Below the pieces are notes generated by a model that was not told the origin of the DNA, did no database searches, and saw only the letters and a program-made list of their open reading frames with translations. A program made the position numbers and the translations under genes. Below are positions 1-64,000 of a stretch of 64,000 bases of DNA, piece after piece (position 1 is the stretch's first letter; the number at the start of each line of letters is the position of its first letter). The DNA lies in assembly GCA_019636235.1 (NCBI GenBank), contig JAHBXW010000004.1, positions 186,001 through 250,000 of the forward strand, read 5' to 3'. Origin of the DNA: Planctomyces sp. (GTDB taxonomy: Bacteria; Planctomycetota; Planctomycetia; Planctomycetales; Planctomycetaceae).

Positions 1-153
1 GATCTGTCCGGCCAGTGCCGGCTGACGATGAATCGCCCGGGCCAGCCATTCCCGGTCCCCTTCGGAGAGTCCCTGCACGTCCGGAGCCCAGTGGGTGATT
101 GTCTCCACGACGAGCGAATCGACACGCGGATCGTACTTGTTGTAGTCAGCCAT
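1..153 (-). CDS. hypothetical protein, N-terminal part only (cut by window edge)
   Basis: An open frame starts at an ATG at 153 and runs off the left edge; 51 codons are visible. The peptide begins MADYNKYDPRVDSLVVETIT and is rich in charged residues with a WLARAIHRQ segment. It has no signal peptide or membrane segment in the visible part. I do not recognise the family. The frame is kept because its codon use is typical of the window and the next gene (381) diverges from it. About 227 nt separate the two starts. Confidence 0.5.
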   Translation of the reverse strand, partial: MADYNKYDPRVDSLVVETITHWAPDVQGLSEGDREWLARAIHRQPALAGQI

Positions 154-380
154 GATGCATCTGGGACGACACGAGACACAGACGTCGGGGCCAGCGGACC
201 GCGAGGCGTGGGGCGGATGATACCGACGCGCCGCGGCAGGAAAAAGCCGGTCGCCGCAATCCTTCCCGCCTTCCCTGAATTGGCGATTCGCGGTCCGTCC
301 GCAATAACTCGTCCACACGCCCGGAACCCGGCGCCCCCGGAACCGCCGCGATGTGGCCCGCCCCCGTCCAGGAACCCCCG

Positions 381-773
381 ATGAAACTCGAACACGTCGC
401 CATCAACGTCCCGGATCCGCTCAGCCTGTCCCGCTGGTACGTCGAGCATCTCGGGCTGAAAGTCGTCCGCCGCTTCATGGAGCCCCCCTACGGCCATTTC
501 CTCGCCGACGACAGCGGCCAGGTGCTGCTAGAAATTTATGGCAACGAGCAGGCCCCGAGGCTGGAGTTCTCCGGCCAACATCCCGCGATGCTGCACTTCG
601 CGTTCGTCAGTCGCGACGTCGAAGCGGATGCGCGCCGGCTGGTGGCCGCGGGCGCGGTCCAGATCGGACAGTTCGACCGCGCGGCGAATGGCGACCGCCT
701 GGCCATGCTCCGCGACCCCTGGGGCGTCTGCGTGCAGCTCGTCGAACGAGCGCAACCCATGCTCGGCGTCTGA
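381..773 (+). CDS. VOC-family (glyoxalase/bleomycin-resistance-like) protein
   Basis: A 130-residue single-domain protein of the vicinal oxygen chelate fold. It starts MKLEHVAINVPD, the typical first beta strand with a metal-ligand His (HVAINV), followed by SRWYVEHLGLKV, the usual helix and strand. Later HFAFVSRDVEAD and MLRDPWGVCVQLVER match the second half of the fold, with a DPWG turn and a closing strand. Members bind a metal and act as lyases, dioxygenases or resistance proteins; the substrate cannot be told here. An upstream in-frame ATG at 351 would add ten residues not seen in the family, so 381 is preferred. It converges on the TPR gene 45 nt away. Confidence 0.85.
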   Translation: MKLEHVAINVPDPLSLSRWYVEHLGLKVVRRFMEPPYGHFLADDSGQVLLEIYGNEQAPRLEFSGQHPAMLHFAFVSRDVEADARRLVAAGAVQIGQFDRAANGDRLAMLRDPWGVCVQLVERAQPMLGV

Positions 774-818
774 GAACCGCAGCAATCATTCGCGGCTGCG
801 GCGCCCTGGCAGCCGACG

Positions 819-2264
819 TCATTGCCGCGATTGCCCTTCCAGCCCCTGCAGGGCCACACGGGCGCCGCGAAAGGCTGATAGCCGCTCCGCTTCGGTGCCG
901 AGCGCCTGAGCGAAAAACGCCTGCGCCTCGTCGGTCTTCTTCCGGCGGACCATCTCCAGTCCGATGAAGTAATAGGCCTCGCAGAGTTGCGCCTGCCGGA
1001 CTGACGCATCGGTGGGATTCGCCGCGGCGAGAAGTTCGCCGTCGGTGATCTTGCCCAGCTGATAAAGAGTCAGCCAATCGAACCAGGTCCGCTGGGCGGT
1101 GGGCCGCGCGACGGCCGCGAGGACGTTCGGCTCGCTGGACAGGTTCTGGCCGGTGCGGACGGCGGCCGCCAGGCGCCAGGGCGTCAGAAACGGGATGTCG
1201 GGATTCAGGTCCCGCGCCCGATTGAACTCGGCCAGCGCCTTCGCATAGTCCTGCGCGAAGAAATGCGCGAACGCGAGATCGGCGAAAGCCATGCCATTGG
1301 CCGGCTCGAGCCGGCAGACCTTTTCATACTCGGGGACGGCATCGCCCGGCCGACCCTGATTGACAAGGATCGTGCCCCGCAGGCGGTGCGCCTGGGCGAA
1401 CTCCGGATCGATCTCCAGCGCCGCCGCCAGATCCTGTTCTGCAGCATCGGCGTCGTTCATCTGCATCAGGACGTAGGCCCGGTTGACCAGCGCCGGCACG
1501 TATTCCGGATCCGCCTTGAGCGCGGCCGCGAAGTCCGACAGCGCGTCCTTGTCGCGGCCCAGAGAATGGAAGTGCATCGCACGATTGTTCAGCAGCAGCG
1601 GATTGCCGGCGATGGACGCCACCGCGCGATTGTGCACGCCCAGCGCTGCATCGGGCCCCTTCACGGACAACGTCGCGCTGGCCAACGCGACGAACGCGGC
1701 CAGATGGTCGCTCTTCAATTGGATGGCCTCGTTGAAATCGGACCGTGCGGCGTCGGGCGCCCGCGCCTGCAGGTTTGCCAGCCCCCGCTGGTACAGGAGG
1801 TTCGCGTGCTCTTCGTCGCTGAACTGGGACTTCTCCAGGAGCTGATCGATGACGCTGCGGGCCGTCTCAGCGTGCACCGGCTTGCCTTCAATGATCGACA
1901 AATTCGTCATGCCGAACAGGTACGGCAGGTAATAGTCGGCCTTGCCGCTGCCTTCGAGCCGGATCGCCTCGCGGGCGTCGGTGATGCCCTGGCGGACGAT
2001 GCGCGCATCGCGCCGGGCCAGTCCGAGCTCGACGCGGCCGCTCGCTCGCAGATACAGCGCCACATGGTCATCGGGGTTCGACGCCAGCACCCGGTCGGTC
2101 AGCTCGATCACGTGCGCGTGGTCGCCGCCGCGGTAGGCCTGATCGGCCTCGACCTTCAGCGACTCGATGTCCGTGGACGCCTGAAACGCCCGCGCCGGGA
2201 CGGCGGCGGAAATGCACGCGAGAACCAGAACGAACTGCCACGCCATCAAACGAAGGGAAATCAT
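819..2264 (-). CDS. secreted or periplasmic tetratricopeptide-repeat protein
   Basis: 481 residues. Residues 1-26 form a signal peptide: a basic start, a hydrophobic core and an AxA-type end (VPARA). The rest is a helical solenoid of at least seven TPR-like units with the usual W/LG-Y-A-F-A-P spacing, such as ALYLRASGRVELGLA, LLNNRAMHFHSLG and ALVNRAYVLMQM. Such proteins scaffold protein complexes. No enzymatic domain is seen, so no specific role can be given. fabH lies upstream on the same strand, but 0.7 kb of repeat-bearing sequence separates them, so they are probably separate units. Confidence 0.85.
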   Translation of the reverse strand: MISLRLMAWQFVLVLACISAAVPARAFQASTDIESLKVEADQAYRGGDHAHVIELTDRVLASNPDDHVALYLRASGRVELGLARRDARIVRQGITDAREAIRLEGSGKADYYLPYLFGMTNLSIIEGKPVHAETARSVIDQLLEKSQFSDEEHANLLYQRGLANLQARAPDAARSDFNEAIQLKSDHLAAFVALASATLSVKGPDAALGVHNRAVASIAGNPLLLNNRAMHFHSLGRDKDALSDFAAALKADPEYVPALVNRAYVLMQMNDADAAEQDLAAALEIDPEFAQAHRLRGTILVNQGRPGDAVPEYEKVCRLEPANGMAFADLAFAHFFAQDYAKALAEFNRARDLNPDIPFLTPWRLAAAVRTGQNLSSEPNVLAAVARPTAQRTWFDWLTLYQLGKITDGELLAAANPTDASVRQAQLCEAYYFIGLEMVRRKKTDEAQAFFAQALGTEAERLSAFRGARVALQGLEGQSRQ

Positions 2265-2513
2265 CGGGACGAGCGCCCTCGCGGGGAAGGAATTCGCCAG
2301 CGGCGCGACAGACCGCCGCGGCCGGCGCAGGTCAAGATGCCTGCGGCGGTACGATCGCGCATCGGCTCCGCGAATTCAAGATTGCCCGGTTCCCGGAGGG
2401 CTCGCTGGCGTCCCAGCCGCTCCCGGGTGATGCCGCGCCGGATTGGTCAATGGTCATCGCGGCCTGGTCATTTCGTCATGGCAGGAGCGAACAGTCGGCG
2501 GTTTGAAGCGGTA

Positions 2514-2726
2514 GGGTGGCGTCGAGCCAGGCGAGCCCAGAGGGCAAGCCGCGATGACCCACCATGCGAACCGCGCCGTCGCCACAGGGGACTGACGACC
2601 GCCGCGCACCTCTACAATTTGCACTTTGCAATTGCCGTTATGCAATTTGCAGATGCCCGCCGGACATGCGGTGGGTCTCGTTCCTCGACCGCACGCTACG
2701 GCCCGCCCCGGGGCTTCCCTCGCTGC
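2514..2726 (+). repeat. intergenic modular repeat, copy A
   Basis: First of two direct copies with a period of 233 nt. In order it holds a GGGTGGCGTCGAGCCAGGCG module, a GCCGCGATGACCCACC module, a CGCCACAGGGGAC module, an AT-rich stretch built from TTTGCAATT-like words, and a GGGGCTTCCCTCGCTGC end. A GGTTTGAAGCGGTA flank precedes it. The AT-rich part stands out in this GC-rich DNA. Confidence 0.85.
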
Positions 2727-2746
2727 ACGCCGTCATCGGGCGTGTC

Positions 2747-2960
2747 GGGTGGCGTCGAGCCAGGCGAGCCCAGAGGGCAAGCCGCGATGTCCCACCATGC
2801 GAACCTCGCCGTCGCCACAGGGGACGGACGTCCCCCGTTCGCCCTTTCCAATTTGCGTTTTGCAATTGCCGTTTTGCAATTTGCAAACGCCGCCGGAAAG
2901 CGGTGGGTCTCGTTCCTTGACCGCACCCAACGGCCCGCCCCGTGGCTTCCCTCGCTGCGC
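2747..2960 (+). repeat. intergenic modular repeat, copy B
   Basis: Second direct copy, closely matching copy A in module order: GGGTGGCGTCGAGCC, CGATGTCCCACC, CCACAGGGGACGGACGTCCC, TTTGCAATT words, GGCTTCCCTCGCTGC. The GGGGAC/GTCCCC part can form a short hairpin. Differences from A are scattered substitutions, which suggests an older duplication. Confidence 0.85.
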
Positions 2961-2995
2961 TCGGCCCATCCCGGCCGCGCGCGTTGGCCCGTTGT

Positions 2996-4063
2996 TCACC
3001 AGCGGAACAGGCTTGTGCCCCAGGCCAGCCCGGCCCCGAACCCGCACATCAGCAGCGTGTCGCCGCGTTCGATCCGGCCCTCACGCAGCGCTTCATCCAG
3101 CACGAGCGGGATTGATCCGCCCGACGTGTTCCCGTAGCGGTGCACATTGCTGTACACCTTCTCGGGCGGAATGCCGAGCTGTTCCATTGCCGCGTCGATG
3201 ATCCGGATGTTCGCCTGGTGCAGCGCGAACAGCGAAACGTCCTGCACGGTCAGGCCCGACGACTCGAGCATCAGGTCGATCGTATCGGTGACGAGCCGCA
3301 CGGCCCACTTGAACACCGACCGGCCGTCCATTCGCAGGAACTGATCCCCCGCGTCGAGCCCCGCGTGCGTCAGCGGCGAACGGGTTCCGCCGGCCATCCG
3401 GTCCAGCAGCGGACCGCCGCTGCCGTCGGCCCCCATCTGGTAGCACAACAGACCCTGGTGCGGATCGCCGGCCGTCAGCACCACAGCGCCCGCCCCGTCG
3501 CCGAACAGCGGGTAGGTGCGTTGATCAGCGGGATTGATGATGCGGCTCATGCAGTCGCCGCCGACGACCAGCGCCGCCCGGGCATTGCCGGTGGCGACGT
3601 ACTGGGCGGCCGTCACCATCGCGTACATGAAGCCGGCACAGGCCGCGGCGAGATCGAATGCAGCGCAGTCCAGCGACAGCCGGTCCTGGATCAGGCAGGC
3701 GGTCGAGGGGCACTGGAAGTCCGGAGTGAAGGTGCCGCAGACGAGCAGGTCAATGTCCTGCGGATCGACGTTCGCGCTCCGCAGCGCCCGGCGGGCCGCC
3801 TCGATGCACATGTCGCTGGTCGCCATCTCCGGCGGTGCGTGGCGGCGTTCGAGGATGCCCGTTCGCTGGCGGATCCATTCGGGATCAAAGCCGAAGCGCG
3901 TCTGCAGGTCGGCGTTGGTGACGACCTGTTCCGGGACGAACGAACCGCATCCGGCGACCCGGACGCCCAGTAACGAATTCGTACGGCGCGAGAACAAGTG
4001 CTGCTGCTTCGTGGTCGATGCGGTGTCGAGAATCGGCACGGCCGTGACGGTCGAGGGGGTCAA
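2996..4063 (-). CDS. fabH: beta-ketoacyl-[acyl-carrier-protein] synthase III
   Basis: Condenses an acyl-CoA starter with malonyl-ACP to begin type II fatty acid synthesis in the cytoplasm. The catalytic triad is visible: Cys142 in LAAACAGFMY, His282 in LHQANIR and Asn312 in YGNTSGGS. The C-terminal GFGAGLAWG is also typical. A start at TTG 4063 is chosen because AAGGAG lies 8 nt upstream (4072-4077). The frame stays open to an ATG at 4408, but that 115-residue stretch has no FabH similarity and a low-complexity Arg-rich composition. With the TTG start the protein has 355 residues, about 30 more at the N-terminus than usual. A TTG at codon 23 could be the true start. It stands alone, not in a fab cluster. 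Confidence 0.95.
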   Translation of the reverse strand: MTPSTVTAVPILDTASTTKQQHLFSRRTNSLLGVRVAGCGSFVPEQVVTNADLQTRFGFDPEWIRQRTGILERRHAPPEMATSDMCIEAARRALRSANVDPQDIDLLVCGTFTPDFQCPSTACLIQDRLSLDCAAFDLAAACAGFMYAMVTAAQYVATGNARAALVVGGDCMSRIINPADQRTYPLFGDGAGAVVLTAGDPHQGLLCYQMGADGSGGPLLDRMAGGTRSPLTHAGLDAGDQFLRMDGRSVFKWAVRLVTDTIDLMLESSGLTVQDVSLFALHQANIRIIDAAMEQLGIPPEKVYSNVHRYGNTSGGSIPLVLDEALREGRIERGDTLLMCGFGAGLAWGTSLFRW

Positions 4064-4503
4064 CCCGAAAGCTCCTTGCGAAATCAGCCGCAAGACGGCG
4101 GTCGCGATAGCCGCGGAAGTGTACCGGCCCGGCGGAGTTGCGGAAAGGCTAGTGTCCTCGCTACGTGGGGACCAGGACCGAAATGCCGGGTTGGTGCGTC
4201 GGACCCGCGCAATTCCTGTTCGCGTGCGATGATCCGTCAACGCGGCCGCAGCCCGGCGGGCTGGGAGGCGACGCCGATCCCCGTCTGGACCCGGACCCGG
4301 CTCGTCGCCGACCGGTCTCGCGGCCGGTGTGGCGGACCTCCTGAATCCGTTGCGACTTGCGCGATTCACTCCGCGACAACTGCGCCGCCTCGCGATATGC
4401 TGGGTCATCGACAGGGCGACCTCGCACCGGCTGCATCCCGGCAGTCTTTCGTTCTCATTCCTTTGCCGGCCGGACGTCGGGTCGCGCTGCAGAAGTCCCT
4501 GCC
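4064..4503. other. intergenic region between divergent fabH and FIST genes
   Basis: 440 nt separating two divergent starts. Apart from the fabH ribosome binding site at its left edge I see no convincing promoter, hairpin or small gene. Overlapping open frames here lack a plausible start and have no recognisable motif. Confidence 0.5.
4072..4077 (-). promoter_or_regulatory. ribosome binding site deciding a TTG start (fabH)
   Basis: AAGGAG on the minus strand, 8 nt before TTG at 4063. No ATG in frame downstream is close enough to preserve the first beta strand of FabH, so this site supports the rare TTG start. Confidence 0.7.
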
Positions 4504-5706
4504 ATGCGTTTTGCAGCCTATCTCGACCAGCACAAGCCCCCGCGGACTTCGGCCCTGCATGTCGCCGAGGCCCTCCGGCGGCAGTTGCAGTCCGAGACCG
4601 CGGACCTTGCGGTCCTGTTCATCACCCCTGACCACGCCAGTCATTTCGAGGACATCGTTACGGCGTTCCGCAGCGAATTGCCCTGTCGACGCCTCCTCGG
4701 CTGCACCGCGGAATCGGTTGTCGGCCGCGACCGGGAAGTGGAGACCGGCCCGGCGATCAGCGGCTGGGCGGCCGTCATGCCGGGCGTTGAGATCACCACG
4801 TTCCATGCCCGGTTCGAGCCGACGCCCGACGGGCTGCTGACCGAGGGGCTGCCCACGGCGGACGAATTCGAGACGCCCGTGCGGGCCGTCCTGCTGTTCG
4901 GCGACCCTTACACCTGTCCAGCGCCGCTGCTGATATCGCGCCTGGCGGACGACCTTCCGAATGTGCCGCTGCTGGGAGGCATGGCCAGCGCCGCGAATTC
5001 CCCCGGCGAGAATCGACTGGTCCGGGACGATGAGATCACGAACTTTGGCGGCGTCGGCGCCGTATTGTGCGGTCCCGTCCGCGTCCGGACGATCGTCTCC
5101 CAGGGGTGCCGCCCGGTGGGGCGTCCGTACGTCGTGACCCGCGCGGAGCGGAACGTGATCGTCGAACTCGGCGGCCGGCCGGCCCTCGAACGGCTCCGCG
5201 AGGTCTACGCCGAACTGCCGGTCGAGCATCGCGAACTGTTTCGCCGCGGTCCGCACATCGGCATGGCGATGAACGAATACAAGGATCACTTCGATCGCGG
5301 CGACTTCCTGGTCTCCAACGTGATCGACGCCGATGAGGACGCCGGCGCCGTGGCGGTCGGGACGCTGGTCCGGACCGGACAGACCGTGCAGTTCCATGTC
5401 CGCGACGCCGACACGGCCGACGAGGACCTCCGCGCCATGCTGACGCCGCTCAGCGGCATTCAGCCGACGCCGGACCGCGGGGCGCTGTTGTTCACCTGCA
5501 ACGGCCGGGGGACGCGGATGTTTCCCGAACCGAACCACGACGCCGCGGTCGTCCAGTCGCTGGCCGGTCCGCTGCCCCTGGCGGGATTTTTCGCCCAGGG
5601 AGAACTCGGGCCCGTCGCCGGCCGCAACCACATTCACGGCTTTACAGCCAGCCTGGCCGTGTTCGAGCCGGAGGCCGAAACCGGCGCTTCAGCGTCGGGC
5701 GAGTGA
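4504..5706 (+). CDS. FIST domain-containing sensory protein
   Basis: 400 residues containing the FIST_N and FIST_C pair. FIST_N features are visible in PCRRLLGCTAES near residue 60 and PLLGGMASAANS near residue 160. FIST_C features are GPHIGMAMNEYKDHFDRGDF around residue 260 and FTCNGRGTRMF, PLAGFFAQGELGP and HGFTASLAVF near the end. FIST proteins are thought to bind small ligands such as amino acids and usually feed signal-transduction proteins. This one has no attached output domain. It starts at ATG 4504. The HisN-like phosphatase follows 52 nt downstream, with no clear functional link. Confidence 0.9.
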   Translation: MRFAAYLDQHKPPRTSALHVAEALRRQLQSETADLAVLFITPDHASHFEDIVTAFRSELPCRRLLGCTAESVVGRDREVETGPAISGWAAVMPGVEITTFHARFEPTPDGLLTEGLPTADEFETPVRAVLLFGDPYTCPAPLLISRLADDLPNVPLLGGMASAANSPGENRLVRDDEITNFGGVGAVLCGPVRVRTIVSQGCRPVGRPYVVTRAERNVIVELGGRPALERLREVYAELPVEHRELFRRGPHIGMAMNEYKDHFDRGDFLVSNVIDADEDAGAVAVGTLVRTGQTVQFHVRDADTADEDLRAMLTPLSGIQPTPDRGALLFTCNGRGTRMFPEPNHDAAVVQSLAGPLPLAGFFAQGELGPVAGRNHIHGFTASLAVFEPEAETGASASGE

Positions 5707-5758
5707 CCCGCACCGGTCGGATGTCCCAGCTCCCCAATCGCGTTCCTTCCACGATCCG

Positions 5759-6580
5759 GTGTCTGACGATCTCAACTCCCGACTGAACTTCGCCGTGGAG
5801 GTCAGCAGCCTCGCGTCGGAACTGATTCTGTCGCACTGGCGGCAGGCGGGCCTGGCCGTCGAACTGAAGGCGGACGAGTCGCCCGTGACGATCGCGGATC
5901 GCGGCGCGGAGCAATTGCTGCGGGAGCGCATCCTGCACGCCTTTCCGGGCGATGGCGTGCTGGGAGAGGAATTCGGCGAGACCGCGGGCACGAGCGGCTT
6001 TCGGTGGGTGCTGGATCCGGTGGATGGGACGAAGTCGTTTGTCGCGGGCGTGCCGCTGTTCGGGACGTTGATCGCCGTTGAGCAGGCGGGCCGGCCGGTG
6101 ATCGGCGTCTGCCGGTTCCCCGCGCTGGGCGAGGTGGTGTACGCCGCCCGGGGTCGCGGCGCATGGTGGACGATCGGCGGCGAGGCGCCGCGCCCTGCGC
6201 GGGTCTCCACGAATGAGCGGCTTGAAGACAGCCTGTTCTGCTTCACGTCCGTGGGAGGCTGGGAGTCGACCGGCCGGATGGACGCGTTTCTCGCGCTCTG
6301 CCGAACGGCCCGCCTGACGCGCGGCTGGGGGGACTGCTACGGCCATATTCTGGTGGCGACGGGCCGCGCGGAACTCGCCGTTGACCCGCTCCTGAACCTG
6401 TGGGACGCCGCCGCGCTGCTGCCGATCGTCGAAGAGGCCGGGGGCGTGTTCTGCGACTGGACAGGCGCCGCGACGGCCGAAGGCGGCAACGGATTTTCGA
6501 CGACGCCCGCCCTGCGCGATCACGTGCTCGCGCTGCTGTCCGGAGCCCGCAACGCGTCGCACGATCGCAGCCGCGATTGA
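5759..6580 (+). CDS. hisN: inositol-monophosphatase-family phosphatase, HisN-like
   Basis: 273 residues, GTG start. A Mg-dependent phosphatase of the IMPase fold. The metal site is visible: Glu70/Glu71 in VLGEEFGE, Asp86-x-x-Asp89-Gly in DPVDGTKSF, and the C-terminal WDAAALLPIVEEAGG that carries the third Asp. The DPVDGTKSF form and overall length resemble HisN-type histidinol-phosphatases more than true inositol phosphatases or CysQ. No other his gene is nearby, so substrate is an inference. No ATG in frame gives a full first helix, so GTG at 5759 is used. Confidence 0.85.
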   Translation: MSDDLNSRLNFAVEVSSLASELILSHWRQAGLAVELKADESPVTIADRGAEQLLRERILHAFPGDGVLGEEFGETAGTSGFRWVLDPVDGTKSFVAGVPLFGTLIAVEQAGRPVIGVCRFPALGEVVYAARGRGAWWTIGGEAPRPARVSTNERLEDSLFCFTSVGGWESTGRMDAFLALCRTARLTRGWGDCYGHILVATGRAELAVDPLLNLWDAAALLPIVEEAGGVFCDWTGAATAEGGNGFSTTPALRDHVLALLSGARNASHDRSRD

Positions 6581-6722
6581 CCCCCCGGAGTCAGCACGGC
6601 CGCTGGCGCGATGAAGCCAACCGGCCCGCCGATTCGCCCCGCATTCCCGCGCGGCCGCCCATCACGTCCCCGGCCGATCGCGTATGATGGCCGTTGGCCG
6701 CTTCCGTCCCCGGGGATTGAGC

Positions 6723-7757
6723 ATGTTCGGTTCGCGACTGCCGCTGAAGACTTTGGCTCATTTCTGCCGGTCGCTGAGCACCACGCTGCACGCCGGCGTG
6801 CCGGTCGTCAAAGCGATGCGTCTGGCGGGGTCGAAGCAGTCCAACTCGCGGCTGCGAACGGCGGTGGACGGCGTGGTGAACGACATCGAATCGGGGGCGA
6901 CGATCTCCGAAGCGCTGGACGCCAGGACCGACCTGTTTCCCGAACTGCTGGTCGACATGGTCCGTGTGGCCGAACACACCGGCATGCTGCCCGAAGTGTT
7001 CCGCTCGCTGGCGGACCACTTTGAAAACAACCTGCGGCTGAAGAAGGACTTCCTCAGCCAGATCAGCTGGCCGGTGATCCAGTTCTTCGCCGCCATTCTC
7101 ATTGTGGCCGGGCTGATCCTCGTGCTGGGGGTCGTGGGGTCCGGACCCGATCAACTCGATCCGCTGGGGTTCGGACTGAGCGGGGCGGGCGGCGCGCTGA
7201 CCTGGCTGGGCGGCTGGGCGATGCTGCTGGTGTCGGGATTTCTGGTGCTGAAGATCGTGCTGTCGTCGCCGACGGGGCAGCGGTCGGTGTACAGCGCCCT
7301 GTTGCGACTGCCGGTCGTGGGAGGTTGCCTGGAATCGTTCGCGATCGCCCGGTTTTCGTGGGCGTTCTATCTGACGCAGGAGGCCGGGATGCCCATTCAG
7401 GACAGCCTCCGGGCGAGCCTGAAGGCGACCGGGAATGGCGCATTCATCGCCGCGGGGAACTCGATCGTCAGAGGGGTGGAGCACGGCGAGACGCTGACGC
7501 AGGCGCTGGCCGCCAGCGAGCTGTTTTCGGACGAGTTCATTCAGATGGTGGACGTGGGGGAGACATCGGGGACCGTGCCGGAGACGTTGCACCGTCTCAG
7601 TCCGCAGTTTGAGGAGCAGGCGCGGCGTTCGATGAAGACGCTGTCGACGGCCGCGGGGTGGGGCATCTGGGCGATGGTGGCGGCGTTCATCATCTTCCTG
7701 ATCTTTCGGATCGCGTTGTGGTACGCGAATCTGCTGAATTCGGCGACGGATTTCTGA
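6723..7757 (+). CDS. type II secretion / type IV pilus inner-membrane platform protein (GspF/PilC-like)
   Basis: 344 residues with the duplicated T2SSF domain: residues 9-130 (LAHFCRSLSTTLHAGVPVVKA) and 205-335 (FSWAFYLTQEAGMPIQDSL). Each repeat ends in membrane helices, at about 116-138, 162-181 and 312-333. ELLVDMVRVAEHTGMLPE and EFIQMVDVGETSGTVPE are the matching E-x-G-x-L/V-P signatures of the two copies. Such proteins organise the ATPase and pseudopilins in the inner membrane. The start at 6723 removes a 13-residue tail from an earlier ATG. No GspE or pilin gene is adjacent; a DUF1559 prepilin-like gene lies 36 kb away. Confidence 0.9.
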   Translation: MFGSRLPLKTLAHFCRSLSTTLHAGVPVVKAMRLAGSKQSNSRLRTAVDGVVNDIESGATISEALDARTDLFPELLVDMVRVAEHTGMLPEVFRSLADHFENNLRLKKDFLSQISWPVIQFFAAILIVAGLILVLGVVGSGPDQLDPLGFGLSGAGGALTWLGGWAMLLVSGFLVLKIVLSSPTGQRSVYSALLRLPVVGGCLESFAIARFSWAFYLTQEAGMPIQDSLRASLKATGNGAFIAAGNSIVRGVEHGETLTQALAASELFSDEFIQMVDVGETSGTVPETLHRLSPQFEEQARRSMKTLSTAAGWGIWAMVAAFIIFLIFRIALWYANLLNSATDF

Positions 7758-7963
7758 ACGGGGTCGCGGTCGGCCGCCGGCGTGCGCGGCCGGGATGGGA
7801 GCGGTCCACACGAGACGTCCAGCCCGGTTCCGTGGGTCCTGCCTGATCGGCGCGGTCCGTCGGCTTTGCCCGGGGAATTCGCCATTTCTCCGCTGCGGGG
7901 TTCACTCGCGAGACTGCGGCGGCTATGCTCAATGCATCAACATCCGCTGTTGCGAGGATCTCC

Positions 7964-9433
7964 ATGCTGATTCGCGTTCCCGGCCAGCCCGGCAAAGATC
8001 TGTGCGATGGTCATCTTGGCGTGTCGCGGCGCGATGTGCTCCGCGTCGGCGGTTCCGGAGTTCTGGGGCTGTCGCTGGGCTCGATGCTGCAAATGCGGGC
8101 CGCCAGCGCGAACGAAGCGGTCGGCGGCGCCGGCTGGGGCAAGGCGAAGAGCATCATCCTGTGCTACCTGCAGGGCGGTCCCAGCCATCTCGACCTGTGG
8201 GACCCCAAGGAAAACGTGCCGGAGAACGTGAAGTCGGTGTTCAACCCGATTTCCACGAAGACGACCGGCGTCCAGTTCACCGAGCTGCTGCCGCAGCTGG
8301 CCGAGGTGACGGACAAGGCGACCGTGATCCGGTCGATGAGCTACACCCCGAACGGCCTGTTCAACCACACGGCCGCCATCTACCAGATGATGACGGGCTA
8401 CACGACCGACAAGGTCAGCCCGTCAGGCCAGCTCGAGCCGCCCAGCCCGAAGGACTTCCCGAACTTCGGGTCGAACATCATCCGGCTGAAGCCGACGAAC
8501 ACGCCGATGCTGCCGTTTGTGATGCTGCCGCGGCCGTTGCAGGAGAGCAATGTCGTCGGCAAGGGTGGCACGGCGGGCTTTCTCGGCAAGTCGTTCGATC
8601 CGTATACGCTGTATCCGGAGGGGGACGACATGGACATGGCCAAGCTGGACCGGATTCGTGTCGACGATCTGGAGATGCGGGCGGACGTGTACGGCGAGCG
8701 GCTGGAGCGGCGGGCGCGGCTGCGGGACGTCGTGAACGCCGGCATGCCGGAAGTCGATCGGGCGGTCAAGCAATTCAGCCTGAATGAGTATTACGATCGG
8801 GCGTTGAGCCTGGTCGCCTCGGGGAAGGCCCGGGATGCGTTCGCCCTCGAGCAGGAATCGCGGGAGATCCGCGACCGGTACGGGCGGCACACGTTCGGGC
8901 AGAGCTGCCTGTTGGCGCGGCGGCTGGTGGAGGCCGGAACGCGGGTGGTCGAAGTGGTGTGGCCGAAGGTCGCGAACAGCGACAACCATTCGTGGGACGT
9001 GCACACCGGCCTGCCGGAGCGGATGAAGAACCAGTCAGCCCCGATGCTGGACCAGGGCCTGTCGGCGCTGATCGCGGACCTCGACGACCGCGGCATGCTG
9101 TCGGAGACGCTGGTGATCGCGGTGGGCGAGTTTGGCCGCAGCCCGCAGCGTGGCGTGAGCACGAGCGGCAACGGCAACAGCGCGGACGGCCGCGACCACT
9201 GGCCGTACTGCTACACGGGCATCATCGCCGGCGCCGGAGTGAAGCGGGGCTACGTTCACGGTCAGAGCGACGCCACCGGTTCGGCGCCGCTCCGCGATCC
9301 GGTGCATCCGGGCCAGCTCCTGGCGACGATCTACCACGCGTTCGGGATCAACCCGCAGACGATCGTGTACAACCATTTGAACCAGCCGCGGGAACTCGTG
9401 AAGGCGGAAAGCGTTTCGGCGCTGTTCGCCTGA
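7964..9433 (+). CDS. DUF1501 (sulfatase-like fold) exported protein
   Basis: 489 residues. The N-terminus has a twin-arginine signal ([16 protein letters not shown], ending near MRAASA), implying folded export. The body carries DUF1501 hallmarks: [42 protein letters not shown] and the late D-P-V-H-P-x-Q-L segment. The family is related to alkaline phosphatase/sulfatase folds and is much expanded in planctomycetes, often paired with DUF1549/DUF1553 proteins, but its reaction is unknown. This copy has no such partner beside it. ATG 7964 is chosen because GAGG lies about 6 nt upstream and it places the RR motif close to the N-terminus. Confidence 0.9.
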
Positions 9434-9449
9434 GATTCGCCGTAGAATT

Positions 9450-9484
9450 CAACGGCCGTCGCGCGGGTGTCGCGTGGCGGCCGT
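9450..9484 (+). terminator. possible terminator hairpin after DUF1501 gene
   Basis: Inverted repeat AACGGCCG...CGGCCGTT starting 16 nt after the DUF1501 stop codon, with further GC pairing inside the loop. There is no T-run after it, so it may be an RNA-stabilising hairpin instead of an intrinsic terminator. Confidence 0.4.
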
Positions 9485-9610
9485 TGTGCTGCGCGGTCGG
9501 GAAGCTGGCGTGAGTCGCGACCGTTCTTGTCCGGCATGGTGGTCTTCGGTTACACCAGCACTGTCTGCGCTGGCCCCGCCGGGTCCGGCGCCATTGCGGA
9601 CGGGATCACG

Positions 9611-10507
9611 ATGGACTTTCTCAAGAAACTCTTCGAGCGGCGGCCGAAAATCACCCGGGTCGACATCCGCAAGCGGTTCGAGCTGATTGGCCGCGTCGGC
9701 CAGGGGAGCATGTCCAAAGTCTGGCGCGCGGTCGATTCCATGTCGGGAAAGCCGGTCGCGCTGAAAGTGCTGGACAAGGCCAAACTGGCGCGGCTGGAAC
9801 GGCGGTTCGTCGGACTCAAGCGCCCCTCCGAGGGCGAGATCGCCATCGGCCTGCGGCATCCCAACATCGTCCGCACAATTGAGTTTGGCGTCACGACCGA
9901 CGACGAGCAGTTTCTGGTCATGGAGTTCGTCGAAGGCGTCGGGCTGAGCTTCCTCGTCGACCGCCAGAACGCCCGGATGAAGAAGCACTGCCTGTGGTAT
10001 GCGGTGCAGCTCGGCGAAGCGCTCGACTACCTGCACCGCCACATGTGGATTCACCGCGACCTCTGCCCGCGGAACGTCATCGTGGGCGAGGACGATCAGT
10101 TGAAGCTCATCGACTTCGGCCTCGTCGTCCCCAACACCGAACCCTTCCGGGCCCCCGGCAACCGCACCGGCACCGCCAACTACATGGCGCCCGAACTCGT
10201 CAAGCGGCTCCCCACCGACGAACGCATCGACGTCTTCTCCTACGCCGTCACGGTCTACGAGATGTTCGCCAAGCAGCTCCCCTGGAAGACGGAAGGCGTC
10301 GACAGCTTCGACAGCGTCGTCCAGCACATCAACACGCCCCCCAAGGACATCCGCAAGTTCGTGCCGGAACTGGACGAACAGATCGCCGCCGCCATTATGA
10401 AAGGGTTGGCCCACGAGCCGCGCGACCGCTGGCCCTCCGCGCGGAAAATGACGGACCAGTTCATTTCCGCGGGCAAGCGGTTGAAGCTCCTGCCGGAAGA
10501 GTCGTGA
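9611..10507 (+). CDS. soluble Ser/Thr protein kinase with altered catalytic loop
   Basis: 298 residues, almost only a kinase domain (23-290). The Gly loop is IGRVGQGSMSKVW, the ATP lysine is Lys52 (VALKVL), the alpha-C Glu is in RPSEGEIAIG, the catalytic Asp is Asp150, the metal-binding Asn is Asn155, DFG is at 168-170, and the P+1 region reads GTANYMAPEL. The catalytic loop is HRDLCPRN: the Lys that normally follows HRDL in Ser/Thr kinases is Cys152. There is no membrane segment or sensor domain. The start at ATG 9611 removes a long extension without kinase features. The membrane kinase gene follows 88 nt downstream on the same strand. Confidence 0.92.
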   Translation: MDFLKKLFERRPKITRVDIRKRFELIGRVGQGSMSKVWRAVDSMSGKPVALKVLDKAKLARLERRFVGLKRPSEGEIAIGLRHPNIVRTIEFGVTTDDEQFLVMEFVEGVGLSFLVDRQNARMKKHCLWYAVQLGEALDYLHRHMWIHRDLCPRNVIVGEDDQLKLIDFGLVVPNTEPFRAPGNRTGTANYMAPELVKRLPTDERIDVFSYAVTVYEMFAKQLPWKTEGVDSFDSVVQHINTPPKDIRKFVPELDEQIAAAIMKGLAHEPRDRWPSARKMTDQFISAGKRLKLLPEES

Positions 10508-10595
10508 CCGGGCGGACGCCGCTCTCGCAGAGCGGCCGGAATGCGTCGGGCTGCTAGAATCCGCACACACCGGATCCCGTCGCACGGCGCCGCCC

Positions 10596-12266
10596 ATGTC
10601 CGTCTCCGATGAGTCTCTCGCCGCCGTCCTCGACGACGTCGCTCGACGCCTCCGCGCGGGCGAGTCGCCCCGGTTGAATGACGTCGTGGCCAGCCATCCG
10701 GAACACGCCAGCGATCTTCAGGAGCTGTGGGGCACGCTGCTGCTGGCCGAGGACCTGGCCTCCAATCCAGTGGAGCTCGACTCGGACAGCTTCGTGCTGC
10801 CCGCGGGTTCGGGCGCCGCGGATCTGCCGCGGGTCGTCGGCGACTACGAGCTGATCGAGGAGCTGGGGCGCGGCGGGATGGGCATTGTCTATCTCGCGCG
10901 GCAGATCAGTCTGAACCGGGCGGTCGCGGTGAAGATGATCCTCCGCGGAGAACTCGCCAGTCCCGCGGACGTGGCGCGGTTTCGCGCCGAAGCGGAGAGC
11001 GCCGCGCGACTCGAACATCCCAACATCGTCGCCATCTATGACGTCGGCGAGGACGAGGGCCGGCCGTACTTCAGCATGCAGCACGTGCCGGGAACCACTC
11101 TCGGCCGCAAACTTCTGGACGGGCCGCTGCCCCCCCGCGAGGCCGCCGCGCTGCTGGTTCCCGTCTGCCGCGCCATCGCCCACGCGCACCGCCGGGGCAT
11201 TCTGCATCGCGATCTCAAACCCTCGAACGTCCTGATCGATCCCCACGGCTGCCCGTTCGTGACCGACTTCGGACTGGCGAAACGGCTCCGCGGAGACGAA
11301 CCCGCGTCCGCGGCCGGTCAGCATCCCACGATCACCCGCTCGGGCGACATCCTGGGCACGCCCGGCTACATCGCCCCTGAACAGGCCGCCGGCGACCGCG
11401 GCGAGATCACCCCGGCGACGGATGTCTACTCGCTTGGCGCGATCCTTTATGCCGCCATCACGGGTCGTGCTCCGTTCCAGTCGGCCTCCCCCGTCGACAC
11501 TCTGTTGATGGTCCTCGAGCAGGATCCGCCGCCCCCGCGGCTCTTGAATCCGCAGGCCGATGTGGACCTGGAACTGATCGCTCTGAAGGCGCTGCAGAAG
11601 CCGGCCGACCTGCGGTACGCCTCGGCGGATGCGCTGGCGGACGATCTCGAGGCCTACCTGAACCACGAGTCCATCTCGGCCCGCAGTTCGCACTTCTCGC
11701 AGATCCTCAGCCGCGCGTTTCGGCCGACGCACCATGCGGCCATCCTGCGTCACTGGGGACGGCTGTGGATGCTGCACGCGCTGGTGCTGTTGATCCTGTG
11801 CCTGGTGACGAACGTCGTGCAGTTGCGGGGGGTGACCAGCCGCTGGCCGTATGCGTTGTTGTGGACGGTCGGGCTCGGCACGTGGGCGGCCGTGTTCTGG
11901 AATCTGCGGCGGCGATCGGGTCCGGTGACGTTCGTCGAACGTCAGATCGCGCATGTCTGGGCGGCCAGCATGGCCTGTTCCACGATGCTGTTCGCCGTGG
12001 AGGCGGCATTGGGGTTGCCGGTGCTGGCGCTGTCCCCGGTGCTGCCGCTGATCGCCGGAGGCGTGTTCGTGGTGAAGGCGGGGATCCTGTCGGGGGAGTT
12101 CTACATCCCGGCGGCGGCGCTGTTCGCGACGTCCCTGCCGATGGCGCTGTGGCCGCAATACGGCCTGACGCTGTTCGGGATCGTCAGCGCGCTGACGTTC
12201 TTCGTTCCCGGTCTGAAGTTTCATCGCGAGCAGAATCGCCGGACCCGGGCGTCGTCCGGCGGCTGA
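10596..12266 (+). CDS. membrane-anchored Ser/Thr protein kinase (planctomycete type)
   Basis: 556 residues. Residues 1-75 are an acidic helical region (ESLAAVLDDVARRLRAGE) often found before planctomycete kinases. The kinase domain spans about 84-350: Gly loop LGRGGMGIVY, Lys113 (VAVKMI), HRDLKPSN, DFGLAK and GTPGYIAPEQA. Unlike the preceding kinase, its catalytic loop is canonical. Residues about 390-545 hold several hydrophobic helices, such as MLHALVLLILCLVTNVV and ALLWTVGLGTWAAVFW. This puts the kinase in the cytoplasm on a polytopic anchor without a recognisable external sensor. The likely targets are unknown. Confidence 0.93.
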   Translation: MSVSDESLAAVLDDVARRLRAGESPRLNDVVASHPEHASDLQELWGTLLLAEDLASNPVELDSDSFVLPAGSGAADLPRVVGDYELIEELGRGGMGIVYLARQISLNRAVAVKMILRGELASPADVARFRAEAESAARLEHPNIVAIYDVGEDEGRPYFSMQHVPGTTLGRKLLDGPLPPREAAALLVPVCRAIAHAHRRGILHRDLKPSNVLIDPHGCPFVTDFGLAKRLRGDEPASAAGQHPTITRSGDILGTPGYIAPEQAAGDRGEITPATDVYSLGAILYAAITGRAPFQSASPVDTLLMVLEQDPPPPRLLNPQADVDLELIALKALQKPADLRYASADALADDLEAYLNHESISARSSHFSQILSRAFRPTHHAAILRHWGRLWMLHALVLLILCLVTNVVQLRGVTSRWPYALLWTVGLGTWAAVFWNLRRRSGPVTFVERQIAHVWAASMACSTMLFAVEAALGLPVLALSPVLPLIAGGVFVVKAGILSGEFYIPAAALFATSLPMALWPQYGLTLFGIVSALTFFVPGLKFHREQNRRTRASSGG

Positions 12267-12415
12267 TGCGGAGTTGATCCGGCCGCTGGGGAGTGCGTCC
12301 GGTGCGACAAAAGCCCCCTTTCCGCAGTCGGGCCGGCGTGTCAGACTGTGGCCCGACCGGCGGCTGACCGCGGCAGAATCCGCCTGCCAGCCCGCGCGGC
12401 GCCCGATGCTTCAAC

Positions 12416-12420
12416 GGAGG
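12416..12420 (+). promoter_or_regulatory. ribosome binding site deciding a GTG start (methyltransferase)
   Basis: GGAGG with a 9-nt spacer to GTG at 12430. The ATG at 12421 directly abuts it and cannot use it; an ATG at 12406 lies upstream of it. Confidence 0.6.
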
Positions 12421-12429
12421 ATGTCGACG

Positions 12430-14055
12430 GTGCCCGTCAAAGTCTCAGCCCGCGCGGCGCAGGACGAGAATCCGGCCCTCGCGCCGACGCCCGCGAACAC
12501 CTACGATCAGGTGCCCTACCGCAGCTTCCCGTTCCGCCAGACGCATCCGAACCGGCTGGCCGTCATCGCCACGCTGCACGGCATGGCGCCCGCTCCGATC
12601 GATCGGGCCCGCATCCTGGAACTGGGCTGCGCCAGCGGCGGCAACCTGATTCCGATGGCCGAGCAGCTTCCCGGCGCGACCTGCCTGGGGATCGACGGCT
12701 CGCAGCGGCAAATCGACGCCGGCCGCCAGTTCCTGACCCGCGCCGGCCTCAAGAATGTCGAACTCCGCTGCCAGAACATACTCGACTTCGACGGGGACGC
12801 GGGGAGCTTTGATTACGTCCTCTGCCATGGAGTCTATTCCTGGGTGCCCGACGAAGTGCAGCGCCGCATCCTCGAAATCTGCGGCCGCTGCCTCAGCCCG
12901 CAGGGCGTCGCGTACGTCAGCTACAACACCTATCCCGGCTGGCGGATGCGGGGCATGATCCGCGACATCATGCGCTACCGCGCCCAGTTCTTCTCAAATC
13001 CCTCGCAGCAATTGACGCAGGCCCGCAGCCTGCTGCGGTTTCTCAGCGAGTCCGTCAAAGCTGAGAACAACGCCTACGGCATCCTGCTGAAAAGCGAACT
13101 CGAGTCGATCCTCAGCGCCGACGACTCCTACCTGTTCCACGAGCACCTCGAAGAAACCAACGAGCCGCTGTACTTCCATCAGTTCTATCAGCGGGCCGAA
13201 ACGCACGGCCTGCAGTATCTCGGCGAGGCCGACTACGCCTCGATGTCGCTGGACAATTTTCCCGATCACATCCGCAGCATGCTGCAAACGGTCTCGCGGG
13301 ACCTGGTCGAGATCGAGCAGTACATGGATTTCCTGCGGAATCGGACCTTTCGCCAGACGTTGCTCTGCCGCCGGGACATTCCGCTGGACCGCACGACGCA
13401 GGGACGGCGGCTGCTGAACCTGCAACTGGCTTCAAACTCCGCGCCCGAGGCCGTGCCGGATGCTCCCGACGACGGGCGAACGGCTTTCCGCCGCGGTTCC
13501 AGCGTGATGACGACGTCCGATCCGGTCGTCCGGGCCGCGATGACGATGCTGCATGCCAACTGGCCGCGGCCCATTCCGTTCCTGGAGCTGGCCGCGGCCG
13601 CCCGCTCGCATGGCGCCGACCGCATGGCTGCCATTCAGGTCGACACGATGAGTCCGGCCACGCTGCAACTCGCCGACACGCTGCTCCGCTGCCACGCGAC
13701 GGCACAGGTGGACCTGCATTTCCAGATGCCGGAATTCGTGATGGAGGTCTCGGAACGTCCGCGGGCCTCCGTCGTCGCCCGCCTGCAAGCCGAGGACGGC
13801 AGCCAGGTGACCGATCGCACGCACGGCACCATGACGCTGGACGATTTCCATCGCCAGACGCTGATGCTCCTCGACGGCGAGCACGATCGGGCCCGGCTGC
13901 TCGACAAGCTGTCGGAGGGGGTCCGCAAGGGAACGCTGCTGATCAGCCGGGACGGGCAGCGCGTGACCGATTCCCAGGCCGTCTCCGGGATCATTTCGGA
14001 GTGGCTGGACAAGGCGCTCGCGGGATTCGCCCGGATGGCGCTGCTCGTCGGGTGA
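12430..14055 (+). CDS. SAM-dependent methyltransferase with C-terminal methyltransferase-regulatory domain
   Basis: 541 residues with the GTG start. An N-terminal class I methyltransferase domain (about 15-190) shows the SAM-binding ILELGCASGGN, acidic GIDGSQRQI at the end of strand 2, and DYVLCHGVYSWVP. It is followed by YNTYPGWRMRGM and a long helical region matching the methyltransferase regulatory domain family found in large bacterial methyltransferases. The C-terminal third (about 390-541) has no recognised fold. The substrate is unknown. GTG 12430 is preferred for its Shine-Dalgarno spacing; alternatives are ATG 12406 and 12421. It follows the kinase genes, but no operon link is proven. 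Confidence 0.88.
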   Translation: MPVKVSARAAQDENPALAPTPANTYDQVPYRSFPFRQTHPNRLAVIATLHGMAPAPIDRARILELGCASGGNLIPMAEQLPGATCLGIDGSQRQIDAGRQFLTRAGLKNVELRCQNILDFDGDAGSFDYVLCHGVYSWVPDEVQRRILEICGRCLSPQGVAYVSYNTYPGWRMRGMIRDIMRYRAQFFSNPSQQLTQARSLLRFLSESVKAENNAYGILLKSELESILSADDSYLFHEHLEETNEPLYFHQFYQRAETHGLQYLGEADYASMSLDNFPDHIRSMLQTVSRDLVEIEQYMDFLRNRTFRQTLLCRRDIPLDRTTQGRRLLNLQLASNSAPEAVPDAPDDGRTAFRRGSSVMTTSDPVVRAAMTMLHANWPRPIPFLELAAAARSHGADRMAAIQVDTMSPATLQLADTLLRCHATAQVDLHFQMPEFVMEVSERPRASVVARLQAEDGSQVTDRTHGTMTLDDFHRQTLMLLDGEHDRARLLDKLSEGVRKGTLLISRDGQRVTDSQAVSGIISEWLDKALAGFARMALLVG

Positions 14056-14145
14056 GAGCCGCCCCGGGCTTGGGGCCGGACGGCAGACGCGATACGTTGC
14101 GCGGACTGCCGTCCGACTTTCACGCTCCCATCGCAACCACGCCCC

Positions 14146-15249
14146 ATGTCCGACCGTCCTGCTGAACGACGTTCCCGTCTGCAGTCCCGGCTTGTGCAGG
14201 CGGGGCTGGACGGCTGCCTTGTCACCAGCGAGCCGAATGTCCGTTACCTGACCGGTTTCACGGGCGACTCGACCTGGCTGCTCGTCGGCGCCCGGCGGCC
14301 CCCCCTGCTCGTCAGCGATCGCCGGTACGAGACGCAACTCGCCGAGGAAACGCCCGGCCTCGAGGCCATGATCCGTCCGCCCGAGCAGATGCTGCCGCAG
14401 GCCGCCGCGCAGCTGCTGGAATCGTCCGGATTGAAGTCGATCGGATTCGAGGGACACGCCGTCAGCGTCTCGCTGCACCAGGCGCTGGCCGGCGGAGCGC
14501 CTGGCGTCACGCTGCTGCCTCAGGGCGATCTCATCGAGGAGCTGCGTTCCATCAAGGATGACGACGAAATCGCCGAGATCCGATCAGCCGTCGACCAGGC
14601 GATCCGCGGTTTCCTGGCCCTCAAGGCGGTGCTGACTCCGGACCGCACGGAGCGGGAGTTCGCGCTGGAGCTGGAGACGCTGTTGCGGCGGTTCGGGGCT
14701 CGCGGGTTCGCGTTCGAGCCGATCATCGGCGTCGGCGATCGGGCGGCGTTGCCGCATTACCACGCGGGAGGGCGGCGGCTGGGCGAGTCTCCGCTGGTGC
14801 TGATTGACTGGGGCGCCGAGACGAACGCCTGCTACCGGTCGGACCTGACGCGGACGCTGTTCACCGGTCCCGCGGACGACGAGATGCGGCGGGTCTACGA
14901 CGTGGTCCGCGAGGCGCAGCGGCAGGCGATCGCCACGGTCCGGCCGGGGGCTTCAGGCGTCGAGGTGGACGCCGTCGCCCGGAAAGTGCTGGACGACGCC
15001 GGATACGGCCCGCTGAGCCACGGTCTGGGGCACGGATTCGGTCTGCAGATTCACGAGAAGCCGCGTCTGGGGCCGAACTTTTCTCAGACGCTCGAGGCAG
15101 GCATGGTTGTCACGGTAGAACCCGGCATTTACATTCCCGGGCGGTTTGGAGTGCGGATCGAAGATGACGTCCTCGTCACGCCCGAAGGCTGCGAGGTTCT
15201 GTCGGGACGACTCGCCAGCGACTGGGAGTCAGCCCAGGTCGCCTGGTGA
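14146..15249 (+). CDS. Xaa-Pro peptidase family protein (M24)
   Basis: 367 residues. An N-terminal creatinase-like domain (1-130; VTSEPNVRYLTGFTGDS) precedes a pita-bread metallopeptidase domain (135-360). The five metal ligands are visible: two Asp in LIDWGAETNACYRSDLTRT, His in SHGLGHGFGLQIHE, Glu in VTVEPGIYIPG and Glu in GVRIEDD. Such enzymes remove an N-terminal residue before proline. In many bacteria this gene sits just before efp and accB-accC; here accB follows after 45 nt but efp and accC are missing. The ATG start gives the usual family length. Confidence 0.95.
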   Translation: MSDRPAERRSRLQSRLVQAGLDGCLVTSEPNVRYLTGFTGDSTWLLVGARRPPLLVSDRRYETQLAEETPGLEAMIRPPEQMLPQAAAQLLESSGLKSIGFEGHAVSVSLHQALAGGAPGVTLLPQGDLIEELRSIKDDDEIAEIRSAVDQAIRGFLALKAVLTPDRTEREFALELETLLRRFGARGFAFEPIIGVGDRAALPHYHAGGRRLGESPLVLIDWGAETNACYRSDLTRTLFTGPADDEMRRVYDVVREAQRQAIATVRPGASGVEVDAVARKVLDDAGYGPLSHGLGHGFGLQIHEKPRLGPNFSQTLEAGMVVTVEPGIYIPGRFGVRIEDDVLVTPEGCEVLSGRLASDWESAQVAW

Positions 15250-15294
15250 GGATTCGCAGCCATTCGTTCGACTGCTCGCACACAGGACGTGGAA

Positions 15295-15810
15295 ATGCCG
15301 CGTGAAGCGTCAGCTGCCGGGGGACCGTTCGATCTCGAGAATCTGCGGCAGCTGGTCGAGCTGATGGACAAGTTCGACCTGAATGAAGTGAAGCTGCAGC
15401 GCGGCAGCGACCGGGTGATCGTGCGCCGCGGGCCGGCGGCGGACGAATGCGGGCACGTCGGATTTCCGATGCCGATGTCCATGCCGATGGCGGCGGCGCC
15501 GCAGGCGGTCGCTCCCCCCGTGGCGGCCGCGCCGGGCGCGCCTCCGCCGGCGGCCGCCAGCGAAGACGACGGCCTGACTCCCATCAAGAGCCCGACGGTC
15601 GGCACGTTTTACCAGGCCGCCCAGCCGGGCGAGCCGGCGTTCGTCAAGCCGGGGGACAAGGTCCGGCCGGAAACCACCGTCTGCATCATCGAGGCGATGA
15701 AGGTCTTCAACCAGATTCCGGCCAAGGTCTCGGGGACGATCGTCCGCGTCCTGGTCAAGGACGGCGATCCGGTGGACTTCGGCCAGCCGCTGTACCTGGT
15801 GAAGGAATAA
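15295..15810 (+). CDS. accB: biotin carboxyl carrier protein of acetyl-CoA carboxylase
   Basis: 171 residues. It carries the biotin that shuttles CO2 between biotin carboxylase and carboxyltransferase in the first step of fatty acid synthesis. The N-terminal part (FDLENLRQLVELMDKFDLNEV) is the conserved AccB helix, followed by a Pro/Ala/Met-rich linker (57-90). The C-terminal biotinyl domain has the EAMK motif with Lys136 as attachment site, and the thumb-type loop typical of AccB. An in-frame GTG at 15289 is an alternative start. It follows the M24 peptidase by 45 nt. The usual accC partner is not downstream, where convergent genes lie instead. Confidence 0.95.
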   Translation: MPREASAAGGPFDLENLRQLVELMDKFDLNEVKLQRGSDRVIVRRGPAADECGHVGFPMPMSMPMAAAPQAVAPPVAAAPGAPPPAAASEDDGLTPIKSPTVGTFYQAAQPGEPAFVKPGDKVRPETTVCIIEAMKVFNQIPAKVSGTIVRVLVKDGDPVDFGQPLYLVKE

Positions 15811-15855
15811 CCTCCGGATCGGTCCATGGATTGAGGCCGCGTGCGTCGCGGGATC

Positions 15856-16071
15856 TCACGAATCCGACGCGAGGATGCCGTACTTTCTCGCCAGCGTTTC
15901 CAGGGCTCGGCGGGCCGGCTTGATGCGACCCGCTTCCGCGTCCGCAAGACCTTCCCGGATCGCGGCGACCGCCTCGTCGCGGTCCGCCCTGGCCGCCAGC
16001 TCCACCAGACGCTGATACGCTTCCGCGCTTTGAACCACCACTTTCGCCTTTCCGTTCGCCGTCAGAGCCAT
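15856..16071 (-). CDS. Phd/YefM-type antitoxin-like protein, N-terminally truncated, orphan
   Basis: 71 residues. The start MALTANGKAKVVVQSAEAYQ matches the middle of Phd/YefM antitoxins, where the second strand is followed by an AYQ-containing helix. The rest, AIREGLADAEAGRIKPARRA, resembles the C-terminal toxin-binding tail. The usual first 25-35 residues, which hold the DNA-binding helix and strand, are missing: an in-frame TGA, which is the stop codon of alaC, lies 18 nt upstream of the ATG. No RelE- or ParE-like toxin gene follows, since accB lies convergent 45 nt away. It may be a decayed remnant or a small protein that only binds a toxin elsewhere. Confidence 0.6.
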   Translation of the reverse strand: MALTANGKAKVVVQSAEAYQRLVELAARADRDEAVAAIREGLADAEAGRIKPARRALETLARKYGILASDS

Positions 16072-16089
16072 CGGCCTGCCGGCGGCCCC

Positions 16090-17325
16090 TCACGACGCCT
16101 GCGCCTGCTCCACCCGCGTGCACCGCCCGATCTCACGCACGGCCTGACGCAGCCGCTGGCTGTTCTCCACAATCGCCAGTCGCAGGAAGCCCTCGCCGTC
16201 CTCGCCGAAGCCTCGGCCCGGGCTGACGGCCACGCCCCCCTCTTCCAGCAGTTTCATCGAGAAATCAATCGAGCCCATCTCCGACCACGGCTCCGGAATC
16301 TTGGCCCACACGAACATCCCCGCCTTCGGACGCTCGACCTCCCAGCCCAGTCGCTGCAGCCCCTCCACCAGCACGTCGCGGCGCTTCTGGTATTCCTCCG
16401 CGATGCTCTCCACGGCCGCCTCGCAATGCCGCATCGCGACGATCGCCGCAATCTGGATCGCCTGGAAAATGCCGTAGTCGTAGTAACCCTTGATCGTGGC
16501 CAGCGCCCGCACCATCTCCTTGTTGCCGCAGCAGAAGCCGATCCGCCAGCCCGCCATGCTGAAGCCCTTGCTCATCGTCGTCAGCTCGATGCCGACATCA
16601 ATCGCTCCGGGCGTGGACAGGAAACTCGGCGCGACGTACCCGTCGTAGCAGATGTCTGCGTAGGCGAAGTCGCTGATCACCAGGAACCCGTAGCGCTTGG
16701 CGAGCGCGACCAGCTCGACGTAGAACGACGATTCGATGACGGTCGCGGACGGGTTGTGCGGGAAGTTGACGACGACGACCTTCGGGCGCGGATACAGGTG
16801 CTCGCAGGTGTAGGCCACGTTCTCCAGAAACTTGTCGGGCTCGCGGACGTCCAGCGCGATGACGTTGCCGGCCGCCAGGATCACCGCATAGGCATGGATC
16901 GGGAATGTCGGCGAGGGGACGATCGCCGTGTCGCCCGGACCCATCAGCGCCAGGCACAAGTGGCTGAAGCCCTCCTTCGACCCGATGCAGGCGATGACCT
17001 CGTCGTCGGGATTCAGCCGCACGCCGTACTTCTTCCAGTACCGCTTCGCGACCTCCCGCCGCAGGTTCCCGATGCCGTTCGACACCGAGTACCGATGGTT
17101 GCGGGGGTCCTTGAGGGCGTCGGCCAGCTTCTCCTGGATCAGCGGATCGGGCGCGTCGGTCGGATTCCCCATGCCCAGATCGATGACGTCGATCCCGGCC
17201 ACCCGCTTCTGGTACTTCAGCTTGTTGATCTTCCCGAACAGATACGGCGGCAGCCGCTTCATCCGGTCCGCGACGGGGATCTGGAACGGGTTGTCAGAAA
17301 ACGGGACTTCCGATTCACTTCGCAT
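16090..17325 (-). CDS. alaC: alanine-synthesising transaminase, AlaC-like (class I/II aminotransferase)
   Basis: 411 residues of fold-type I PLP enzyme. The Schiff-base lysine is Lys253 in [51 protein letters not shown] and [11 protein letters not shown] match AlaC-type alanine transaminases closely along the whole length, and AKIPEPW near the C-terminus fits too. AlaC makes alanine from pyruvate and glutamate. The close relative LL-diaminopimelate aminotransferase is the main alternative, but the sequence details favour AlaC. The truncated antitoxin gene starts 18 nt after the stop codon on the same strand. Confidence 0.88.
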
Positions 17326-17455
17326 ACGTGCCTCAAGAACGCCGCCGACGCAGGCCCTGTGACCCCGCCTGCGTGCCGCCGCGCTGCCGTCAAGAGCTTC
17401 CTGAAGCGAATATTACACTTCCCGGGGACGCCGGGCGAGACCGAACAACCGCCCT

Positions 17456-18268
17456 TCATTCCCCCAGTGAACCCAGAAAGCCCACCAGCACGTCGTACGC
17501 CGCGTGGCTCCCCACCGTCACGCCAAACCCCCGCAGCACGAACAGCGTCCCGAACGCCGCCCCCGCCAGCCCCCGGAACACGAACCCGTACCACAGCGAC
17601 CGGTCGTCCAGCACCGTCCGCGCCGCCGACAGCCACGACTCCGGCGACAGCGGCCCCGCCTGCGACGGCAGGTAATGCGCGACCGCGAACGCCATGCTCG
17701 AAATCAGCACCGCCAGCGCCCCCGCCAGGCTCCGCTCGATCCGCACCGCCCGGCAGACCCCGTACAGCAGCGGCAGCAGCAGCAGGCGGAACAGCGACTC
17801 CTCGTACAGACCCGCTCCAACGTACGAAATCATCCGCAGCTGAGCTTCGGTGAACATCGGCGGGGCCACCGTCGCGGAGGGCATGCCCCCGCCAAACGCG
17901 GAATGCAGCGTCTGCCCCCCCAGAATCAACAGCAGCGCGAACAGCAGGCTTTCCGCCGCCATCCCCAGCAGCGTGTTCGCCCGGCAGTCCCAATCGTCCC
18001 CCCGGACGATGTGCCAACCCAACAGCCCGCAGGCGATCGCCATCGGCAACAGCCACGGAAACTGAACCCCCGCATCCAGCAGCCAGCCCCGCATCCAGGC
18101 ATCCGCGCCGTTGCGCAGTCCCGTCGCTTCCGATCCGCCCAGCCACACGACGGCCGCTTCGTAGCCCGCCAGCAGCGGCAGCAGGAACAGCAGCGACGCC
18201 AGGGGCCGCTGCGTCTCAACCCAGTAATCGGGCTCCAGCGCGGGAGTGGGATGGTCTACGGCGGTCAT
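17456..18268 (-). CDS. CPBP-family intramembrane metalloprotease (CAAX-protease-like)
   Basis: 270 residues, mostly hydrophobic with about seven membrane helices. The catalytic motifs are present: Glu156-Glu157 with Arg161 in YEESLFR, His198 in VAHYL, and His255-x-x-x-Asp259 in GSHAAYD. Such proteins cleave membrane substrates or act in bacteriocin resistance and protein maturation; the target is unknown. It lies upstream of alaC on the same strand, with a 130-nt gap. Confidence 0.9.
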   Translation of the reverse strand: MTAVDHPTPALEPDYWVETQRPLASLLFLLPLLAGYEAAVVWLGGSEATGLRNGADAWMRGWLLDAGVQFPWLLPMAIACGLLGWHIVRGDDWDCRANTLLGMAAESLLFALLLILGGQTLHSAFGGGMPSATVAPPMFTEAQLRMISYVGAGLYEESLFRLLLLPLLYGVCRAVRIERSLAGALAVLISSMAFAVAHYLPSQAGPLSPESWLSAARTVLDDRSLWYGFVFRGLAGAAFGTLFVLRGFGVTVGSHAAYDVLVGFLGSLGE

Positions 18269-18683
18269 GGGGCGGACCGGTCGTCAGGGGGGAGCGCCGC
18301 GCCGTCGACAGCGGGCGGCAACTCCTGAAGATCGACGCGGGAAGGCGTCCCGCTCGATGCAATCCGCATGATGCGCCCGCAATCGGCCCGTGTTCCGAAG
18401 GACGTGTTCGGGGCGCGCCGGCTGTAGGGGCCGTGGCGCGCATTTCGCGGCGCTGCCGCATGGTCGCACGCGAGCTGTCGCGAACGATGCGGCCGCACCG
18501 GCCATCGTGTCGTCCGGTCGATCATCGAGGTCTTCACGCGAAGCGGGTTTCGTCGCTCTCGGGCGGTCAATCCGGCGGATCACGCGGCGTTGAGACGGAA
18601 TGGCATGGCGATTGCCAATCCGCCTTCGCACGGGCCAACGACGGACCGGAAAGCGACTTCGATCAGGAAAGTGGGCGATCGTC
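18269..18683. other. intergenic region between divergent CPBP protease and SDR genes
   Basis: 415 nt without a supported gene. Overlapping Arg-rich frames on both strands look like GC-rich noise. I see no clear promoter pair, riboswitch or tRNA. An in-frame upstream ATG for the SDR lies at 18600 but would add a basic tail. Confidence 0.5.
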
Positions 18684-19559
18684 ATGCCACGCCAGCGCAC
18701 TCAGCCAAAGCCTCCCTTCCCGCCTCAGGGACTGACGCCCCCCGGCATCGAAGCGGACATGGACCCTCGGCCGCACTACAAGGCCCCGAAATACAAGGCG
18801 GCCGGCAAGCTCGAAGGCCTGATCGCTCTGATCACCGGCGGCGATTCTGGAATCGGCCGCTCCGTCGCCGTGCTGTTCGCTCGAGAGGGAGCGGACGTCG
18901 CCATCGTCTATCTCCCCGAGGAACAGGTCGACGCGGATGAGACCGCGCGGGTCGTTCAGGAAGCCGGCCGCTCAGCCGTCCTGATCCCCGGGGACGTCAC
19001 CGATCCCGAGTTCTGCGACCGCGCCGTCAAGCAGACCGTCGAGGAACTCGGCAAGCTCGACATCCTCGTCAACAACGCCGCGTTCCAGCAGCATCTTGAC
19101 GCCTTCGAAGACATCACCCTCGAACAGTGGGACAAGACCTTCAAAACCAACATCTATGGCTACTTTTACATGGCGAAGGCCGCCATCGAACACCTGCCCC
19201 GGGGCGGCAGCATCATCAACTGCGGGTCGATCACCGGCCTCGAAGGCAATGACGAGCTGATCGACTATTCCTCAACGAAGGGGGCCATCCACGCCTTCAC
19301 GAAGTCGATGGCCAGCCACCTCATCGATCGCGGCATTCGCGTCAACTGCGTCGCCCCTGGCCCGGTCTGGACGCCGCTGAATCCCGCCGAGCATGGCGAC
19401 GAAGCGATGCGGGAGTTCGGCGCGGGAACGCCGCTGGGCCGGCCGGCACAGCCGGAGGAAATCGCTCCCGCGTTCGTGTTCTTCGCCTCCGAGGCGGATT
19501 CCGGTTACATCTCCGGCGAGGTGCTGCCGCTCCTCGGCGGGCGACCGAAGGCGGGCTGA
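18684..19559 (+). CDS. short-chain dehydrogenase/reductase with N-terminal extension
   Basis: 291 residues. A Pro-rich leader (1-40, MPRQRTQPKPPFPPQGLTPP) precedes a classical SDR domain. The cofactor loop is TGGDSGIGRS (51-60), NNAAFQ is the NNAG-type strand, and the catalytic residues are Ser182, Tyr195 and Lys199 (YSSTK). The PGPVWTPL and GYISGEVLPLLGG segments and the leader are typical of the YghA-like stress-associated SDR group. It probably reduces or oxidises a small carbonyl/alcohol with NAD(P); the substrate is unknown. It is 222 nt upstream of ku. Confidence 0.9.
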   Translation: MPRQRTQPKPPFPPQGLTPPGIEADMDPRPHYKAPKYKAAGKLEGLIALITGGDSGIGRSVAVLFAREGADVAIVYLPEEQVDADETARVVQEAGRSAVLIPGDVTDPEFCDRAVKQTVEELGKLDILVNNAAFQQHLDAFEDITLEQWDKTFKTNIYGYFYMAKAAIEHLPRGGSIINCGSITGLEGNDELIDYSSTKGAIHAFTKSMASHLIDRGIRVNCVAPGPVWTPLNPAEHGDEAMREFGAGTPLGRPAQPEEIAPAFVFFASEADSGYISGEVLPLLGGRPKAG

Positions 19560-19781
19560 CGGCTCGTCGAATCCAGACATCCCAGACAAGAACTGTCGCA
19601 AACGAAGACCAGGTGCGTCAGGCCGTGGAGGCTGCCGTCATCCCTGCTGAACGCTGCGTTTTCGCATCTTCCGCAGCGGGAAGGGACCGGCGACGCCACG
19701 GAAGTCGACAGTTTTTCAATTGGTTCCGCGCGGCCCGTCCGCCTCGGGCCCGCCGCAGCGCGAACATCGTGAGGCGCAGCA

Positions 19782-20708
19782 ATGCCGCGGCCGATCTGGA
19801 AAGGGCACATCAGCTTTGGACTCGTGAACGTCCCGGTCACGCTCTACGGGGCGGAACAGCGGAACGACATCAGTTTTCACCTGCTGGACAGCCGCGACTC
19901 GGCACGCGTGCGATACGAACGGGTCAATGAAGCGACCGGCGAGGAGGTGCCATGGAGCCGGATCATCAAAGGCTATGAATATGCCGACGGGAACTACGTC
20001 CTGTTGAAGGAGCAGGAGCTGGAGCGCGCCCAGGCCGAGCTGACGAAAACGATCGAGATCGAACAGTTCGTCGACCTCGCGAAGATCGAGGTTCCCTACT
20101 TCGACAAGCCCTACGTGCTGACGCCGTCGAAAGGGGGCGAGAAGGGCTACGTCCTGCTGCGGGAGACGATGCGCAAGACGGGCCGGGCGGGCATCGCCCG
20201 GGTGGTCATTCGGGCGCGCGGGTATGTCGCCGCATTGCTTCCGGTCGGGGATGCGCTGATCCTGAACCTGCTCCGGTTTCACCAGGAACTGAAACCGCTC
20301 AAGGAGTTCGACCTCCCCCGCGGCAATTCCGGCCGCCACAAGGCGACCCCCCGGGAACTTGAGCTGGCGAAGAGCCTGGTGGACGGCATGTCGTCCGACT
20401 GGAATCCGGAGGACTACGACGATGAGCACCGCGAGGCCCTCATGCGGCTGATCCGCAAGCGCATCGACGCGGGACAGACAGAGTCCGCTCCGGAAGATGA
20501 CCTGGCGGACGTCGATGAGCCGCCGGCGACCGTCAACTTTCTGGACGTCCTCAAACAGAGCGTCGCGACCAAATCCAAAGGGACCTTGAAACAGGCTGCG
20601 AATCCGGGACGGAAATCGAAACCGCGGCCGCGGACCGGAACACGGCCTGCAGGCAAGAAGCGCGCCCCCTCCCGCGCCCGCAGGCCCGCGAAGAAGAAGG
20701 CCGGCTGA
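19782..20708 (+). CDS. ku: Ku protein, non-homologous end joining
   Basis: 308 residues. It begins MPRPIWKGHISFGLVNVPV, the strongly conserved start of bacterial Ku, and continues with a beta-barrel core to about residue 260 that encircles DNA ends. The last 45 residues are a Lys/Arg/Pro-rich tail (KKRAPSRARRPAKKKAG), as in other bacterial Ku proteins that use it for DNA binding. Ku recruits LigD; the ligD start overlaps the ku stop codon by one base, so the two are translationally coupled. The length is typical. Confidence 0.97.
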   Translation: MPRPIWKGHISFGLVNVPVTLYGAEQRNDISFHLLDSRDSARVRYERVNEATGEEVPWSRIIKGYEYADGNYVLLKEQELERAQAELTKTIEIEQFVDLAKIEVPYFDKPYVLTPSKGGEKGYVLLRETMRKTGRAGIARVVIRARGYVAALLPVGDALILNLLRFHQELKPLKEFDLPRGNSGRHKATPRELELAKSLVDGMSSDWNPEDYDDEHREALMRLIRKRIDAGQTESAPEDDLADVDEPPATVNFLDVLKQSVATKSKGTLKQAANPGRKSKPRPRTGTRPAGKKRAPSRARRPAKKKAG

Positions 20709-23446
20709 TGCCGCTCGCGGACTACCGCCGCAAACGCGACTTCCGAACGACCCCCGAGCCGTCCGGCGAGGCTCGTTCGTCTCCCGCCGGGTTCACGTTC
20801 GTCGTCCAGAAGCATGCCGCCAGCCGGCTGCATTACGACTTCCGGCTGGAACTCGATGGCGTGCTGAAGAGCTGGGCCGTGCCGAAAGGACCAAGCCTCG
20901 ATCCCGCGGTGAAAGCGCTGGCCGTCGAGGTGGAGGACCATCCGCTCGACTACGCCGGTTTCGAAGGCGTGATTCCGAAAGGGGAGTACGGCGGGGGAAC
21001 CGTCATGGTCTGGGATCGGGGCCGCTGGGAACCGGAGAACGATCCCCAGGCAGGCCTTCGCAAGGGCGACCTCAAGTTCCGGCTGCAGGGCGAGAAGCTG
21101 CAGGGCTCGTTCGCACTGATTCGGATGCGCAGCGACGGGGATGGCCGTCACAATTGGCTGCTCATCAAGCACAAGGATAGTGAAGCCCGCCCCGGAGACG
21201 GCCATGGCCTGCTCGAACGCGAGCCGACGAGCGTGCTCAGCGGACGCGATCTCGACGAGATTGCCGCGGCGGGGGATCGCGTCTGGAACTCGAATGACGA
21301 CGGCGGCGCCGCCGGTAAGTCGCGTAACAAGCGCCGCGTGGCGAAGTCGTCCCGGAACGAGTCTTCGAACGGACGAACCGGATGGAGACTGACGAAGACG
21401 CCGCCGAAGTCTTCCCCCAAGGCATCCCGACAGCCCGCGCCAGTTCCTGCCGAACTCGATCCGGCGGCGCTCCCCAAGGCCCGCCGCGCAGCGTTCCCGA
21501 AGACCGTGCCCCTGCAGCTCGCGACGCTCTCCACATCCGCGCCGGACGGCGAACCCTGGCTGCATGAACTCAAGTTCGACGGCTATCGAGTGCTGGCGAA
21601 AGTCCGGGATGGGCGGGCGCAGCTCATCACGCGCGGCGGCAAGGACTGGACTCGCCGCTTCACCCCGATCGCCGAGCAACTGCTGACGCTGACCGTCGAG
21701 TCCGCGATCCTCGACGGGGAGGTCGTCGCAGTCGACGAACGCGGCGTGTCCCGCTTCCAGCGGCTGCAGAACTCTCTGAAACGCGATCGCCCGGACGAAC
21801 TCCTGTACTACGTGTTCGATCTGCTGTATCTCGATGGCTTCGACCTGCGCAGCAGCCCGCTCAGCGAGCGCAAAGCCCTTCTCGCGAGTCTGTTTCAGTC
21901 GCGCCGCGAGGCGGAATCCCCACAGCTCGCCTACAGCGATCACATCGAGGGGAATGGTCCGGATGTTCTTCGCCAGAGCTGCGAACAGGGCCTTGAGGGC
22001 ATCATCTGCAAGCGCGCGGACAGTCCCTACGCGGGAGCGCGAAACCGCAACTGGTTGAAGGTGAAGTGCGGCGGCCGCCAGGAATTCGTGATCGTCGGGT
22101 TCACGGCGCCCCGCAAGTCCCGCGTCGGATTCGGGGCCCTGCTGCTGGGAGTCTATGAAGGGGACCAGCTCCGCTACGCCGGCCGGGTTGGCACGGGCTT
22201 TGACCAGGCGCTGCTGAAGGACCTTGCGCGGCGGCTGTCCCGGATCGCGACGAAGGAGTCGCCGCTGGCCGAAACGCTGACGGCCGCGCAGCGACGCGGC
22301 GTCGCCTGGGTCCGCCCGGAACTCGTCGCAGAAGTGCGGTTCACCGATTGGACCGACGACGGACTGTTGCGGCATCCGGCCTTCCTCGGCTTGCGGGAAG
22401 ACAAGCCGCCGCGGGAGATCGTCCGCGAAACGCCCGCCGGTGCGAGCCCTGGCAAGGGTCCGGACATGCCCGCGAAGTCCCCCAGCCACGCGTCTCCAAA
22501 AAAACGCGGCCAGCGCGCCGCAAAGACAACCAGCAAGTCGACCGACCCCGTCGAGTTCAGCGGCGTCCGTCTGACGTCGCCCGATCGCCAGCTGTTCGAC
22601 GACCCGCCCGTCTCCAAGAGCGACCTCGCCGCGTACTACGTCGCCATCGCGGACTGGGCGTTGCCGTGGGTGACGCAGCGGCCGTTAAGCCTCGTCCGCT
22701 GCCCGGACGGCCAGGCGGGCGAGTGCTTCTACCAGAAGCACTGGACGCCGTCGCTGCCCGAATCGGTCCGCTGGGTCAAGGTCGACGAGAAACGCGGGTC
22801 CGGCCGGTACGTGGTCATCGAGGATCTCGCGGGCCTGATCGGGTTCGTGCAGATCAGCACGCTGGAACTCCATCCCTGGAACGCTCGGACCGACCGGCTC
22901 GACGCCCCGGACATGATCGTGTTCGATCTCGACCCGGCCCCGGACGTCGATTGGGCGCAGGTCCAGCAGGGCGCTCGGGATGTTCGCGATGTCCTGTCCG
23001 AACTCGGCCTCAAGTCGTTTCTGAGGACGTCTGGGGGCAAGGGGTTGCATGTCGTCGTGCCGCTCACGCGCCGCAGCGGGTGGGACGAGGTTTCGGAGTT
23101 CGCACGACACATCGCCACGGGCCTCGCCCAGCATGCCCCGGACCGCTACATCGCGAACATGCGCAAGGAACTCCGGACCGGCAAGGTCTTCGTCGATTAC
23201 CTCCGCAACCAGCGGGGGGCGACGTCGATCGCCTGCTACTCCACCCGCAGCCGGCCCGGGGCGCCCGTCGCCACGCCGCTTGACTGGCAGGAACTCGGAC
23301 GGCTGCGCTCCGCGCACCAGTTCACGATCGAGTCGATTCCGAAGCGGCTGCAGCGGCTGTCGCGCGATCCCTGGGAGGACTTCCACCAGACGCGGCAGTC
23401 GCTGACCCGGGAGGTCCTGTCCCGCGCCCGCGATTTCGCGTCGTGA
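20708..23446 (+). CDS. ligD: ATP-dependent DNA ligase D, PE-LIG-POL order
   Basis: 912 residues with three modules. The 3'-phosphoesterase domain (about 30-160) shows QKHAASRLHYDFRLEL and GVIPKGEYGGGTV. After a basic linker the ligase domain (about 265-560) has the adenylated Lys289 in LKFDGYRV, and DGEVVAVDE and EGIICKR as further motifs. The primase-polymerase domain (about 610-905) shows the metal-binding DLDP near residue 740 and SGGKGLHVVVPL. It repairs double-strand breaks with Ku by trimming, filling and sealing ends. The module order is that of Pseudomonas LigD, not the mycobacterial POL-PE-LIG order. A second linker near 580-610 is Lys-rich. Confidence 0.97.
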   Translation: MPLADYRRKRDFRTTPEPSGEARSSPAGFTFVVQKHAASRLHYDFRLELDGVLKSWAVPKGPSLDPAVKALAVEVEDHPLDYAGFEGVIPKGEYGGGTVMVWDRGRWEPENDPQAGLRKGDLKFRLQGEKLQGSFALIRMRSDGDGRHNWLLIKHKDSEARPGDGHGLLEREPTSVLSGRDLDEIAAAGDRVWNSNDDGGAAGKSRNKRRVAKSSRNESSNGRTGWRLTKTPPKSSPKASRQPAPVPAELDPAALPKARRAAFPKTVPLQLATLSTSAPDGEPWLHELKFDGYRVLAKVRDGRAQLITRGGKDWTRRFTPIAEQLLTLTVESAILDGEVVAVDERGVSRFQRLQNSLKRDRPDELLYYVFDLLYLDGFDLRSSPLSERKALLASLFQSRREAESPQLAYSDHIEGNGPDVLRQSCEQGLEGIICKRADSPYAGARNRNWLKVKCGGRQEFVIVGFTAPRKSRVGFGALLLGVYEGDQLRYAGRVGTGFDQALLKDLARRLSRIATKESPLAETLTAAQRRGVAWVRPELVAEVRFTDWTDDGLLRHPAFLGLREDKPPREIVRETPAGASPGKGPDMPAKSPSHASPKKRGQRAAKTTSKSTDPVEFSGVRLTSPDRQLFDDPPVSKSDLAAYYVAIADWALPWVTQRPLSLVRCPDGQAGECFYQKHWTPSLPESVRWVKVDEKRGSGRYVVIEDLAGLIGFVQISTLELHPWNARTDRLDAPDMIVFDLDPAPDVDWAQVQQGARDVRDVLSELGLKSFLRTSGGKGLHVVVPLTRRSGWDEVSEFARHIATGLAQHAPDRYIANMRKELRTGKVFVDYLRNQRGATSIACYSTRSRPGAPVATPLDWQELGRLRSAHQFTIESIPKRLQRLSRDPWEDFHQTRQSLTREVLSRARDFAS

Positions 23447-23482
23447 GGAATTCCCGCCGCCCGCCGGTTACGATGCCGCCGT

Positions 23483-25567
23483 ATGAGCACACTGCCCCTC
23501 GCGGCATGTCACTGCTGCGGCCTCATCCAACGCTCCGGCGAATTCCCCGCTGACGTCGTCTGCGCCCGCTGCGAAACGCCGCTCGCCGACCGGTCGGCCG
23601 TGCATGACAACCAGCTTTCGGCGGCGCTCGCCGCCACGGCGCTGATCCTGTACGGCCCGGCCATCACGCTGCCGTTTCTGCGCATCGAGCGTCTGGGCCA
23701 GGCCTTCGAGGACAGCCTGATCGGCGGCATCCGGGCGCTGTTCGCCGAGGGGCACTGGTTTGTCGGCGTCGTCGTGCTCGTCTTCTCGGTGCTGCTCCCC
23801 TTGGTCAAGCTCGCCGCCATACTGGTCCTCAGCCTGCGACACGACTGGCTGCATATGCGACATCGCGGAATCACCTACCGTGTCGTCGAGCAACTCGGAC
23901 GGTGGGGCATGCTCGATGTCCTGCTGGTCGCCGTGCTGGTCGCGTTCGTGAAGCTGGGCAGCCTCGTCAGCTTCGGCGCTGGTCCTGGCCTGGCGACATT
24001 CGCCATCTTTGTTCTGGTGAGCCTCCTGGCCGGCGTGCTGTTCAACCCGCATGCCCTGTGGGACCCGCGGCAGTGGCTGGCCATGGACGAGGGCTCGGCC
24101 GCTTCCGGACCAATCGGTCCTGCCGGACGCGTCGAGCCGCCCGCTCCGGCCGCGACGCCAGACGCTTCGCCGCCGCCCAGCGCCCCGCTTCCCGCTCCTC
24201 GCCGACGCGAAGCCCGCGGCGTCTGGCGCCGGCTGACCATCTGGGCGATCCCCGTCCTGGCCCTTGCGGCGGTGACATTTCTCGCCGCCCGCTCCTGGGC
24301 GAATCGCGGTCGCGTCATCGAGATCGCTTTCCTCGAAGGGCATGGCCTGCGGCCGGGGGATGAACTCAAGCATCTGGGAATCGCCGTCGGCAGCGTCGAG
24401 TCGGTCGAGCTCGCCCCCGGCGGCGCGGAGATCCGCGTGCAGGTGCGGCTGGCCCCCGCCGGCAGTCAGCTCGCCCGCCGCGGCTCCCGCTTCTGGATCG
24501 TGCGGCCGCAGGTCGACCTGACCGGCATCTCCGGTTTGGAAACCCTGATCGGCGCGAAGCATCTCGCCGTGGCTCCCGGCCCGCCGGACGAGCCCGAGGA
24601 GTCGCGGTTCCTGGGCCGAGAAAGCCCGCCCCTGATCGACGCGGAGACCCCCGGCGGCCTGCGGATTGTCCTCCAGTCGAGCCAGGCAGTCGGTCTGCGT
24701 CCCGGCCTGCCGGTGTGGTATCGCTCGCTGCGCGTGGGGTCGGTGGCCTCGGTGACGCTCGCTGCGGATGGCAGCGCCGTCGAATCGGCCGTTGTCATCC
24801 GCCCGGAGTTTCGACAACTCGTTCGCGCGAGAGCCCGGTTCTGGAATTCCAGCGGCCTGCGGATCGATGGCAGCCTGACGTCCGTCCGAGTGCACGTGGC
24901 CCCCGCGGAGGCCTGGCTGCGCGGCGGCATCGAGTTCGCCGTCCCCGATGACCCCGGCCCCGAGGTCACCAGCGGGCATCGGTTCCGTCTCGCGGAGCGT
25001 GCGGAGCCCGAATGGTTGAATTGGTCCCCCGCGCTGACCGCCTCCGACCTGTCCCTGGGACGCGACCTCCCGCCGCTCGAACGCGCCGTCGTGCTGTGGG
25101 ATGCCAGCACGCTGTTCCGGACGCGCACGGGCGAACGCTCCGGCCTGGTGCTGCCGTTGGAGAGCGGATTTCTGGCGCCGCGTGCGTTCGTGGACCCGCC
25201 GCACGAGACGGCCCGCCTGACGCTCGCCGACCAGACGATCCCGCTCGCGGGCGACGTTCGGACGCCGTTCAACGAACAACTCGCGATTGTCGCCGCCGCG
25301 CCGACCCGCGCCGCCCGCATCCGCAGCCCCGACCGCCCCGAGGACGGGTTCCTCGTGGTCGGCGAGGCGACGCCCGTGTTCATCGCCGCCGCACGAATGT
25401 CGGAGGAGGCCGGGCTGTGGTCGATCGACCGCAGCCTGCCGGTCGCCGATCCGCTGCCCGGAGCGGCGTTCGTCGCGGCGTCCGATCACGCGGTCATTGC
25501 AATGCTCATCGCGGACGGGGAATCGTGGCGGCTGGCGCCGCTGCGCCGCACATCGTCCGACCGTTGA
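23483..25567 (+). CDS. PqiA-PqiB fusion: zinc-ribbon membrane domain plus MCE domains
   Basis: 694 residues. The N-terminal third resembles PqiA: a Cys pattern (CHCCG at 9-13, CARC at 27-30) and four membrane helices at about 46-65, 93-117, 143-160 and 168-188. After a Pro/Ala-rich linker a fifth helix (252-268) leads to MCE/MlaD domains (about 278-366 and 395-488), with the PqiB-like FWIVRPQVDLTGISGLETLI. Residues 500-694 form a region I do not recognise. In other bacteria PqiA and PqiB are separate proteins of an intermembrane lipid-transport complex; no pqiC-like gene follows. It starts 36 nt after ligD and may share its transcript. Confidence 0.85.
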   Translation: MSTLPLAACHCCGLIQRSGEFPADVVCARCETPLADRSAVHDNQLSAALAATALILYGPAITLPFLRIERLGQAFEDSLIGGIRALFAEGHWFVGVVVLVFSVLLPLVKLAAILVLSLRHDWLHMRHRGITYRVVEQLGRWGMLDVLLVAVLVAFVKLGSLVSFGAGPGLATFAIFVLVSLLAGVLFNPHALWDPRQWLAMDEGSAASGPIGPAGRVEPPAPAATPDASPPPSAPLPAPRRREARGVWRRLTIWAIPVLALAAVTFLAARSWANRGRVIEIAFLEGHGLRPGDELKHLGIAVGSVESVELAPGGAEIRVQVRLAPAGSQLARRGSRFWIVRPQVDLTGISGLETLIGAKHLAVAPGPPDEPEESRFLGRESPPLIDAETPGGLRIVLQSSQAVGLRPGLPVWYRSLRVGSVASVTLAADGSAVESAVVIRPEFRQLVRARARFWNSSGLRIDGSLTSVRVHVAPAEAWLRGGIEFAVPDDPGPEVTSGHRFRLAERAEPEWLNWSPALTASDLSLGRDLPPLERAVVLWDASTLFRTRTGERSGLVLPLESGFLAPRAFVDPPHETARLTLADQTIPLAGDVRTPFNEQLAIVAAAPTRAARIRSPDRPEDGFLVVGEATPVFIAAARMSEEAGLWSIDRSLPVADPLPGAAFVAASDHAVIAMLIADGESWRLAPLRRTSSDR

Positions 25568-25793
25568 GCGCCGGGCGGACACGGCCGGGGTGGGGCCGAT
25601 TCCCGCGCGGGAGAACCTTCGGCCGGACGCCCGAACCTGTCTGTGGCGCGGCGGGTCCGGCCCCGTGGGCAGGCCGAGTTCCGGCGTTTTTCGACGGCCC
25701 GCGGCAAGCCTTTTCTCGACCGCCCTTCGGGCCTAGAGTACGGCCGAACGTTCAAAGCTCCCGGCCGCTCGCGGCCTTCAGAAAGCCTGTTCC

Positions 25794-26300
25794 ATGCGAC
25801 ACGTGCTGTCCGCCCTGGTGATCAACCAGCCCGGCGTCCTGGCCCACATTTCGGGGATGCTCGCGTCCCGCGCGTTCAACATCGACAGCCTCGCCGTCGG
25901 CGAGACCGAGAACCCGCGCTACTCGCGAATGACATTCGTCATCACGGGGGACGACAAGGTCCTGGATCAGGTCCGCAAGCAACTGGAGAAGATCGTCACC
26001 GTCGTGACGGTGCTGGACTATTCCGGCGAGGAGTACGTCGAACGGGACCTGATGCTGATCAAGGTCCGCACGCCGACGGGCAAACGCAGCGAGGTCAAGG
26101 AGCTGGTCGACATCTTCCGGGGGCGGATCGTGGACGTCAGCGCCGAGCACGTGATGATCGAGATCTCGGGCCAGGAGCGGAAAGTGGTGGCCTTCATCGA
26201 GGCCGTCCGCCCTTACGGCATTCTGGAACTCGTGCGGACCGGCCGGATCGCGCTGATGCGCGAGAGCTGCATGTCGTCCGAGCCCCCGTCGGGAACCTGA
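25794..26300 (+). CDS. ilvN: acetolactate synthase small (regulatory) subunit
   Basis: 168 residues. An N-terminal ACT domain (about 2-76) reads HVLSALVINQPGVLAHISGMLASRAFNIDSL, the classical valine-binding motif of IlvN/IlvH. The C-terminal half (about 80-160) holds the ALS small-subunit domain, ending GILELVRTGRIALMR. It activates and feedback-regulates acetolactate synthase, the first common step of valine and isoleucine synthesis. The large subunit gene is not in the window. leuD converges 25 nt downstream. Confidence 0.97.
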   Translation: MRHVLSALVINQPGVLAHISGMLASRAFNIDSLAVGETENPRYSRMTFVITGDDKVLDQVRKQLEKIVTVVTVLDYSGEEYVERDLMLIKVRTPTGKRSEVKELVDIFRGRIVDVSAEHVMIEISGQERKVVAFIEAVRPYGILELVRTGRIALMRESCMSSEPPSGT

Positions 26301-26325
26301 CCGGCGGCCGCGCCGCGGCCACTTC

Positions 26326-26931
26326 TCAGCCGGCCGCGAATTGACGCATGTAGGGGAGCCGATCGGCCGTCTCGCGCACCTGCGCGGCGCCGTCCAGCAA
26401 TTGCCCCAGAAAGTCCCACTGCCCGCTGACCAGCGACTGCCGCGCTTCCTCGGGCATCGTGCAGGGGACAACCAGATCGTCGCAGCGGACCTGCAGCGCC
26501 TCGAGGTCGACCGTCACGACCCGCGTGGGGTCCGCCTGCACGGCGCTCGCCAGCGACTCCAGCGACGCCCGGTCGACGCACACCGCCGGGATGCCCAGCG
26601 ACGTGCAGTTCCCAAAGAAGATCTCCGCGAACGATTCCGCCGCCACCGCCCCGATGCCCCAGCGCATCAGCGACTGCGGCGCGTGCTCACGGCTGGAACC
26701 GCAGCCGAAATTCCGCCCGGAGAGCAGCACCTGCGCCCCCTGATAGCGGGGATCGTTGAACGGATGCGACGGGTCCTGCTTGCGGTCGTCCTCGAACGCG
26801 TGCGCCCCCAGCCCCTCGAACGTCACGCACCGCAAATAGCGCGCGGGGATGATCCGGTCCGTATCGATGTCGTCCAGCACCAGGGGGACCGCCCGTCCGC
26901 TCACTGAAGTCATCCGCTGCATCACGCACAT
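26326..26931 (-). CDS. leuD: 3-isopropylmalate dehydratase small subunit
   Basis: 201 residues of the aconitase swivel-domain type. [13 protein letters not shown] near the N-terminus and [17 protein letters not shown] in the middle are the diagnostic LeuD motifs, followed by FAEIFFGNC. It works with LeuC to isomerise isopropylmalate in leucine synthesis. leuC is not adjacent. Three in-frame ATG codons lie within the first seven residues, and the first (26931) is used here. The metal-permease gene is 108 nt upstream on the same strand, with no functional link. Confidence 0.97.
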
Positions 26932-27039
26932 CCAATCGTCTGCGATCGAAACGCCCCGCCGGACTTTGCCGCGAGATCGGCCGCGGCCGTTCCGGGGGAA
27001 TCCACGATTCTGGAGGCCCGGCCCTTCCGGAGCAAGGCT

Positions 27040-28428
27040 TCACGATTCCGGCGGCCCCGGGATCTTCCGGCCATGCGGATCGCGGTCGCTCCGCGGCAGG
27101 TCCGCCGCCAGCGCCTCATTCAACGACGGGTCCAGCACGTGCTCCGCCCGGTCCGCCGCCAGGTGCAGTTGGTCCGGCGGCAGCGGAAAATTGCGGTTCA
27201 GCCATGTCTCCCACAGGCGGTGCGACCGCACCAGCGTTCGCGCGTGTTCCCGCCCGGCATCCGTCAACCGCAGCCGCCCCGACGATTCGCGGATCAGCCA
27301 ACCGCGGCGCATCAACCGCCAGCCCGCCAGCCGCTCGATCCAGCGCTCCCGCAGCCGGGACGGACGTCGCCGTCCGGACCGTTCCAGGTCCTCCTCCTCC
27401 CGGTACGCCGCCCCCAGCAGATGGTCGGCCGCCATCGCCTGACCCACCCGCAGTCGGTCCAGCGCCTGCGACACCAGTCCCTTGCGAGGGCCGAAGAAGA
27501 CCGCCCCGGCGAACAACAAACCGCTGGCAACGGCGATGCTGCCCGCCGTGCCGGCGTCGCGAACCTCCGGCAGGCCCAAACGGCTGAACACCGGCCCCGG
27601 AACAGAGATCGCCAGCGCCTGCCCCAGCACCGCCGCGGCCGCCGCCGCCATCAGGCTCACGACCAGCACCATCCACAGCCGGTCCGTCAGCAACTGCGCG
27701 GTCGCCGCGGGCACAATCAACAGTCCGATCACCAGGATGCTGCCCACCGTGGAGAACGCCGTCGCCGCCGCGACCGTCGTCGCCGCCAGCAGCAGGTAAT
27801 GCAGCGCGCCCGCCGGTATCCCCTGTGTCCGGGCCTGCGCCGGATCGAACGCCGCCAGCCGCAGCTCCTTGAAGAACAGCAGCGTCAGCGCCAGGTTCGC
27901 CAGCAGCACCGCGCCGTTCGTCACTGCCGCCACCGGAATCCAGGACCTCGGGTTGATCGTGTCCAGCACCGACGCCTCCAGAATCCCGAACAGCACGCAG
28001 TCCGGGTCGATGTGCACGTCGTCCGCCGTCATCCGGATCATCACCAGGCCAACGGCGAACAGGCAGGTGAACACCACGCCCAGCGCCGCGCCGCTGTCGA
28101 TCCGGCCGATCCGCTGAATCGCCTCCGTCAGCCAGGCCGTCAGAAGTCCCGCCCCCACGGCGCCCAGCGTGATGGCCGTCTGCAGGACGGCGTCGAACCG
28201 CTCCGCGGGAACCCAGCCGGCATTCCGCAGCCCGTAGGCCGCCAGAAACGCCGCCACCACCCCCGGCAGCGCCGCGTGCGCCAGCGCATCCCCCAGCATG
28301 CTGTGACGCCGCAGCACCAGCCACACGCCGGGCAGCGCGCAGGACATGGCCGCCATCGCCGCGGTCAGCGCCACCGCGGAATCAATCTCCGACCACCCCC
28401 GAAGGTTGTGCAGGATTTCGCCCAGCAT
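27040..28428 (-). CDS. metal ABC transporter permease fused to DtxR-like regulator domain
   Basis: 462 residues. Residues about 1-290 are an ABC-3 permease of the Mn/Zn/Fe family with eight or nine helices: LVLRRHSMLGDALAHAALPG is the conserved cytoplasmic loop, and STVGSILVIGLLIVPAA is typical too. Residues about 350-460 are soluble and match the metal-binding/dimerisation half of DtxR/MntR regulators: LTDAGREHARTLVRSHRLWE, then HLAADRAEHVLDP, then DPHGRKIP. No ATPase or binding-protein gene is adjacent. ATG 28428 is chosen because the frame above it (to 28518) is not permease-like. It points to a permease that senses its own metal, but this is inference. Confidence 0.88.
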   Translation of the reverse strand: MLGEILHNLRGWSEIDSAVALTAAMAAMSCALPGVWLVLRRHSMLGDALAHAALPGVVAAFLAAYGLRNAGWVPAERFDAVLQTAITLGAVGAGLLTAWLTEAIQRIGRIDSGAALGVVFTCLFAVGLVMIRMTADDVHIDPDCVLFGILEASVLDTINPRSWIPVAAVTNGAVLLANLALTLLFFKELRLAAFDPAQARTQGIPAGALHYLLLAATTVAAATAFSTVGSILVIGLLIVPAATAQLLTDRLWMVLVVSLMAAAAAAVLGQALAISVPGPVFSRLGLPEVRDAGTAGSIAVASGLLFAGAVFFGPRKGLVSQALDRLRVGQAMAADHLLGAAYREEEDLERSGRRRPSRLRERWIERLAGWRLMRRGWLIRESSGRLRLTDAGREHARTLVRSHRLWETWLNRNFPLPPDQLHLAADRAEHVLDPSLNEALAADLPRSDRDPHGRKIPGPPES

Positions 28429-28609
28429 TCCGTCATCCTGAATCGCTCGACCGGCGGGAACCTGTTTCCCGTCCGCCGCCCGGCAGTGTAACACGCCCGC
28501 GCGTTCGTCCGGCGCCAAAGCGATCTGTTCTCAGCGAGCGACCAATCGTAAATTCCTGATTGGACGCCCAACGCATTCGACCCGAGTCCCCGCCTCCCGC
28601 CCGCCGCTC

Positions 28610-29107
28610 ATGGCACTGTTCGACGACGATTCCGAAGCACCCGATGCCGCCACGCTCCGCGGCCAGGGCTGGCCCAGCCTGCGGCAGTTCTGCGTATTCC
28701 TCGAGAACCGCGTGGGACGCCTGCACGATCTCCTGCGGCACGTCGAGCGCTACGATCTGCGCGTGCTTGGGCTGAGCGTCGTCGATTCGGCCGACTTCGC
28801 CGTCACGCGGCTGATCGTCAACGATACCGATCGGGCCCGCGAGCTGTTCGCCCGGTCGCGATTCACCGTCATCGAGGGGGACGTGCTGGGGGTCTGCCTG
28901 CCGGACTCCGCGCAGCCGTTTCTGGATGTGTTCACCGCGCTGCTCACGGCGGAGATCAACATTCACTATGCGTACCCGATCCTGTATCGCCGGCAGGACC
29001 GCGGCGCGCTGGCGCTGCACGTCGACAACCTGGATCAGGCGGCCGTCGTGCTGCAGTCGAAGAAGTTCTCGCTGGTCACCGAGGACGATTTGCTGAGCGA
29101 CGGGTAG
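28610..29107 (+). CDS. ACT-domain protein
   Basis: 165 residues. Two ACT-like halves are seen: LRQFCVFLENRVGRLHDLLRHVERYDLRV (about 25-53, the classical ligand-binding start) and INIHYAYPILYRRQDRGALALHVDN in the second half. Such small proteins usually bind amino acids and regulate metabolic enzymes. The pattern is like the IlvN-related ACT proteins common in planctomycetes, but no enzyme gene is attached. It diverges from the metal permease (181 nt between starts). Confidence 0.85.
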   Translation: MALFDDDSEAPDAATLRGQGWPSLRQFCVFLENRVGRLHDLLRHVERYDLRVLGLSVVDSADFAVTRLIVNDTDRARELFARSRFTVIEGDVLGVCLPDSAQPFLDVFTALLTAEINIHYAYPILYRRQDRGALALHVDNLDQAAVVLQSKKFSLVTEDDLLSDG

Positions 29108-29164
29108 CCGGCAGGGCAGCGCGCCGTCGCCGCCTGCCTGTGCGGGCTCTCTCGAACTCGCCCA

Positions 29165-31168
29165 TCACGCCGGCAGGGCGTCGTCCTCGCGTTCCGAAAC
29201 CGCATCCCCGCGCGGCGGCGTCGCCAGCGAAACGGCGATCAGCGTCAGGAAGCCCAGCGGGATCGTCACCAGCCCCGGCTGGCTGAACGGCGCCAGCGCG
29301 TCCCCCGCGCTCTTGCCGTACAGGTTCACGTAGGCCGGCCCGCTCAACAGCACCCACGCCAGCGACGTCGACGTCCCCACGATGATCGCCGCGACGATTC
29401 CCTGCCGCGTCGTCCGCGGCCAGAACAACAGCATCACCAGCGCCGGCAGGTTTGCCGAGGCCGCGATGTTGAACGCCCAGCCGACCAGAAACGTCACGTT
29501 GAACTCGCGGAACATGATCCCCAGGCCGATCCCCAGCAGGCCCACGACGATCGCCGCGAACTTTGCGATCCGTACCTTTTCATAGTCCGTCATCGCCCAG
29601 CCGAACCCGTGCGCCAGCAGGTCATGCGCCACCGCGCCGCTGGCCGCCAGAATCAGGCCGCTGACGGTGCCCAGCACGGTCGTGAAGGCCACCGCCGACA
29701 CCGCGGCGAACATCAGTTCGCCGAAGTTTCGCGCCAGCAGCGGCGCCGCCATGTTCGAATCCGTCGGATCGAGCACCAGGCTCGTCATGGCCGACAGCCC
29801 CAGATACAGCGTGAGGATATAGAAAAAGCCGATCGCGAAAATGCCCACCACCGTGCTCATGCGGGCGGCGTGCTCGTCCTTCACCGTGTAGTACCGGATC
29901 AGAATGTGCGGCAGCGAGGCCGTGCCCGCGAAGAGCGCCAGCATCAGGGAGATGAAGTCCAGCCGGTCCGTCAGCGTCCCCGACTTCAGCCCGGCGAATG
30001 TTGGGCTTTCTCCCGGCATCAGCAGGTCGGCCCCCGGCTTGATCTGCGGGTAGAAAACCGTGATCGGCGCGCCGTCGTCATCGGGGAGCGTCTCCTTCCC
30101 CCAGGTGACGATCTGACTGTCCTGCAGCGTGGACAGGTACGCCACCGGACCGATCGGACCCGTCGCGGAGATGTCGCCCGGCAGGCGGAAGATCTGCCCC
30201 ACGGGGCGGAGTTCATTCTCGCCTTTCACCTCGGGACGACCGTTGATCCACCGCGTCCCGGAGCGGGTCTGCACGGTTTGACACGCGGCGTAATTGCCCG
30301 AGACGTCCGTGCGGATGACGACCAGTCGCTGAGAATCGGCGTGCAGGAAACGGCGATACGGCCGGCCCGCCCACGCCCCGGACTCGGGCAGCTCCGTGCC
30401 GGGATCCCCCTCGACATTCCCCGTCTGCAGCGCCGCGACCCACTTGGAGAACATCTGCGGCCACTGTTTCGCGATGGATTCATGAAACAGCTCGACGCCC
30501 GCCCCCGCGCCGGCCTCGTCGTCCCGCTGGGGAGGCAGAGCCCCGCCGCCCCAGTGGCCCCGAATCAGAATCATCACGGTCAGCACACTGCACAGCACGA
30601 CCAGGAGCGTCCCCTTGATGAACTGCACCCATGTCGTGGACACCATGCCCGCCGTGACGACGATCGTGATCACGACCACGCCCACCAGAATCACGCCCGT
30701 CGCGTGGTCCAGACCCAGCAGCGGCTTCACCAGCGTTCCCGCCCCGACCATCTGCGGGATCAGGTAGAACAGACTCACGATCAGCGTGCTCACGCCGGCG
30801 GCCAGCTTGATCCCGCGCGAGCCGAACTTCGCGTCCAGGGCGTCCGCGAAAGTGAACTTCCCCAGCCGTTTCATCGGCTCGGCGATGACGAACAGCGCCA
30901 CGATCCAGCCGGCGAGATAGCCGATCGAGTACAGGAAGCCGTCATAGCCGTAAAAGGCGATCAGCCCGCAGATGCCCAGGAACGACGCCGCGGACAGGTA
31001 GTCCCCGGCAAACGCCACGCCATTCACGAACCAGGGAATCTGTCCGTGCGCCGCGAAGTAGCCCTGCGAGGACTTCGCCTTCCGTCCCAGCCAGAAACTG
31101 AGTCCCAGCGTCGCTCCGACGAAGACCAGGAAGACGGCGATGGCAAGCGGCGAGCGTTCGTGAATCAT
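29165..31168 (-). CDS. sodium/solute symporter, ActP-like, with large insertion
   Basis: 667 residues. The N-terminal half has the SSS-family pattern of the acetate permease group: FWLGRKAKSSQGYFAAHGQIP, AGDYLSAASFLGICG and DALDAKFGSRGIKL. The C-terminal half continues with DFISLMLALFAGTASLPHILIRYYTVK and FNIAASANLPALVMLLFWPR. The core is normally about 550 residues; here roughly 150 extra residues (about 205-360) sit between membrane segments as a hydrophilic insert. The direction and substrate (a monocarboxylate is likely) are inferred from similarity. cinA lies 56 nt upstream on the same strand. Confidence 0.88.
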   Translation of the reverse strand: MIHERSPLAIAVFLVFVGATLGLSFWLGRKAKSSQGYFAAHGQIPWFVNGVAFAGDYLSAASFLGICGLIAFYGYDGFLYSIGYLAGWIVALFVIAEPMKRLGKFTFADALDAKFGSRGIKLAAGVSTLIVSLFYLIPQMVGAGTLVKPLLGLDHATGVILVGVVVITIVVTAGMVSTTWVQFIKGTLLVVLCSVLTVMILIRGHWGGGALPPQRDDEAGAGAGVELFHESIAKQWPQMFSKWVAALQTGNVEGDPGTELPESGAWAGRPYRRFLHADSQRLVVIRTDVSGNYAACQTVQTRSGTRWINGRPEVKGENELRPVGQIFRLPGDISATGPIGPVAYLSTLQDSQIVTWGKETLPDDDGAPITVFYPQIKPGADLLMPGESPTFAGLKSGTLTDRLDFISLMLALFAGTASLPHILIRYYTVKDEHAARMSTVVGIFAIGFFYILTLYLGLSAMTSLVLDPTDSNMAAPLLARNFGELMFAAVSAVAFTTVLGTVSGLILAASGAVAHDLLAHGFGWAMTDYEKVRIAKFAAIVVGLLGIGLGIMFREFNVTFLVGWAFNIAASANLPALVMLLFWPRTTRQGIVAAIIVGTSTSLAWVLLSGPAYVNLYGKSAGDALAPFSQPGLVTIPLGFLTLIAVSLATPPRGDAVSEREDDALPA

Positions 31169-31224
31169 CGAGGAGTCGGGATCAGAGAAGGAGCGTCCAT
31201 CCAGGGGGCCGCAGGGCCCGCGCT

Positions 31225-32463
31225 TCACACCGCGTCATCCAGTTCCAGCCGCAACAGATCGAGCGCCGTCTTGCCCAGCCGCGCCGACAGAATCGCCGGA
31301 TTGCCGCCCAGCGCCACGGACACCGCCCGCACGCCCTGCGGCGCCGCCAGCGCCACCATCGCCCGTCGTTCCGTCGCCGCCAGCTCATCCCCCGCCAGGT
31401 CCGGCAGCTCCGCCACCGCCAGCGCGTATGTCGTCTGCAGCCCCTGCCGACAGGCCGACGCCAGGAGTTCCGCATCCGGCGGTTCCAGCGCCCCCCGCGA
31501 CTGCGGCGCGAGCCACCGCAGCGCGTCCGCGGCGCGGGCGAATGTCGCGCAGCCCCGAAACGCCCCCGGACAGCGTCGCGCCGCCTCCGCCGTCACGCGG
31601 CCCAGCCATCCCGCCGTCCCGCAATCGAGGATCGCCAGCGTGCCGCTGCGCCGCCGCAGGGCCTCGAACACGACGTCTTCCAACTCGTCGTCGTCGCCGC
31701 CAAACACGAACCGGCCCAATCGCCGGCGAATCTCCGCCGCCGCCCCGTCGAGCCCCCTCTGGCACTCCGATTCCGTCGCGGCCCGCGCCTGAATCCGCAG
31801 GGTGATCGTCGCCTCGTGAGCCGTGATGCCGATCTCCGGTTCGCGGCCCCGCGCGGTCAGTTCCCCCAACAGCTCTTCCGCCTGCGATTCCCCACAGCCG
31901 AAACAGTGCACCAGCCGATGCCGAATGCACACCGTCGCCGATGGCAGCCGCGGCGCGACCTGTTCGGAATACATCCGCTTCATCTCGGAGGGCACGCCCG
32001 GCAGCGCCGCGATCCGCGTCGGCTCCCCGTTCGGCCGCGGCAGCTCCATCCAGATGCCAGGCGCCGTCCCGATCGGATTCGCCAGCGGCTGACTCCCCGC
32101 CGGGAACTCCGCCTGAACTCGGTTCCGATCGGGCATCGGCCGGCCGCGGCTGCGAAACATCTCCTCGATCCGCGCCAGCGACTCGGCGTGCAGCACCAGC
32201 GGGACGCCCCCCGCCTCCGCCAGCGCGACCCGCGTCAGATCGTCCAGCGTCGGCCCCAGCCCGCCCGTGATCAGCACGAGATCGGTGCGTTCCGCCGCGA
32301 TGCGAACCGCCTGCACGTTCGCCGCGAGATCGTCCGCAACCGACGTGTGAAACCGAACCGTGATGCCCCGATCGCCCAGCTCACGGCTCAGCCACTGCGA
32401 GTTCGTGTCGAGCTTCGCGCCGGAAACGATCTCGGACCCGATGGCGATGATTTCTGCGATCAT
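31225..32463 (-). CDS. cinA: CinA-like protein (MoCF domain plus nicotinamide-nucleotide amidase domain)
   Basis: 412 residues. The N-terminal MoCF/COG1058 domain (about 1-170) starts MIAEIIAIGSEIVSG and shows VLITGGLGPTLDDLTR and ALPGVPSEM. The C-terminal domain (about 255-412) belongs to the CinA/PncC amidase group, though its usual SxT motif appears degraded around ILDCGTAGWLGR. Full CinA cleaves ADP-ribose and deamidates NMN in pyridine-nucleotide recycling. The start at 32463 lies 54 nt from the SRP RNA, which is transcribed the other way. Confidence 0.9.
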   Translation of the reverse strand: MIAEIIAIGSEIVSGAKLDTNSQWLSRELGDRGITVRFHTSVADDLAANVQAVRIAAERTDLVLITGGLGPTLDDLTRVALAEAGGVPLVLHAESLARIEEMFRSRGRPMPDRNRVQAEFPAGSQPLANPIGTAPGIWMELPRPNGEPTRIAALPGVPSEMKRMYSEQVAPRLPSATVCIRHRLVHCFGCGESQAEELLGELTARGREPEIGITAHEATITLRIQARAATESECQRGLDGAAAEIRRRLGRFVFGGDDDELEDVVFEALRRRSGTLAILDCGTAGWLGRVTAEAARRCPGAFRGCATFARAADALRWLAPQSRGALEPPDAELLASACRQGLQTTYALAVAELPDLAGDELAATERRAMVALAAPQGVRAVSVALGGNPAILSARLGKTALDLLRLELDDAV

Positions 32464-32517
32464 TGGCGGTTGCAGGGGGGCGGTGGCTGCGTTAGGTTGC
32501 CAGACTCGCCCGAGGAG

Positions 32518-32622
32518 CGAAAGGCTATCTCCCATGCGGCGGTGCCGTGTGAACCGGGTCAGACGGGAAACCGAGCAGCCCTAAGCAATGTGCGTCCGGG
32601 TGCACTGGGAGGTAGCCTTTCG
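32518..32622 (+). ncRNA. ffs: signal recognition particle RNA, small bacterial type
   Basis: About 105 nt forming one long hairpin. The outer stem pairs CGAAAGGCTA at the left with TAGCCTTTCG at the right, continuing inward TCTCCCA with TGGGAGG. The apical part has the conserved Ffh-binding core: GGTCAG, a CGG-GAAA-CCG capped stem, then GAGCAGCC, as in E. coli 4.5S RNA domain IV. CCTAAGCA then closes the internal loop. It pairs with Ffh protein to guide membrane-protein targeting. There is no matching open frame. It is followed directly by a terminator. Confidence 0.93.
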
Positions 32623-32642
32623 CCCTTCGGGCTTTCTGTTTT
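32622..32642 (+). terminator. intrinsic terminator of the SRP RNA gene
   Basis: GCCC-TTC-GGGC hairpin (32622-32632) followed by TTTCTGTTTT. It overlaps the 3' end of the SRP RNA stem by one base, which sets the RNA end near here. Confidence 0.85.
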
Positions 32643-32725
32643 CCTGCCGGTCCCATCTTTCCCCAAAGGCCGGGATTTGCTACATCATCCGGCAGGAGTT
32701 GCGGTTCCGATCGGTCAGGGCCTGT

Positions 32726-32734
32726 GGAAGGGAG
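32726..32734 (+). promoter_or_regulatory. ribosome binding site deciding a GTG start (DUF11-like protein)
   Basis: GGAAGGGAG, 7 nt before GTG at 32742. An earlier in-frame GTG at 32724 lies inside the site, so 32742 is the start. Confidence 0.65.
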
Positions 32735-32741
32735 TCCACCC

Positions 32742-34235
32742 GTGCTGGTTCGCGGACGACGAATCTATCCGCGCCACCTCTTCCCCGAGTTTGTGGCGCC
32801 CTGGATCCAGTGCAAACGGCTGCGGCTGCGGGCCATCTGGCTGTTCACCACGCCCATCCGCATCACGCCCCTGTGGACGACCAGCGTCGTGTTCGGGATC
32901 GTCGGCGTGATGCTGACCATTCTGCTGTTTCGCCACACCGCCGAAGTGCAGGCCGCGGCCCCCGATCCGAAGCTGCCGCCGATCCCGGTCCCGCAACCGT
33001 CCGCCCTGGCGGAATTCCCTGCCTCAGTTGGCGACCCCGAATCGGTCGGGCTCCTGGAAGTCGACGACACGCCGTCGCCATTCGTCGCTTCGCTGGACTG
33101 GACGGCCCTCAATCGGTTCTGGAACCAGGCCGAACAGATCACTCTCACATCCGCCGGCGGCACGGCATCGCATGCGACCGCCCCCGCGTGGTCGTTCGCC
33201 CCGGCTGACGGCTGGACGGCGGCCCGCGCGTTTCTGGCCAGCCGGATGGGCGAGGACTTCACCCCCTACCAGTATTTCGCCCGCGCCTGGGACGAACGGC
33301 TGGCCACCCCGCGAACCGTCAGCTCGGACCTGCCCGGCGACCCGGCCAGCGACGGCATCCGCGAACCGCAGATTTCGGTCGTCCGCGAAGCCCCCTCCGC
33401 CGCCCTCGGCCAAAGCTGGACGTACATCATCGCTGTCCGCAATCAGGGGCGCGAGACCCTGGAGGACCTGGTCGTCACCGAACGCGTCACGGCGCTCGAC
33501 CGCATCGAACGGACCGAACCCCCGGCCCGGATGTCGGACGACGCCCTGCACTGGACGATCGAACAGCTCTCCCCCGGCCAGGAGCGGCTGTTTCAGATCA
33601 CTCTGTTCCCCGGCGCGGCTGGCGAGATCGACTCGCAGACCGACGTCCGTACGACGGTCGCGGTCAGCAGCGTCACCCGCGTCGAAGAGCCGGCGCAGCA
33701 GGCGATTTCCTCAATTCCGATGTCGCCCGCCCCGGTCGAGGCCGCTCCCGTCCTCCGAGCGGCGCCCCCCGTCGAACCCGCGTCCAATGTTCAGGAAGCC
33801 GGCGCCCCCGACCTCCGGGTGACGGCCGACCTGCCGACCCGGGTCCGCGCCGGCGAAGAGATTTCGTCCGTGTTTGTGATTCGCAATGTCGGCACGGGGG
33901 ACGCGGAAGATGTCGTGCTGACGCTCGTCGTGCCGGCGAACCTCGAACATCACAAGGGGCGGCTGATCGAGCACCGCATCTCCCGGCTGCGCCCCGGCGA
34001 GACGCGACGGGCCCAGTTCCGCGCGATCGCCCGCGAAACGGGGGAGGCCTCGGTTGACGGCAAGCTGACCTGCGTGCAGAACGCCACCGCCACGTTTTTC
34101 GGCCGAGTGGAGATTGTGGCCCCGCCAGAAGTTTCCGCGCCCGGCTCGATCGCCTCCAGCGGGATCAGCGCCGTGCCGCCGAGCGGCGACGTCAGCCAGG
34201 ACGTTCCGCAGCGCCGGGTTCCCGCCGGCCGCTGA
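32742..34235 (+). CDS. membrane-anchored protein with two DUF11/CARDB-like beta domains
   Basis: 497 residues, GTG start. A short basic cytoplasmic leader is followed by one membrane helix at about 45-64, leaving the rest outside. Two Ig-like beta domains follow: about 165-265 (ISVVREAPSAALGQSWTYIIAVRNQG) and about 320-430 (TADLPTRVRAGEEISSVFVIRNVG), each with the N-x-G turn of DUF11/CARDB domains. The linker is Pro/Ala/Val-rich. Such domains act in cell-surface adhesion or scaffolding. No sortase or anchor signal is visible, so the single N-terminal helix is the likely anchor. Its start is 100 nt after the SRP RNA terminator. Confidence 0.8.
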   Translation: MLVRGRRIYPRHLFPEFVAPWIQCKRLRLRAIWLFTTPIRITPLWTTSVVFGIVGVMLTILLFRHTAEVQAAAPDPKLPPIPVPQPSALAEFPASVGDPESVGLLEVDDTPSPFVASLDWTALNRFWNQAEQITLTSAGGTASHATAPAWSFAPADGWTAARAFLASRMGEDFTPYQYFARAWDERLATPRTVSSDLPGDPASDGIREPQISVVREAPSAALGQSWTYIIAVRNQGRETLEDLVVTERVTALDRIERTEPPARMSDDALHWTIEQLSPGQERLFQITLFPGAAGEIDSQTDVRTTVAVSSVTRVEEPAQQAISSIPMSPAPVEAAPVLRAAPPVEPASNVQEAGAPDLRVTADLPTRVRAGEEISSVFVIRNVGTGDAEDVVLTLVVPANLEHHKGRLIEHRISRLRPGETRRAQFRAIARETGEASVDGKLTCVQNATATFFGRVEIVAPPEVSAPGSIASSGISAVPPSGDVSQDVPQRRVPAGR

Positions 34236-34266
34236 ACGGCGATGCCCAGTGGTTCGGCAGGCCGAC

Positions 34267-35163
34267 TCAGGCCTCGTCCGGATGGCCGTCATCGGGGCCT
34301 TGAATGGCCCGCCACGCCGCCAGCCCGTCGATGACGGCCCGCACGTCGTGCACCCGGATCAGCTCCGCCCCCTGCTGGGCCACGGCGATCGCCACCCCGA
34401 TCGTGCCCGCCAGGCGTTCTTCGAGCGGTCGGCCCAGCACTTTCTCCAGAAACCGCTTCCGCGAATGGCCGATCAGGATCGGTCGGCCGAGTTCGTGCAG
34501 CGAGCGGAGGTTCCGCAGCAGCTGCAGGTTATGGAGGGCCGTCTTGCCGAAACCGACTCCGGGGTCGAGGACGATCCGTTCCGCGGAAATCCCGGCGGCG
34601 GTCAGAACTTCCAGCCTGCCGCAAAGATAGTCGCGGACCTCGCGGACGACATCCCCGTACGACGGGTTAAGCTGCATCGTTTGCGGCGTTCCCTGCATGT
34701 GCATGGCGATCACGCCGCAGTCGGCCCGGGCACAGACGCGCGGCATTTCGGGATCTGCGGCCAGCCCTGAAATGTCGTTCACAATCCGGGCTCCGGCCCC
34801 GAGCGCTCTCCGCGCGACCTCGCCCTTGGTCGTGTCGATCGAAATCGGGACGCTCGTTCGCCCGGCCAACCGTTCGACGACCGGCAGGATGCGGCGGCAT
34901 TCCTCGTCCATGTCGACGGGCGCCGCCCCCGGCCGCGTTGATTCCCCGCCGATGTCCAGCACGTCCGCCCCGTCGTCGACAAGCCGCAGCGCGTGGTCGA
35001 TCGCGGCGTCCACGGCCAGCCAGCGTCCACCGTCGGAGAAACTGTCGGGCGTGACATTCACGATGCCCATGATCCGCGGTCCACGACGGAAGTCCCAATC
35101 GGCTCCGGGGAAGCGCCATCGGCGGGGTGCGAGCGGCGGAGACGGGTCGGACGCGGGACTCAC
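34267..35163 (-). CDS. folP: dihydropteroate synthase
   Basis: 298 residues. It joins pABA to dihydropterin pyrophosphate in folate synthesis. The first signature MGIVNVTPDSFSDGG (32-46) and the second, LDIGGESTRPGA, are exact, followed by ISIDTTKGEVARRAL, IVNDISGL and DPGVGFGKT. GHSRKRFL near residue 240 completes the pterin/pABA site. The length is normal. It is not next to other fol genes or ftsH. Starting at ATG 35163, the first 30 residues are a less conserved leader. Confidence 0.97.
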   Translation of the reverse strand: MSPASDPSPPLAPRRWRFPGADWDFRRGPRIMGIVNVTPDSFSDGGRWLAVDAAIDHALRLVDDGADVLDIGGESTRPGAAPVDMDEECRRILPVVERLAGRTSVPISIDTTKGEVARRALGAGARIVNDISGLAADPEMPRVCARADCGVIAMHMQGTPQTMQLNPSYGDVVREVRDYLCGRLEVLTAAGISAERIVLDPGVGFGKTALHNLQLLRNLRSLHELGRPILIGHSRKRFLEKVLGRPLEERLAGTIGVAIAVAQQGAELIRVHDVRAVIDGLAAWRAIQGPDDGHPDEA

Positions 35164-35278
35164 GGAGGGCGCCTCGGCGCAGAGCGACAGTTTTTCGAGC
35201 TGTCAAGATAGACTTTCCGGGGGGACCGGACGAAGCCGCAAAACAGGGAATCGGCAAGATTTTCCCCGTCTGCCTTGT

Positions 35279-35307
35279 TTGACAGGCGGAAAACGGTCCT
35301 CTATCAC
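35279..35307 (+). promoter_or_regulatory. sigma-70-type promoter of the Cys-rich protein gene
   Basis: TTGACA (35279-35284), a 17-nt spacer and TATCAC (35302-35307). It lies about 140 nt upstream of the start codon, implying an untranslated leader of roughly 130 nt. The -35 box is a perfect consensus. Confidence 0.65.
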
Positions 35308-35446
35308 TCCCGCTGTTCAGTCGCCATCGACAAGGACCTTTTCCGGCATGTGACGGAGCGATGGCAACCCGGGTTGGCAGTTCTGAGGCTCGGACCAACG
35401 CCTGGGGTGAGGACAAGATCGCCGAGTCTGAGACAGGAGTCACAAC

Positions 35447-35839
35447 ATGATGCGGAAACTGTTTGCGTTGTCCGCCCTGGCGGCTGTGGTGTTCGCGATG
35501 ACGGCCGAGGCGGAAGCTGGTCGTTGCCGTACGCGGCGCAACCGCTGCTGCCGTGCGGCCAACCACTGCTGCCCGGCGCCGACCTGTGCGGCCCCGTGCG
35601 GCCCGAGCTGCGCCGCTCCGTGCGGCGGCAACCACTGCGGCCCGAGCTGCGCCGCTCCCTGCGGCAACGCCTGTGCCGCTTGTGCGCCGGCCGCCAACTG
35701 CTGCGGCGCGACCGCTGCCTGCTGTGCGCCGGTTGGCGCCGCCTGCAGCTCGGCCTGCGGCTCGCCTTGCAGCGACTACTCGGCCACCCCGGAGAATGCT
35801 CCGGAGCCGCCGGCTGAGCCGAACCACACCGCCGCCTGA
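35447..35839 (+). CDS. small secreted cysteine-rich protein with internal repeats
   Basis: 130 residues, starting ATG-ATG at 35447 with AGGAG 7 nt upstream. Residues 1-25 are a signal peptide (MMRKLFALSALAAVVFAMTAEAEA). The mature part holds 21 Cys in about 105 residues, many as CC or CxxxC, including two copies of CGPSCAAPCG. The tail is Cys-free, acidic and Pro-rich (ENAPEPPAEP). It probably forms a disulfide-linked surface or wall structure; planctomycetes are known for Cys-rich cell-envelope proteins. A promoter and a terminator flank it, so it is a single-gene unit. Confidence 0.85.
   Translation: MMRKLFALSALAAVVFAMTAEAEAGRCRTRRNRCCRAANHCCPAPTCAAPCGPSCAAPCGGNHCGPSCAAPCGNACAACAPAANCCGATAACCAPVGAACSSACGSPCSDYSATPENAPEPPAEPNHTAA
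35597..35665 (+). repeat. tandem 30-nt repeat inside the Cys-rich gene
   Basis: Two copies (35597-35626 and 35636-35665) of a 30-nt unit differing at one base, with a 39-nt period. They encode CGPSCAAPCG twice, which suggests growth of the protein by slippage or unequal exchange. Confidence 0.9.
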
Positions 35840-35872
35840 TTTCGGCGCGTTTGGCTGGGCTGCTGATCCTGA

Positions 35873-35905
35873 GAGCCTGTTCTGTTCCGACAGAGCAGGC
35901 TCTTT
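35873..35905 (+). terminator. terminator downstream of the Cys-rich gene
   Basis: Hairpin from GAGCCTG and TCTGT to ACAGA and CAGGCTC with a three- to four-base loop (35873-35902), followed by TTT. The stem is 12 bp apart from one unpaired base on each side. The T-run is short, but placement 33 nt after the stop codon fits. Confidence 0.7.
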
Positions 35906-35920
35906 CGCTGCGCGCCCCCC

Positions 35921-36286
35921 TCAGGCGTCGTCCCGCCGCACCGTCGCGGGCGAAAATGCCGGCAGGCACACCGCGATGTACTCCGCGCCGTCCGGTCCCG
36001 GAGTGCTGTAGCGCACCCATTCGCCCCCCGGTGCGATCACCGCCTGGCCCGCCCGCACCCTCTGCACGCCCGTCCGCGTCTCAATCTGCAACTCGCCCCT
36101 CAGCACCACCGTGTACTCATCGAACGCCGGAGTCTGACCCGGTTCGCTCCAGCCTGACGGACTCTTCATCCTGGCGATGCTGATCGCCTCCGTGGCCGAT
36201 GCCACACGGCCGATGAACTCCTCGATCGACTTGCGCGGCGTCCCGGCCGCTTCGATCCGCACGGGTGACTCGATAATCCTCAGCAT
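35921..36286 (-). CDS. small cupin-fold protein
   Basis: 121 residues of the single-domain cupin type. The strand and turn pattern DEYTVVLRGELQIE and VIAPGGEWVRYSTPG is clear in the central part. The usual metal-binding His residues of motif 1 (HxH) are absent: PAFDEYTVV has Asp/Glu instead, so metal binding is doubtful. Function is unknown. It converges with the Cys-rich gene, and the DUF1080 gene is 249 nt upstream on the same strand. Confidence 0.8.
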   Translation of the reverse strand: MLRIIESPVRIEAAGTPRKSIEEFIGRVASATEAISIARMKSPSGWSEPGQTPAFDEYTVVLRGELQIETRTGVQRVRAGQAVIAPGGEWVRYSTPGPDGAEYIAVCLPAFSPATVRRDDA

Positions 36287-36366
36287 TTTGGAAAGAACTC
36301 CCGAAAGGGACGGACTCGGCGGTGGACGTTCGCTGCGGGTTCACTAGATCGAACGCGCCCTGTGCA

Positions 36367-36450
36367 GGCGTCGAGCCACGAGACCGTAAGGTCAGTGCGG
36401 GACCCGCCAGGTATGCCGTCCACAGGGGACGGACGTCCCCCGCTCGCCGC
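36367..36450 (+). repeat. partial copy of the intergenic modular repeat
   Basis: Holds GGCGTCGAGCCA (36367-36378), a CGAGACCGTAAGGTC stretch and a 23-nt exact match (36420-36442) to the CCACAGGGGACGGACGTCCC module of copy B. The latter can form a GGGGAC/GTCCCC hairpin. The AT-rich part is missing. Confidence 0.7.
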
Positions 36451-36535
36451 TTCGCTCGCGCGTACGGCGCATGAACATCACCAAGGCCCAGGGGCGTCGC
36501 TCTGTCCAGCCGCCGGCCACGCCCGGGCTCTCCAA

Positions 36536-37282
36536 TCACGCCGCCGGCGGGCTCAGCTCCCGCAGCCAGATGTTCCGGAACTTGACCTCGTTCCCATGAA
36601 ACTGCAGGCGGATCGGCCCCCGCGTCCGGTTGCTGTCGTAACGCGGCGGACCCGTGAAGGGCGTGTCCCCCAGCAGCTCCAGATTGTCCTGAATCAGCAC
36701 GTTGTTGTGCAGCACCGTCACCGTCGCCGGGCGCTTCAGCGTGCCGTCCGGACGGAACTGGGGCGCGTGAAAAATGATGTCGTAGGACTGCCATTCCCCC
36801 GGGCCCCGCGAGGCGTTCACCAGCGGCGGCCGCTGCTTGTAAATCGCGCCGGACTGCCCGTCGAAGTAAGTCTCGTTCTCGTACGAATCGAGCACCTGCA
36901 CCTCGAACGTGTCCATCAGGAACACGCCGCTGTTGCCACGTCCCTGTCCTTCGCCCTCCACCTTGTCGGGGGTCGCGAACTCGATGTGCAACTGGCAGTC
37001 GGCGAACTCATCCCGCGTCGTCGCATCCCCGCCGCCGGTCTGCGCGTAACCGTCCTGCACGACCCATCGCCGCACGCCCCGCCATTTCGAAAGGTCCGTT
37101 CCGTCGAACAGCACGATCGCGTCGCTGGGAGGCGCCGTTCCGTCACCCGGGGTGACGATTTTCGGCCGGGACCACAGCACGCCGCTTTTCCATTCCTGGA
37201 CCTGAGCCAGACCCCATGCGAACGGAGTGGCCAGGCAGGCGCCGAGCAGGCCGGCGGAAACCAGATGGCGGGTGCTGGGCAT
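36536..37282 (-). CDS. DUF1080 (3-keto-disaccharide-hydrolase-like) exported protein
   Basis: 248 residues with the start at ATG 37282. Residues 1-26 form a signal peptide (HLVSAGLLGACLATPFAWG). The body is a concanavalin-like beta sandwich of the DUF1080 family: SDAIVLFDGTDLSKW at the start, NSGVFLMDTFEVQVLDSYEN in the middle, and GPIRLQFHGNEVKFRNIWLREL at the end. It is common in planctomycetes and is linked with sugar degradation in the periplasm; a catalytic role is inferred from the family name. The frame stays open to 37726, but the extra N-terminal part has no homology-like features. Confidence 0.9.
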   Translation of the reverse strand: MPSTRHLVSAGLLGACLATPFAWGLAQVQEWKSGVLWSRPKIVTPGDGTAPPSDAIVLFDGTDLSKWRGVRRWVVQDGYAQTGGGDATTRDEFADCQLHIEFATPDKVEGEGQGRGNSGVFLMDTFEVQVLDSYENETYFDGQSGAIYKQRPPLVNASRGPGEWQSYDIIFHAPQFRPDGTLKRPATVTVLHNNVLIQDNLELLGDTPFTGPPRYDSNRTRGPIRLQFHGNEVKFRNIWLRELSPPAA

Positions 37283-37568
37283 CGTGAGCGCTCCGAAATT
37301 GAGGCCGCAATGGAGGTGACCGTCCGAACTGACAGAGTAGGCGGCGGCGCGGAGAATCGAAAGCACTGCGGGCGGGGAAACGGCCCTGCGGGCCGTCCGT
37401 ATGGAACGCGGAAAAACCGGCCCCTGACGGGATCCGCAGGGGTCAATCCGGCGAGATTCCGATAGGATGGAAGGCGCTCGTCGCGCCGCGCGCGGCGCAG
37501 CGACCAGCCCGATTGCGTACGGGCTGGCGGCGGCGGTTTTCATTCGAATTGCAGCACGAGGGCATGCG

Positions 37569-39002
37569 ATGCCGGCCTGCGGACGACAGACCCTCCCGGC
37601 CGTCTCCCGGCGCGACTGGCTGGCCCAGGCCGGCGGCGGGTTCGGAGCCGTCGCGCTGGCGGCCATGGTCGCTGGCGAGGCCCGCGCCGCGGGCGCCGCC
37701 CCCCGTTCGCCGTATGCCGCGCTCAAGCCGCATCACGCTCCCCGAGCGAAACGCGTCATTTCGCTGTTCATGCATGGCGGGCCGAGCCATGTCGACCTGT
37801 TCGACCCCAAGCCGGACCTGGTTCGTTACGCCGGCAAGCCGCTGCCCGAGAGTTTCGGCCCCGTGATGACGCGGCGGAAAGTCGCCGAAAATCCGCTCCT
37901 GGCGCCGGTCAAACCGTTCCGGCCCCGCGGCGAATCGGGTCTGCCGATCAGCGACTTCCTGCCCCACATCGCCCGGCATGCCGACGAGCTGTGCGTCCTC
38001 CGGAGCTGCCACGGCGACAGCGTGAATCATCCCCAGTCGGTGTATCAGATGAACACCGGCAGCATCCTGATGGGCAGGCCCAGCCTGGGGAGCTGGGTCG
38101 CGTATGGCCTGGGCAGCGAGAACGAAAACCTGCCCGCGTTCCTGGTCCTGCCGGATCCCGGAACAGGCATCAAGGGGGGCCCGCCGGCCTGGGGGAGCGG
38201 GTTTCTTCCGGCCGCATATCAAGGCACGACGCTGCGCCCCGGCCCCTCGCCATTGCTGCATCTGCATCCGCCCGAGTCCGTCGGCGCCGAACGCCAGCAG
38301 CAGGCGCTCAACCTGATCCGGCGCCTGAATGAACAGCACTTCGCCGCTCGCGATTACGACGACCAGCTCGCCGCGCGGATCAGTTCTTACGAGCTGGCGT
38401 TCCGGATGCAGTCCTCCGCGCCGGAGCTGGTCGACCTTTCCGGCGAGACGCAGGAGACGCTGAGCCTGTACGGCGTCGACCAGGGCGTCACCAGGGATTT
38501 CGGCACGCGCTGCCTTTTGGCCCGCCGATTGATCGAACGCGGCGTGCGGTTTGTCCAGTTGTATTCCGGCGACACGAACGGCTGGGACGCGCACAACGAC
38601 GTCCTCAAGAACCATGGCGACCACTGCAAGGCGACGGACAAGCCGGTGGCGGGCCTGCTGACCGATCTGCGTCGCCGCGGGCTTCTGGACGATACGCTCG
38701 TCGTCTGGGGCGGCGAGTTCGGCCGCATGCCGATGAGCGAGCAGGGAACCGGCAGGGATCACAATCCCTGGGGCTACAGCGTCTGGTTCGCGGGGGGCGG
38801 CGTGAAGGGCGGCATGGCCTGGGGGGCGACTGATCCCGTCGGGCTGCGGGCTGAGGAGAACCCGGTCCACGTCCACGACCTGCACGCCACGATCCTGTGG
38901 ATCCTGGGGATCGATCACGAACAACTGACGTTCTTCCACAACGGCCGCGACGAACGGCTGACCGATGTGGCGGGGAACGTCGTCCACGAGATCCTGGCGT
39001 GA
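37569..39002 (+). CDS. DUF1501 exported protein, second copy
   Basis: 477 residues with a Tat-type leader (VSRRDWLAQAGGGFGAVALA). The body shows FMHGGPSHVDLFDPKPDL, SCHGDSVNHPQSVYQMNTG, EFGRMPMSEQGTGRDHNPWG and FAGGGVKGG, typical of the DUF1501 subgroup with alkaline-phosphatase-like metal motifs. The preferred start is 37569; an in-frame ATG at 37467 adds a tail rich in Ala/Arg. It overlaps the downstream lipoyl-like gene by 4 nt (GTGA), which is unusual for this family. Confidence 0.9.
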   Translation: MPACGRQTLPAVSRRDWLAQAGGGFGAVALAAMVAGEARAAGAAPRSPYAALKPHHAPRAKRVISLFMHGGPSHVDLFDPKPDLVRYAGKPLPESFGPVMTRRKVAENPLLAPVKPFRPRGESGLPISDFLPHIARHADELCVLRSCHGDSVNHPQSVYQMNTGSILMGRPSLGSWVAYGLGSENENLPAFLVLPDPGTGIKGGPPAWGSGFLPAAYQGTTLRPGPSPLLHLHPPESVGAERQQQALNLIRRLNEQHFAARDYDDQLAARISSYELAFRMQSSAPELVDLSGETQETLSLYGVDQGVTRDFGTRCLLARRLIERGVRFVQLYSGDTNGWDAHNDVLKNHGDHCKATDKPVAGLLTDLRRRGLLDDTLVVWGGEFGRMPMSEQGTGRDHNPWGYSVWFAGGGVKGGMAWGATDPVGLRAEENPVHVHDLHATILWILGIDHEQLTFFHNGRDERLTDVAGNVVHEILA

Positions 39003-39286
39003 CTGACGACGACGCTCCGCCGCCGGCCGCGGTCGAGTTGCGAATGCCCGACATCGGGGCCGCCGGCCAGCCGATTCGCCTGGTGCAGTGGTTGGCCGAC
39101 CGGGGGGCGATGGTCATCGAGGGCGACCGGCTGATCGAAGTCGTCGCCAGCGGCGTCCTGTTTCACATCGCCGCGCCCCGAACCGGCGTGCTCGCGGAGC
39201 ATCGGCTCGCAAACGACGCGTTCGTCGAGCCCGGCGATCTCCTGGGCGTCATCGAGCCCGCCGACGCCGGCGATGTTGAGCCATAA
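38999..39286 (+). CDS. lipoyl/biotinyl-fold protein lacking the acceptor lysine
   Basis: 95 residues, GTG start at 38999 overlapping the DUF1501 stop (GTGA). The fold is that of an E2-type lipoyl domain: MPDIGAAGQPIRLVQWLADRGAMVIEGDRLIEV, then FHIAAPRTGVLAEHRLANDAFVEPGDLLGVIEP. In true carriers the turn reads D-K or M-K; here it is VVASGVLF, with no lysine anywhere in the domain. It therefore cannot carry lipoate or biotin. It may act as a binding module or cap. The 4-nt overlap implies it is co-translated with the DUF1501 protein. Confidence 0.75.
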   Translation: MTDDDAPPPAAVELRMPDIGAAGQPIRLVQWLADRGAMVIEGDRLIEVVASGVLFHIAAPRTGVLAEHRLANDAFVEPGDLLGVIEPADAGDVEP

Positions 39287-39321
39287 ACCGCCGATTGCCG
39301 CTGCCGCGGTCAGCATCACGG

Positions 39322-39362
39322 AAAGAAAAATGACGCGCGGAGCCGCCGGGACGACTCCGCGC
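39322..39362 (-). terminator. intrinsic terminator of the lipoprotein gene
   Basis: On the minus strand a GCGCGGAG...CTCCGCGC stem with a 12-nt loop is followed by GTCATTTTTCTTT. It begins 11 nt after the stop codon of the lipoprotein gene. On the plus strand it lacks a T-run. Confidence 0.8.
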
Positions 39363-39373
39363 GACGCGGAACT

Positions 39374-40726
39374 TCAAAACAGATTATGGACTTTCGCCAG
39401 ACGGGCCAGCACGCGCTCTCCTTCGGCGCGAATCGTCGCGCTGTCCGTGAGCCGGCTCACCCGCTGAATCGCCGGCGCCGCCAGCCGACCGCGCTCCAGG
39501 CAGCGATTCAGCAGCGTTTCGTCGATGTCGGCTTCGTTCCGCGAACTCGTCTCCATCAGCGACAGCAAATGCCGCTCTTCCTCGGGCGTCATCAGCTCCA
39601 GCCGCGCCACCATCACCCGCAGCGTCTCCTGGGGCTGCGGCTCGATCGTGAGCGGCAGTACGGCATCGGTCAGCTCCTGCGGCACCAGGCACAGAACGCG
39701 CGTCCCCGGCTCGAAGTACCAGGCCTGCTTCCAGGTGGCGACCATCGACCGGGCTTCTTTTTCATACAGTCCGCTGGACATCAGCGCCGCGACCAATTGC
39801 TCATCCAGCGCGTTCGCCGCGCCTTCCCCGGCGGGAGGCAGCGTGGCTTCAATGGAGCCGCCAGCCGGGACGTCGCCGGCCGCGCCGAACCGCAGCACAT
39901 TCTGTTCGTAGTTCACGAGAATCGCGGACTTCACCGCCTGCGAACCCGTATTGGCGATCCGGAACCGGTCGCCGCCGAGCGCTTCCGCGCGGAGCGGGAC
40001 ATCGAAGTTTCCGGTGCCGCGATAGAACAGGAACTTCTCGACATGGTCCCCCCGGAGGTCCGACGCGGGCATGATGGTTTCCCAGTCGCTCGTGTTGCGA
40101 TGCGGCACGTAGACCAGCGCGGAATCGGTCCGCCGTGCGTGGTAGTACGGATTGTCATTGTCCGTCCACGGCACGAGCGCCGCTTCCATGTGCCGATTGA
40201 TGCTCCGGGCGACTTCGGGGTTCTCAATGTGCGTCGCCAGCCGGCTGGTGGGAATCAGGTGCACCGTTCCCCAGTCGATCGCTTCGGTCCTCCGGGGCGC
40301 GCCATCGGTCGCCGGGACGACCGTCCGGCTTCGCGGCGGGGGATAGAACTCTGTCAGCCGACCCCCGGGAAACGCCACCGAGACGCGGACGTCCTGCTCG
40401 ACGTCCGTATAGAAGTACGTCACGGGCGTCTCCATCCGCTGCCGGGCGAAGATCGTCCGCTTCGAAAACGGGCTCAGCATGCTGTCGGAATACACGAACC
40501 TGGGCAGGTCATTGTCGCCGAGCGGGCGGTAGTCGATCTGCACGCCGTCGGAACCGGAGAAGCTGGTGAACGTCCCCCATTCATGGACGATCAGCTTGGG
40601 CGACGGGGGGGCGGGCCCCGACGTTTCGGCGCCGTGGCCCCCGACGGCGTCTCCGCAGCCCGACAGGACCCCGACCAGCAATGCGACGGACAACAGGCCG
40701 GCGGCGCGGAACAGTGGCTTCAACAT
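39374..40726 (-). CDS. lipoprotein of unknown function
   Basis: 450 residues, starting at ATG 40726 with GGGAG 7 nt upstream. The leader LLSVALLVGVLSGCGDAVGG contains a lipobox (LSGC), so it is probably lipidated and anchored. A conserved-looking start KLIVHEWGTFTSFSG follows, then TDVEQDVRVSVAFPGG, INRHMEAALVPWTDNDNPYY and PHRNTSDWETIMPAS. I do not recognise a named family, though the VHEWGTFTS phrase recurs in planctomycete proteins from memory. It diverges from the ECF sigma gene. Confidence 0.8.
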   Translation of the reverse strand: MLKPLFRAAGLLSVALLVGVLSGCGDAVGGHGAETSGPAPPSPKLIVHEWGTFTSFSGSDGVQIDYRPLGDNDLPRFVYSDSMLSPFSKRTIFARQRMETPVTYFYTDVEQDVRVSVAFPGGRLTEFYPPPRSRTVVPATDGAPRRTEAIDWGTVHLIPTSRLATHIENPEVARSINRHMEAALVPWTDNDNPYYHARRTDSALVYVPHRNTSDWETIMPASDLRGDHVEKFLFYRGTGNFDVPLRAEALGGDRFRIANTGSQAVKSAILVNYEQNVLRFGAAGDVPAGGSIEATLPPAGEGAANALDEQLVAALMSSGLYEKEARSMVATWKQAWYFEPGTRVLCLVPQELTDAVLPLTIEPQPQETLRVMVARLELMTPEEERHLLSLMETSSRNEADIDETLLNRCLERGRLAAPAIQRVSRLTDSATIRAEGERVLARLAKVHNLF

Positions 40727-40870
40727 GGCGATTCTCCCGGGCCGCCTGACGAAGCGGGCGCCGGTCCGGCCCCGATGGCCGGCCGGCCGATCCCTGTTGG
40801 CGGCGTTCGCTGAAGAGAGACGAACGAGTCGGCGGCCGGACCAGTCCTGTCCGCGAAAAAGGCGATCTGC

Positions 40871-40897
40871 GAAACTTCCCGAAAACTTCTGGTCTGG
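40871..40897 (+). promoter_or_regulatory. possible ECF-type promoter of the sigma/anti-sigma operon
   Basis: GAAACTT (40871-40877), a 14-nt spacer and GTCTGG (40892-40897), resembling ECF sigma-factor promoters of the GAACTT...GTCTAA kind. It lies 46 nt before the sigma start. A second AAACTT-like word within the spacer makes it less certain. Confidence 0.3.
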
Positions 40898-40943
40898 GAG
40901 CGGCCCTCGTCCGTCCGGAGTCGGGGAGGTTACGGCCAGCACG

Positions 40944-41516
40944 ATGACCGACGGCGAACTGGTCCGTCAGGCACTCGCGGGGCGGATGAGCGCCCGGGAG
41001 GAGCTTGCGCGCCGCTGGGCGCCCCGGGTTCTCGCGGTCTGTCAGGCTCGCGTCGGACGCGTGGCCGCGGAGGACCTCGCTCAGGACGCCGTGCTGCGGG
41101 CCTTGCGGTCCCTGCATCAGTTGTCGGATGGCGAGCGGTTCGGTCCCTGGATCCGGTCGATCGCCGTCCGGGTCTGCCTCGACTGGCTGCGCAGAAAGCC
41201 CCTGATGGAGCGCTCCTGGTCGAGCCTGCCGGATGCCGTCGCAGCCGTCTCGCAACCGCTGGTTGACGGCGACGCGGCCCTCGAGCGGCAGGAGGAGCAC
41301 GAACGGCTGTGGGCGGCGGTCGGAGAACTGCCGGAGGATCTCAGGGAAGTCCTGCTGCTGTTCTACTGTGACTGCATGAGTTACGACGACATGTCGAGCG
41401 TGCTGGAGGTTTCCCGGGCGACGGTCAACGGCCGTCTGGCCCGGGCTCGAGACCACCTCCGGCGGACGCTTGATCCGGATCGGGAATGCTGCCATGGACT
41501 GTGCCAGCGCTCTTGA
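40944..41516 (+). CDS. RNA polymerase sigma factor, ECF subfamily
   Basis: 190 residues. Sigma region 2 (about 10-78) reads REELARRWAPRVLAVCQARVG and EDLAQDAVLRALRSL. Region 4 (about 120-182) reads LPEDLREVLLLFYCDCMSYDDMSSVLEVSRATVNGRLARARDHLR, the DNA-binding helix-turn-helix. No region 3 is present. It should direct RNA polymerase to a small set of promoters when released from its partner. The partner anti-sigma gene starts inside its last codons (23-nt overlap). An upstream ORF extension to 40566 is not sigma-like. Confidence 0.93.
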   Translation: MTDGELVRQALAGRMSAREELARRWAPRVLAVCQARVGRVAAEDLAQDAVLRALRSLHQLSDGERFGPWIRSIAVRVCLDWLRRKPLMERSWSSLPDAVAAVSQPLVDGDAALERQEEHERLWAAVGELPEDLREVLLLFYCDCMSYDDMSSVLEVSRATVNGRLARARDHLRRTLDPDRECCHGLCQRS

Positions 41517-42876
41517 AGGCATGAGCGCGCGGCTCGACGGCGCCCTGGCGCCGGACGACGCGTCGGCTCTCGATGCGCACCTCGAACAGTGCGGAGACTG
41601 CCGCCAGGCGGGCCGGCGTCTCGACGACCTGCACGCGCTGTGCGGCGCCGGCCTGCCGTCCCGCGCCTCCGCCGATCGGACCACGACCGCGATCCTGCGG
41701 GCGCTGACTCGGGATGCCGCCGGCGCGTCCGCCTCCGCGCCCGTCGCCGTTCCTCCTGGCCCCTTGTCACCGTCCGCGCACGGTCGCTGGGGCACGCTGC
41801 TGGCCATGGCCGGGGCCATCGCCGCCACCATCGCCCTGCTTGTCGTCCGGCCCCCGGCGCTCCAGCAGCGGGCGCGTGATGCGTCCGCCGCAAACGATCC
41901 CGCGCGGATGGCGGCGAACTCCGCCGCCGTCGATCCCTCCGCCTTCCGCATCACGCTGACCAGCGGCGCGGTCGAATCCCGTCCGCCGCTCGCCTCGGAA
42001 TGGACCGTCGTCCCGCAGCCCGTCGTGCTCGCCTGCCCGGTCGGTTCCTCGCTGCGCACCAACCTCGACGCGCTCTGCGAGTTCACCTGCCCTGCTGGCG
42101 GCGTCGTCCGCCTGGACGAGCAGTGCGAAGTCGAACTGACGGCCGTCGACGAGATCACCGTTCGCAAGGGACGGATGTGGTGTCAGGCCGCGCCCGGTTC
42201 GTCGCTGAAGGTCATCTCCGGACTCCAGCCCGGCGTGTTGCCAATCTTCCGCTGTGTCGCGGATTCCAGCCTGCAGACCGAGGTCGACGCCAGCGACGCC
42301 ATCACCGTTCTGGCGGACCGCGGCGATGTCCATATCCAGCTCAACGATGAACTGATCCAGCTGGAAGGGGGCCGCCGGCTGCTGGTCCGGGCCGGCGGGT
42401 CGGAAGTCCATGAATCGTTCGACCCGATCATCGACACCGCCTGGATGGCGCCGCTGCTGGCGCTCCGTCAGGAAGGTGGACCGGAACTGGACAGTCGGCT
42501 GTCGCGAGTGCTGGCGGGCGTCGGTCGCTCCAAGGCATCGGCCTTGTATGAGCGGCAACTGGTGGACCTGGGCGCGCCGGGTGCGATTCCGCTCGTCGCA
42601 TTCCTCCGTTCGCAGGATGCCGCCGGGACGCAGGATCAGCGGCTCGCCGCCGCGAACGTCATCCGTCGCACCGCGCCGGCATCGACGATTCCGGACCTCG
42701 TGGAACTGCTGGAGGACGTCGAGCCGGAAGTCCGGGTCGCCGCGGCCGAGGCGCTGCAGCGTCTTACTGGAGAAACGCATGGCGTGCCGCCGGAGGACTG
42801 GCGCACGCTGGGCCCGGCGCAGCGGCGGGCGGTCGCCGCCTGGCGGAAATGGCTGACGGACCGCGGTCAGGTGTGA
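41494..42876 (+). CDS. membrane anti-sigma protein with zinc-finger and HEAT-like repeats
   Basis: 460 residues. The N-terminal zf-HC2-like motif has C3, H29, C33 and C36 ([12 protein letters not shown]), as in ZAS anti-sigma factors. A membrane helix is at about 100-118 ([18 protein letters not shown]). The region about 150-310 resembles FecR-like beta structure ([19 protein letters not shown]). The last 110 residues look like HEAT repeats ([26 protein letters not shown]). It probably holds the ECF sigma factor and reads an envelope signal. HEAT repeats in such a protein are unusual. The overlapping start supports coupled translation. Confidence 0.85.
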
Positions 42877-43178
42877 CCAACCCCCTGCCTGCAGGGAACG
42901 TGCGATCGAACGTGGATGCCCGGCAGGCCTCCGACCGGCTGCCTGACAAGGCCGTTCAACCGAGCCTGGGGACTCGACTTTCGGTCGGGCTCTGCACGAA
43001 TGCACCCCACACGCACACACGCGGACGACGGCCCTGTGCATTGGACGCGGACGGGGTCCCGCGGATACGCTGGCGGTCCTTCCTGATCGAGGATTCTGCG
43101 CCGGCCAGCCATGCGCCGTTCCAGCCCGCCGCGCCATCCCCGTCATTCCCAGCGATCCGCTCTGCCGGAGATTGTTCC
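42877..43178. other. intergenic region before the DUF1559 gene
   Basis: 302 nt between the anti-sigma gene and the DUF1559 gene. I see no convincing promoter, hairpin or small gene here, apart from CCGGAG just before the DUF1559 start. Confidence 0.4.
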
Positions 43179-44099
43179 ATGTTGCGTCGTCGTGGCTTTA
43201 CGCTGATTGAACTCCTGGTCGTGATCGCGATCATCGCGATCCTGGTCGCGCTGCTGCTGCCGGCCGTCCAGCAGGCGCGCGAGGCCGCACGCCGCACGCA
43301 GTGCAAGAACAACCTGCACAACATCGGACTGGCGATCCACAACTACGAGTCCAGCCACAAGGTGTTTCCGCCGAGCAGCACGAGCGGTTTCGGCCGGGGC
43401 GTGTGGAACTGGCCGGGCGCCGGCCCGAACGACCGCACGATCCACCTGCACAGTTTCGCGAGCCTGATCCTGCCGCAGCTCGATGCGGGCAACCTGTACA
43501 ACGCGATCAACTACAACCTGTCATCGCTGGCGGTCGAGAACCGGCTGGCGGCCTCGCAGATCCTGCCCTTCTACTCCTGTCCGAGCTACGCCGGCCGGCA
43601 GTACAGCGACCACCCGCTGTACACGGGGAGCGTCGGCTACGACAAGTTCGCGATCCGCAACTACGTGGCGCTGGGCGCCGTGACGGTCGTCGGCCTGTCC
43701 GGGATGGTCCCGGCCGAGGGGCTGATGTTCCCGGGCTCGCGGACCGGATTCCGGGACATCGTGGACGGCAGCTCGAACACGATCATGCTCGCGGAAACGC
43801 GTGAAGAGCGGGCGGCGGTGTGGATCGACGGCACGAGCGCGTCGGTCGCGGCGCGCTGGACCAACCTCGCCAGCCCGACGTTCGCCGGCAATACGGTGTC
43901 GATCAATTACCGTCCGTACTTCCCGGACGTGTTCCCGAACTCGATCGCCCAGGACTACGGGCCATCCAGCATGCATGTCGGCGGCGCACACCACCTGCTG
44001 GCGGACGGCTCGGTCCGGTTCCTGAACGACAGCCTGGACGTCAACGTGTACGACGCCCTGACGACGCGCGCCGGCGGCGAAGTCGTCGGAGAGTTCTGA
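43179..44099 (+). CDS. DUF1559 prepilin-like protein (type II secretion pseudopilin signal)
   Basis: 306 residues. The class III leader is exact: MLRRRG then [22 protein letters not shown], with Glu at position 5 of the mature form, so a prepilin peptidase should cut after Gly6. The next part, [29 protein letters not shown], is the DUF1559 hallmark. The C-terminal [14 protein letters not shown] is the typical end motif. Planctomycetes carry many paralogs of these secreted proteins with unknown roles. CCGGAG lies 8 nt before the start at 43179. Confidence 0.95.
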
Positions 44100-44110
44100 T
44101 TCGTGCCCGG

Positions 44111-44146
44111 AGGCCGCGCGTCCGCACCGGCGGGCGCGCGAGGCCT
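44111..44146 (+). terminator. possible hairpin after the DUF1559 gene
   Basis: AGGCCGCGCGTCC can pair with GGGCGCGCGAGGCCT across a short loop, 11 nt after the stop codon. No T-run follows. It may stabilise the DUF1559 mRNA end. Confidence 0.35.
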
Positions 44147-44195
44147 GCTGTCTGCCTGCGGTCCGAACCAGCCTGTTCGCATCCGGAGCCCGCCG

Positions 44196-45503
44196 ATGCC
44201 CGCTGCCGCTTTGTTTCGCCGGCTTGTTCCGCTGGCGTTGCTGCTCGCCGTGGTTCGAGAGGCGCCGGCGGGCGACTGGCCGCAGTGGCTGGGTCCGCGG
44301 CGCAATGGCGTTTCGGAAGAGATTGTCGCCCCCTGGGAGACGCCGCCTGAAGCGGCCTGGAGAAAGACGATCGGCAGCGGGTTCAGCTCGCCGGTCGTGG
44401 CGCACGGTCTGGTGTTTGTGCATGCCGGAGTTGCGGAGCGCGATGACCGGGAAGTGGTGCTCGCGTTCGATGCCGTCACCGGCGAGGTGAAATGGTCGGA
44501 CGAGCACGATCGGCCGCGGTATCGCAGCGACCTGGGAAATGGTCCGCGCGCCACGCCTCTGGTTGTCGAGGGCCGACTGTACACGTTCGGCATTTCCGGC
44601 GTCCTGAGCTGCTATGACGCCGTCAGCGGCGACCGCCAGTGGCAGATCAATCCGTATGACGCGCTGCAGGCGACGCGGCCGGGGTTCGGGGTCTGCAGCT
44701 CGCCCGTCGTCGTTGAGAACCGCGTGATCGTCCCGTTGGGCGGGGCGGGCAGCGCCGTCGCGGCGTTCGATGCGAACACCGGGGAGCTGGCCTGGAAGGA
44801 ACTCGACGAGCCGGCCGGAACGGCGTCGCCCGTGGTGCTGCGCCGTGGTGCCGGAGACAGCCAGCGGGCCGAGGTCGTCGTGCAGACGACATTGCGGCTG
44901 CTCGGATTGAACCCTGCGGACGGCAGCATTCTGTGGGAGCATCCGCTGGTTTTTCAGCCGTCCGGGGTCTCGCCGACGCCGCTGACGATCGGGGATTTTC
45001 TGGTCAGTTCCACACAGGACACCGGGAGCCTGGCCCTCGAACTGCCGACGGGAGGCGAGCCGGCGCCGCACCTGAAATGGTGGAATCAGGACCTGGGCAG
45101 CTACTTCTCGACGGGGACGGTCGATGGCCGCGGCGGCGTGCTGCTGATCACCAACGCGCAAATGCCGCTGCCGCGCGCCGACCTGCATTCCGTCGACCTG
45201 GCGACCGGCGAGACGCGCTGGACGCAGAAGGGGCTGGGCTACTTCCATCTCAGCCTGATCCGCACGGGGGACGGCAAGGTGCTGCTGCTGGATGACGGCG
45301 GCAATCTTGTGCTGGCCTCGATTGCGGGGGACCGCTTCGAGGTGCTGTCCAAGGCCAAGGTCTGCCGCGGGACGTTCGTGAACCCGGCGTTTGCGAACGG
45401 TCGGCTGTATGCGCGGGATGCCAGCGAACTCGTCTGCGTGCCGCTGCCACCGGGCGAAACGGCGGCGCCTTCGAGCGTGGAGCTGGAGGCCGAAAGCCGA
45501 TGA
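44196..45503 (+). CDS. exported PQQ-like beta-propeller protein
   Basis: 435 residues with ATG 44196 and CGGAG upstream. A signal peptide spans about 1-25 (LFRRLVPLALLLAVVREAPAG). The rest contains repeated propeller blades with PQQ-like motifs: DWPQWLGPRRNG, VVLAFDAVTGEVKW, LSCYDAVSGDRQWQ and AVAAFDANTGELAWKE. Such propellers usually act as binding scaffolds and only rarely as quinoprotein enzymes; the PQQ-binding Trp/Cys set of dehydrogenases is not obvious. It overlaps the DUF1549 gene by 4 nt (ATGA), so both are likely translated together. Confidence 0.88.
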   Translation: MPAAALFRRLVPLALLLAVVREAPAGDWPQWLGPRRNGVSEEIVAPWETPPEAAWRKTIGSGFSSPVVAHGLVFVHAGVAERDDREVVLAFDAVTGEVKWSDEHDRPRYRSDLGNGPRATPLVVEGRLYTFGISGVLSCYDAVSGDRQWQINPYDALQATRPGFGVCSSPVVVENRVIVPLGGAGSAVAAFDANTGELAWKELDEPAGTASPVVLRRGAGDSQRAEVVVQTTLRLLGLNPADGSILWEHPLVFQPSGVSPTPLTIGDFLVSSTQDTGSLALELPTGGEPAPHLKWWNQDLGSYFSTGTVDGRGGVLLITNAQMPLPRADLHSVDLATGETRWTQKGLGYFHLSLIRTGDGKVLLLDDGGNLVLASIAGDRFEVLSKAKVCRGTFVNPAFANGRLYARDASELVCVPLPPGETAAPSSVELEAESR

Positions 45504-47047
45504 CGTCGCTCCCGCTGTTTGCCGTCCTGTTGCCGCTGGCATGCGGCTCTCCGCCGGCGGACCCGGGACAGATCGCGGCGCGCATCGATGCGCGCATCGA
45601 CGAACGTCTGGCCGCGGACCAGGTCGTCGCCGCATCCGATTCTGAGGATTTCGAGTTCTATCGCCGGCTGTCGCTGGACCTGACCGGTCGCATCCCGACG
45701 GCCGACGAGACGCGCGCGTTTCTGGACGATTCCTCCGAGGATCGTCGCGCGGCGGCAATCGACCGTCTGCTCGCCAGCCCCCGCCACGCCGCCCACTTCG
45801 CGAACGTCTGGCGGTCCATACTTCTGCCGGAGGCCGACGCCGACCGACAGGTCCGCTATCTCCAGCCGGGGTTCGAAGCCTGGCTGCGCGATCAGCGGCA
45901 GGCGCGGCGTTCGTTCGACGGCATCGTCCGGGACCTGTTGACCGTGCCGATCGTCGGTCCGGACCAGCCGCCGCAACTGGTCCTGAAGGACCTGCAGGCT
46001 GCGAATCCGATCGCCTTCATCGCGTCCAAGGAGGCCGACCCGGGCAAGCTCGCCGCGGCGTCGACGCGCGTGTTCCTGGGCCTCCGCATGGAATGCGCTC
46101 AATGCCACGACCATCCGTTCGATCGCTGGACCAGGGAGCAGTTCTGGAATCAGGCCGCGTTCTTTTCCGGACTGCAGCGGAAGGGGCGCGGCACGTTCGC
46201 GCCGCTGATCGAGGATCCCGCGGCCCGATCGATCCCCATCATGGACGTCGACGCCGTCGCGCCGGCCCTGTTCCTGACGGGTGAAACTCCCGATGCCGGA
46301 TCGCCCGCGAGCGGTCGCACCGCGCTCGCCGACTGGATCACCCGGGCCGACAATCCCTGGTTCGCCCGGGCCATCGTCAACCGGGTCTGGGCTCAGCTGA
46401 TGGGCGTGGGCCTCGTCGACCCGGTCGACGACTTCCAGGAACTCAATCCGCCCAGCCACCCCGAGCTGCTCGACGAACTCGCGCAGGCGTTCGCATCGTC
46501 CGGTTTCGATCTCGACCTGCTGTACCGCGGCATTTGTCTCAGCCGGGCCTACCAGCGGACCAGTCGGCTGACCGATCCGTCGCAGTCCGAGGCGCGGCTG
46601 TTCGCGCGGGCGAACCTGAAAGCAATGAGCGGCGATCAGTTCGCGGACAGCCTGCTGTTGGCCGCGGGGGTGATCGAACCGGACTCCGCGGCGCCGTTGA
46701 CTCGCTCGCAGGATGGCACGCGGCGGCGGCTGCTGGACCTGGTGGCGGCGCAGGGGGCGGACGGCGAGCCGCAAACATCCGTCGCGCAGACGCTGCTGCT
46801 GATGAACGGCCGCAACCTGACGGGGGGACGCGCGCCCGCGACGACGCAGACGCCGGACGGCGGCGAAGCGACGGCTGAGGAGGCCATCGAACAGTTGTAC
46901 CTGCGGACATTGAGCCGACGTCCCCGGGCGGACGAACGGACATTGATCGAAGATTATCTGGCGGCCGCGCCCGCGGAAGGCGAGCCGCCGCTGGCCGACA
47001 TCCTGTGGATGCTGCTGAACTCGGCCGAGTTCCAGTGGAACCATTGA
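45500..47047 (+). CDS. DUF1549/DUF1553 exported protein
   Basis: 515 residues, ATG overlapping the preceding stop. Residues 1-16 are a possible signal. DUF1549 occupies about 25-230 (FEFYRRLSLDLTGRIPTADETRAFLDD) and includes MECAQCHDHPFDRW with a CxxCH at about 199-203, a c-type-haem-like site. DUF1553 lies at about 265-500 (RTALADWITRADNPWFARAIVNRVWAQLMG and LNPPSHPELLDELA). Such proteins are usually 700-1100 residues with an N-terminal cytochrome part; this is a short form without it. They pair with DUF1501 proteins, as here. Confidence 0.9.
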   Translation: MTSLPLFAVLLPLACGSPPADPGQIAARIDARIDERLAADQVVAASDSEDFEFYRRLSLDLTGRIPTADETRAFLDDSSEDRRAAAIDRLLASPRHAAHFANVWRSILLPEADADRQVRYLQPGFEAWLRDQRQARRSFDGIVRDLLTVPIVGPDQPPQLVLKDLQAANPIAFIASKEADPGKLAAASTRVFLGLRMECAQCHDHPFDRWTREQFWNQAAFFSGLQRKGRGTFAPLIEDPAARSIPIMDVDAVAPALFLTGETPDAGSPASGRTALADWITRADNPWFARAIVNRVWAQLMGVGLVDPVDDFQELNPPSHPELLDELAQAFASSGFDLDLLYRGICLSRAYQRTSRLTDPSQSEARLFARANLKAMSGDQFADSLLLAAGVIEPDSAAPLTRSQDGTRRRLLDLVAAQGADGEPQTSVAQTLLLMNGRNLTGGRAPATTQTPDGGEATAEEAIEQLYLRTLSRRPRADERTLIEDYLAAAPAEGEPPLADILWMLLNSAEFQWNH

Positions 47048-47062
47048 ACGGGGGAGCCTGAC

Positions 47063-48370
47063 ATGCACGGCCGCAGGGGGATGGAACGCGGAACGCTGAC
47101 GCGCCGAGGCTGGCTGGCCGCTTCGGCGGGACTGGCCGCCGGGGCGACGAGCTGGCTGCGCCGGCTGGCCGCCGCGACGGAGGGGGGCCCGCGTCCGTAT
47201 CGCTCGTGCCTGCTGCTGTGGATGGCGGGCGGTCCCAGTCAGACCGACACGTTCGACATGAAGCCGGGGCACGACCACGGCGGGCCGTTCCAGCCGATCG
47301 CCACCAGCGTCCCCGGGCTGTCCGTATCCGAACACCTGCCGAAGATCGCCGGCTGGATGGATCGGCTGGCGGTCGTCCGTTCGATGAGCACGCGCGAGGG
47401 GGACCACGGGCGGGCGACGGACCATCTCCGGACGGGCTACCTGCCGCAGGGGCCGATTCAGTTTCCCGTCCTGGGATCGCTGGTCTCGAACGAACATGGC
47501 GCGCAGACCGGCGACCTGCCGCATTACGTCAGCATTCTGCCGCGCGGGCTGTTCCGGGCGGGCATTCCGCCAGCAGGGTTTCTGGGACCGGACCATGCGC
47601 CGCTCCTCGTCGGCAACCAGGGAGGCGAGGGCTCGCGGCTGGGCGTCGAGAATCTCGCGCTGCCGCCGGGAATCTCCAGCGATCAGGCGCAGGCCCGTCG
47701 CGAACTCCTGATGCAGGTTCAGCGGCCGTTTCTGGATCAGCACCCCGGCTCGGCCGCCAGCGGTTACCGCACGGCGATCGACCGCAGCACGCGGCTGATG
47801 TCCCCCGCCGCGCGGGAGGCGTTCCAACTCGATCAGGAAGAACCCGGCACCCTGGAGCGGTACGGCGCCTCGCAGTTCGGTCAGGGATGCCTGCTGGCGC
47901 GGCGGCTCGTCGAATCGGGCGTGCCGTTCGTCGAAGTCACGCTCGGCGGCTGGGACACGCACAACGACAATTTCACGGCCGTCGAGGGGTTGTGCGGAAC
48001 GTTGGACTCCGCTTGGTCGGCGCTGATGCAGGACCTGGAGGAGCGCGGCCTGCTGGAGAGCACGCTGGTCGTCTGGATGGGCGAATTCGGCCGCACGCCG
48101 GTCATTAATCCGCAGCTCGGGCGGGATCATTATCCGCGGGCCTGGTCGGTCGTTCTGGGTGGGGCGGGCATTCGCGGCGGAGGCGTGCTGGGCCGGACCA
48201 GCGACGACGGTCTGACGGTCGAGGATCGCCCCGTGGCGGTTCCGGATCTGCTGGCGACGATCTGCACGGCGCTGGGGCTCGATCCGCAGAAGCAGAACCT
48301 GTCGAACGTCGCCCGGCCGATCCGGCTGGTCGATCCCAGCGGCGTGCCGATCGAAGAGCTGCTGGCCTGA
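47063..48370 (+). CDS. DUF1501 exported protein, third copy
   Basis: 435 residues, starting 15 nt after the DUF1549 gene with GGGGAG 6 nt upstream. A Tat-type leader (TRRGWLAASAGLAAGATSW) precedes the DUF1501 body: LLLWMAGGPSQTDTFDMKPGH, ARRLVESGVPFVEVTLGGWDTH, MGEFGRTPVINPQLGRDHYPRAW and VVLGGAGIRGGGV. Its pairing with DUF1549/DUF1553 is the standard planctomycete arrangement, and the PQQ propeller is an added third partner. The enzyme activity of the family is not known. Confidence 0.92.
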   Translation: MHGRRGMERGTLTRRGWLAASAGLAAGATSWLRRLAAATEGGPRPYRSCLLLWMAGGPSQTDTFDMKPGHDHGGPFQPIATSVPGLSVSEHLPKIAGWMDRLAVVRSMSTREGDHGRATDHLRTGYLPQGPIQFPVLGSLVSNEHGAQTGDLPHYVSILPRGLFRAGIPPAGFLGPDHAPLLVGNQGGEGSRLGVENLALPPGISSDQAQARRELLMQVQRPFLDQHPGSAASGYRTAIDRSTRLMSPAAREAFQLDQEEPGTLERYGASQFGQGCLLARRLVESGVPFVEVTLGGWDTHNDNFTAVEGLCGTLDSAWSALMQDLEERGLLESTLVVWMGEFGRTPVINPQLGRDHYPRAWSVVLGGAGIRGGGVLGRTSDDGLTVEDRPVAVPDLLATICTALGLDPQKQNLSNVARPIRLVDPSGVPIEELLA

Positions 48371-48538
48371 CCGCGGCGGACAAGCCGGCGCTGCCGTTCG
48401 TCGCCGATGGCCGTACGTCGGGGCGGAACTGACGTTCCCGCAATCGGCCGTCCGCAGGTATCACACGCTGCACGGGCGGGGCTCGGGCCGCGGCGGAATG
48501 TCGCCGCGCCGGCCGCGCGAATTCTCAGGGAGCGAGGC

Positions 48539-49798
48539 ATGCCGTTCAGGATGTTCGCGGGAGCGCGGCGGCGACTGAAGTCCGCCATCAAGCGCCGGAT
48601 CATCTCCGGACATCGCCGCAGCGGCCGGGTGCTGTTCAGCGACACCACGCTGCGCGACGGCGAGCAGATGCCGGGCGCGACGCTGGAACCGGAGGACAAG
48701 GTCCGGATCGCACAGGCGCTCGAGGCCCTCGGCGTGCACTCCATCGATGCTGGCTTTCCCGCGTCGTCCGCGGCCGACGCCGACGCCGTCCGGCGGATGG
48801 TCCGCGCGGTCTCGCGTCCCGTGCTGACCTGCCTCTGCCGCATGCTTCGCGGGGACATCGATGTGGCGGCCGAGGCGCTCGATGGCCGGCCTTCGCACAA
48901 ACGAGGCGTCAGCCTGTTTTGCGGCGTCAGCCCCGTGCATCGCCGCGCCCGGCATCAGAAAAGCCCGGCCGAGATGATCACCCTGATCACCGACGCCATC
49001 CGTTACGCGGCCGAGCGGTTCGACGTCGTCGCCTTCGGTCCCGAGGACGGCAGCCGCACGGAAATCGACTTCCTCTGTGAAACCTACCGCGAGGCGATCG
49101 ACGCCGGCGCCTCGACGATCGGCTTCGCCGACACTGTCGGCGTCCTGACGCCCGACAAGACGCGCGACATGCTGGCCCGCATTCAGGACGGCGTGCCCAA
49201 CATCGACCGCGCATTGCTGGCGGTCCATTTTCACAACGACCTGGGGCTGGGGACGGCCAACACGCTGGCCGCGATTCAGTCCGGCGCGCAGATCGTGCAG
49301 TGCACGATCAACGGCATCGGCGAGCGTGCGGGCAACACATCGCTGGAGGAGGTCGCGCTGGCGATGGCGCTGCATCCGGACGAATTCGGCGCTCCGGAGT
49401 GTCTGGACCTGACGCAACTGGCGCCGCTCTGCCGGCTGGTTTCCGAACTCACGGGCGTCCCTCTGCCGGTCAACAAGCCGGTCGCGGGGGACAATGTGTT
49501 CGCCACCGAGGCGGGCGTCCACCAGGATGGGCTGCTTAAGGATCCGGACACGTACCTGCCGTATCGCCCGGAACTCATCGGCTGCTCGGGGTTGAAGCTG
49601 GTGCTGGGGCGTCACAGCGGCCGTCGGGCGGTCGCCAGCCGCCTGGAAGAGCTGGGCGTTCGCGCCACGGAAGCGCAGTCGCTGCAGATTCTGGAGGCCA
49701 TCAAGCGGTTGCCGAAGGGGTCGCAGGTCGACGACGAACGGCTTCGCTTGCTGGCGGCCGAGGCGGCGTCTCCCGCGCCGCGCAGCCGTTCGGCCTGA
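48539..49798 (+). CDS. LeuA-like synthase without C-terminal regulatory domain
   Basis: 419 residues with ATG 48539 preceded by AGGGAG. The HMGL-like TIM barrel (about 28-300) shows [32 protein letters not shown] and [15 protein letters not shown], the motifs of isopropylmalate/homocitrate synthases. The communication region has [10 protein letters not shown], whose HQDG form favours isopropylmalate synthase over homocitrate synthase. Standard LeuA has about 520 residues with a leucine-binding domain; that domain is missing here. Feedback control by leucine is therefore unlikely. A NifV-like role is the alternative. Confidence 0.85.
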
Positions 49799-49829
49799 GC
49801 CGAAGGGGTGATCGGCGCGCTGTGTGGCC

Positions 49830-49983
49830 GGAGCTGGACCGAGCGCAGCGACGGAAGCCCCGGCCACGCCTCGATGGATTGGTCGTTTGCCATTGGCGGA
49901 ACGAACATTTGACGCGGTTTGAAGCCGTAAGATGGGTCATCGCCGGCTCGGCCCCGCGGGCTCGCCTGGCTCGACGCCACCCT
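49830..49983 (-). repeat. diverged copy of the intergenic modular repeat
   Basis: Minus-strand copy. Read backwards from 49983 it has AGGGTGGCGTCGAGCCAGGC, GATGACCCATC, a TTACGGCTTCAAACC flank and, at the end, GGGGCTTCCGTCGCTGC. The AT-rich TTTGCAATT module is missing. The flank word TTGAAGC stands on the other side of the core compared with copy A at 2514. Confidence 0.65.
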
Positions 49984-50002
49984 GCGACACGACGCCGCCC
50001 CA

Positions 50003-51190
50003 TCAGGCGCCGAGCGTCGCCACGACCTTCTTCGCCGCATCCGTCAGATCGGTCGCCGCGATGATCTTCTTCCCGCTCTTCGCGAGCATCTCCCGGGCCA
50101 GCTCGACGTTCGTCCCTTCCAGTCGCACGACCAGCGGCACCTTGATGCCCACCGTGTCGTACGCCGCGAGCAGCGCTTCGACGATCGTATCGCACTTCAT
50201 GATGCCGCCGAAGATGTTCACCAGCACGGCCTTCACGCTGGCATCCGCCAGCAGGATGCGGAACGCCTCGGTGACCTGCTCGACGTTCGCCCCGCCGCCG
50301 ACATCCAGAAAGTTCGCCGGCTCGCCGCCATGCAGCTTGATCAGGTCCATGGTGCTCATCGCCAGTCCGGCCCCGTTGACCAGACAGCCGATGTTTCCAT
50401 CCAGCTTCACATAGCTGAGCCCCGCCGCCTGTGCCCGCACCTCCGAGGGGTCTTCTTCGGCGAGATCCCGCAGGGCGTCGTAGCCCTTGTGGCGAAACAG
50501 CGCGTTGTCATCGAAGGTGACCTTGGCGTCGAGCGCCAGCAGGCGGTCATCCCCCGTCAGCACCAGCGGGTTGATCTCCGCCATGCTGCAGTCCTGATCG
50601 ACGAAGAACTTCGCGATCTTCGGCAGGAACGATTCCGCCGAGCGCGTCGCGGCCGCATTCAGGCCGATGGCCCGCGCGAGCTTCCGGGCCTGGAACGGCT
50701 GCAGCCCCAGGGCCGCGTCAAAGTGTTCGCGGGCGATCTTCTCCGGCGTCTTCTCGGCGACTTCCTCGATGTCCATGCCCCCTTCGGACGAGAAAATCAC
50801 GACCGGCAGGCCCTGTTCGCGATCGACGACGATGCCCAGGTACAGCTCATGCTTGATGTCCAGACCCTGCTCGACGTACAGCGTGTGCACCTGCTGGCCG
50901 GCGTCGCCGGTCTGCTTCGTGACGAGCGTCGACTTCAGCATCCGCTGGGCGTGGGAGCGCGCGTCGTCGGCGGATTTGACGAGCACGACGCCGGACTGCT
51001 CGGGATGTTCCTTGAACCGCCCCTTGCCGCGTCCGCCGGCATGGATTTGCGATTTCACGACTGCGATGGCGCCGTTGAGGGACGTGAAGGCGTCCGCGGC
51101 TTCCTGCGGCGTTCGGGCGACGACTCCCTGCGGAATCGGCACGCCGGCGGCGGCGAACAACTGCTTTCCCTGGTATTCGTGGATCTTCAT
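50003..51190 (-). CDS. sucC: succinate-CoA ligase [ADP-forming] subunit beta
   Basis: 395 residues, typical length. The N-terminal ATP-grasp domain starts [22 protein letters not shown] and includes [14 protein letters not shown] (the ATP-binding Lys loop). [27 protein letters not shown] marks the metal site, and the C-terminal domain shows FLDVGGGAN and [13 protein letters not shown]. It makes ATP from succinyl-CoA in the TCA cycle, together with SucD. sucD does not follow: downstream on this strand lies the leuA-like gene in convergent orientation. The TIM-barrel isomerase gene is upstream. Confidence 0.97.
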
Positions 51191-51403
51191 GGCGGACGCG
51201 CGAATCGATGCAGGCGGGTTCAGCGGGAATGTCTTCGACGGTCGGCGCGACGAGCGTCACTTCACAGAGACGGGCGTCGGGCTGCCGCGGCCCGCGAATG
51301 ATAGTTGCCCCGGAGAGGGCGGGCCACGCCACGGACGCCTGTGATTCCGTTCGCTGGCGAACCCGCCGCGCGCTGGCCGCGCGGCTCCGGAGGCCGTCCC
51401 GCG

Positions 51404-52225
51404 TCATCCGCGCAGGGCGAACTTCTTCATCAGCCGGTCCGTCGCCGCGTAGGCTTCGCGAACCCAGTCCTCGATGTGATCCGGATCGGGCGAGTACTCC
51501 AATTCGATCGAAATCGCCCCGGGGATGCCGAGGTCCCGCAGCTCGGCCAGATAGGGCTCAAACTCGACGACGCCCCGTCCGGGCGGCAGGTCGCCATGCC
51601 GATGGCCGTCGCAGTCCGAAATGTGCACGTGCGCCGCCCGGCCCCGGAGTCGACGCAGCTCCGCCGCCGGCACGTTCGCCAGCTGCAGGTGCGAGATGTC
51701 GATATTCGCCTTCAGCGACGGATGGCCGACGTCGTCAAGGAATCGCAGCATGCTGTGGACGTCATTGAGCAGCGACAGTGGAAACGGCTCGAGCTCCAGG
51801 GCGATCTCCACGCCCAGGGACTCCGCATATTCCGCCAGCCGCCGGCAATGCTCGACCCCCGTGCGCCACTGCTCCGCCGGCGGAATCACTTCCTGATTCC
51901 AGATGTATTCGCCCAGCACCAGCAGCAGGTTCCGCGCCTCGAGCTCGTAGACGAAGTCGAGATATTTGCGCACCCGGTCGACGTGGAAACGCTGCACGCT
52001 GGGGTTGAAGTCGATCAGGCCGACGGCGACGCAGCAGACGGAGACGATCGGCAGGTCGTGGCGTCGGCATTCGCGGCGGATGAGTTGGCGTTCGCGAATG
52101 TCGATGTCGAGCGGGTCGGCGAAGATGTCGATCGAATCAAACCCGATCGCCTTGGTGCGTTCGATGCCCCAGGCCGTGCCGCGACCGGCCTGAACCCAGG
52201 CGGAATTGATGAGTCCGAGCTGCAT
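51404..52225 (-). CDS. sugar phosphate isomerase/epimerase-like TIM-barrel protein
   Basis: 273 residues of the xylose-isomerase-like/AP-endonuclease-2 fold. The metal-site pattern is visible: Glu in EIALELEPFP, Asp in KANIDISHLQL, His in AHVHISDCDGH and Glu in AISIELEYSPD. Such proteins isomerise or epimerise sugars and myo-inositol derivatives. No transport or pathway gene is adjacent, so the substrate is unknown. It lies 213 nt upstream of sucC on the same strand. Confidence 0.88.
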   Translation of the reverse strand: MQLGLINSAWVQAGRGTAWGIERTKAIGFDSIDIFADPLDIDIRERQLIRRECRRHDLPIVSVCCVAVGLIDFNPSVQRFHVDRVRKYLDFVYELEARNLLLVLGEYIWNQEVIPPAEQWRTGVEHCRRLAEYAESLGVEIALELEPFPLSLLNDVHSMLRFLDDVGHPSLKANIDISHLQLANVPAAELRRLRGRAAHVHISDCDGHRHGDLPPGRGVVEFEPYLAELRDLGIPGAISIELEYSPDPDHIEDWVREAYAATDRLMKKFALRG

Positions 52226-52375
52226 GACAGGCTCCTGGAGCGGGACGAGACGGGGGCGAATCGCATTCGTTCGGGGGCGAAACCGGGGGAAATCCGATCT
52301 TTGGACGCATCCTAGCCGCCGCGCCGCGGCCCCCGTAAACTACACCCGTTGGAACTGAAACAGGAAGGACGGCGG

Positions 52376-53077
52376 ATGTCGGTCTCAGTCGACCTGACGG
52401 AACTTCACCGGCTGCACGGGTTGCTTCGCGATGTGAGAGATGAGCTGGCCCGGGGGCCGCGGCAGACGAAGGCTCGAGAGCTGGTCGTCGCCAATGCGAA
52501 AACGGACGTCAGCAACAAGCAGGAAGAACTCCAGCAAACGCGCCTCTCCGCGGATCGCAAAGGGCTTGAGCTGAAGACGCTGGAAAGCAAGTTGACGGAC
52601 CTCCGCGGCAAGCTGAACCAGGCGTCGTCGAACCGCGAGTACGACATTCTCCGGGGCCAGATCGAAGCGGATGTCGCCGCGAAGGCCGTCCTCGAGGACG
52701 AGATCCTCGAACATCTCGATCGCGTCGACCGGCTTCAGAAGGACATCGTGTCGGCTCAGGGCCGGGTCCAGCAGACCGAGCAGGACAAGACGGCCTACAT
52801 CGCCGAGTTCAACGCCGCGGCCGTCGAGCTGCGGGGCCGGGAAGCGAACCTCCTGGCCGCGCTGCAGAAGGCCGAGGCGGTGCTCAGCGGCGACAACCTC
52901 GCCAAGTATCGCCGCCTGGTGGAGGCGCACGGCGCCGACGCGCTGGCTTCGGTCGAGAATGGCGTCTGCACCGGCTGCTATGTCTCGCTGACGCCGCAGC
53001 AGCGGGTGCTGCTGAACTCCGGGCAGATTCTGTTCTGCAGTTCGTGCGGACGGCTGATGTACGCTCCCGCGCAGTGA
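52376..53077 (+). CDS. coiled-coil protein with C-terminal zinc ribbon
   Basis: 233 residues, ATG 52376 with AGGAAGGA about 6 nt upstream. Residues about 20-170 are long, charged helices with heptad-like spacing, typical of a coiled coil. The C-terminus has a four-Cys zinc ribbon: CTGCYVSLTPQQRVLL then FCSSCGRLMY. This architecture matches the C4-type zinc-ribbon family (CT398-like) present in many bacteria. Its precise role is unknown. It diverges from the TIM-barrel gene. Confidence 0.9.
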   Translation: MSVSVDLTELHRLHGLLRDVRDELARGPRQTKARELVVANAKTDVSNKQEELQQTRLSADRKGLELKTLESKLTDLRGKLNQASSNREYDILRGQIEADVAAKAVLEDEILEHLDRVDRLQKDIVSAQGRVQQTEQDKTAYIAEFNAAAVELRGREANLLAALQKAEAVLSGDNLAKYRRLVEAHGADALASVENGVCTGCYVSLTPQQRVLLNSGQILFCSSCGRLMYAPAQ

Positions 53078-53134
53078 CGGCCATCGCGGCCGTCGCAGAT
53101 CGCCCGCCATTCGTTGAACGCGCATCGCAGGCCG

Positions 53135-54637
53135 TCATTCTCCGACCGTGAACTCACGGCCGTCGTCGAGCTGCAGCCGCGCGGCCCCCGCGACGCGTGT
53201 GATGGCCGCCGCGAATTCCGCGGGCGTCTGCACCGGCTCGCCATTCACGCTGGCGACGAACAGCCCCTCCTGCAGCCCCGCGGCCGCGGCCGGGCTGCCG
53301 GCGACGACGCTCGTCACGACCACCGCCTGCGGATAGCGCTCGAACAGGTTGGTGGTGATGTACCGCCGACGGGCCGTGGGAAAATCGATGTTCAGCCCCC
53401 GCCACGCGGGCGTTCGCATGCGAGTTGCGATGATGGCCGTGTCGTCGTACACGGGCCATTTTCCCAGCCGGACTTCGACCTGGCTCGCACCGCCGCGGGC
53501 GCCGGCACGGTTGATGTCCAGCACCGCGACGCCATCCGGCCCCAGCAGCCCGATCTCCCGGATCAGGTCGTCCTCGGTGCGGATCGGCGAGCCGTTCACC
53601 GCGTTCACGACATCTCCCGACCGCAACTCCGCCACGTCCGCCGGAGAACCGAGCGCCACGCTGTCGATCTCAGCGCCTCGAGCCGGTCCCCGCAGCGGCG
53701 CCGCGAAGCCGCCGAATCGCCCGAACGACCGCGGCGCGATTCCCAGAAACCCGTACTCGACTTCATACCCCTCCAGAAGCGAATCCACGACGCGCCGCAT
53801 GCCGCGCGTCATCGGGACCGCATAGCCGACGGATGATTCGTACCCCTCGATGGCGGCCAGCGACGTCGTCAGCCCGATCAGCCGGCCCTCGAAATCGACG
53901 ACCGCTCCGCCGCTGCCGCCCAGCTGAATCCGCGAGTCGAGATGCCACAGCGTCCCTAGATGATGGACGGTCAGATCCTGGTCGACCTGCGGACGGTTGA
54001 GCCCGTTCCACGGCGCCCGCGAAATGTTGGCGATCGTCGCCAGGCTGACGCTCGCCGAGCCGTCGCGGGCCACGGCGTATGGGTTGCCCAGCAGCAGGGC
54101 GAACTGTCCCTTCTGAAACTCTTCCGCCGCGCCGAACTCGAGCGTCGGCAGCTCATCGACCCGCACGCCGCTGTTCGACAGGTCCATGCGCAGGACGGCC
54201 AGGTCGCTGCGCGGGTCGGCCGCGATGACTTCCGCGGGAACCTGAATCCGATCCGGCAGGACGACGATCAGGCCCTGCCGGGGCGCTCCGCTGCGGCTGG
54301 CCGACCGGTCGATCACCACATGCCGATTCGTCAGCACCAGTCGTTCGCGGTCGCGGCCCGGGGGTTTGAGCAGCACGCCGGCGCCGAACAGCTCCCGCCA
54401 GTCGGGCTGATTCGCGGAGGGGCGTTGTCCGAAGACGCCCAGCGGCGGGAGCTGGGGTGCGGCCGCCAGCCGGCCGATGCTGACGACGCAGCGTTCGGCG
54501 CGGGCCGTGGCCTGCGCGGCGGCCTGCTCGAAGGCCCGGAGCACCTGGATCGGGTCAGGGTCGTCCGGCCGGGCGGCGGGCGCAAAAATAAGTGCGGCGA
54601 GCAGCCCCGCCGCAGTCCGCGTGCGGACGCCTGTCAT
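53135..54637 (-). CDS. HtrA/DegP-like serine protease with two PDZ domains
   Basis: 500 residues. A signal peptide (1-24) precedes a trypsin-like domain (about 50-280) with the triad His106 (LTNRHVV), Asp145 (SDLAVL) and Ser242 (GGSGGAV). The serine motif reads GGSGGA, with Gly replacing the usual Asn before Ser. Two PDZ domains follow, about 295-385 ([20 protein letters not shown]) and 400-490 ([20 protein letters not shown]). It probably handles misfolded envelope proteins. Its start overlaps the recA stop by 4 nt (ATGA), so it is the second gene of a recA operon. Confidence 0.9.
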
Positions 54638-55701
54638 TCGTCGGCTTCCCCGTTGTCGGAACTGGCCGGCGCCTCGATGCGTCCGCTGGCCGCGTACTTC
54701 TCGAGCACCCGGTTCCGGAGTTCCGCGGTGATCTTGGGATTCTCTTCCAGGAACTGCCTCGCCCGGTCGCGCCCCTGTCCCAGCCGCGTGTCCCCGTAGG
54801 TGAACCAGGTCCCGCTCTTGCTGAGGATGTTCTGGGCGGTCGCCAGGTCGAGGATGTCGGCTTCGGCGCTGATTCCCCGCGACACCAGCATATCGAATTC
54901 GGCGACGCGGAACGGGGGCGCGACTTTGTTTTTCACGATCTTCGCGCGCATTCGCATGCCGATCGTCTCCTCGCCCTCCTTGAGCCCCGCGATCCGCCGC
55001 ACGTCGACGCGGCAGGAGCTGTAAAACTTCAGCGCCCGGCCGCCGGGCGTCGTCTCCGGACTGCCGAACATCACCCCGATCTTCTCGCGAATCTGGTTGA
55101 TGAAGATCACGCAGGTCTTGGCCTTGGCGATCGCGCCCGTCAGCTTTCGCATCGCCTGGCTCATCATCCGCGCCTGCAGGCCGACGTGCTTGTCGCCGAT
55201 TTCCCCGTCCAGTTCCGCCTTCGGCACCAGCGCGGCCACCGAATCGATGACGATCACGTCGACCGCGTTCGACTTGATCAGCATCTCCGCGATCTGCAGC
55301 GCCTCCTCGCCATGCGAAGGCTGGCTGACCAGCAGCTCCTCAAGATTCACTCCCAGGCGTTTGGCCCATGACGGATCGAGCGCGTGCTCGGCGTCAATGA
55401 ACGCCGCAATCCCGCCGCCCCGCTGGGCGCTCGCCACCACGTGCAGGGCCAGCGTCGTCTTGCCGCTCGATTCCGGTCCGAACAGCTCGATGATCCGGCC
55501 TCGCGGAAAACCCCGGCCGCCCAGCGCCAGGTCCAGCGACAGGGCGCCGGTCGAGATGCCGTCGATCGCGGCCCCCTGATCCGACAGCCGCATGATCGAA
55601 CCCTGGCCGAACGCCTTCTCGATCTGGCCCAGGGTGTTCTGCAGCATCCGTTCGTGTTCGTCGACCACGGGGGTTTTGCGGGCAGCGGGTTTCGGCGCCA
55701 T
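54634..55701 (-). CDS. recA: DNA recombination and repair protein RecA
   Basis: 355 residues, typical length. The Walker A motif is GPESSGKTT (75-83), [20 protein letters not shown] is the Walker B region, and [24 protein letters not shown] contains DNA-binding loop 2. KAYAASGRI-like C-terminal sequence is followed by an acidic tail. It catalyses strand exchange and triggers SOS-type responses. It is the upstream gene of an operon with an HtrA-like protease. A promoter-like pair and a short palindrome lie in front of it. Confidence 0.99.
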
Positions 55702-55738
55702 GGATCAAGCCCTTGAGTTTTTGAGCAGTAGGGGACGT

Positions 55739-55746
55739 GTGTACAC
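55739..55746. promoter_or_regulatory. palindrome near the recA start, candidate operator
   Basis: GTGTACAC, a perfect 8-bp palindrome just downstream of the candidate -10 box of recA. Location at the likely transcription start suits a repressor, but it matches no LexA box that I know with confidence. Confidence 0.25.
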
Positions 55747-55748
55747 GT

Positions 55749-55778
55749 ATCGTATCCCGCGACATTCCCGGGCCGCAA
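55749..55778 (-). promoter_or_regulatory. candidate recA promoter
   Basis: On the minus strand TTGCGG (55773-55778), an 18-nt spacer and TACGAT (55749-55754), ending about 48 nt before the recA start codon. Confidence 0.4.
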
Positions 55779-55885
55779 GTCCGAAAAATGCCGCTCCCCG
55801 CGGGCGGGGGAGAATCACGGCCGCAGTGTGGCGGTCCGACGCGTCGCTCCGCAATTCCGCACCCGTCCAGTACCATCGCGGCGCC

Positions 55886-57262
55886 ATGCTCGTCGATGCC
55901 CAACTCCATCCCCAGCAACTGCTTCCCGCAATCGAACGCCTCTGGCGACGCTCCGCCGAGACGCTCCACGCCCTGGAATCGAGTTGGAGCGAATCCGACG
56001 GCTCTCCCGTCCTCACCGTTGCCGGCCGATACACGTCCCGCGGCTGGACCGAATGGACCCAGGGCTTCCGCGTCGGCTCCCTGATCCTGCAGTTTGACGC
56101 CACGGGCGATGGGCACTTCCTGGAGCTTGGCCGCCAGCGGACCCGCGATCTCATGCCGTCGCACGTCTCCCACATCGGCGTCCACGACCACGGATTCAAC
56201 AACGTCAGCACCTATGGCGCCCTGCTGCGGCTGATTCGCGAAGGTCGCATCCCCGCGGACGACGCTGAAGTTCAGCTGTATGAGCTGGCGCTGCGGGTCA
56301 GCGGGGCCGTGCAGGCGGCACGGTGGGCCGCGACCGTTGACGGCGATGGCTACATCTATTCCTTCAATGGTCCGCATTCGCTGTTCTGCGACACGCTCCG
56401 CTCGCTGCGGTCTTTGGCGCTGGCTCATCGGCTGGGGCATCGCCTGATGGCGGAGAACGACGAGCCCGTCTCGCTGCTCGGCCGCCTGATTCAGCACGCC
56501 CGGACGACGGCCCGGCATTCCGTCTATTACGGCGAAGGGCGCGACATCTACGACGTTCGCGGACGCGTGGCCCACGAAAGCCTCTTCAACCGCAACGACG
56601 GTCGGTATCGCTGCCCGTCCACGCAGCAGGGCTACAGCCCGTTCTCGACGTGGACGCGCGGCCTCGCCTGGATCATGCTCGGGTACGCCGAGCAACTGGA
56701 GTTCCTGGCCGGGCTGCCCGCCGACGAACTCGTCCCCTGGGGCGGACGCACGGAGATCGAAACGATGATGCTCCGCGCCGCGCGGGCCGCCTGCGATTTC
56801 TACCTCGAGAACGCCGCGGCCGACGGCGTTCCCTATTGGGACACGGGAGCGCCGGGGCTGGCGCAACTCGGAGACTGGCGCAGCCAGCCCGGGCAGCCGT
56901 TCAACGATTTTGAACCAGTCGACAGCTCCGCGGCCGCAATCGCCTGCCAGGCTCTCGTGCGGCTGGGACGACGGCTGGAACAGGACGACCCGGAGGCCGG
57001 AAAACGCTACTTCCAGGCCGGGCTGACGACGCTGCGGACGCTGCTCGCGGATCCGTACCTCAGCGAATCGCCGCATCAGGGACTGCTGCTTCACAGCATT
57101 TATCATCGTCCGCGGGGCTGGGATCACGTGCCGGCCGGCGCGCGGTGTCCGCGCGGCGAGTCCAGCCAGTGGGGGGACTATCACCTCCGGGAGGCCGCGC
57201 TGACGGTCCAGCGCATCGCCCGCGGAGAGATCGACTACCGGTTCGACGGACCGGTCGAGTGA
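55886..57262 (+). CDS. glycoside hydrolase family 88-like (unsaturated glucuronyl hydrolase-like) protein
   Basis: 458 residues of an alpha/alpha-barrel. The segments FSTWTRGLAWIMLGYAEQLEF, EPVDSSAAAIACQALVRLG and GESSQWGDYHLREA are characteristic of GH88. These enzymes hydrate and split unsaturated uronic acids released by polysaccharide lyases. No signal peptide is seen, so it acts in the cytoplasm. No lyase, transporter or sulfatase gene is near, so it is not part of a polysaccharide locus. The start at ATG 55886 is chosen because the frame before it is not GH88-like. Confidence 0.85.
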   Translation: MLVDAQLHPQQLLPAIERLWRRSAETLHALESSWSESDGSPVLTVAGRYTSRGWTEWTQGFRVGSLILQFDATGDGHFLELGRQRTRDLMPSHVSHIGVHDHGFNNVSTYGALLRLIREGRIPADDAEVQLYELALRVSGAVQAARWAATVDGDGYIYSFNGPHSLFCDTLRSLRSLALAHRLGHRLMAENDEPVSLLGRLIQHARTTARHSVYYGEGRDIYDVRGRVAHESLFNRNDGRYRCPSTQQGYSPFSTWTRGLAWIMLGYAEQLEFLAGLPADELVPWGGRTEIETMMLRAARAACDFYLENAAADGVPYWDTGAPGLAQLGDWRSQPGQPFNDFEPVDSSAAAIACQALVRLGRRLEQDDPEAGKRYFQAGLTTLRTLLADPYLSESPHQGLLLHSIYHRPRGWDHVPAGARCPRGESSQWGDYHLREAALTVQRIARGEIDYRFDGPVE

Positions 57263-57278
57263 CGTCCATGCGCGGACG

Positions 57279-58631
57279 TCATGGCGACTCCGCGGGCAGC
57301 CGGAACTGCTCGGCGAGCGACCGATAGCTCGGATCCGTCGCGGCCTTGGCGGCATAATGCTCGGCCAGCAAACGCCGCGCGACCGCATTCGAGGGTTCGA
57401 CGTCCAGCGCGGTCAGGAGCCGCACGACGCCTTCGTCCGGCTCCGCGAACTGCAGCATGAGTTCGCCGCTGCGGGCCAGCGCCGTGACGTCCCGCGGGTT
57501 CGTCCGCAGCGTGTCGTTCAGGTAGTTCAGTTCGGTCAGGGCCAAGCGCGCCTGCTGATGAAACTCCAGGTGCGGCCGCGCGTCGTCATACCGCCCCGCC
57601 TGGCGGTAGGCCTGCGCCAGGAGATATCGAGTCTCCGCATCGTAGGGCGCCAGCTCCGCCCCCCGTTCCAACAGCCGGATGGCCTCCTCCCGGCGGCCCA
57701 GTTCGGATTCCAGGCCGCCCAGCTCGCGGATCATTGCCACGTTGTCGGGATGCCGGGCCAGCACTTCCCGCAGCACCTCAGCCGCCCGCGGACTCTGCCC
57801 CTCGCTTCGCAGGCAGGACGCGTAGCCGACGGCCGCCTCCGGTCCCAGCCTGGGGTGCGACAGCACCTGCTCGTACCAGGTCGCGGCTTCGGCCTGACGG
57901 TTCAGAGACGTCATCAGATGGCCCATCTCCAGCAGCGTCTCCGGATTCTTCGGGTCGATCTCGAGCGCCGCCCGCAGCCAGACGTCCGCTTCGTTCAGAT
58001 TCCGTTGCAGCAGACGGAGCCGGCCCCGGATCAATCGCGGCTCGTCGTCGTGCGGCGCATCGGCCGCCCACGATTCGAGGAGCTTCGCCGCCGGCTCGTA
58101 GCGCTGCGTGCGAATGTAGCCCAGCGCGAATGTGCGGCTGACGTCGATCGAATCGGCGTCGGGATCCATCAACAGCCGCGCCAGGTGCGGTTCGGCGTCC
58201 CGCATCTGCCCCGACTGGGCCATGGCGAGGATCTGTTCGTCACGGATCCGCGTGCGTCGCGCGCCATGCCGCTCGGCCACGCGCAACGCGTCCGCCACGT
58301 CGTTCATTCGCCCCTGCCGGCGATAGACCCGCGCCCGCAACAGGTCCGACTCCGCGTCGGCGCCCGACAGCCATGTGGACCGGTCGATCCAGTCCAGGGC
58401 GGCCGCTTCGTCGCTGCGCTTCAGCGCCCGCTCGGCCATTGTCCGGCATAACGGAGCCCACCAATGCCGCGCCAACAACAGCAGTCCGCCGAGAACGCAG
58501 CACAGGGCGAGAAACCGGACGCCCTGCGCAAACCGACGCCGTCGCCCGGGACCGGCCGATTGGGACGGCGGCGAAACCGGCGGCCCGGCATTCGATGCTG
58601 CGGACGGTTGGGGGGAGGACGGGGCGGACAT
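57279..58631 (-). CDS. membrane-anchored tetratricopeptide-repeat protein
   Basis: 450 residues. A Ser/Pro-rich cytoplasmic leader (1-30) and one membrane helix (about 38-56, FLALCCVLGGLLLLARHW) are followed by about eight TPR units: LRARVYRRQGRMNDVADAL, TFALGYIRTQRYEPAAKLLE, NPETLLEMGHLMTSLNRQAEA and VAMIRELGGLESELGRREEA. It is probably a periplasmic assembly scaffold. No further domain is seen. It converges with the GH88-like gene (16-nt gap). Confidence 0.85.
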   Translation of the reverse strand: MSAPSSPQPSAASNAGPPVSPPSQSAGPGRRRRFAQGVRFLALCCVLGGLLLLARHWWAPLCRTMAERALKRSDEAAALDWIDRSTWLSGADAESDLLRARVYRRQGRMNDVADALRVAERHGARRTRIRDEQILAMAQSGQMRDAEPHLARLLMDPDADSIDVSRTFALGYIRTQRYEPAAKLLESWAADAPHDDEPRLIRGRLRLLQRNLNEADVWLRAALEIDPKNPETLLEMGHLMTSLNRQAEAATWYEQVLSHPRLGPEAAVGYASCLRSEGQSPRAAEVLREVLARHPDNVAMIRELGGLESELGRREEAIRLLERGAELAPYDAETRYLLAQAYRQAGRYDDARPHLEFHQQARLALTELNYLNDTLRTNPRDVTALARSGELMLQFAEPDEGVVRLLTALDVEPSNAVARRLLAEHYAAKAATDPSYRSLAEQFRLPAESP

Positions 58632-58838
58632 GCGGGCGGCTGCGAAACACGGGAGGCGACGACGCGTCGCGTCCAGATCATCCTACGCGCCGCGGGGCAG
58701 CCGGGAACAGTCGCCCGGCCGCACTTCACACTTCGCTGCCGGGACTCTGGACGCTGTGCGCGACGGGGCGGCATAATCGCCCGGTCCGGCGCCTGCCGCC
58801 GAGCATTTCCCCGTGTCCATCGACCTCCAGGCCGATCC

Positions 58839-59954
58839 ATGATCCGACCCGCTGCGCTCACACTGTCGATGCTGCTCATGACCTCGATCGCCGCCGCTGC
58901 GCCTCCCCAGCCGGAACGCTTTGGACAGACCGCCGACGGCCAGGCCGTCCACCGGTTCACGCTGAAGAACGCCAAAGGCGTGGTCGCGAAGATCATCACC
59001 CGCGGCGCCACGCTGACGGAACTGCACGTCCCCGACAAGTCGGGACAGACGGCGGATGTGGTGCTCGGGTTCGACGACGTCGCCGGGTATGAATCGGAAG
59101 GCAACCAGTACTTCGGCTGCACGGCGGGGCGCGTCGCCAACCGGATCGCTAAAGGCCGGTTCACGCTCGACGGGAAGGACTACCAGCTGGCGATCAACAA
59201 CGAGCCGAACGCCCTGCATGGCGGCGTGAAGCGAAGTTTCGACAAGGTGGTCTGGCAGGGCGTGGGAGTGGAGACGCCGCATGGGCCGGGCGTGCGGTTC
59301 GCGTACGTCAGCCCGGACGGCGAGGAGGGCTATCCCGGCAAGCTGACGTCGGTCGTCACCTACTCGCTGAACGACAAAGGGGAGCTGCGGATCGAGTACG
59401 AGGCGACGACCGAAGGGGCCACGCCGATCAATCTGACGAACCACAGCTACTTCAATCTTGCCGGGGAGGGTAGCGCCACGGTGCTGGACCACACGCTGCA
59501 GGTCGCCGCCAGCAAGTACACGCCGACGGACGACACGCTGATTCCGACGGGCGCGATCGAGTCGGTCGAGGGGACGCCGCTCGATTTCCGGAAAGCGACG
59601 CGGATCGGCGACCGGATCGAGGAACTCACCGAAACGGCCAACCTGGGCTATGACCACAACCTCGTGCTCGATGGGACGGCCGGCGAGTTGCGAAAGATTG
59701 CGACTCTGAAGGATCCCGCCTCGGGCCGGACGCTGACCGTGCACACCACCGAGCCGGGCGTGCAGTTCTATTCCGGAAACTTCCTGATGGGTCAAACCGG
59801 CAAGGGGGGCAAGGCTTACCCGCATCGCAGCGCGATCTGCCTGGAGACGCAGCACTTCCCGGACTCGGTGAACCACCCGCAGTTTCCGAACACGGTGCTG
59901 CGGCCGGGCCAGACTTACCGTCACACCTGCGTCTACACGGTGTCCGCCGAGTGA
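58839..59954 (+). CDS. galM: exported aldose 1-epimerase (galactose mutarotase)
   Basis: 371 residues. Residues 1-21 are a signal peptide (ALTLSMLLMTSIAAAAPP). The mutarotase body shows YFGCTAGRVANRIAKGRF, ALHGGVKRSFDKVVW, TNHSYFNLAGEG with the catalytic His, and ICLETQHFPDSVN with the catalytic Glu. It interconverts alpha and beta anomers of aldoses, here apparently in the periplasm, as in several planctomycete copies. Its stop overlaps the next start by 4 nt (GTGA). Confidence 0.95.
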   Translation: MIRPAALTLSMLLMTSIAAAAPPQPERFGQTADGQAVHRFTLKNAKGVVAKIITRGATLTELHVPDKSGQTADVVLGFDDVAGYESEGNQYFGCTAGRVANRIAKGRFTLDGKDYQLAINNEPNALHGGVKRSFDKVVWQGVGVETPHGPGVRFAYVSPDGEEGYPGKLTSVVTYSLNDKGELRIEYEATTEGATPINLTNHSYFNLAGEGSATVLDHTLQVAASKYTPTDDTLIPTGAIESVEGTPLDFRKATRIGDRIEELTETANLGYDHNLVLDGTAGELRKIATLKDPASGRTLTVHTTEPGVQFYSGNFLMGQTGKGGKAYPHRSAICLETQHFPDSVNHPQFPNTVLRPGQTYRHTCVYTVSAE

Positions 59955-61339
59955 CCTGGGCTTCGGCGGCGATCGACTGGCTGCTGCCGCTCGTGCTGGG
60001 GCTGCCTTGGTTTGCGGCGGCCTGCGTGGCGGCGCTGACGGCCTCCGGCCGTTCCGAAACGGGGGAGCGTCTGGGCCGGCGGCTGCTGGTTCCGTATGCG
60101 GCGTTGGCGGCGGCGCTCGCTCTGGCGAGTCCATACCGCGCGCCGCAGGCGGAGCTGGGTTCGGCGCCCGCGGTCGAGGAGTCGGAATCAGCGGCCGCGG
60201 CGGTGGCGGTGGCCGTGGCGGGCGAGGCCCATGTGGCTTCTCCGATACCGGTGATCCGGTTCACGGCCGATCCCGCCGGGGTGGTTTGGATGCTGTTCGT
60301 GGCGGCGCTGGCAGCGACGCTGTTTGGCGCGCCGCGGCTGTATCGCCCGGGAGATGAGACGCCCGCGGCGGCGCTGTGGCTGCTGCTGGCGACGCTCGTA
60401 TGGCTGGCGTCGGCGGCCGATCCGGCGACGCTTCTGGCCGGCTGGCTGGCGAGCGCCGTGGCGCTGTGGGCGCTGGTGTGGGCGGGGGCGGACGACGATG
60501 ACGCCCGCCGCGGCGCAGGGAGGATGCTGCTCACGGGGCTGGTGTTCGACGGCGTTCTGATCCTTGGGGCGGCGACAGTTTCGGGGACTCCCTGGACTTG
60601 GGGCCAGGCGGCGTCGGGCGGGGGGGCGATGCTGGCGGCGCTGGGGATGATGCTGTCGGGAATGGGGCGTTGCGGCCTGGCGCCGGGGAACGGCTGGGTG
60701 CGGCCGCTGCGGCTGCTGGAGGGGCCGATCGCGACTCCGTTCTGGTGGCTGGGGACCGTGCCTTCGGCGGCGATTCTGTTCGGCCGCGCCAGCGGAAACG
60801 TCTCCGCGGATGCGGTGTTGTCCGTCGAACTGGCGTTCGTCCTGGGCATCAGCGGGGCGATGGCGGCGGCGACGGCGCTAGTGCAGCCCGTTCCGCGCGC
60901 CCAACTCGCGGGACTGGCCAGCGCCTGCGGGGGATGGTTGGGTCTGGCGGCCTGCATCGGTCTGGGGAGCGTGCTGGCGCCGGTGGCGGTGATTACGCTG
61001 GGCGCGGTGCTGACGGCCCGGGGCCGGGCTCTGCCGCTTGGCCGCGGACTGGCGGCGGATCCCCAGACGCCACGGGGCGTGCTTCTGCAGATGGCGTCGC
61101 GGGACTGGGTTCTGCCGTCGCTGTGGTGGGGACTGGTGGAACTTCCGTTGCGGGCGGCGTCGCATCTGGTCCGGTTCGTGGACGGGTTCGTCGTGGATGC
61201 GGTGCTGGGCCGGAGCCTGCGTCGGATCGGCGAGCGGCTGGCGTCGGCGGGGCGTTGGACAGACGGGGATCCGGGCTGGCTTTCAGCGGCGGCGTTGCTC
61301 GTCGCGACAGCCGCGTTGATCGCGATTCGGATGCGGTGA
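59951..61339 (+). CDS. degenerate complex I antiporter-like (NuoL/MrpA-like) membrane protein
   Basis: 462 residues, GTG start coupled to galM. Several helices align by eye with NuoL: FTADPAGVVWMLFVAALAA like the VD-x-LS-x-LM helix, DPATLLAGWLASAVALWALV like the GWE helix, RMLLTGLVFDGVLI like the R-x-GD helix, and LLEGPIATPFWWLG like MEGPTPVSALIHA. It also has TALVQPVPRAQLAGLASACG, like the ALVQ-x-D-x-K-R-x-LAYS-x-x-SQ segment, and a lateral-helix-like tail LVRFVDGFVVDAVLG. Key proton residues are missing: GWE reads GWL, the helix-7 Lys reads Arg, and the His of SALIHA is gone. Proton translocation is unlikely. A repurposed or decaying subunit is suggested. Confidence 0.6.
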   Translation: MTWASAAIDWLLPLVLGLPWFAAACVAALTASGRSETGERLGRRLLVPYAALAAALALASPYRAPQAELGSAPAVEESESAAAAVAVAVAGEAHVASPIPVIRFTADPAGVVWMLFVAALAATLFGAPRLYRPGDETPAAALWLLLATLVWLASAADPATLLAGWLASAVALWALVWAGADDDDARRGAGRMLLTGLVFDGVLILGAATVSGTPWTWGQAASGGGAMLAALGMMLSGMGRCGLAPGNGWVRPLRLLEGPIATPFWWLGTVPSAAILFGRASGNVSADAVLSVELAFVLGISGAMAAATALVQPVPRAQLAGLASACGGWLGLAACIGLGSVLAPVAVITLGAVLTARGRALPLGRGLAADPQTPRGVLLQMASRDWVLPSLWWGLVELPLRAASHLVRFVDGFVVDAVLGRSLRRIGERLASAGRWTDGDPGWLSAAALLVATAALIAIRMR

Positions 61340-61537
61340 GGACTGCCGGAGCGGCGGTTCGCGGGGTCTGTGGACGGGGCGTGCGGGTTAGCGCGACTGG
61401 ATGGGGCGGAAACCGTGTCGCCGGGAGGCGGGCGGCGAATCCGCCGTCGACACGGCCGGGGACCAATGGCAAGATGGGCTCGTCCCGTCAGGGGGCGGGA
61501 CGGCTGCTGCGTTCCAGGTGGTCGGGGGATCGAATCG

Positions 61538-63922
61538 ATGCGCTTCATCGTGTCCCGCGGTTGGCCCGTGCTGGCGTTTCTGGCCGTTCTGTCCTGCGCC
61601 GCCCAGGGGCTGGCCCAATCGGAGGACGAGATCGAGCAGGCGCGGCTGAAAGGGGTCGAGTATCTGAAGTCGACTCAGCTCGACGATGGCAGTTGGGAGT
61701 TCGCGGGGCACGAGGCGGGCATCACGGCGCTGTGCGGGATGGCGCTGGTGGAAAATGGCGTGCCGGTCACGGATCGGATCATCACCCGTGCGCAGTCGTA
61801 CGTGCGGTCCAAGGCATCGGAGCAGACGAACACCTACGACGTCGCGCTGACGATTCTGTTTCTGTCGCGGATGGGCGACCGGGACGACCGCTCGCTGATT
61901 CGCGACCTGGGCGCACGATTGCTCGCCGGTCAGAACGAGGAAGGGGGCTGGAGTTACAACTGCCCGAAAGTCACGGCGACCGTGCTGTCGGATCGTTCTG
62001 CGCGGCTGAAGCCACAGCCGGGGACGGGGGACAACAGTTGCACACAGTTCGCAGTTCTGGGGCTGTGGATCGCGTCGCGCTGGGGCGTGCCGGTGGAGGA
62101 TGCGCTGGAGCAGGCGGCGCTGCGGTTCATCGATACGCAGATTGAGAACGGCGCATGGACGTACAACTACTGGGACGGGAAAGAGGGGTCTCAGGAGTCG
62201 ATGACGTATGCGGGGCTGTTCTGCCTCAGCGTGGCCAAGGCGGCCAAGATCCGCGAGCAGCAGTCGGGGCGTCCGCCGCGCCGGACTCTGGCGGCGCGAG
62301 ACGTTCAGAAGGCGTCGAACGATAAAGCCAAGGGCAAGCAGGACGCCCCCAAGGGGAAGGCCGACGTCAAGGCGCCCCCCGCGAACGCGCCCACGCTGCT
62401 GACGCCGGGTCGGCCCGGAGCGGCGCCGGGAACGCCCGCCGCGCCGCAGGAGAAGCCTCTGCGGCAGCCGCGTCTGGAGGCCCGGGCGGCGTTCGAAGCG
62501 GCCACGGTCCTCAAAGACAACGAAGTCTTCGCCAAGGGGCTGGAGCGCGCGGGGCAACTTGCGGGCGGCATCAGCCCCAGCGCCGCGCGGTACTTCCTGT
62601 GGTCGGTGGAACGGCTGGGCGTGATGCTCGAAATCGAAGCCTTCGGCGACGTCGACTGGTTCGAACGCGGCTGCCAGTCGCTGATCTCCGCGCAGCAGGC
62701 GGACGGCTCGTGGAACGGAAGCTGGGGGAACAAATCGGACACCGCGTTCGCGATCCTGTTCCTGCGGCGGGCCAATCTCGGCAGCGACATTTCGCGCCTG
62801 CTGGCCGGCGAGCCGGAGCAGAAGTTCGTCATCGCCAGCCGCCCTGAGCATCCCCGGTTCGCGACGCTCGCGGAGGCGATCGCCGCCGCGCAGCCGGGGG
62901 ACGTGATCCGCATCGACGGCGACGGCCCGTACCCGATGCCGCATCTGGAATTCTCCGCCGATCTGACGATCCAGGCCGGCCCCGGTTACTCGCCCGTGCT
63001 GAAGTACGACGTCGGAGAGGATGCCAACGGCCGGCGTTCGCGGCCGGAAAGCGATCCGGATGCGCGGCACATGGCGCGGGTGAACGGCGGCACGCTGACG
63101 CTTGAGGGGCTGGAGCTGCGGGCGGACACGCCGCCGCTCAAGGACGTCGTCGGCTGGTCGGGGATTGTGCTGAATGGCGGTCATCTGCGGCTGTTGAACT
63201 GCTCGATCTCAGAAGATCGGAAGAATCGGATGTCGACGATCCGAATCCTGAAGCCGGGGCGGGCGTCGATCCGGAACTCGCTGCTCGTGGGCGGGGAGGC
63301 GGCGATTCGCGTGGATACGGCGGGCGATCAACAGGTGTCGATCGAGAACTCGATCGTCTACAGCGACCAGGCGCTGATTGTCCGCCCGGGATCGGAGCCG
63401 GCCGGCGCGCTGCAGGTCCTGCTGGCGCGGTGCGCGGTGCAGACGAACGACGCGTTCGACCTGGAAGGCGTGACGACGCCGGTGGCAATCACGAGTCAGG
63501 GGGTGGCGTATCGCGCGCCCTGGCTGGGCGCCCGGATGCTGCCGTCGGCCGACGCGTTCCAGAATCTGACCTGGACTGGGAGCGACAACATGTTCGAGGT
63601 GGCGCGCTGGGTCGGCGCGGGGGGCGCCGCGAATTCGAAGGTCAAGGATGCGAAGACGTTCTCGGACCTCCTGGGGGGCGGCGATCCGAAGTCCCAGGCC
63701 CGGCCGATCCCCTTCTCGGGCAAGAAGCCCCCCGGCGGCTACTCGCATGCGATTCGCGCGGAAGACTTCGAGTTCGCGCCCGGCTCGGCGCCCTATGCCT
63801 ATCGGCAGCTAACGGGCATCCAGCCGCTGATCGTCGGCCCGGGCGGCGGCTTCCTGCGGTTCCGAGACAGCTTCGATTACCGCGCCTGGGACGACGAGGA
63901 GCGGGAACTCGCATCCCGTTGA
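61538..63922 (+). CDS. exported terpene-cyclase-like alpha-barrel fused to a parallel beta-helix
   Basis: 794 residues. A signal peptide (about 1-26) is followed by an alpha/alpha toroid with prenyltransferase/squalene-cyclase repeat motifs: GVEYLKSTQLDDGSWEF, QNEEGGWSYN, FIDTQIENGAWTYNYW and LISAQQADGSWNGSWGN. A Lys/Pro/Ala linker (about 245-310) splits the toroid. From about 430-480 the chain turns into a right-handed beta-helix: FATLAEAIAAAQPGDVIRIDG, then LNGGHLRLLNCSISE and VSIENSIVYSDQALIVR. Both parts resemble secreted planctomycete proteins, but the combination is unusual. The cyclase acid motif (DxDD) is not present, so cyclisation is unlikely. It starts 198 nt after the NuoL-like gene. 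Confidence 0.8.
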   Translation: MRFIVSRGWPVLAFLAVLSCAAQGLAQSEDEIEQARLKGVEYLKSTQLDDGSWEFAGHEAGITALCGMALVENGVPVTDRIITRAQSYVRSKASEQTNTYDVALTILFLSRMGDRDDRSLIRDLGARLLAGQNEEGGWSYNCPKVTATVLSDRSARLKPQPGTGDNSCTQFAVLGLWIASRWGVPVEDALEQAALRFIDTQIENGAWTYNYWDGKEGSQESMTYAGLFCLSVAKAAKIREQQSGRPPRRTLAARDVQKASNDKAKGKQDAPKGKADVKAPPANAPTLLTPGRPGAAPGTPAAPQEKPLRQPRLEARAAFEAATVLKDNEVFAKGLERAGQLAGGISPSAARYFLWSVERLGVMLEIEAFGDVDWFERGCQSLISAQQADGSWNGSWGNKSDTAFAILFLRRANLGSDISRLLAGEPEQKFVIASRPEHPRFATLAEAIAAAQPGDVIRIDGDGPYPMPHLEFSADLTIQAGPGYSPVLKYDVGEDANGRRSRPESDPDARHMARVNGGTLTLEGLELRADTPPLKDVVGWSGIVLNGGHLRLLNCSISEDRKNRMSTIRILKPGRASIRNSLLVGGEAAIRVDTAGDQQVSIENSIVYSDQALIVRPGSEPAGALQVLLARCAVQTNDAFDLEGVTTPVAITSQGVAYRAPWLGARMLPSADAFQNLTWTGSDNMFEVARWVGAGGAANSKVKDAKTFSDLLGGGDPKSQARPIPFSGKKPPGGYSHAIRAEDFEFAPGSAPYAYRQLTGIQPLIVGPGGGFLRFRDSFDYRAWDDEERELASR

Positions 63923-63935
63923 ACTGACCGGACGG

Positions 63936-64000
63936 CTACTCCTCGTCCGGAGACGCCGCGCGGATCTCGACGCGATAGCCGGCCGCGTTGTCCGCCAGCG
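63936..64000 (-). CDS. C-terminal end of a gene cut by the window edge
   Basis: The minus-strand frame ends at TAG (63936-63938) and codes for LADNAAGYRVEIRAASPDEE before running off the window. Its size and product cannot be told. It converges with the beta-helix gene (13-nt gap). An inverted repeat CCGGACG/CGTCCGG (63928-63950) covers its end and may be a shared terminator. Confidence 0.45.
   Translation of the reverse strand, partial: LADNAAGYRVEIRAASPDEE

Follow-up and report, generated by a model that had tools for sequence, protein, structure and literature searches.

The reading frame at positions 35447-35839 of the window (the whole stretch of DNA that was analysed, 64,000 nt of a Planctomyces sp. 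contig) probably encodes a small envelope protein of planctomycetes, structural in role and exported through Sec, which would cross-link the protein wall through disulfide bonds. This reading is drawn from comparison of sequences. The protein is one of a group of related small planctomycete proteins rich in Cys, a family that is unnamed in the databases searched. As a candidate partner in the wall whose promoter is conserved and whose spacing rule can be counted, a small Cys-rich protein of this kind would provide a simple handle on that wall. The source genome comprises 5.61 Mb in 45 contigs, and the G+C content of the window is 66-69%. The features of the locus are summarized in Table 1.

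Table 1. Features of the locus, with positions in the window.
Feature	Position	Strand	Basis or remark
Divergent neighbour, pterin-binding enzyme, probably dihydropteroate synthase (folP)	34267..35163	-	PF00809, E 2.5e-85
-35 hexamer TTGACA	35279..35284	+	Sequence; invariant in 3/5 same-genus copies
-10 hexamer TATCAC, 17-nt spacer	35302..35307	+	Invariant in 3/5 same-genus copies
Putative 5' leader, ~133 nt	35314..35446	+	Start site inferred from -10
Leader block GGCTCGG...CCGAGTC, could close a 7-bp stem	35387..35428	+	Near-invariant in 3 copies
Shine-Dalgarno-like AGGAG, 7 nt before ATG	35435..35439	+	Sequence, by eye
ORF	35447..35839	+	130 aa, 21 Cys
Signal peptide MMRKLFALSALAAVVFAMTAEAEA, predicted cleavage AEA|GRC	35447..35518	+	Rule-based site
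30-nt repeat copy 1 (CGPSCAAPCG)	35597..35626	+	Sequence
30-nt repeat copy 2 (CGPSCAAPCG), 29/30 identical to copy 1	35636..35665	+	Sequence
Acidic Pro-rich C-terminal motif ENAPEPPAE	35792..35818	+	15-row alignment and member tally
Terminator-like hairpin, few T after	35871..35904	+	-24.8 kcal/mol
Convergent neighbour, cupin-like protein	35921..36286	-	PF07883, E 2.3e-5, under Pfam's cut-off

The coding status of 35447-35839 is supported by the conservation of homologues at the protein level. GC content by codon position is 0.61/0.78/0.82, with the third base highest. An earlier, preliminary description of this DNA had proposed a secreted protein with 21 Cys making up about a fifth of the mature chain; the sequence confirms the 21-Cys frame and its signal-like start, and all 21 Cys lie within the 106 residues that follow the rule-based cleavage site (21/106, 20%). 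The 130-aa chain also contains three His. A lipobox, looked for by eye, is absent from the window protein, as the site AEA|GRC has no Cys at +1, and the protein is probably exported. Searches of Pfam, NCBIfam, PHROGs and PDB (by sequence) gave zero matches to it, and AlphaFold2 run on the single sequence returned a model too poor to interpret (pLDDT 53, pTM 0.27). A 29-codon upstream frame at 35361-35450, seen by eye, overlaps the start codon of the ORF (ATGA). This frame was rejected as likely due to chance because it is lost in the sister copies of the same-genus genome G001 (by eye).

The family was delimited with profiles and then by architecture. A six-member profile matches 28 of the 170 genomes of the taxonomic family, and 16 of these 28 were accepted; the 12 rejected genomes gave AGLF-type, YTV, tail-less, low-Cys or unreadable matches. 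In a sample of the phylum, 20 of 294 genomes are matched by a 15-row profile (17 from the same family, two from other parts of the class and one from another part of the phylum). Accepted members occur in 15 of these 20 genomes; G050, G104, G037 and G386 have matches of the AGLF or AGMF type, and the G416 match resembles an unrelated protein that contains Cys, or a chance match. A scan of a named genome collection, from which near genomes may be left out, gave one locus, in a Planctomycetaceae MAG. In a literature search that covered few subscription papers and went by title and start of the abstract, no paper was recognised as dealing with a small YTV-less Cys-rich planctomycete protein. When each member was left out in turn, it scored higher than all 50 copies of itself with shuffled cores in 15/15 cases, one of them by 0.3 bit; every member had gone into the alignment beforehand.

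Twenty-nine members were hand-picked, with start codons chosen by eye and the A-x-A site by rule, without SignalP. All 29 start with a signal-like hydrophobic stretch, often ending in E-A-G, which is followed by a basic stretch, a Cys-rich core and a Pro tail. Core units vary by genus and include CAAPC, CCKPxRVR, CCxPAP and CGYSS. The tail carries A-P-x-P-P in 25/29 members (D/N-A-P-x-P-P in 19/29), and the last 20 residues are Cys-free in 27/29; within the 15-row alignment A118 and P119 are invariant and P121 and P122 nearly so. A DNA pattern for the tail motif has three matches in the two genomes of the genus, all in this family, with one control match. Compared with domain models, the 15 A3 members give only weak single matches.

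The window protein itself contains the near-identical 30-nt CGPSCAAPCG repeats of the preliminary description, in two copies with one mismatch. The copies are not strictly head to tail because they recur at 39 nt or 13 aa, with 9 nt between them. Since the species is represented by one genome only, slippage is put forward as a plausible origin of the repeat.

Cys is spaced in a particular way in the family, and the absence of C-x-C from its Cys-rich cores is a new quantitative point, unlike metallothioneins, in which C-x-C is the metal-thiolate motif. Among the 492 Cys of the 29 cores C-x-C occurs 0 times (~102 expected), C-x-x-C 35 times (~100 expected, about a third) and CC 119 times (103-104 expected, slightly above). 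With one protein per genus from 15 genera and dipeptide-preserving shuffles, C-x-C is found 0 times against 46.2, every shuffle set having at least 34, and C-x-x-C 17 times against 49. All these figures overstate independence because the cores are repetitive. The zero holds in 15/15 genera and is unremarkable alone in three (P 0.19, 0.51, 0.65). As a control, 78 ordinary ORFs at the same loci, selected on length and GC pattern with no use of annotation, and containing no family member, have C-x-C 10 times against 4.9 expected and C-x-x-C 15 times against 5.0. Eight YTV proteins show four C-x-C against 44 expected and mildly low C-x-x-C (31 against 43), and eight AGLF-type proteins (L090 outside the eight) show three C-x-C against 49 expected.

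These counts bear directly on the possibility that the window protein is an exported metallothionein-like metal binder, buffering ions such as Cu or Zn outside the cytoplasm, which we consider improbable. Such a protein would fit a chain with 20% Cys and three His, the His-rich stretches in some relatives (G110, G093, G143:C85) and a weak match to an HHHH-motif model in 1/15 relatives (E 0.0067). The family is, however, not built like a metal-thiolate protein, because C-x-C is absent from all 492 core Cys, with C-x-x-C at about a third of expectation, whereas the source genome's own metallothionein has two C-x-C. That separate protein (PF02069; L103, G000:C6:115532-115657) is likewise small and Cys-rich, a 71-aa frame with eight Cys, and by eye has no signal peptide. 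Neither PF02069 nor any other Pfam model matches the window protein, and the flanking genes are folP-like and cupin-like. Cytoplasmic metal-binding homologues without a signal peptide, which the preliminary description had named as evidence against its reading, did not appear among the relatives, as 29/29 have a signal-like start and 0 C-x-C. Metallothionein as the main reading was set aside on Cys spacing, the signal-like start and the separate metallothionein in the genome, and wall cross-linking is more likely than metal binding for the window protein. PF02069 itself is matched in only 2/170 genomes of the taxonomic family.

Two other accounts can be weighed against a role in the wall. The protein could be a disulfide-cross-linked component of an extracellular matrix, holdfast, fimbria or surface appendage, outside the wall itself. 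A signal-like start, a low-complexity repeat core and a Pro-rich tail would all suit such a component, and the four paralogues of G001 would fit surface variation. This account is unlikely, as the Cys-spacing habit is common to the family and the YTV wall proteins and neither flanking gene is an appendage gene. The poor AlphaFold2 model and the lack of a known domain would also be expected of a low-complexity ORF without specific function, kept by chance. A signal-like start and an A-P-x-P-P tail recur across genera, however, the promoter and leader are conserved, and the position beside folP is kept in the sister species, so that a chance ORF is very improbable.

The promoter claimed in the preliminary description largely stands: both hexamers are invariant in three of five same-genus copies, but a consensus scan skipped the promoter because that scan requires T as the last -10 base. 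The distance from the end of the -10 hexamer to ATG is 139 nt in the window and 138 and 140 nt in two G001 copies. Within 300 nt before the start, TTGACA is found in 21 of the 29 hand-picked members (shuffles: mean 2.0, maximum 8), one of which (G159) has the hexamer at -6, where it is no promoter; it is missing in 8/29, including the same-genus copies G001c and G001d. At about 130-215 nt before the start (~ -215 to -131) it occurs in 19/29 members (shuffles: mean 0.6, maximum 4) and spans 9/15 genera. Where a -10-like hexamer is present after TTGACA, it lies ~105-190 nt before the start. The case for a promoter rests on the whole set because single matches do not always beat shuffles (e.g. 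G175, G176); the recurrence of upstream TTGACA among the 29 members supports a putative promoter of the gene's own with a long leader.

Within this leader, three copies from the window's genus share the block GGCTCGGACC...CCGAGTC almost unchanged, and its first 29 bases, with up to three mismatches allowed, match only those three copies in two genomes. The fold energy of the block is not better than that of shuffles, the window leader as a whole also folds no better than shuffles, and its only two matches in Rfam are both far below gathering scores. Three species of another genus (g5; L017, L023, L087) retain a different leader block before the gene, GCGTGACCGGCAATGTTTGCC...TCACGC, which could form a three-way junction, with weak fold-energy support. 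RNA structure in these leaders would be a lead only, because fold energy favours it not at all in the window's genus and weakly in g5, and any function of the leaders is likewise conjectural.

The strong hairpin of the preliminary description is present as a stem of -24.8 kcal/mol, and its region after the ORF has a z of -3.0, with 2/200 shuffles as good. As a terminator it is less typical: a terminator scan skipped it, and the four T in its tail leave it outside the 13 of 29 members whose hairpins have at least five T in the tail (3.4% of shuffles). Hairpins of -14 kcal/mol or better follow the gene in 27/29 members, a count without control in which the G001b hairpin coincides with the promoter region of the following gene; a controlled, coarser test gives 16/29 members against 14.7% of shuffles. 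The window gene probably forms a transcription unit by itself, with a promoter of its own, a long leader and a terminator. High expression, which the preliminary description read from the promoter and hairpin, is a prediction. In G001 a tandem pair of orthologues lies beside folP, whose folP-like protein is 64% identical to that of the window, and two further family genes lie elsewhere, giving four paralogous genes in total.

How planctomycetes keep their shape is disputed, with a protein wall, peptidoglycan or both under discussion, and the wall proteins in the surveyed literature are mainly YTV proteins. One paper calls the planctomycete wall a protein sacculus with disulfide bonds (PMC2754498), and a purely protein wall is disputed because peptidoglycan is also reported in Planctomycetes (PMC4432640). 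In a wall preparation the highest scores went to two Cys-rich YTV proteins (PMC8567305), and a further study counts a YTV protein among the essential genes (PMC10632474). YTV wall proteins (PF07639) are present in the source genome with 445, 465 and 529 aa; the 130-aa window protein thus differs from them in size, as had been pointed out. Membership of the window protein in the YTV group was rejected, with PF07639 matching neither it nor the 15 A3 members. Like the window family, YTV proteins have a signal-like start, are Cys-rich, occur in Planctomycetes and avoid C-x-C; the window protein differs in lacking YTV repeats and in its tail and promoter.

YTV proteins are found in 54/294 genomes of the phylum sample and in 19 of the 20 genomes with a family match, the 20th being G416; with accepted members only, the overlap is 15/15, and it is confounded because both groups are nearly limited to one class. 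Conversely, the sample includes 32 genomes of the family that bear YTV, of which 15 have no match and 17 no accepted one, partly because a low-complexity profile has little sensitivity. In G050, the YTV protein joins a family-like Cys-rich N-terminal stretch to YTV-type repeats (0/200 shuffles as good against the family profile), and the YTV N-terminus of G043 is matched by 3/200 shuffles with the full profile and 1/200 without the signal part. The N-termini of the source genome's own YTV1, YTV2 and YTV3 are not clearly distinct from shuffles against the full family profile (48, 11 and 10 of 200 as good), and for G001 YTV2 the figure is 117/200; without the signal part, own YTV1, YTV2 and YTV3 and G001 YTV2 give 172, 16, 135 and 10 of 200. 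The C-terminus of one own YTV protein consists of TCAAPVDPGCAAPCDGC followed by two further residues, a vocabulary common to the family. Co-regulation with YTV genes is unsupported, as six of them (three own, three of G001) have no shared promoter; TTGACA lies at -90 in one own gene and at -260 in one G001 gene, with no good -10. An enzyme family that forms disulfides, VKOR, occurs in 2/2 genomes of the genus, and DsbA (PF01323) in 0/2.

Small and large Cys-rich envelope proteins also occur together in chlamydiae, where OmcA (9 kDa) and Srp (15 kDa) are found beside OmcB (60 kDa). OmcA is a lipoprotein, unlike the window protein, which by eye has no lipobox and has no Pfam match. The title of a work on the lipoprotein EnvA, cited in PMC2811131, agrees with this status of OmcA. 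In the same source, Chlamydiae are described as a lineage with an unusual wall in which a small Cys-rich envelope protein stands beside a large one (PMC2811131). Chlamydiae may serve as a working analogy for such pairs.

Hair keratin-associated proteins use short Cys-Pro repeats as disulfide cross-linkers. The relative in G103 has comparable CCxP runs; the keratin-associated proteins are eukaryotic and unrelated, and the likeness is an analogy only. Another kind of small protein rich in Cys, likewise unnamed and with a signal-like start, was also seen (L049, L039, L094, L034, L005, L084, L090), with a mature start of AGLF, AGMF or similar and CAAP or CCAPEP repeats. Its AGLF-type proteins (L049, L039, L094, L034, L005) resemble the family in CAAP-type repeats, signal-like start and avoidance of C-x-C, and differ in the mature start, an often greater length and, by eye, the lack of an A-P-x-P-P tail.

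In the proposed cross-linking role, the signal peptide would be removed, and the basic N-terminus and low-complexity Cys-rich core would be oxidised outside the cytoplasm. A Cys spacing that avoids C-x-C entirely and C-x-x-C mostly may lead to disulfides largely between chains, which would tie copies of the protein to one another and to the large, Cys-rich YTV proteins in the wall of the same cell. The conserved A-P-x-P-P tail, in which acidic residues are usual and Cys is usually absent, may dock or space the protein, and the core would evolve through gain and loss of short repeat units. Export, an own transcription unit, a probably structural role and distinctness from YTV proteins, all advanced in the preliminary description, fit the relatives. 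A broader and more tentative suggestion, which we would regard as possible rather than probable, is that planctomycete wall proteins share a Cys-spacing code, with C-x-C forbidden and C-x-x-C rare in the small ones; it might block metal chelation or tight local loops and favour inter-chain bonds, and the family, alongside the large YTV proteins, might supply the small and rapidly evolving cross-linker of a disulfide wall that resembles keratin but is bacterial. Cross-linkers might also be told from metal binders by a sequence test for the lack of C-x-C.

Individual loci show further variation. The upstream tandem copy in G001 (L014, G001:C1:635102-635410) ends early, at 86 aa and without the Pro tail, shortly before the promoter of the next copy, around which TGACAGCGGGGGTG and CACTCCCGCTGTCA form an inverted repeat. 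In genus g42 (L078, L083, L085, L089, L091) the core is of the CCKPxRVR type and strongly basic, with a net charge of +19 to +27, and by eye its number of units seems to vary between species.
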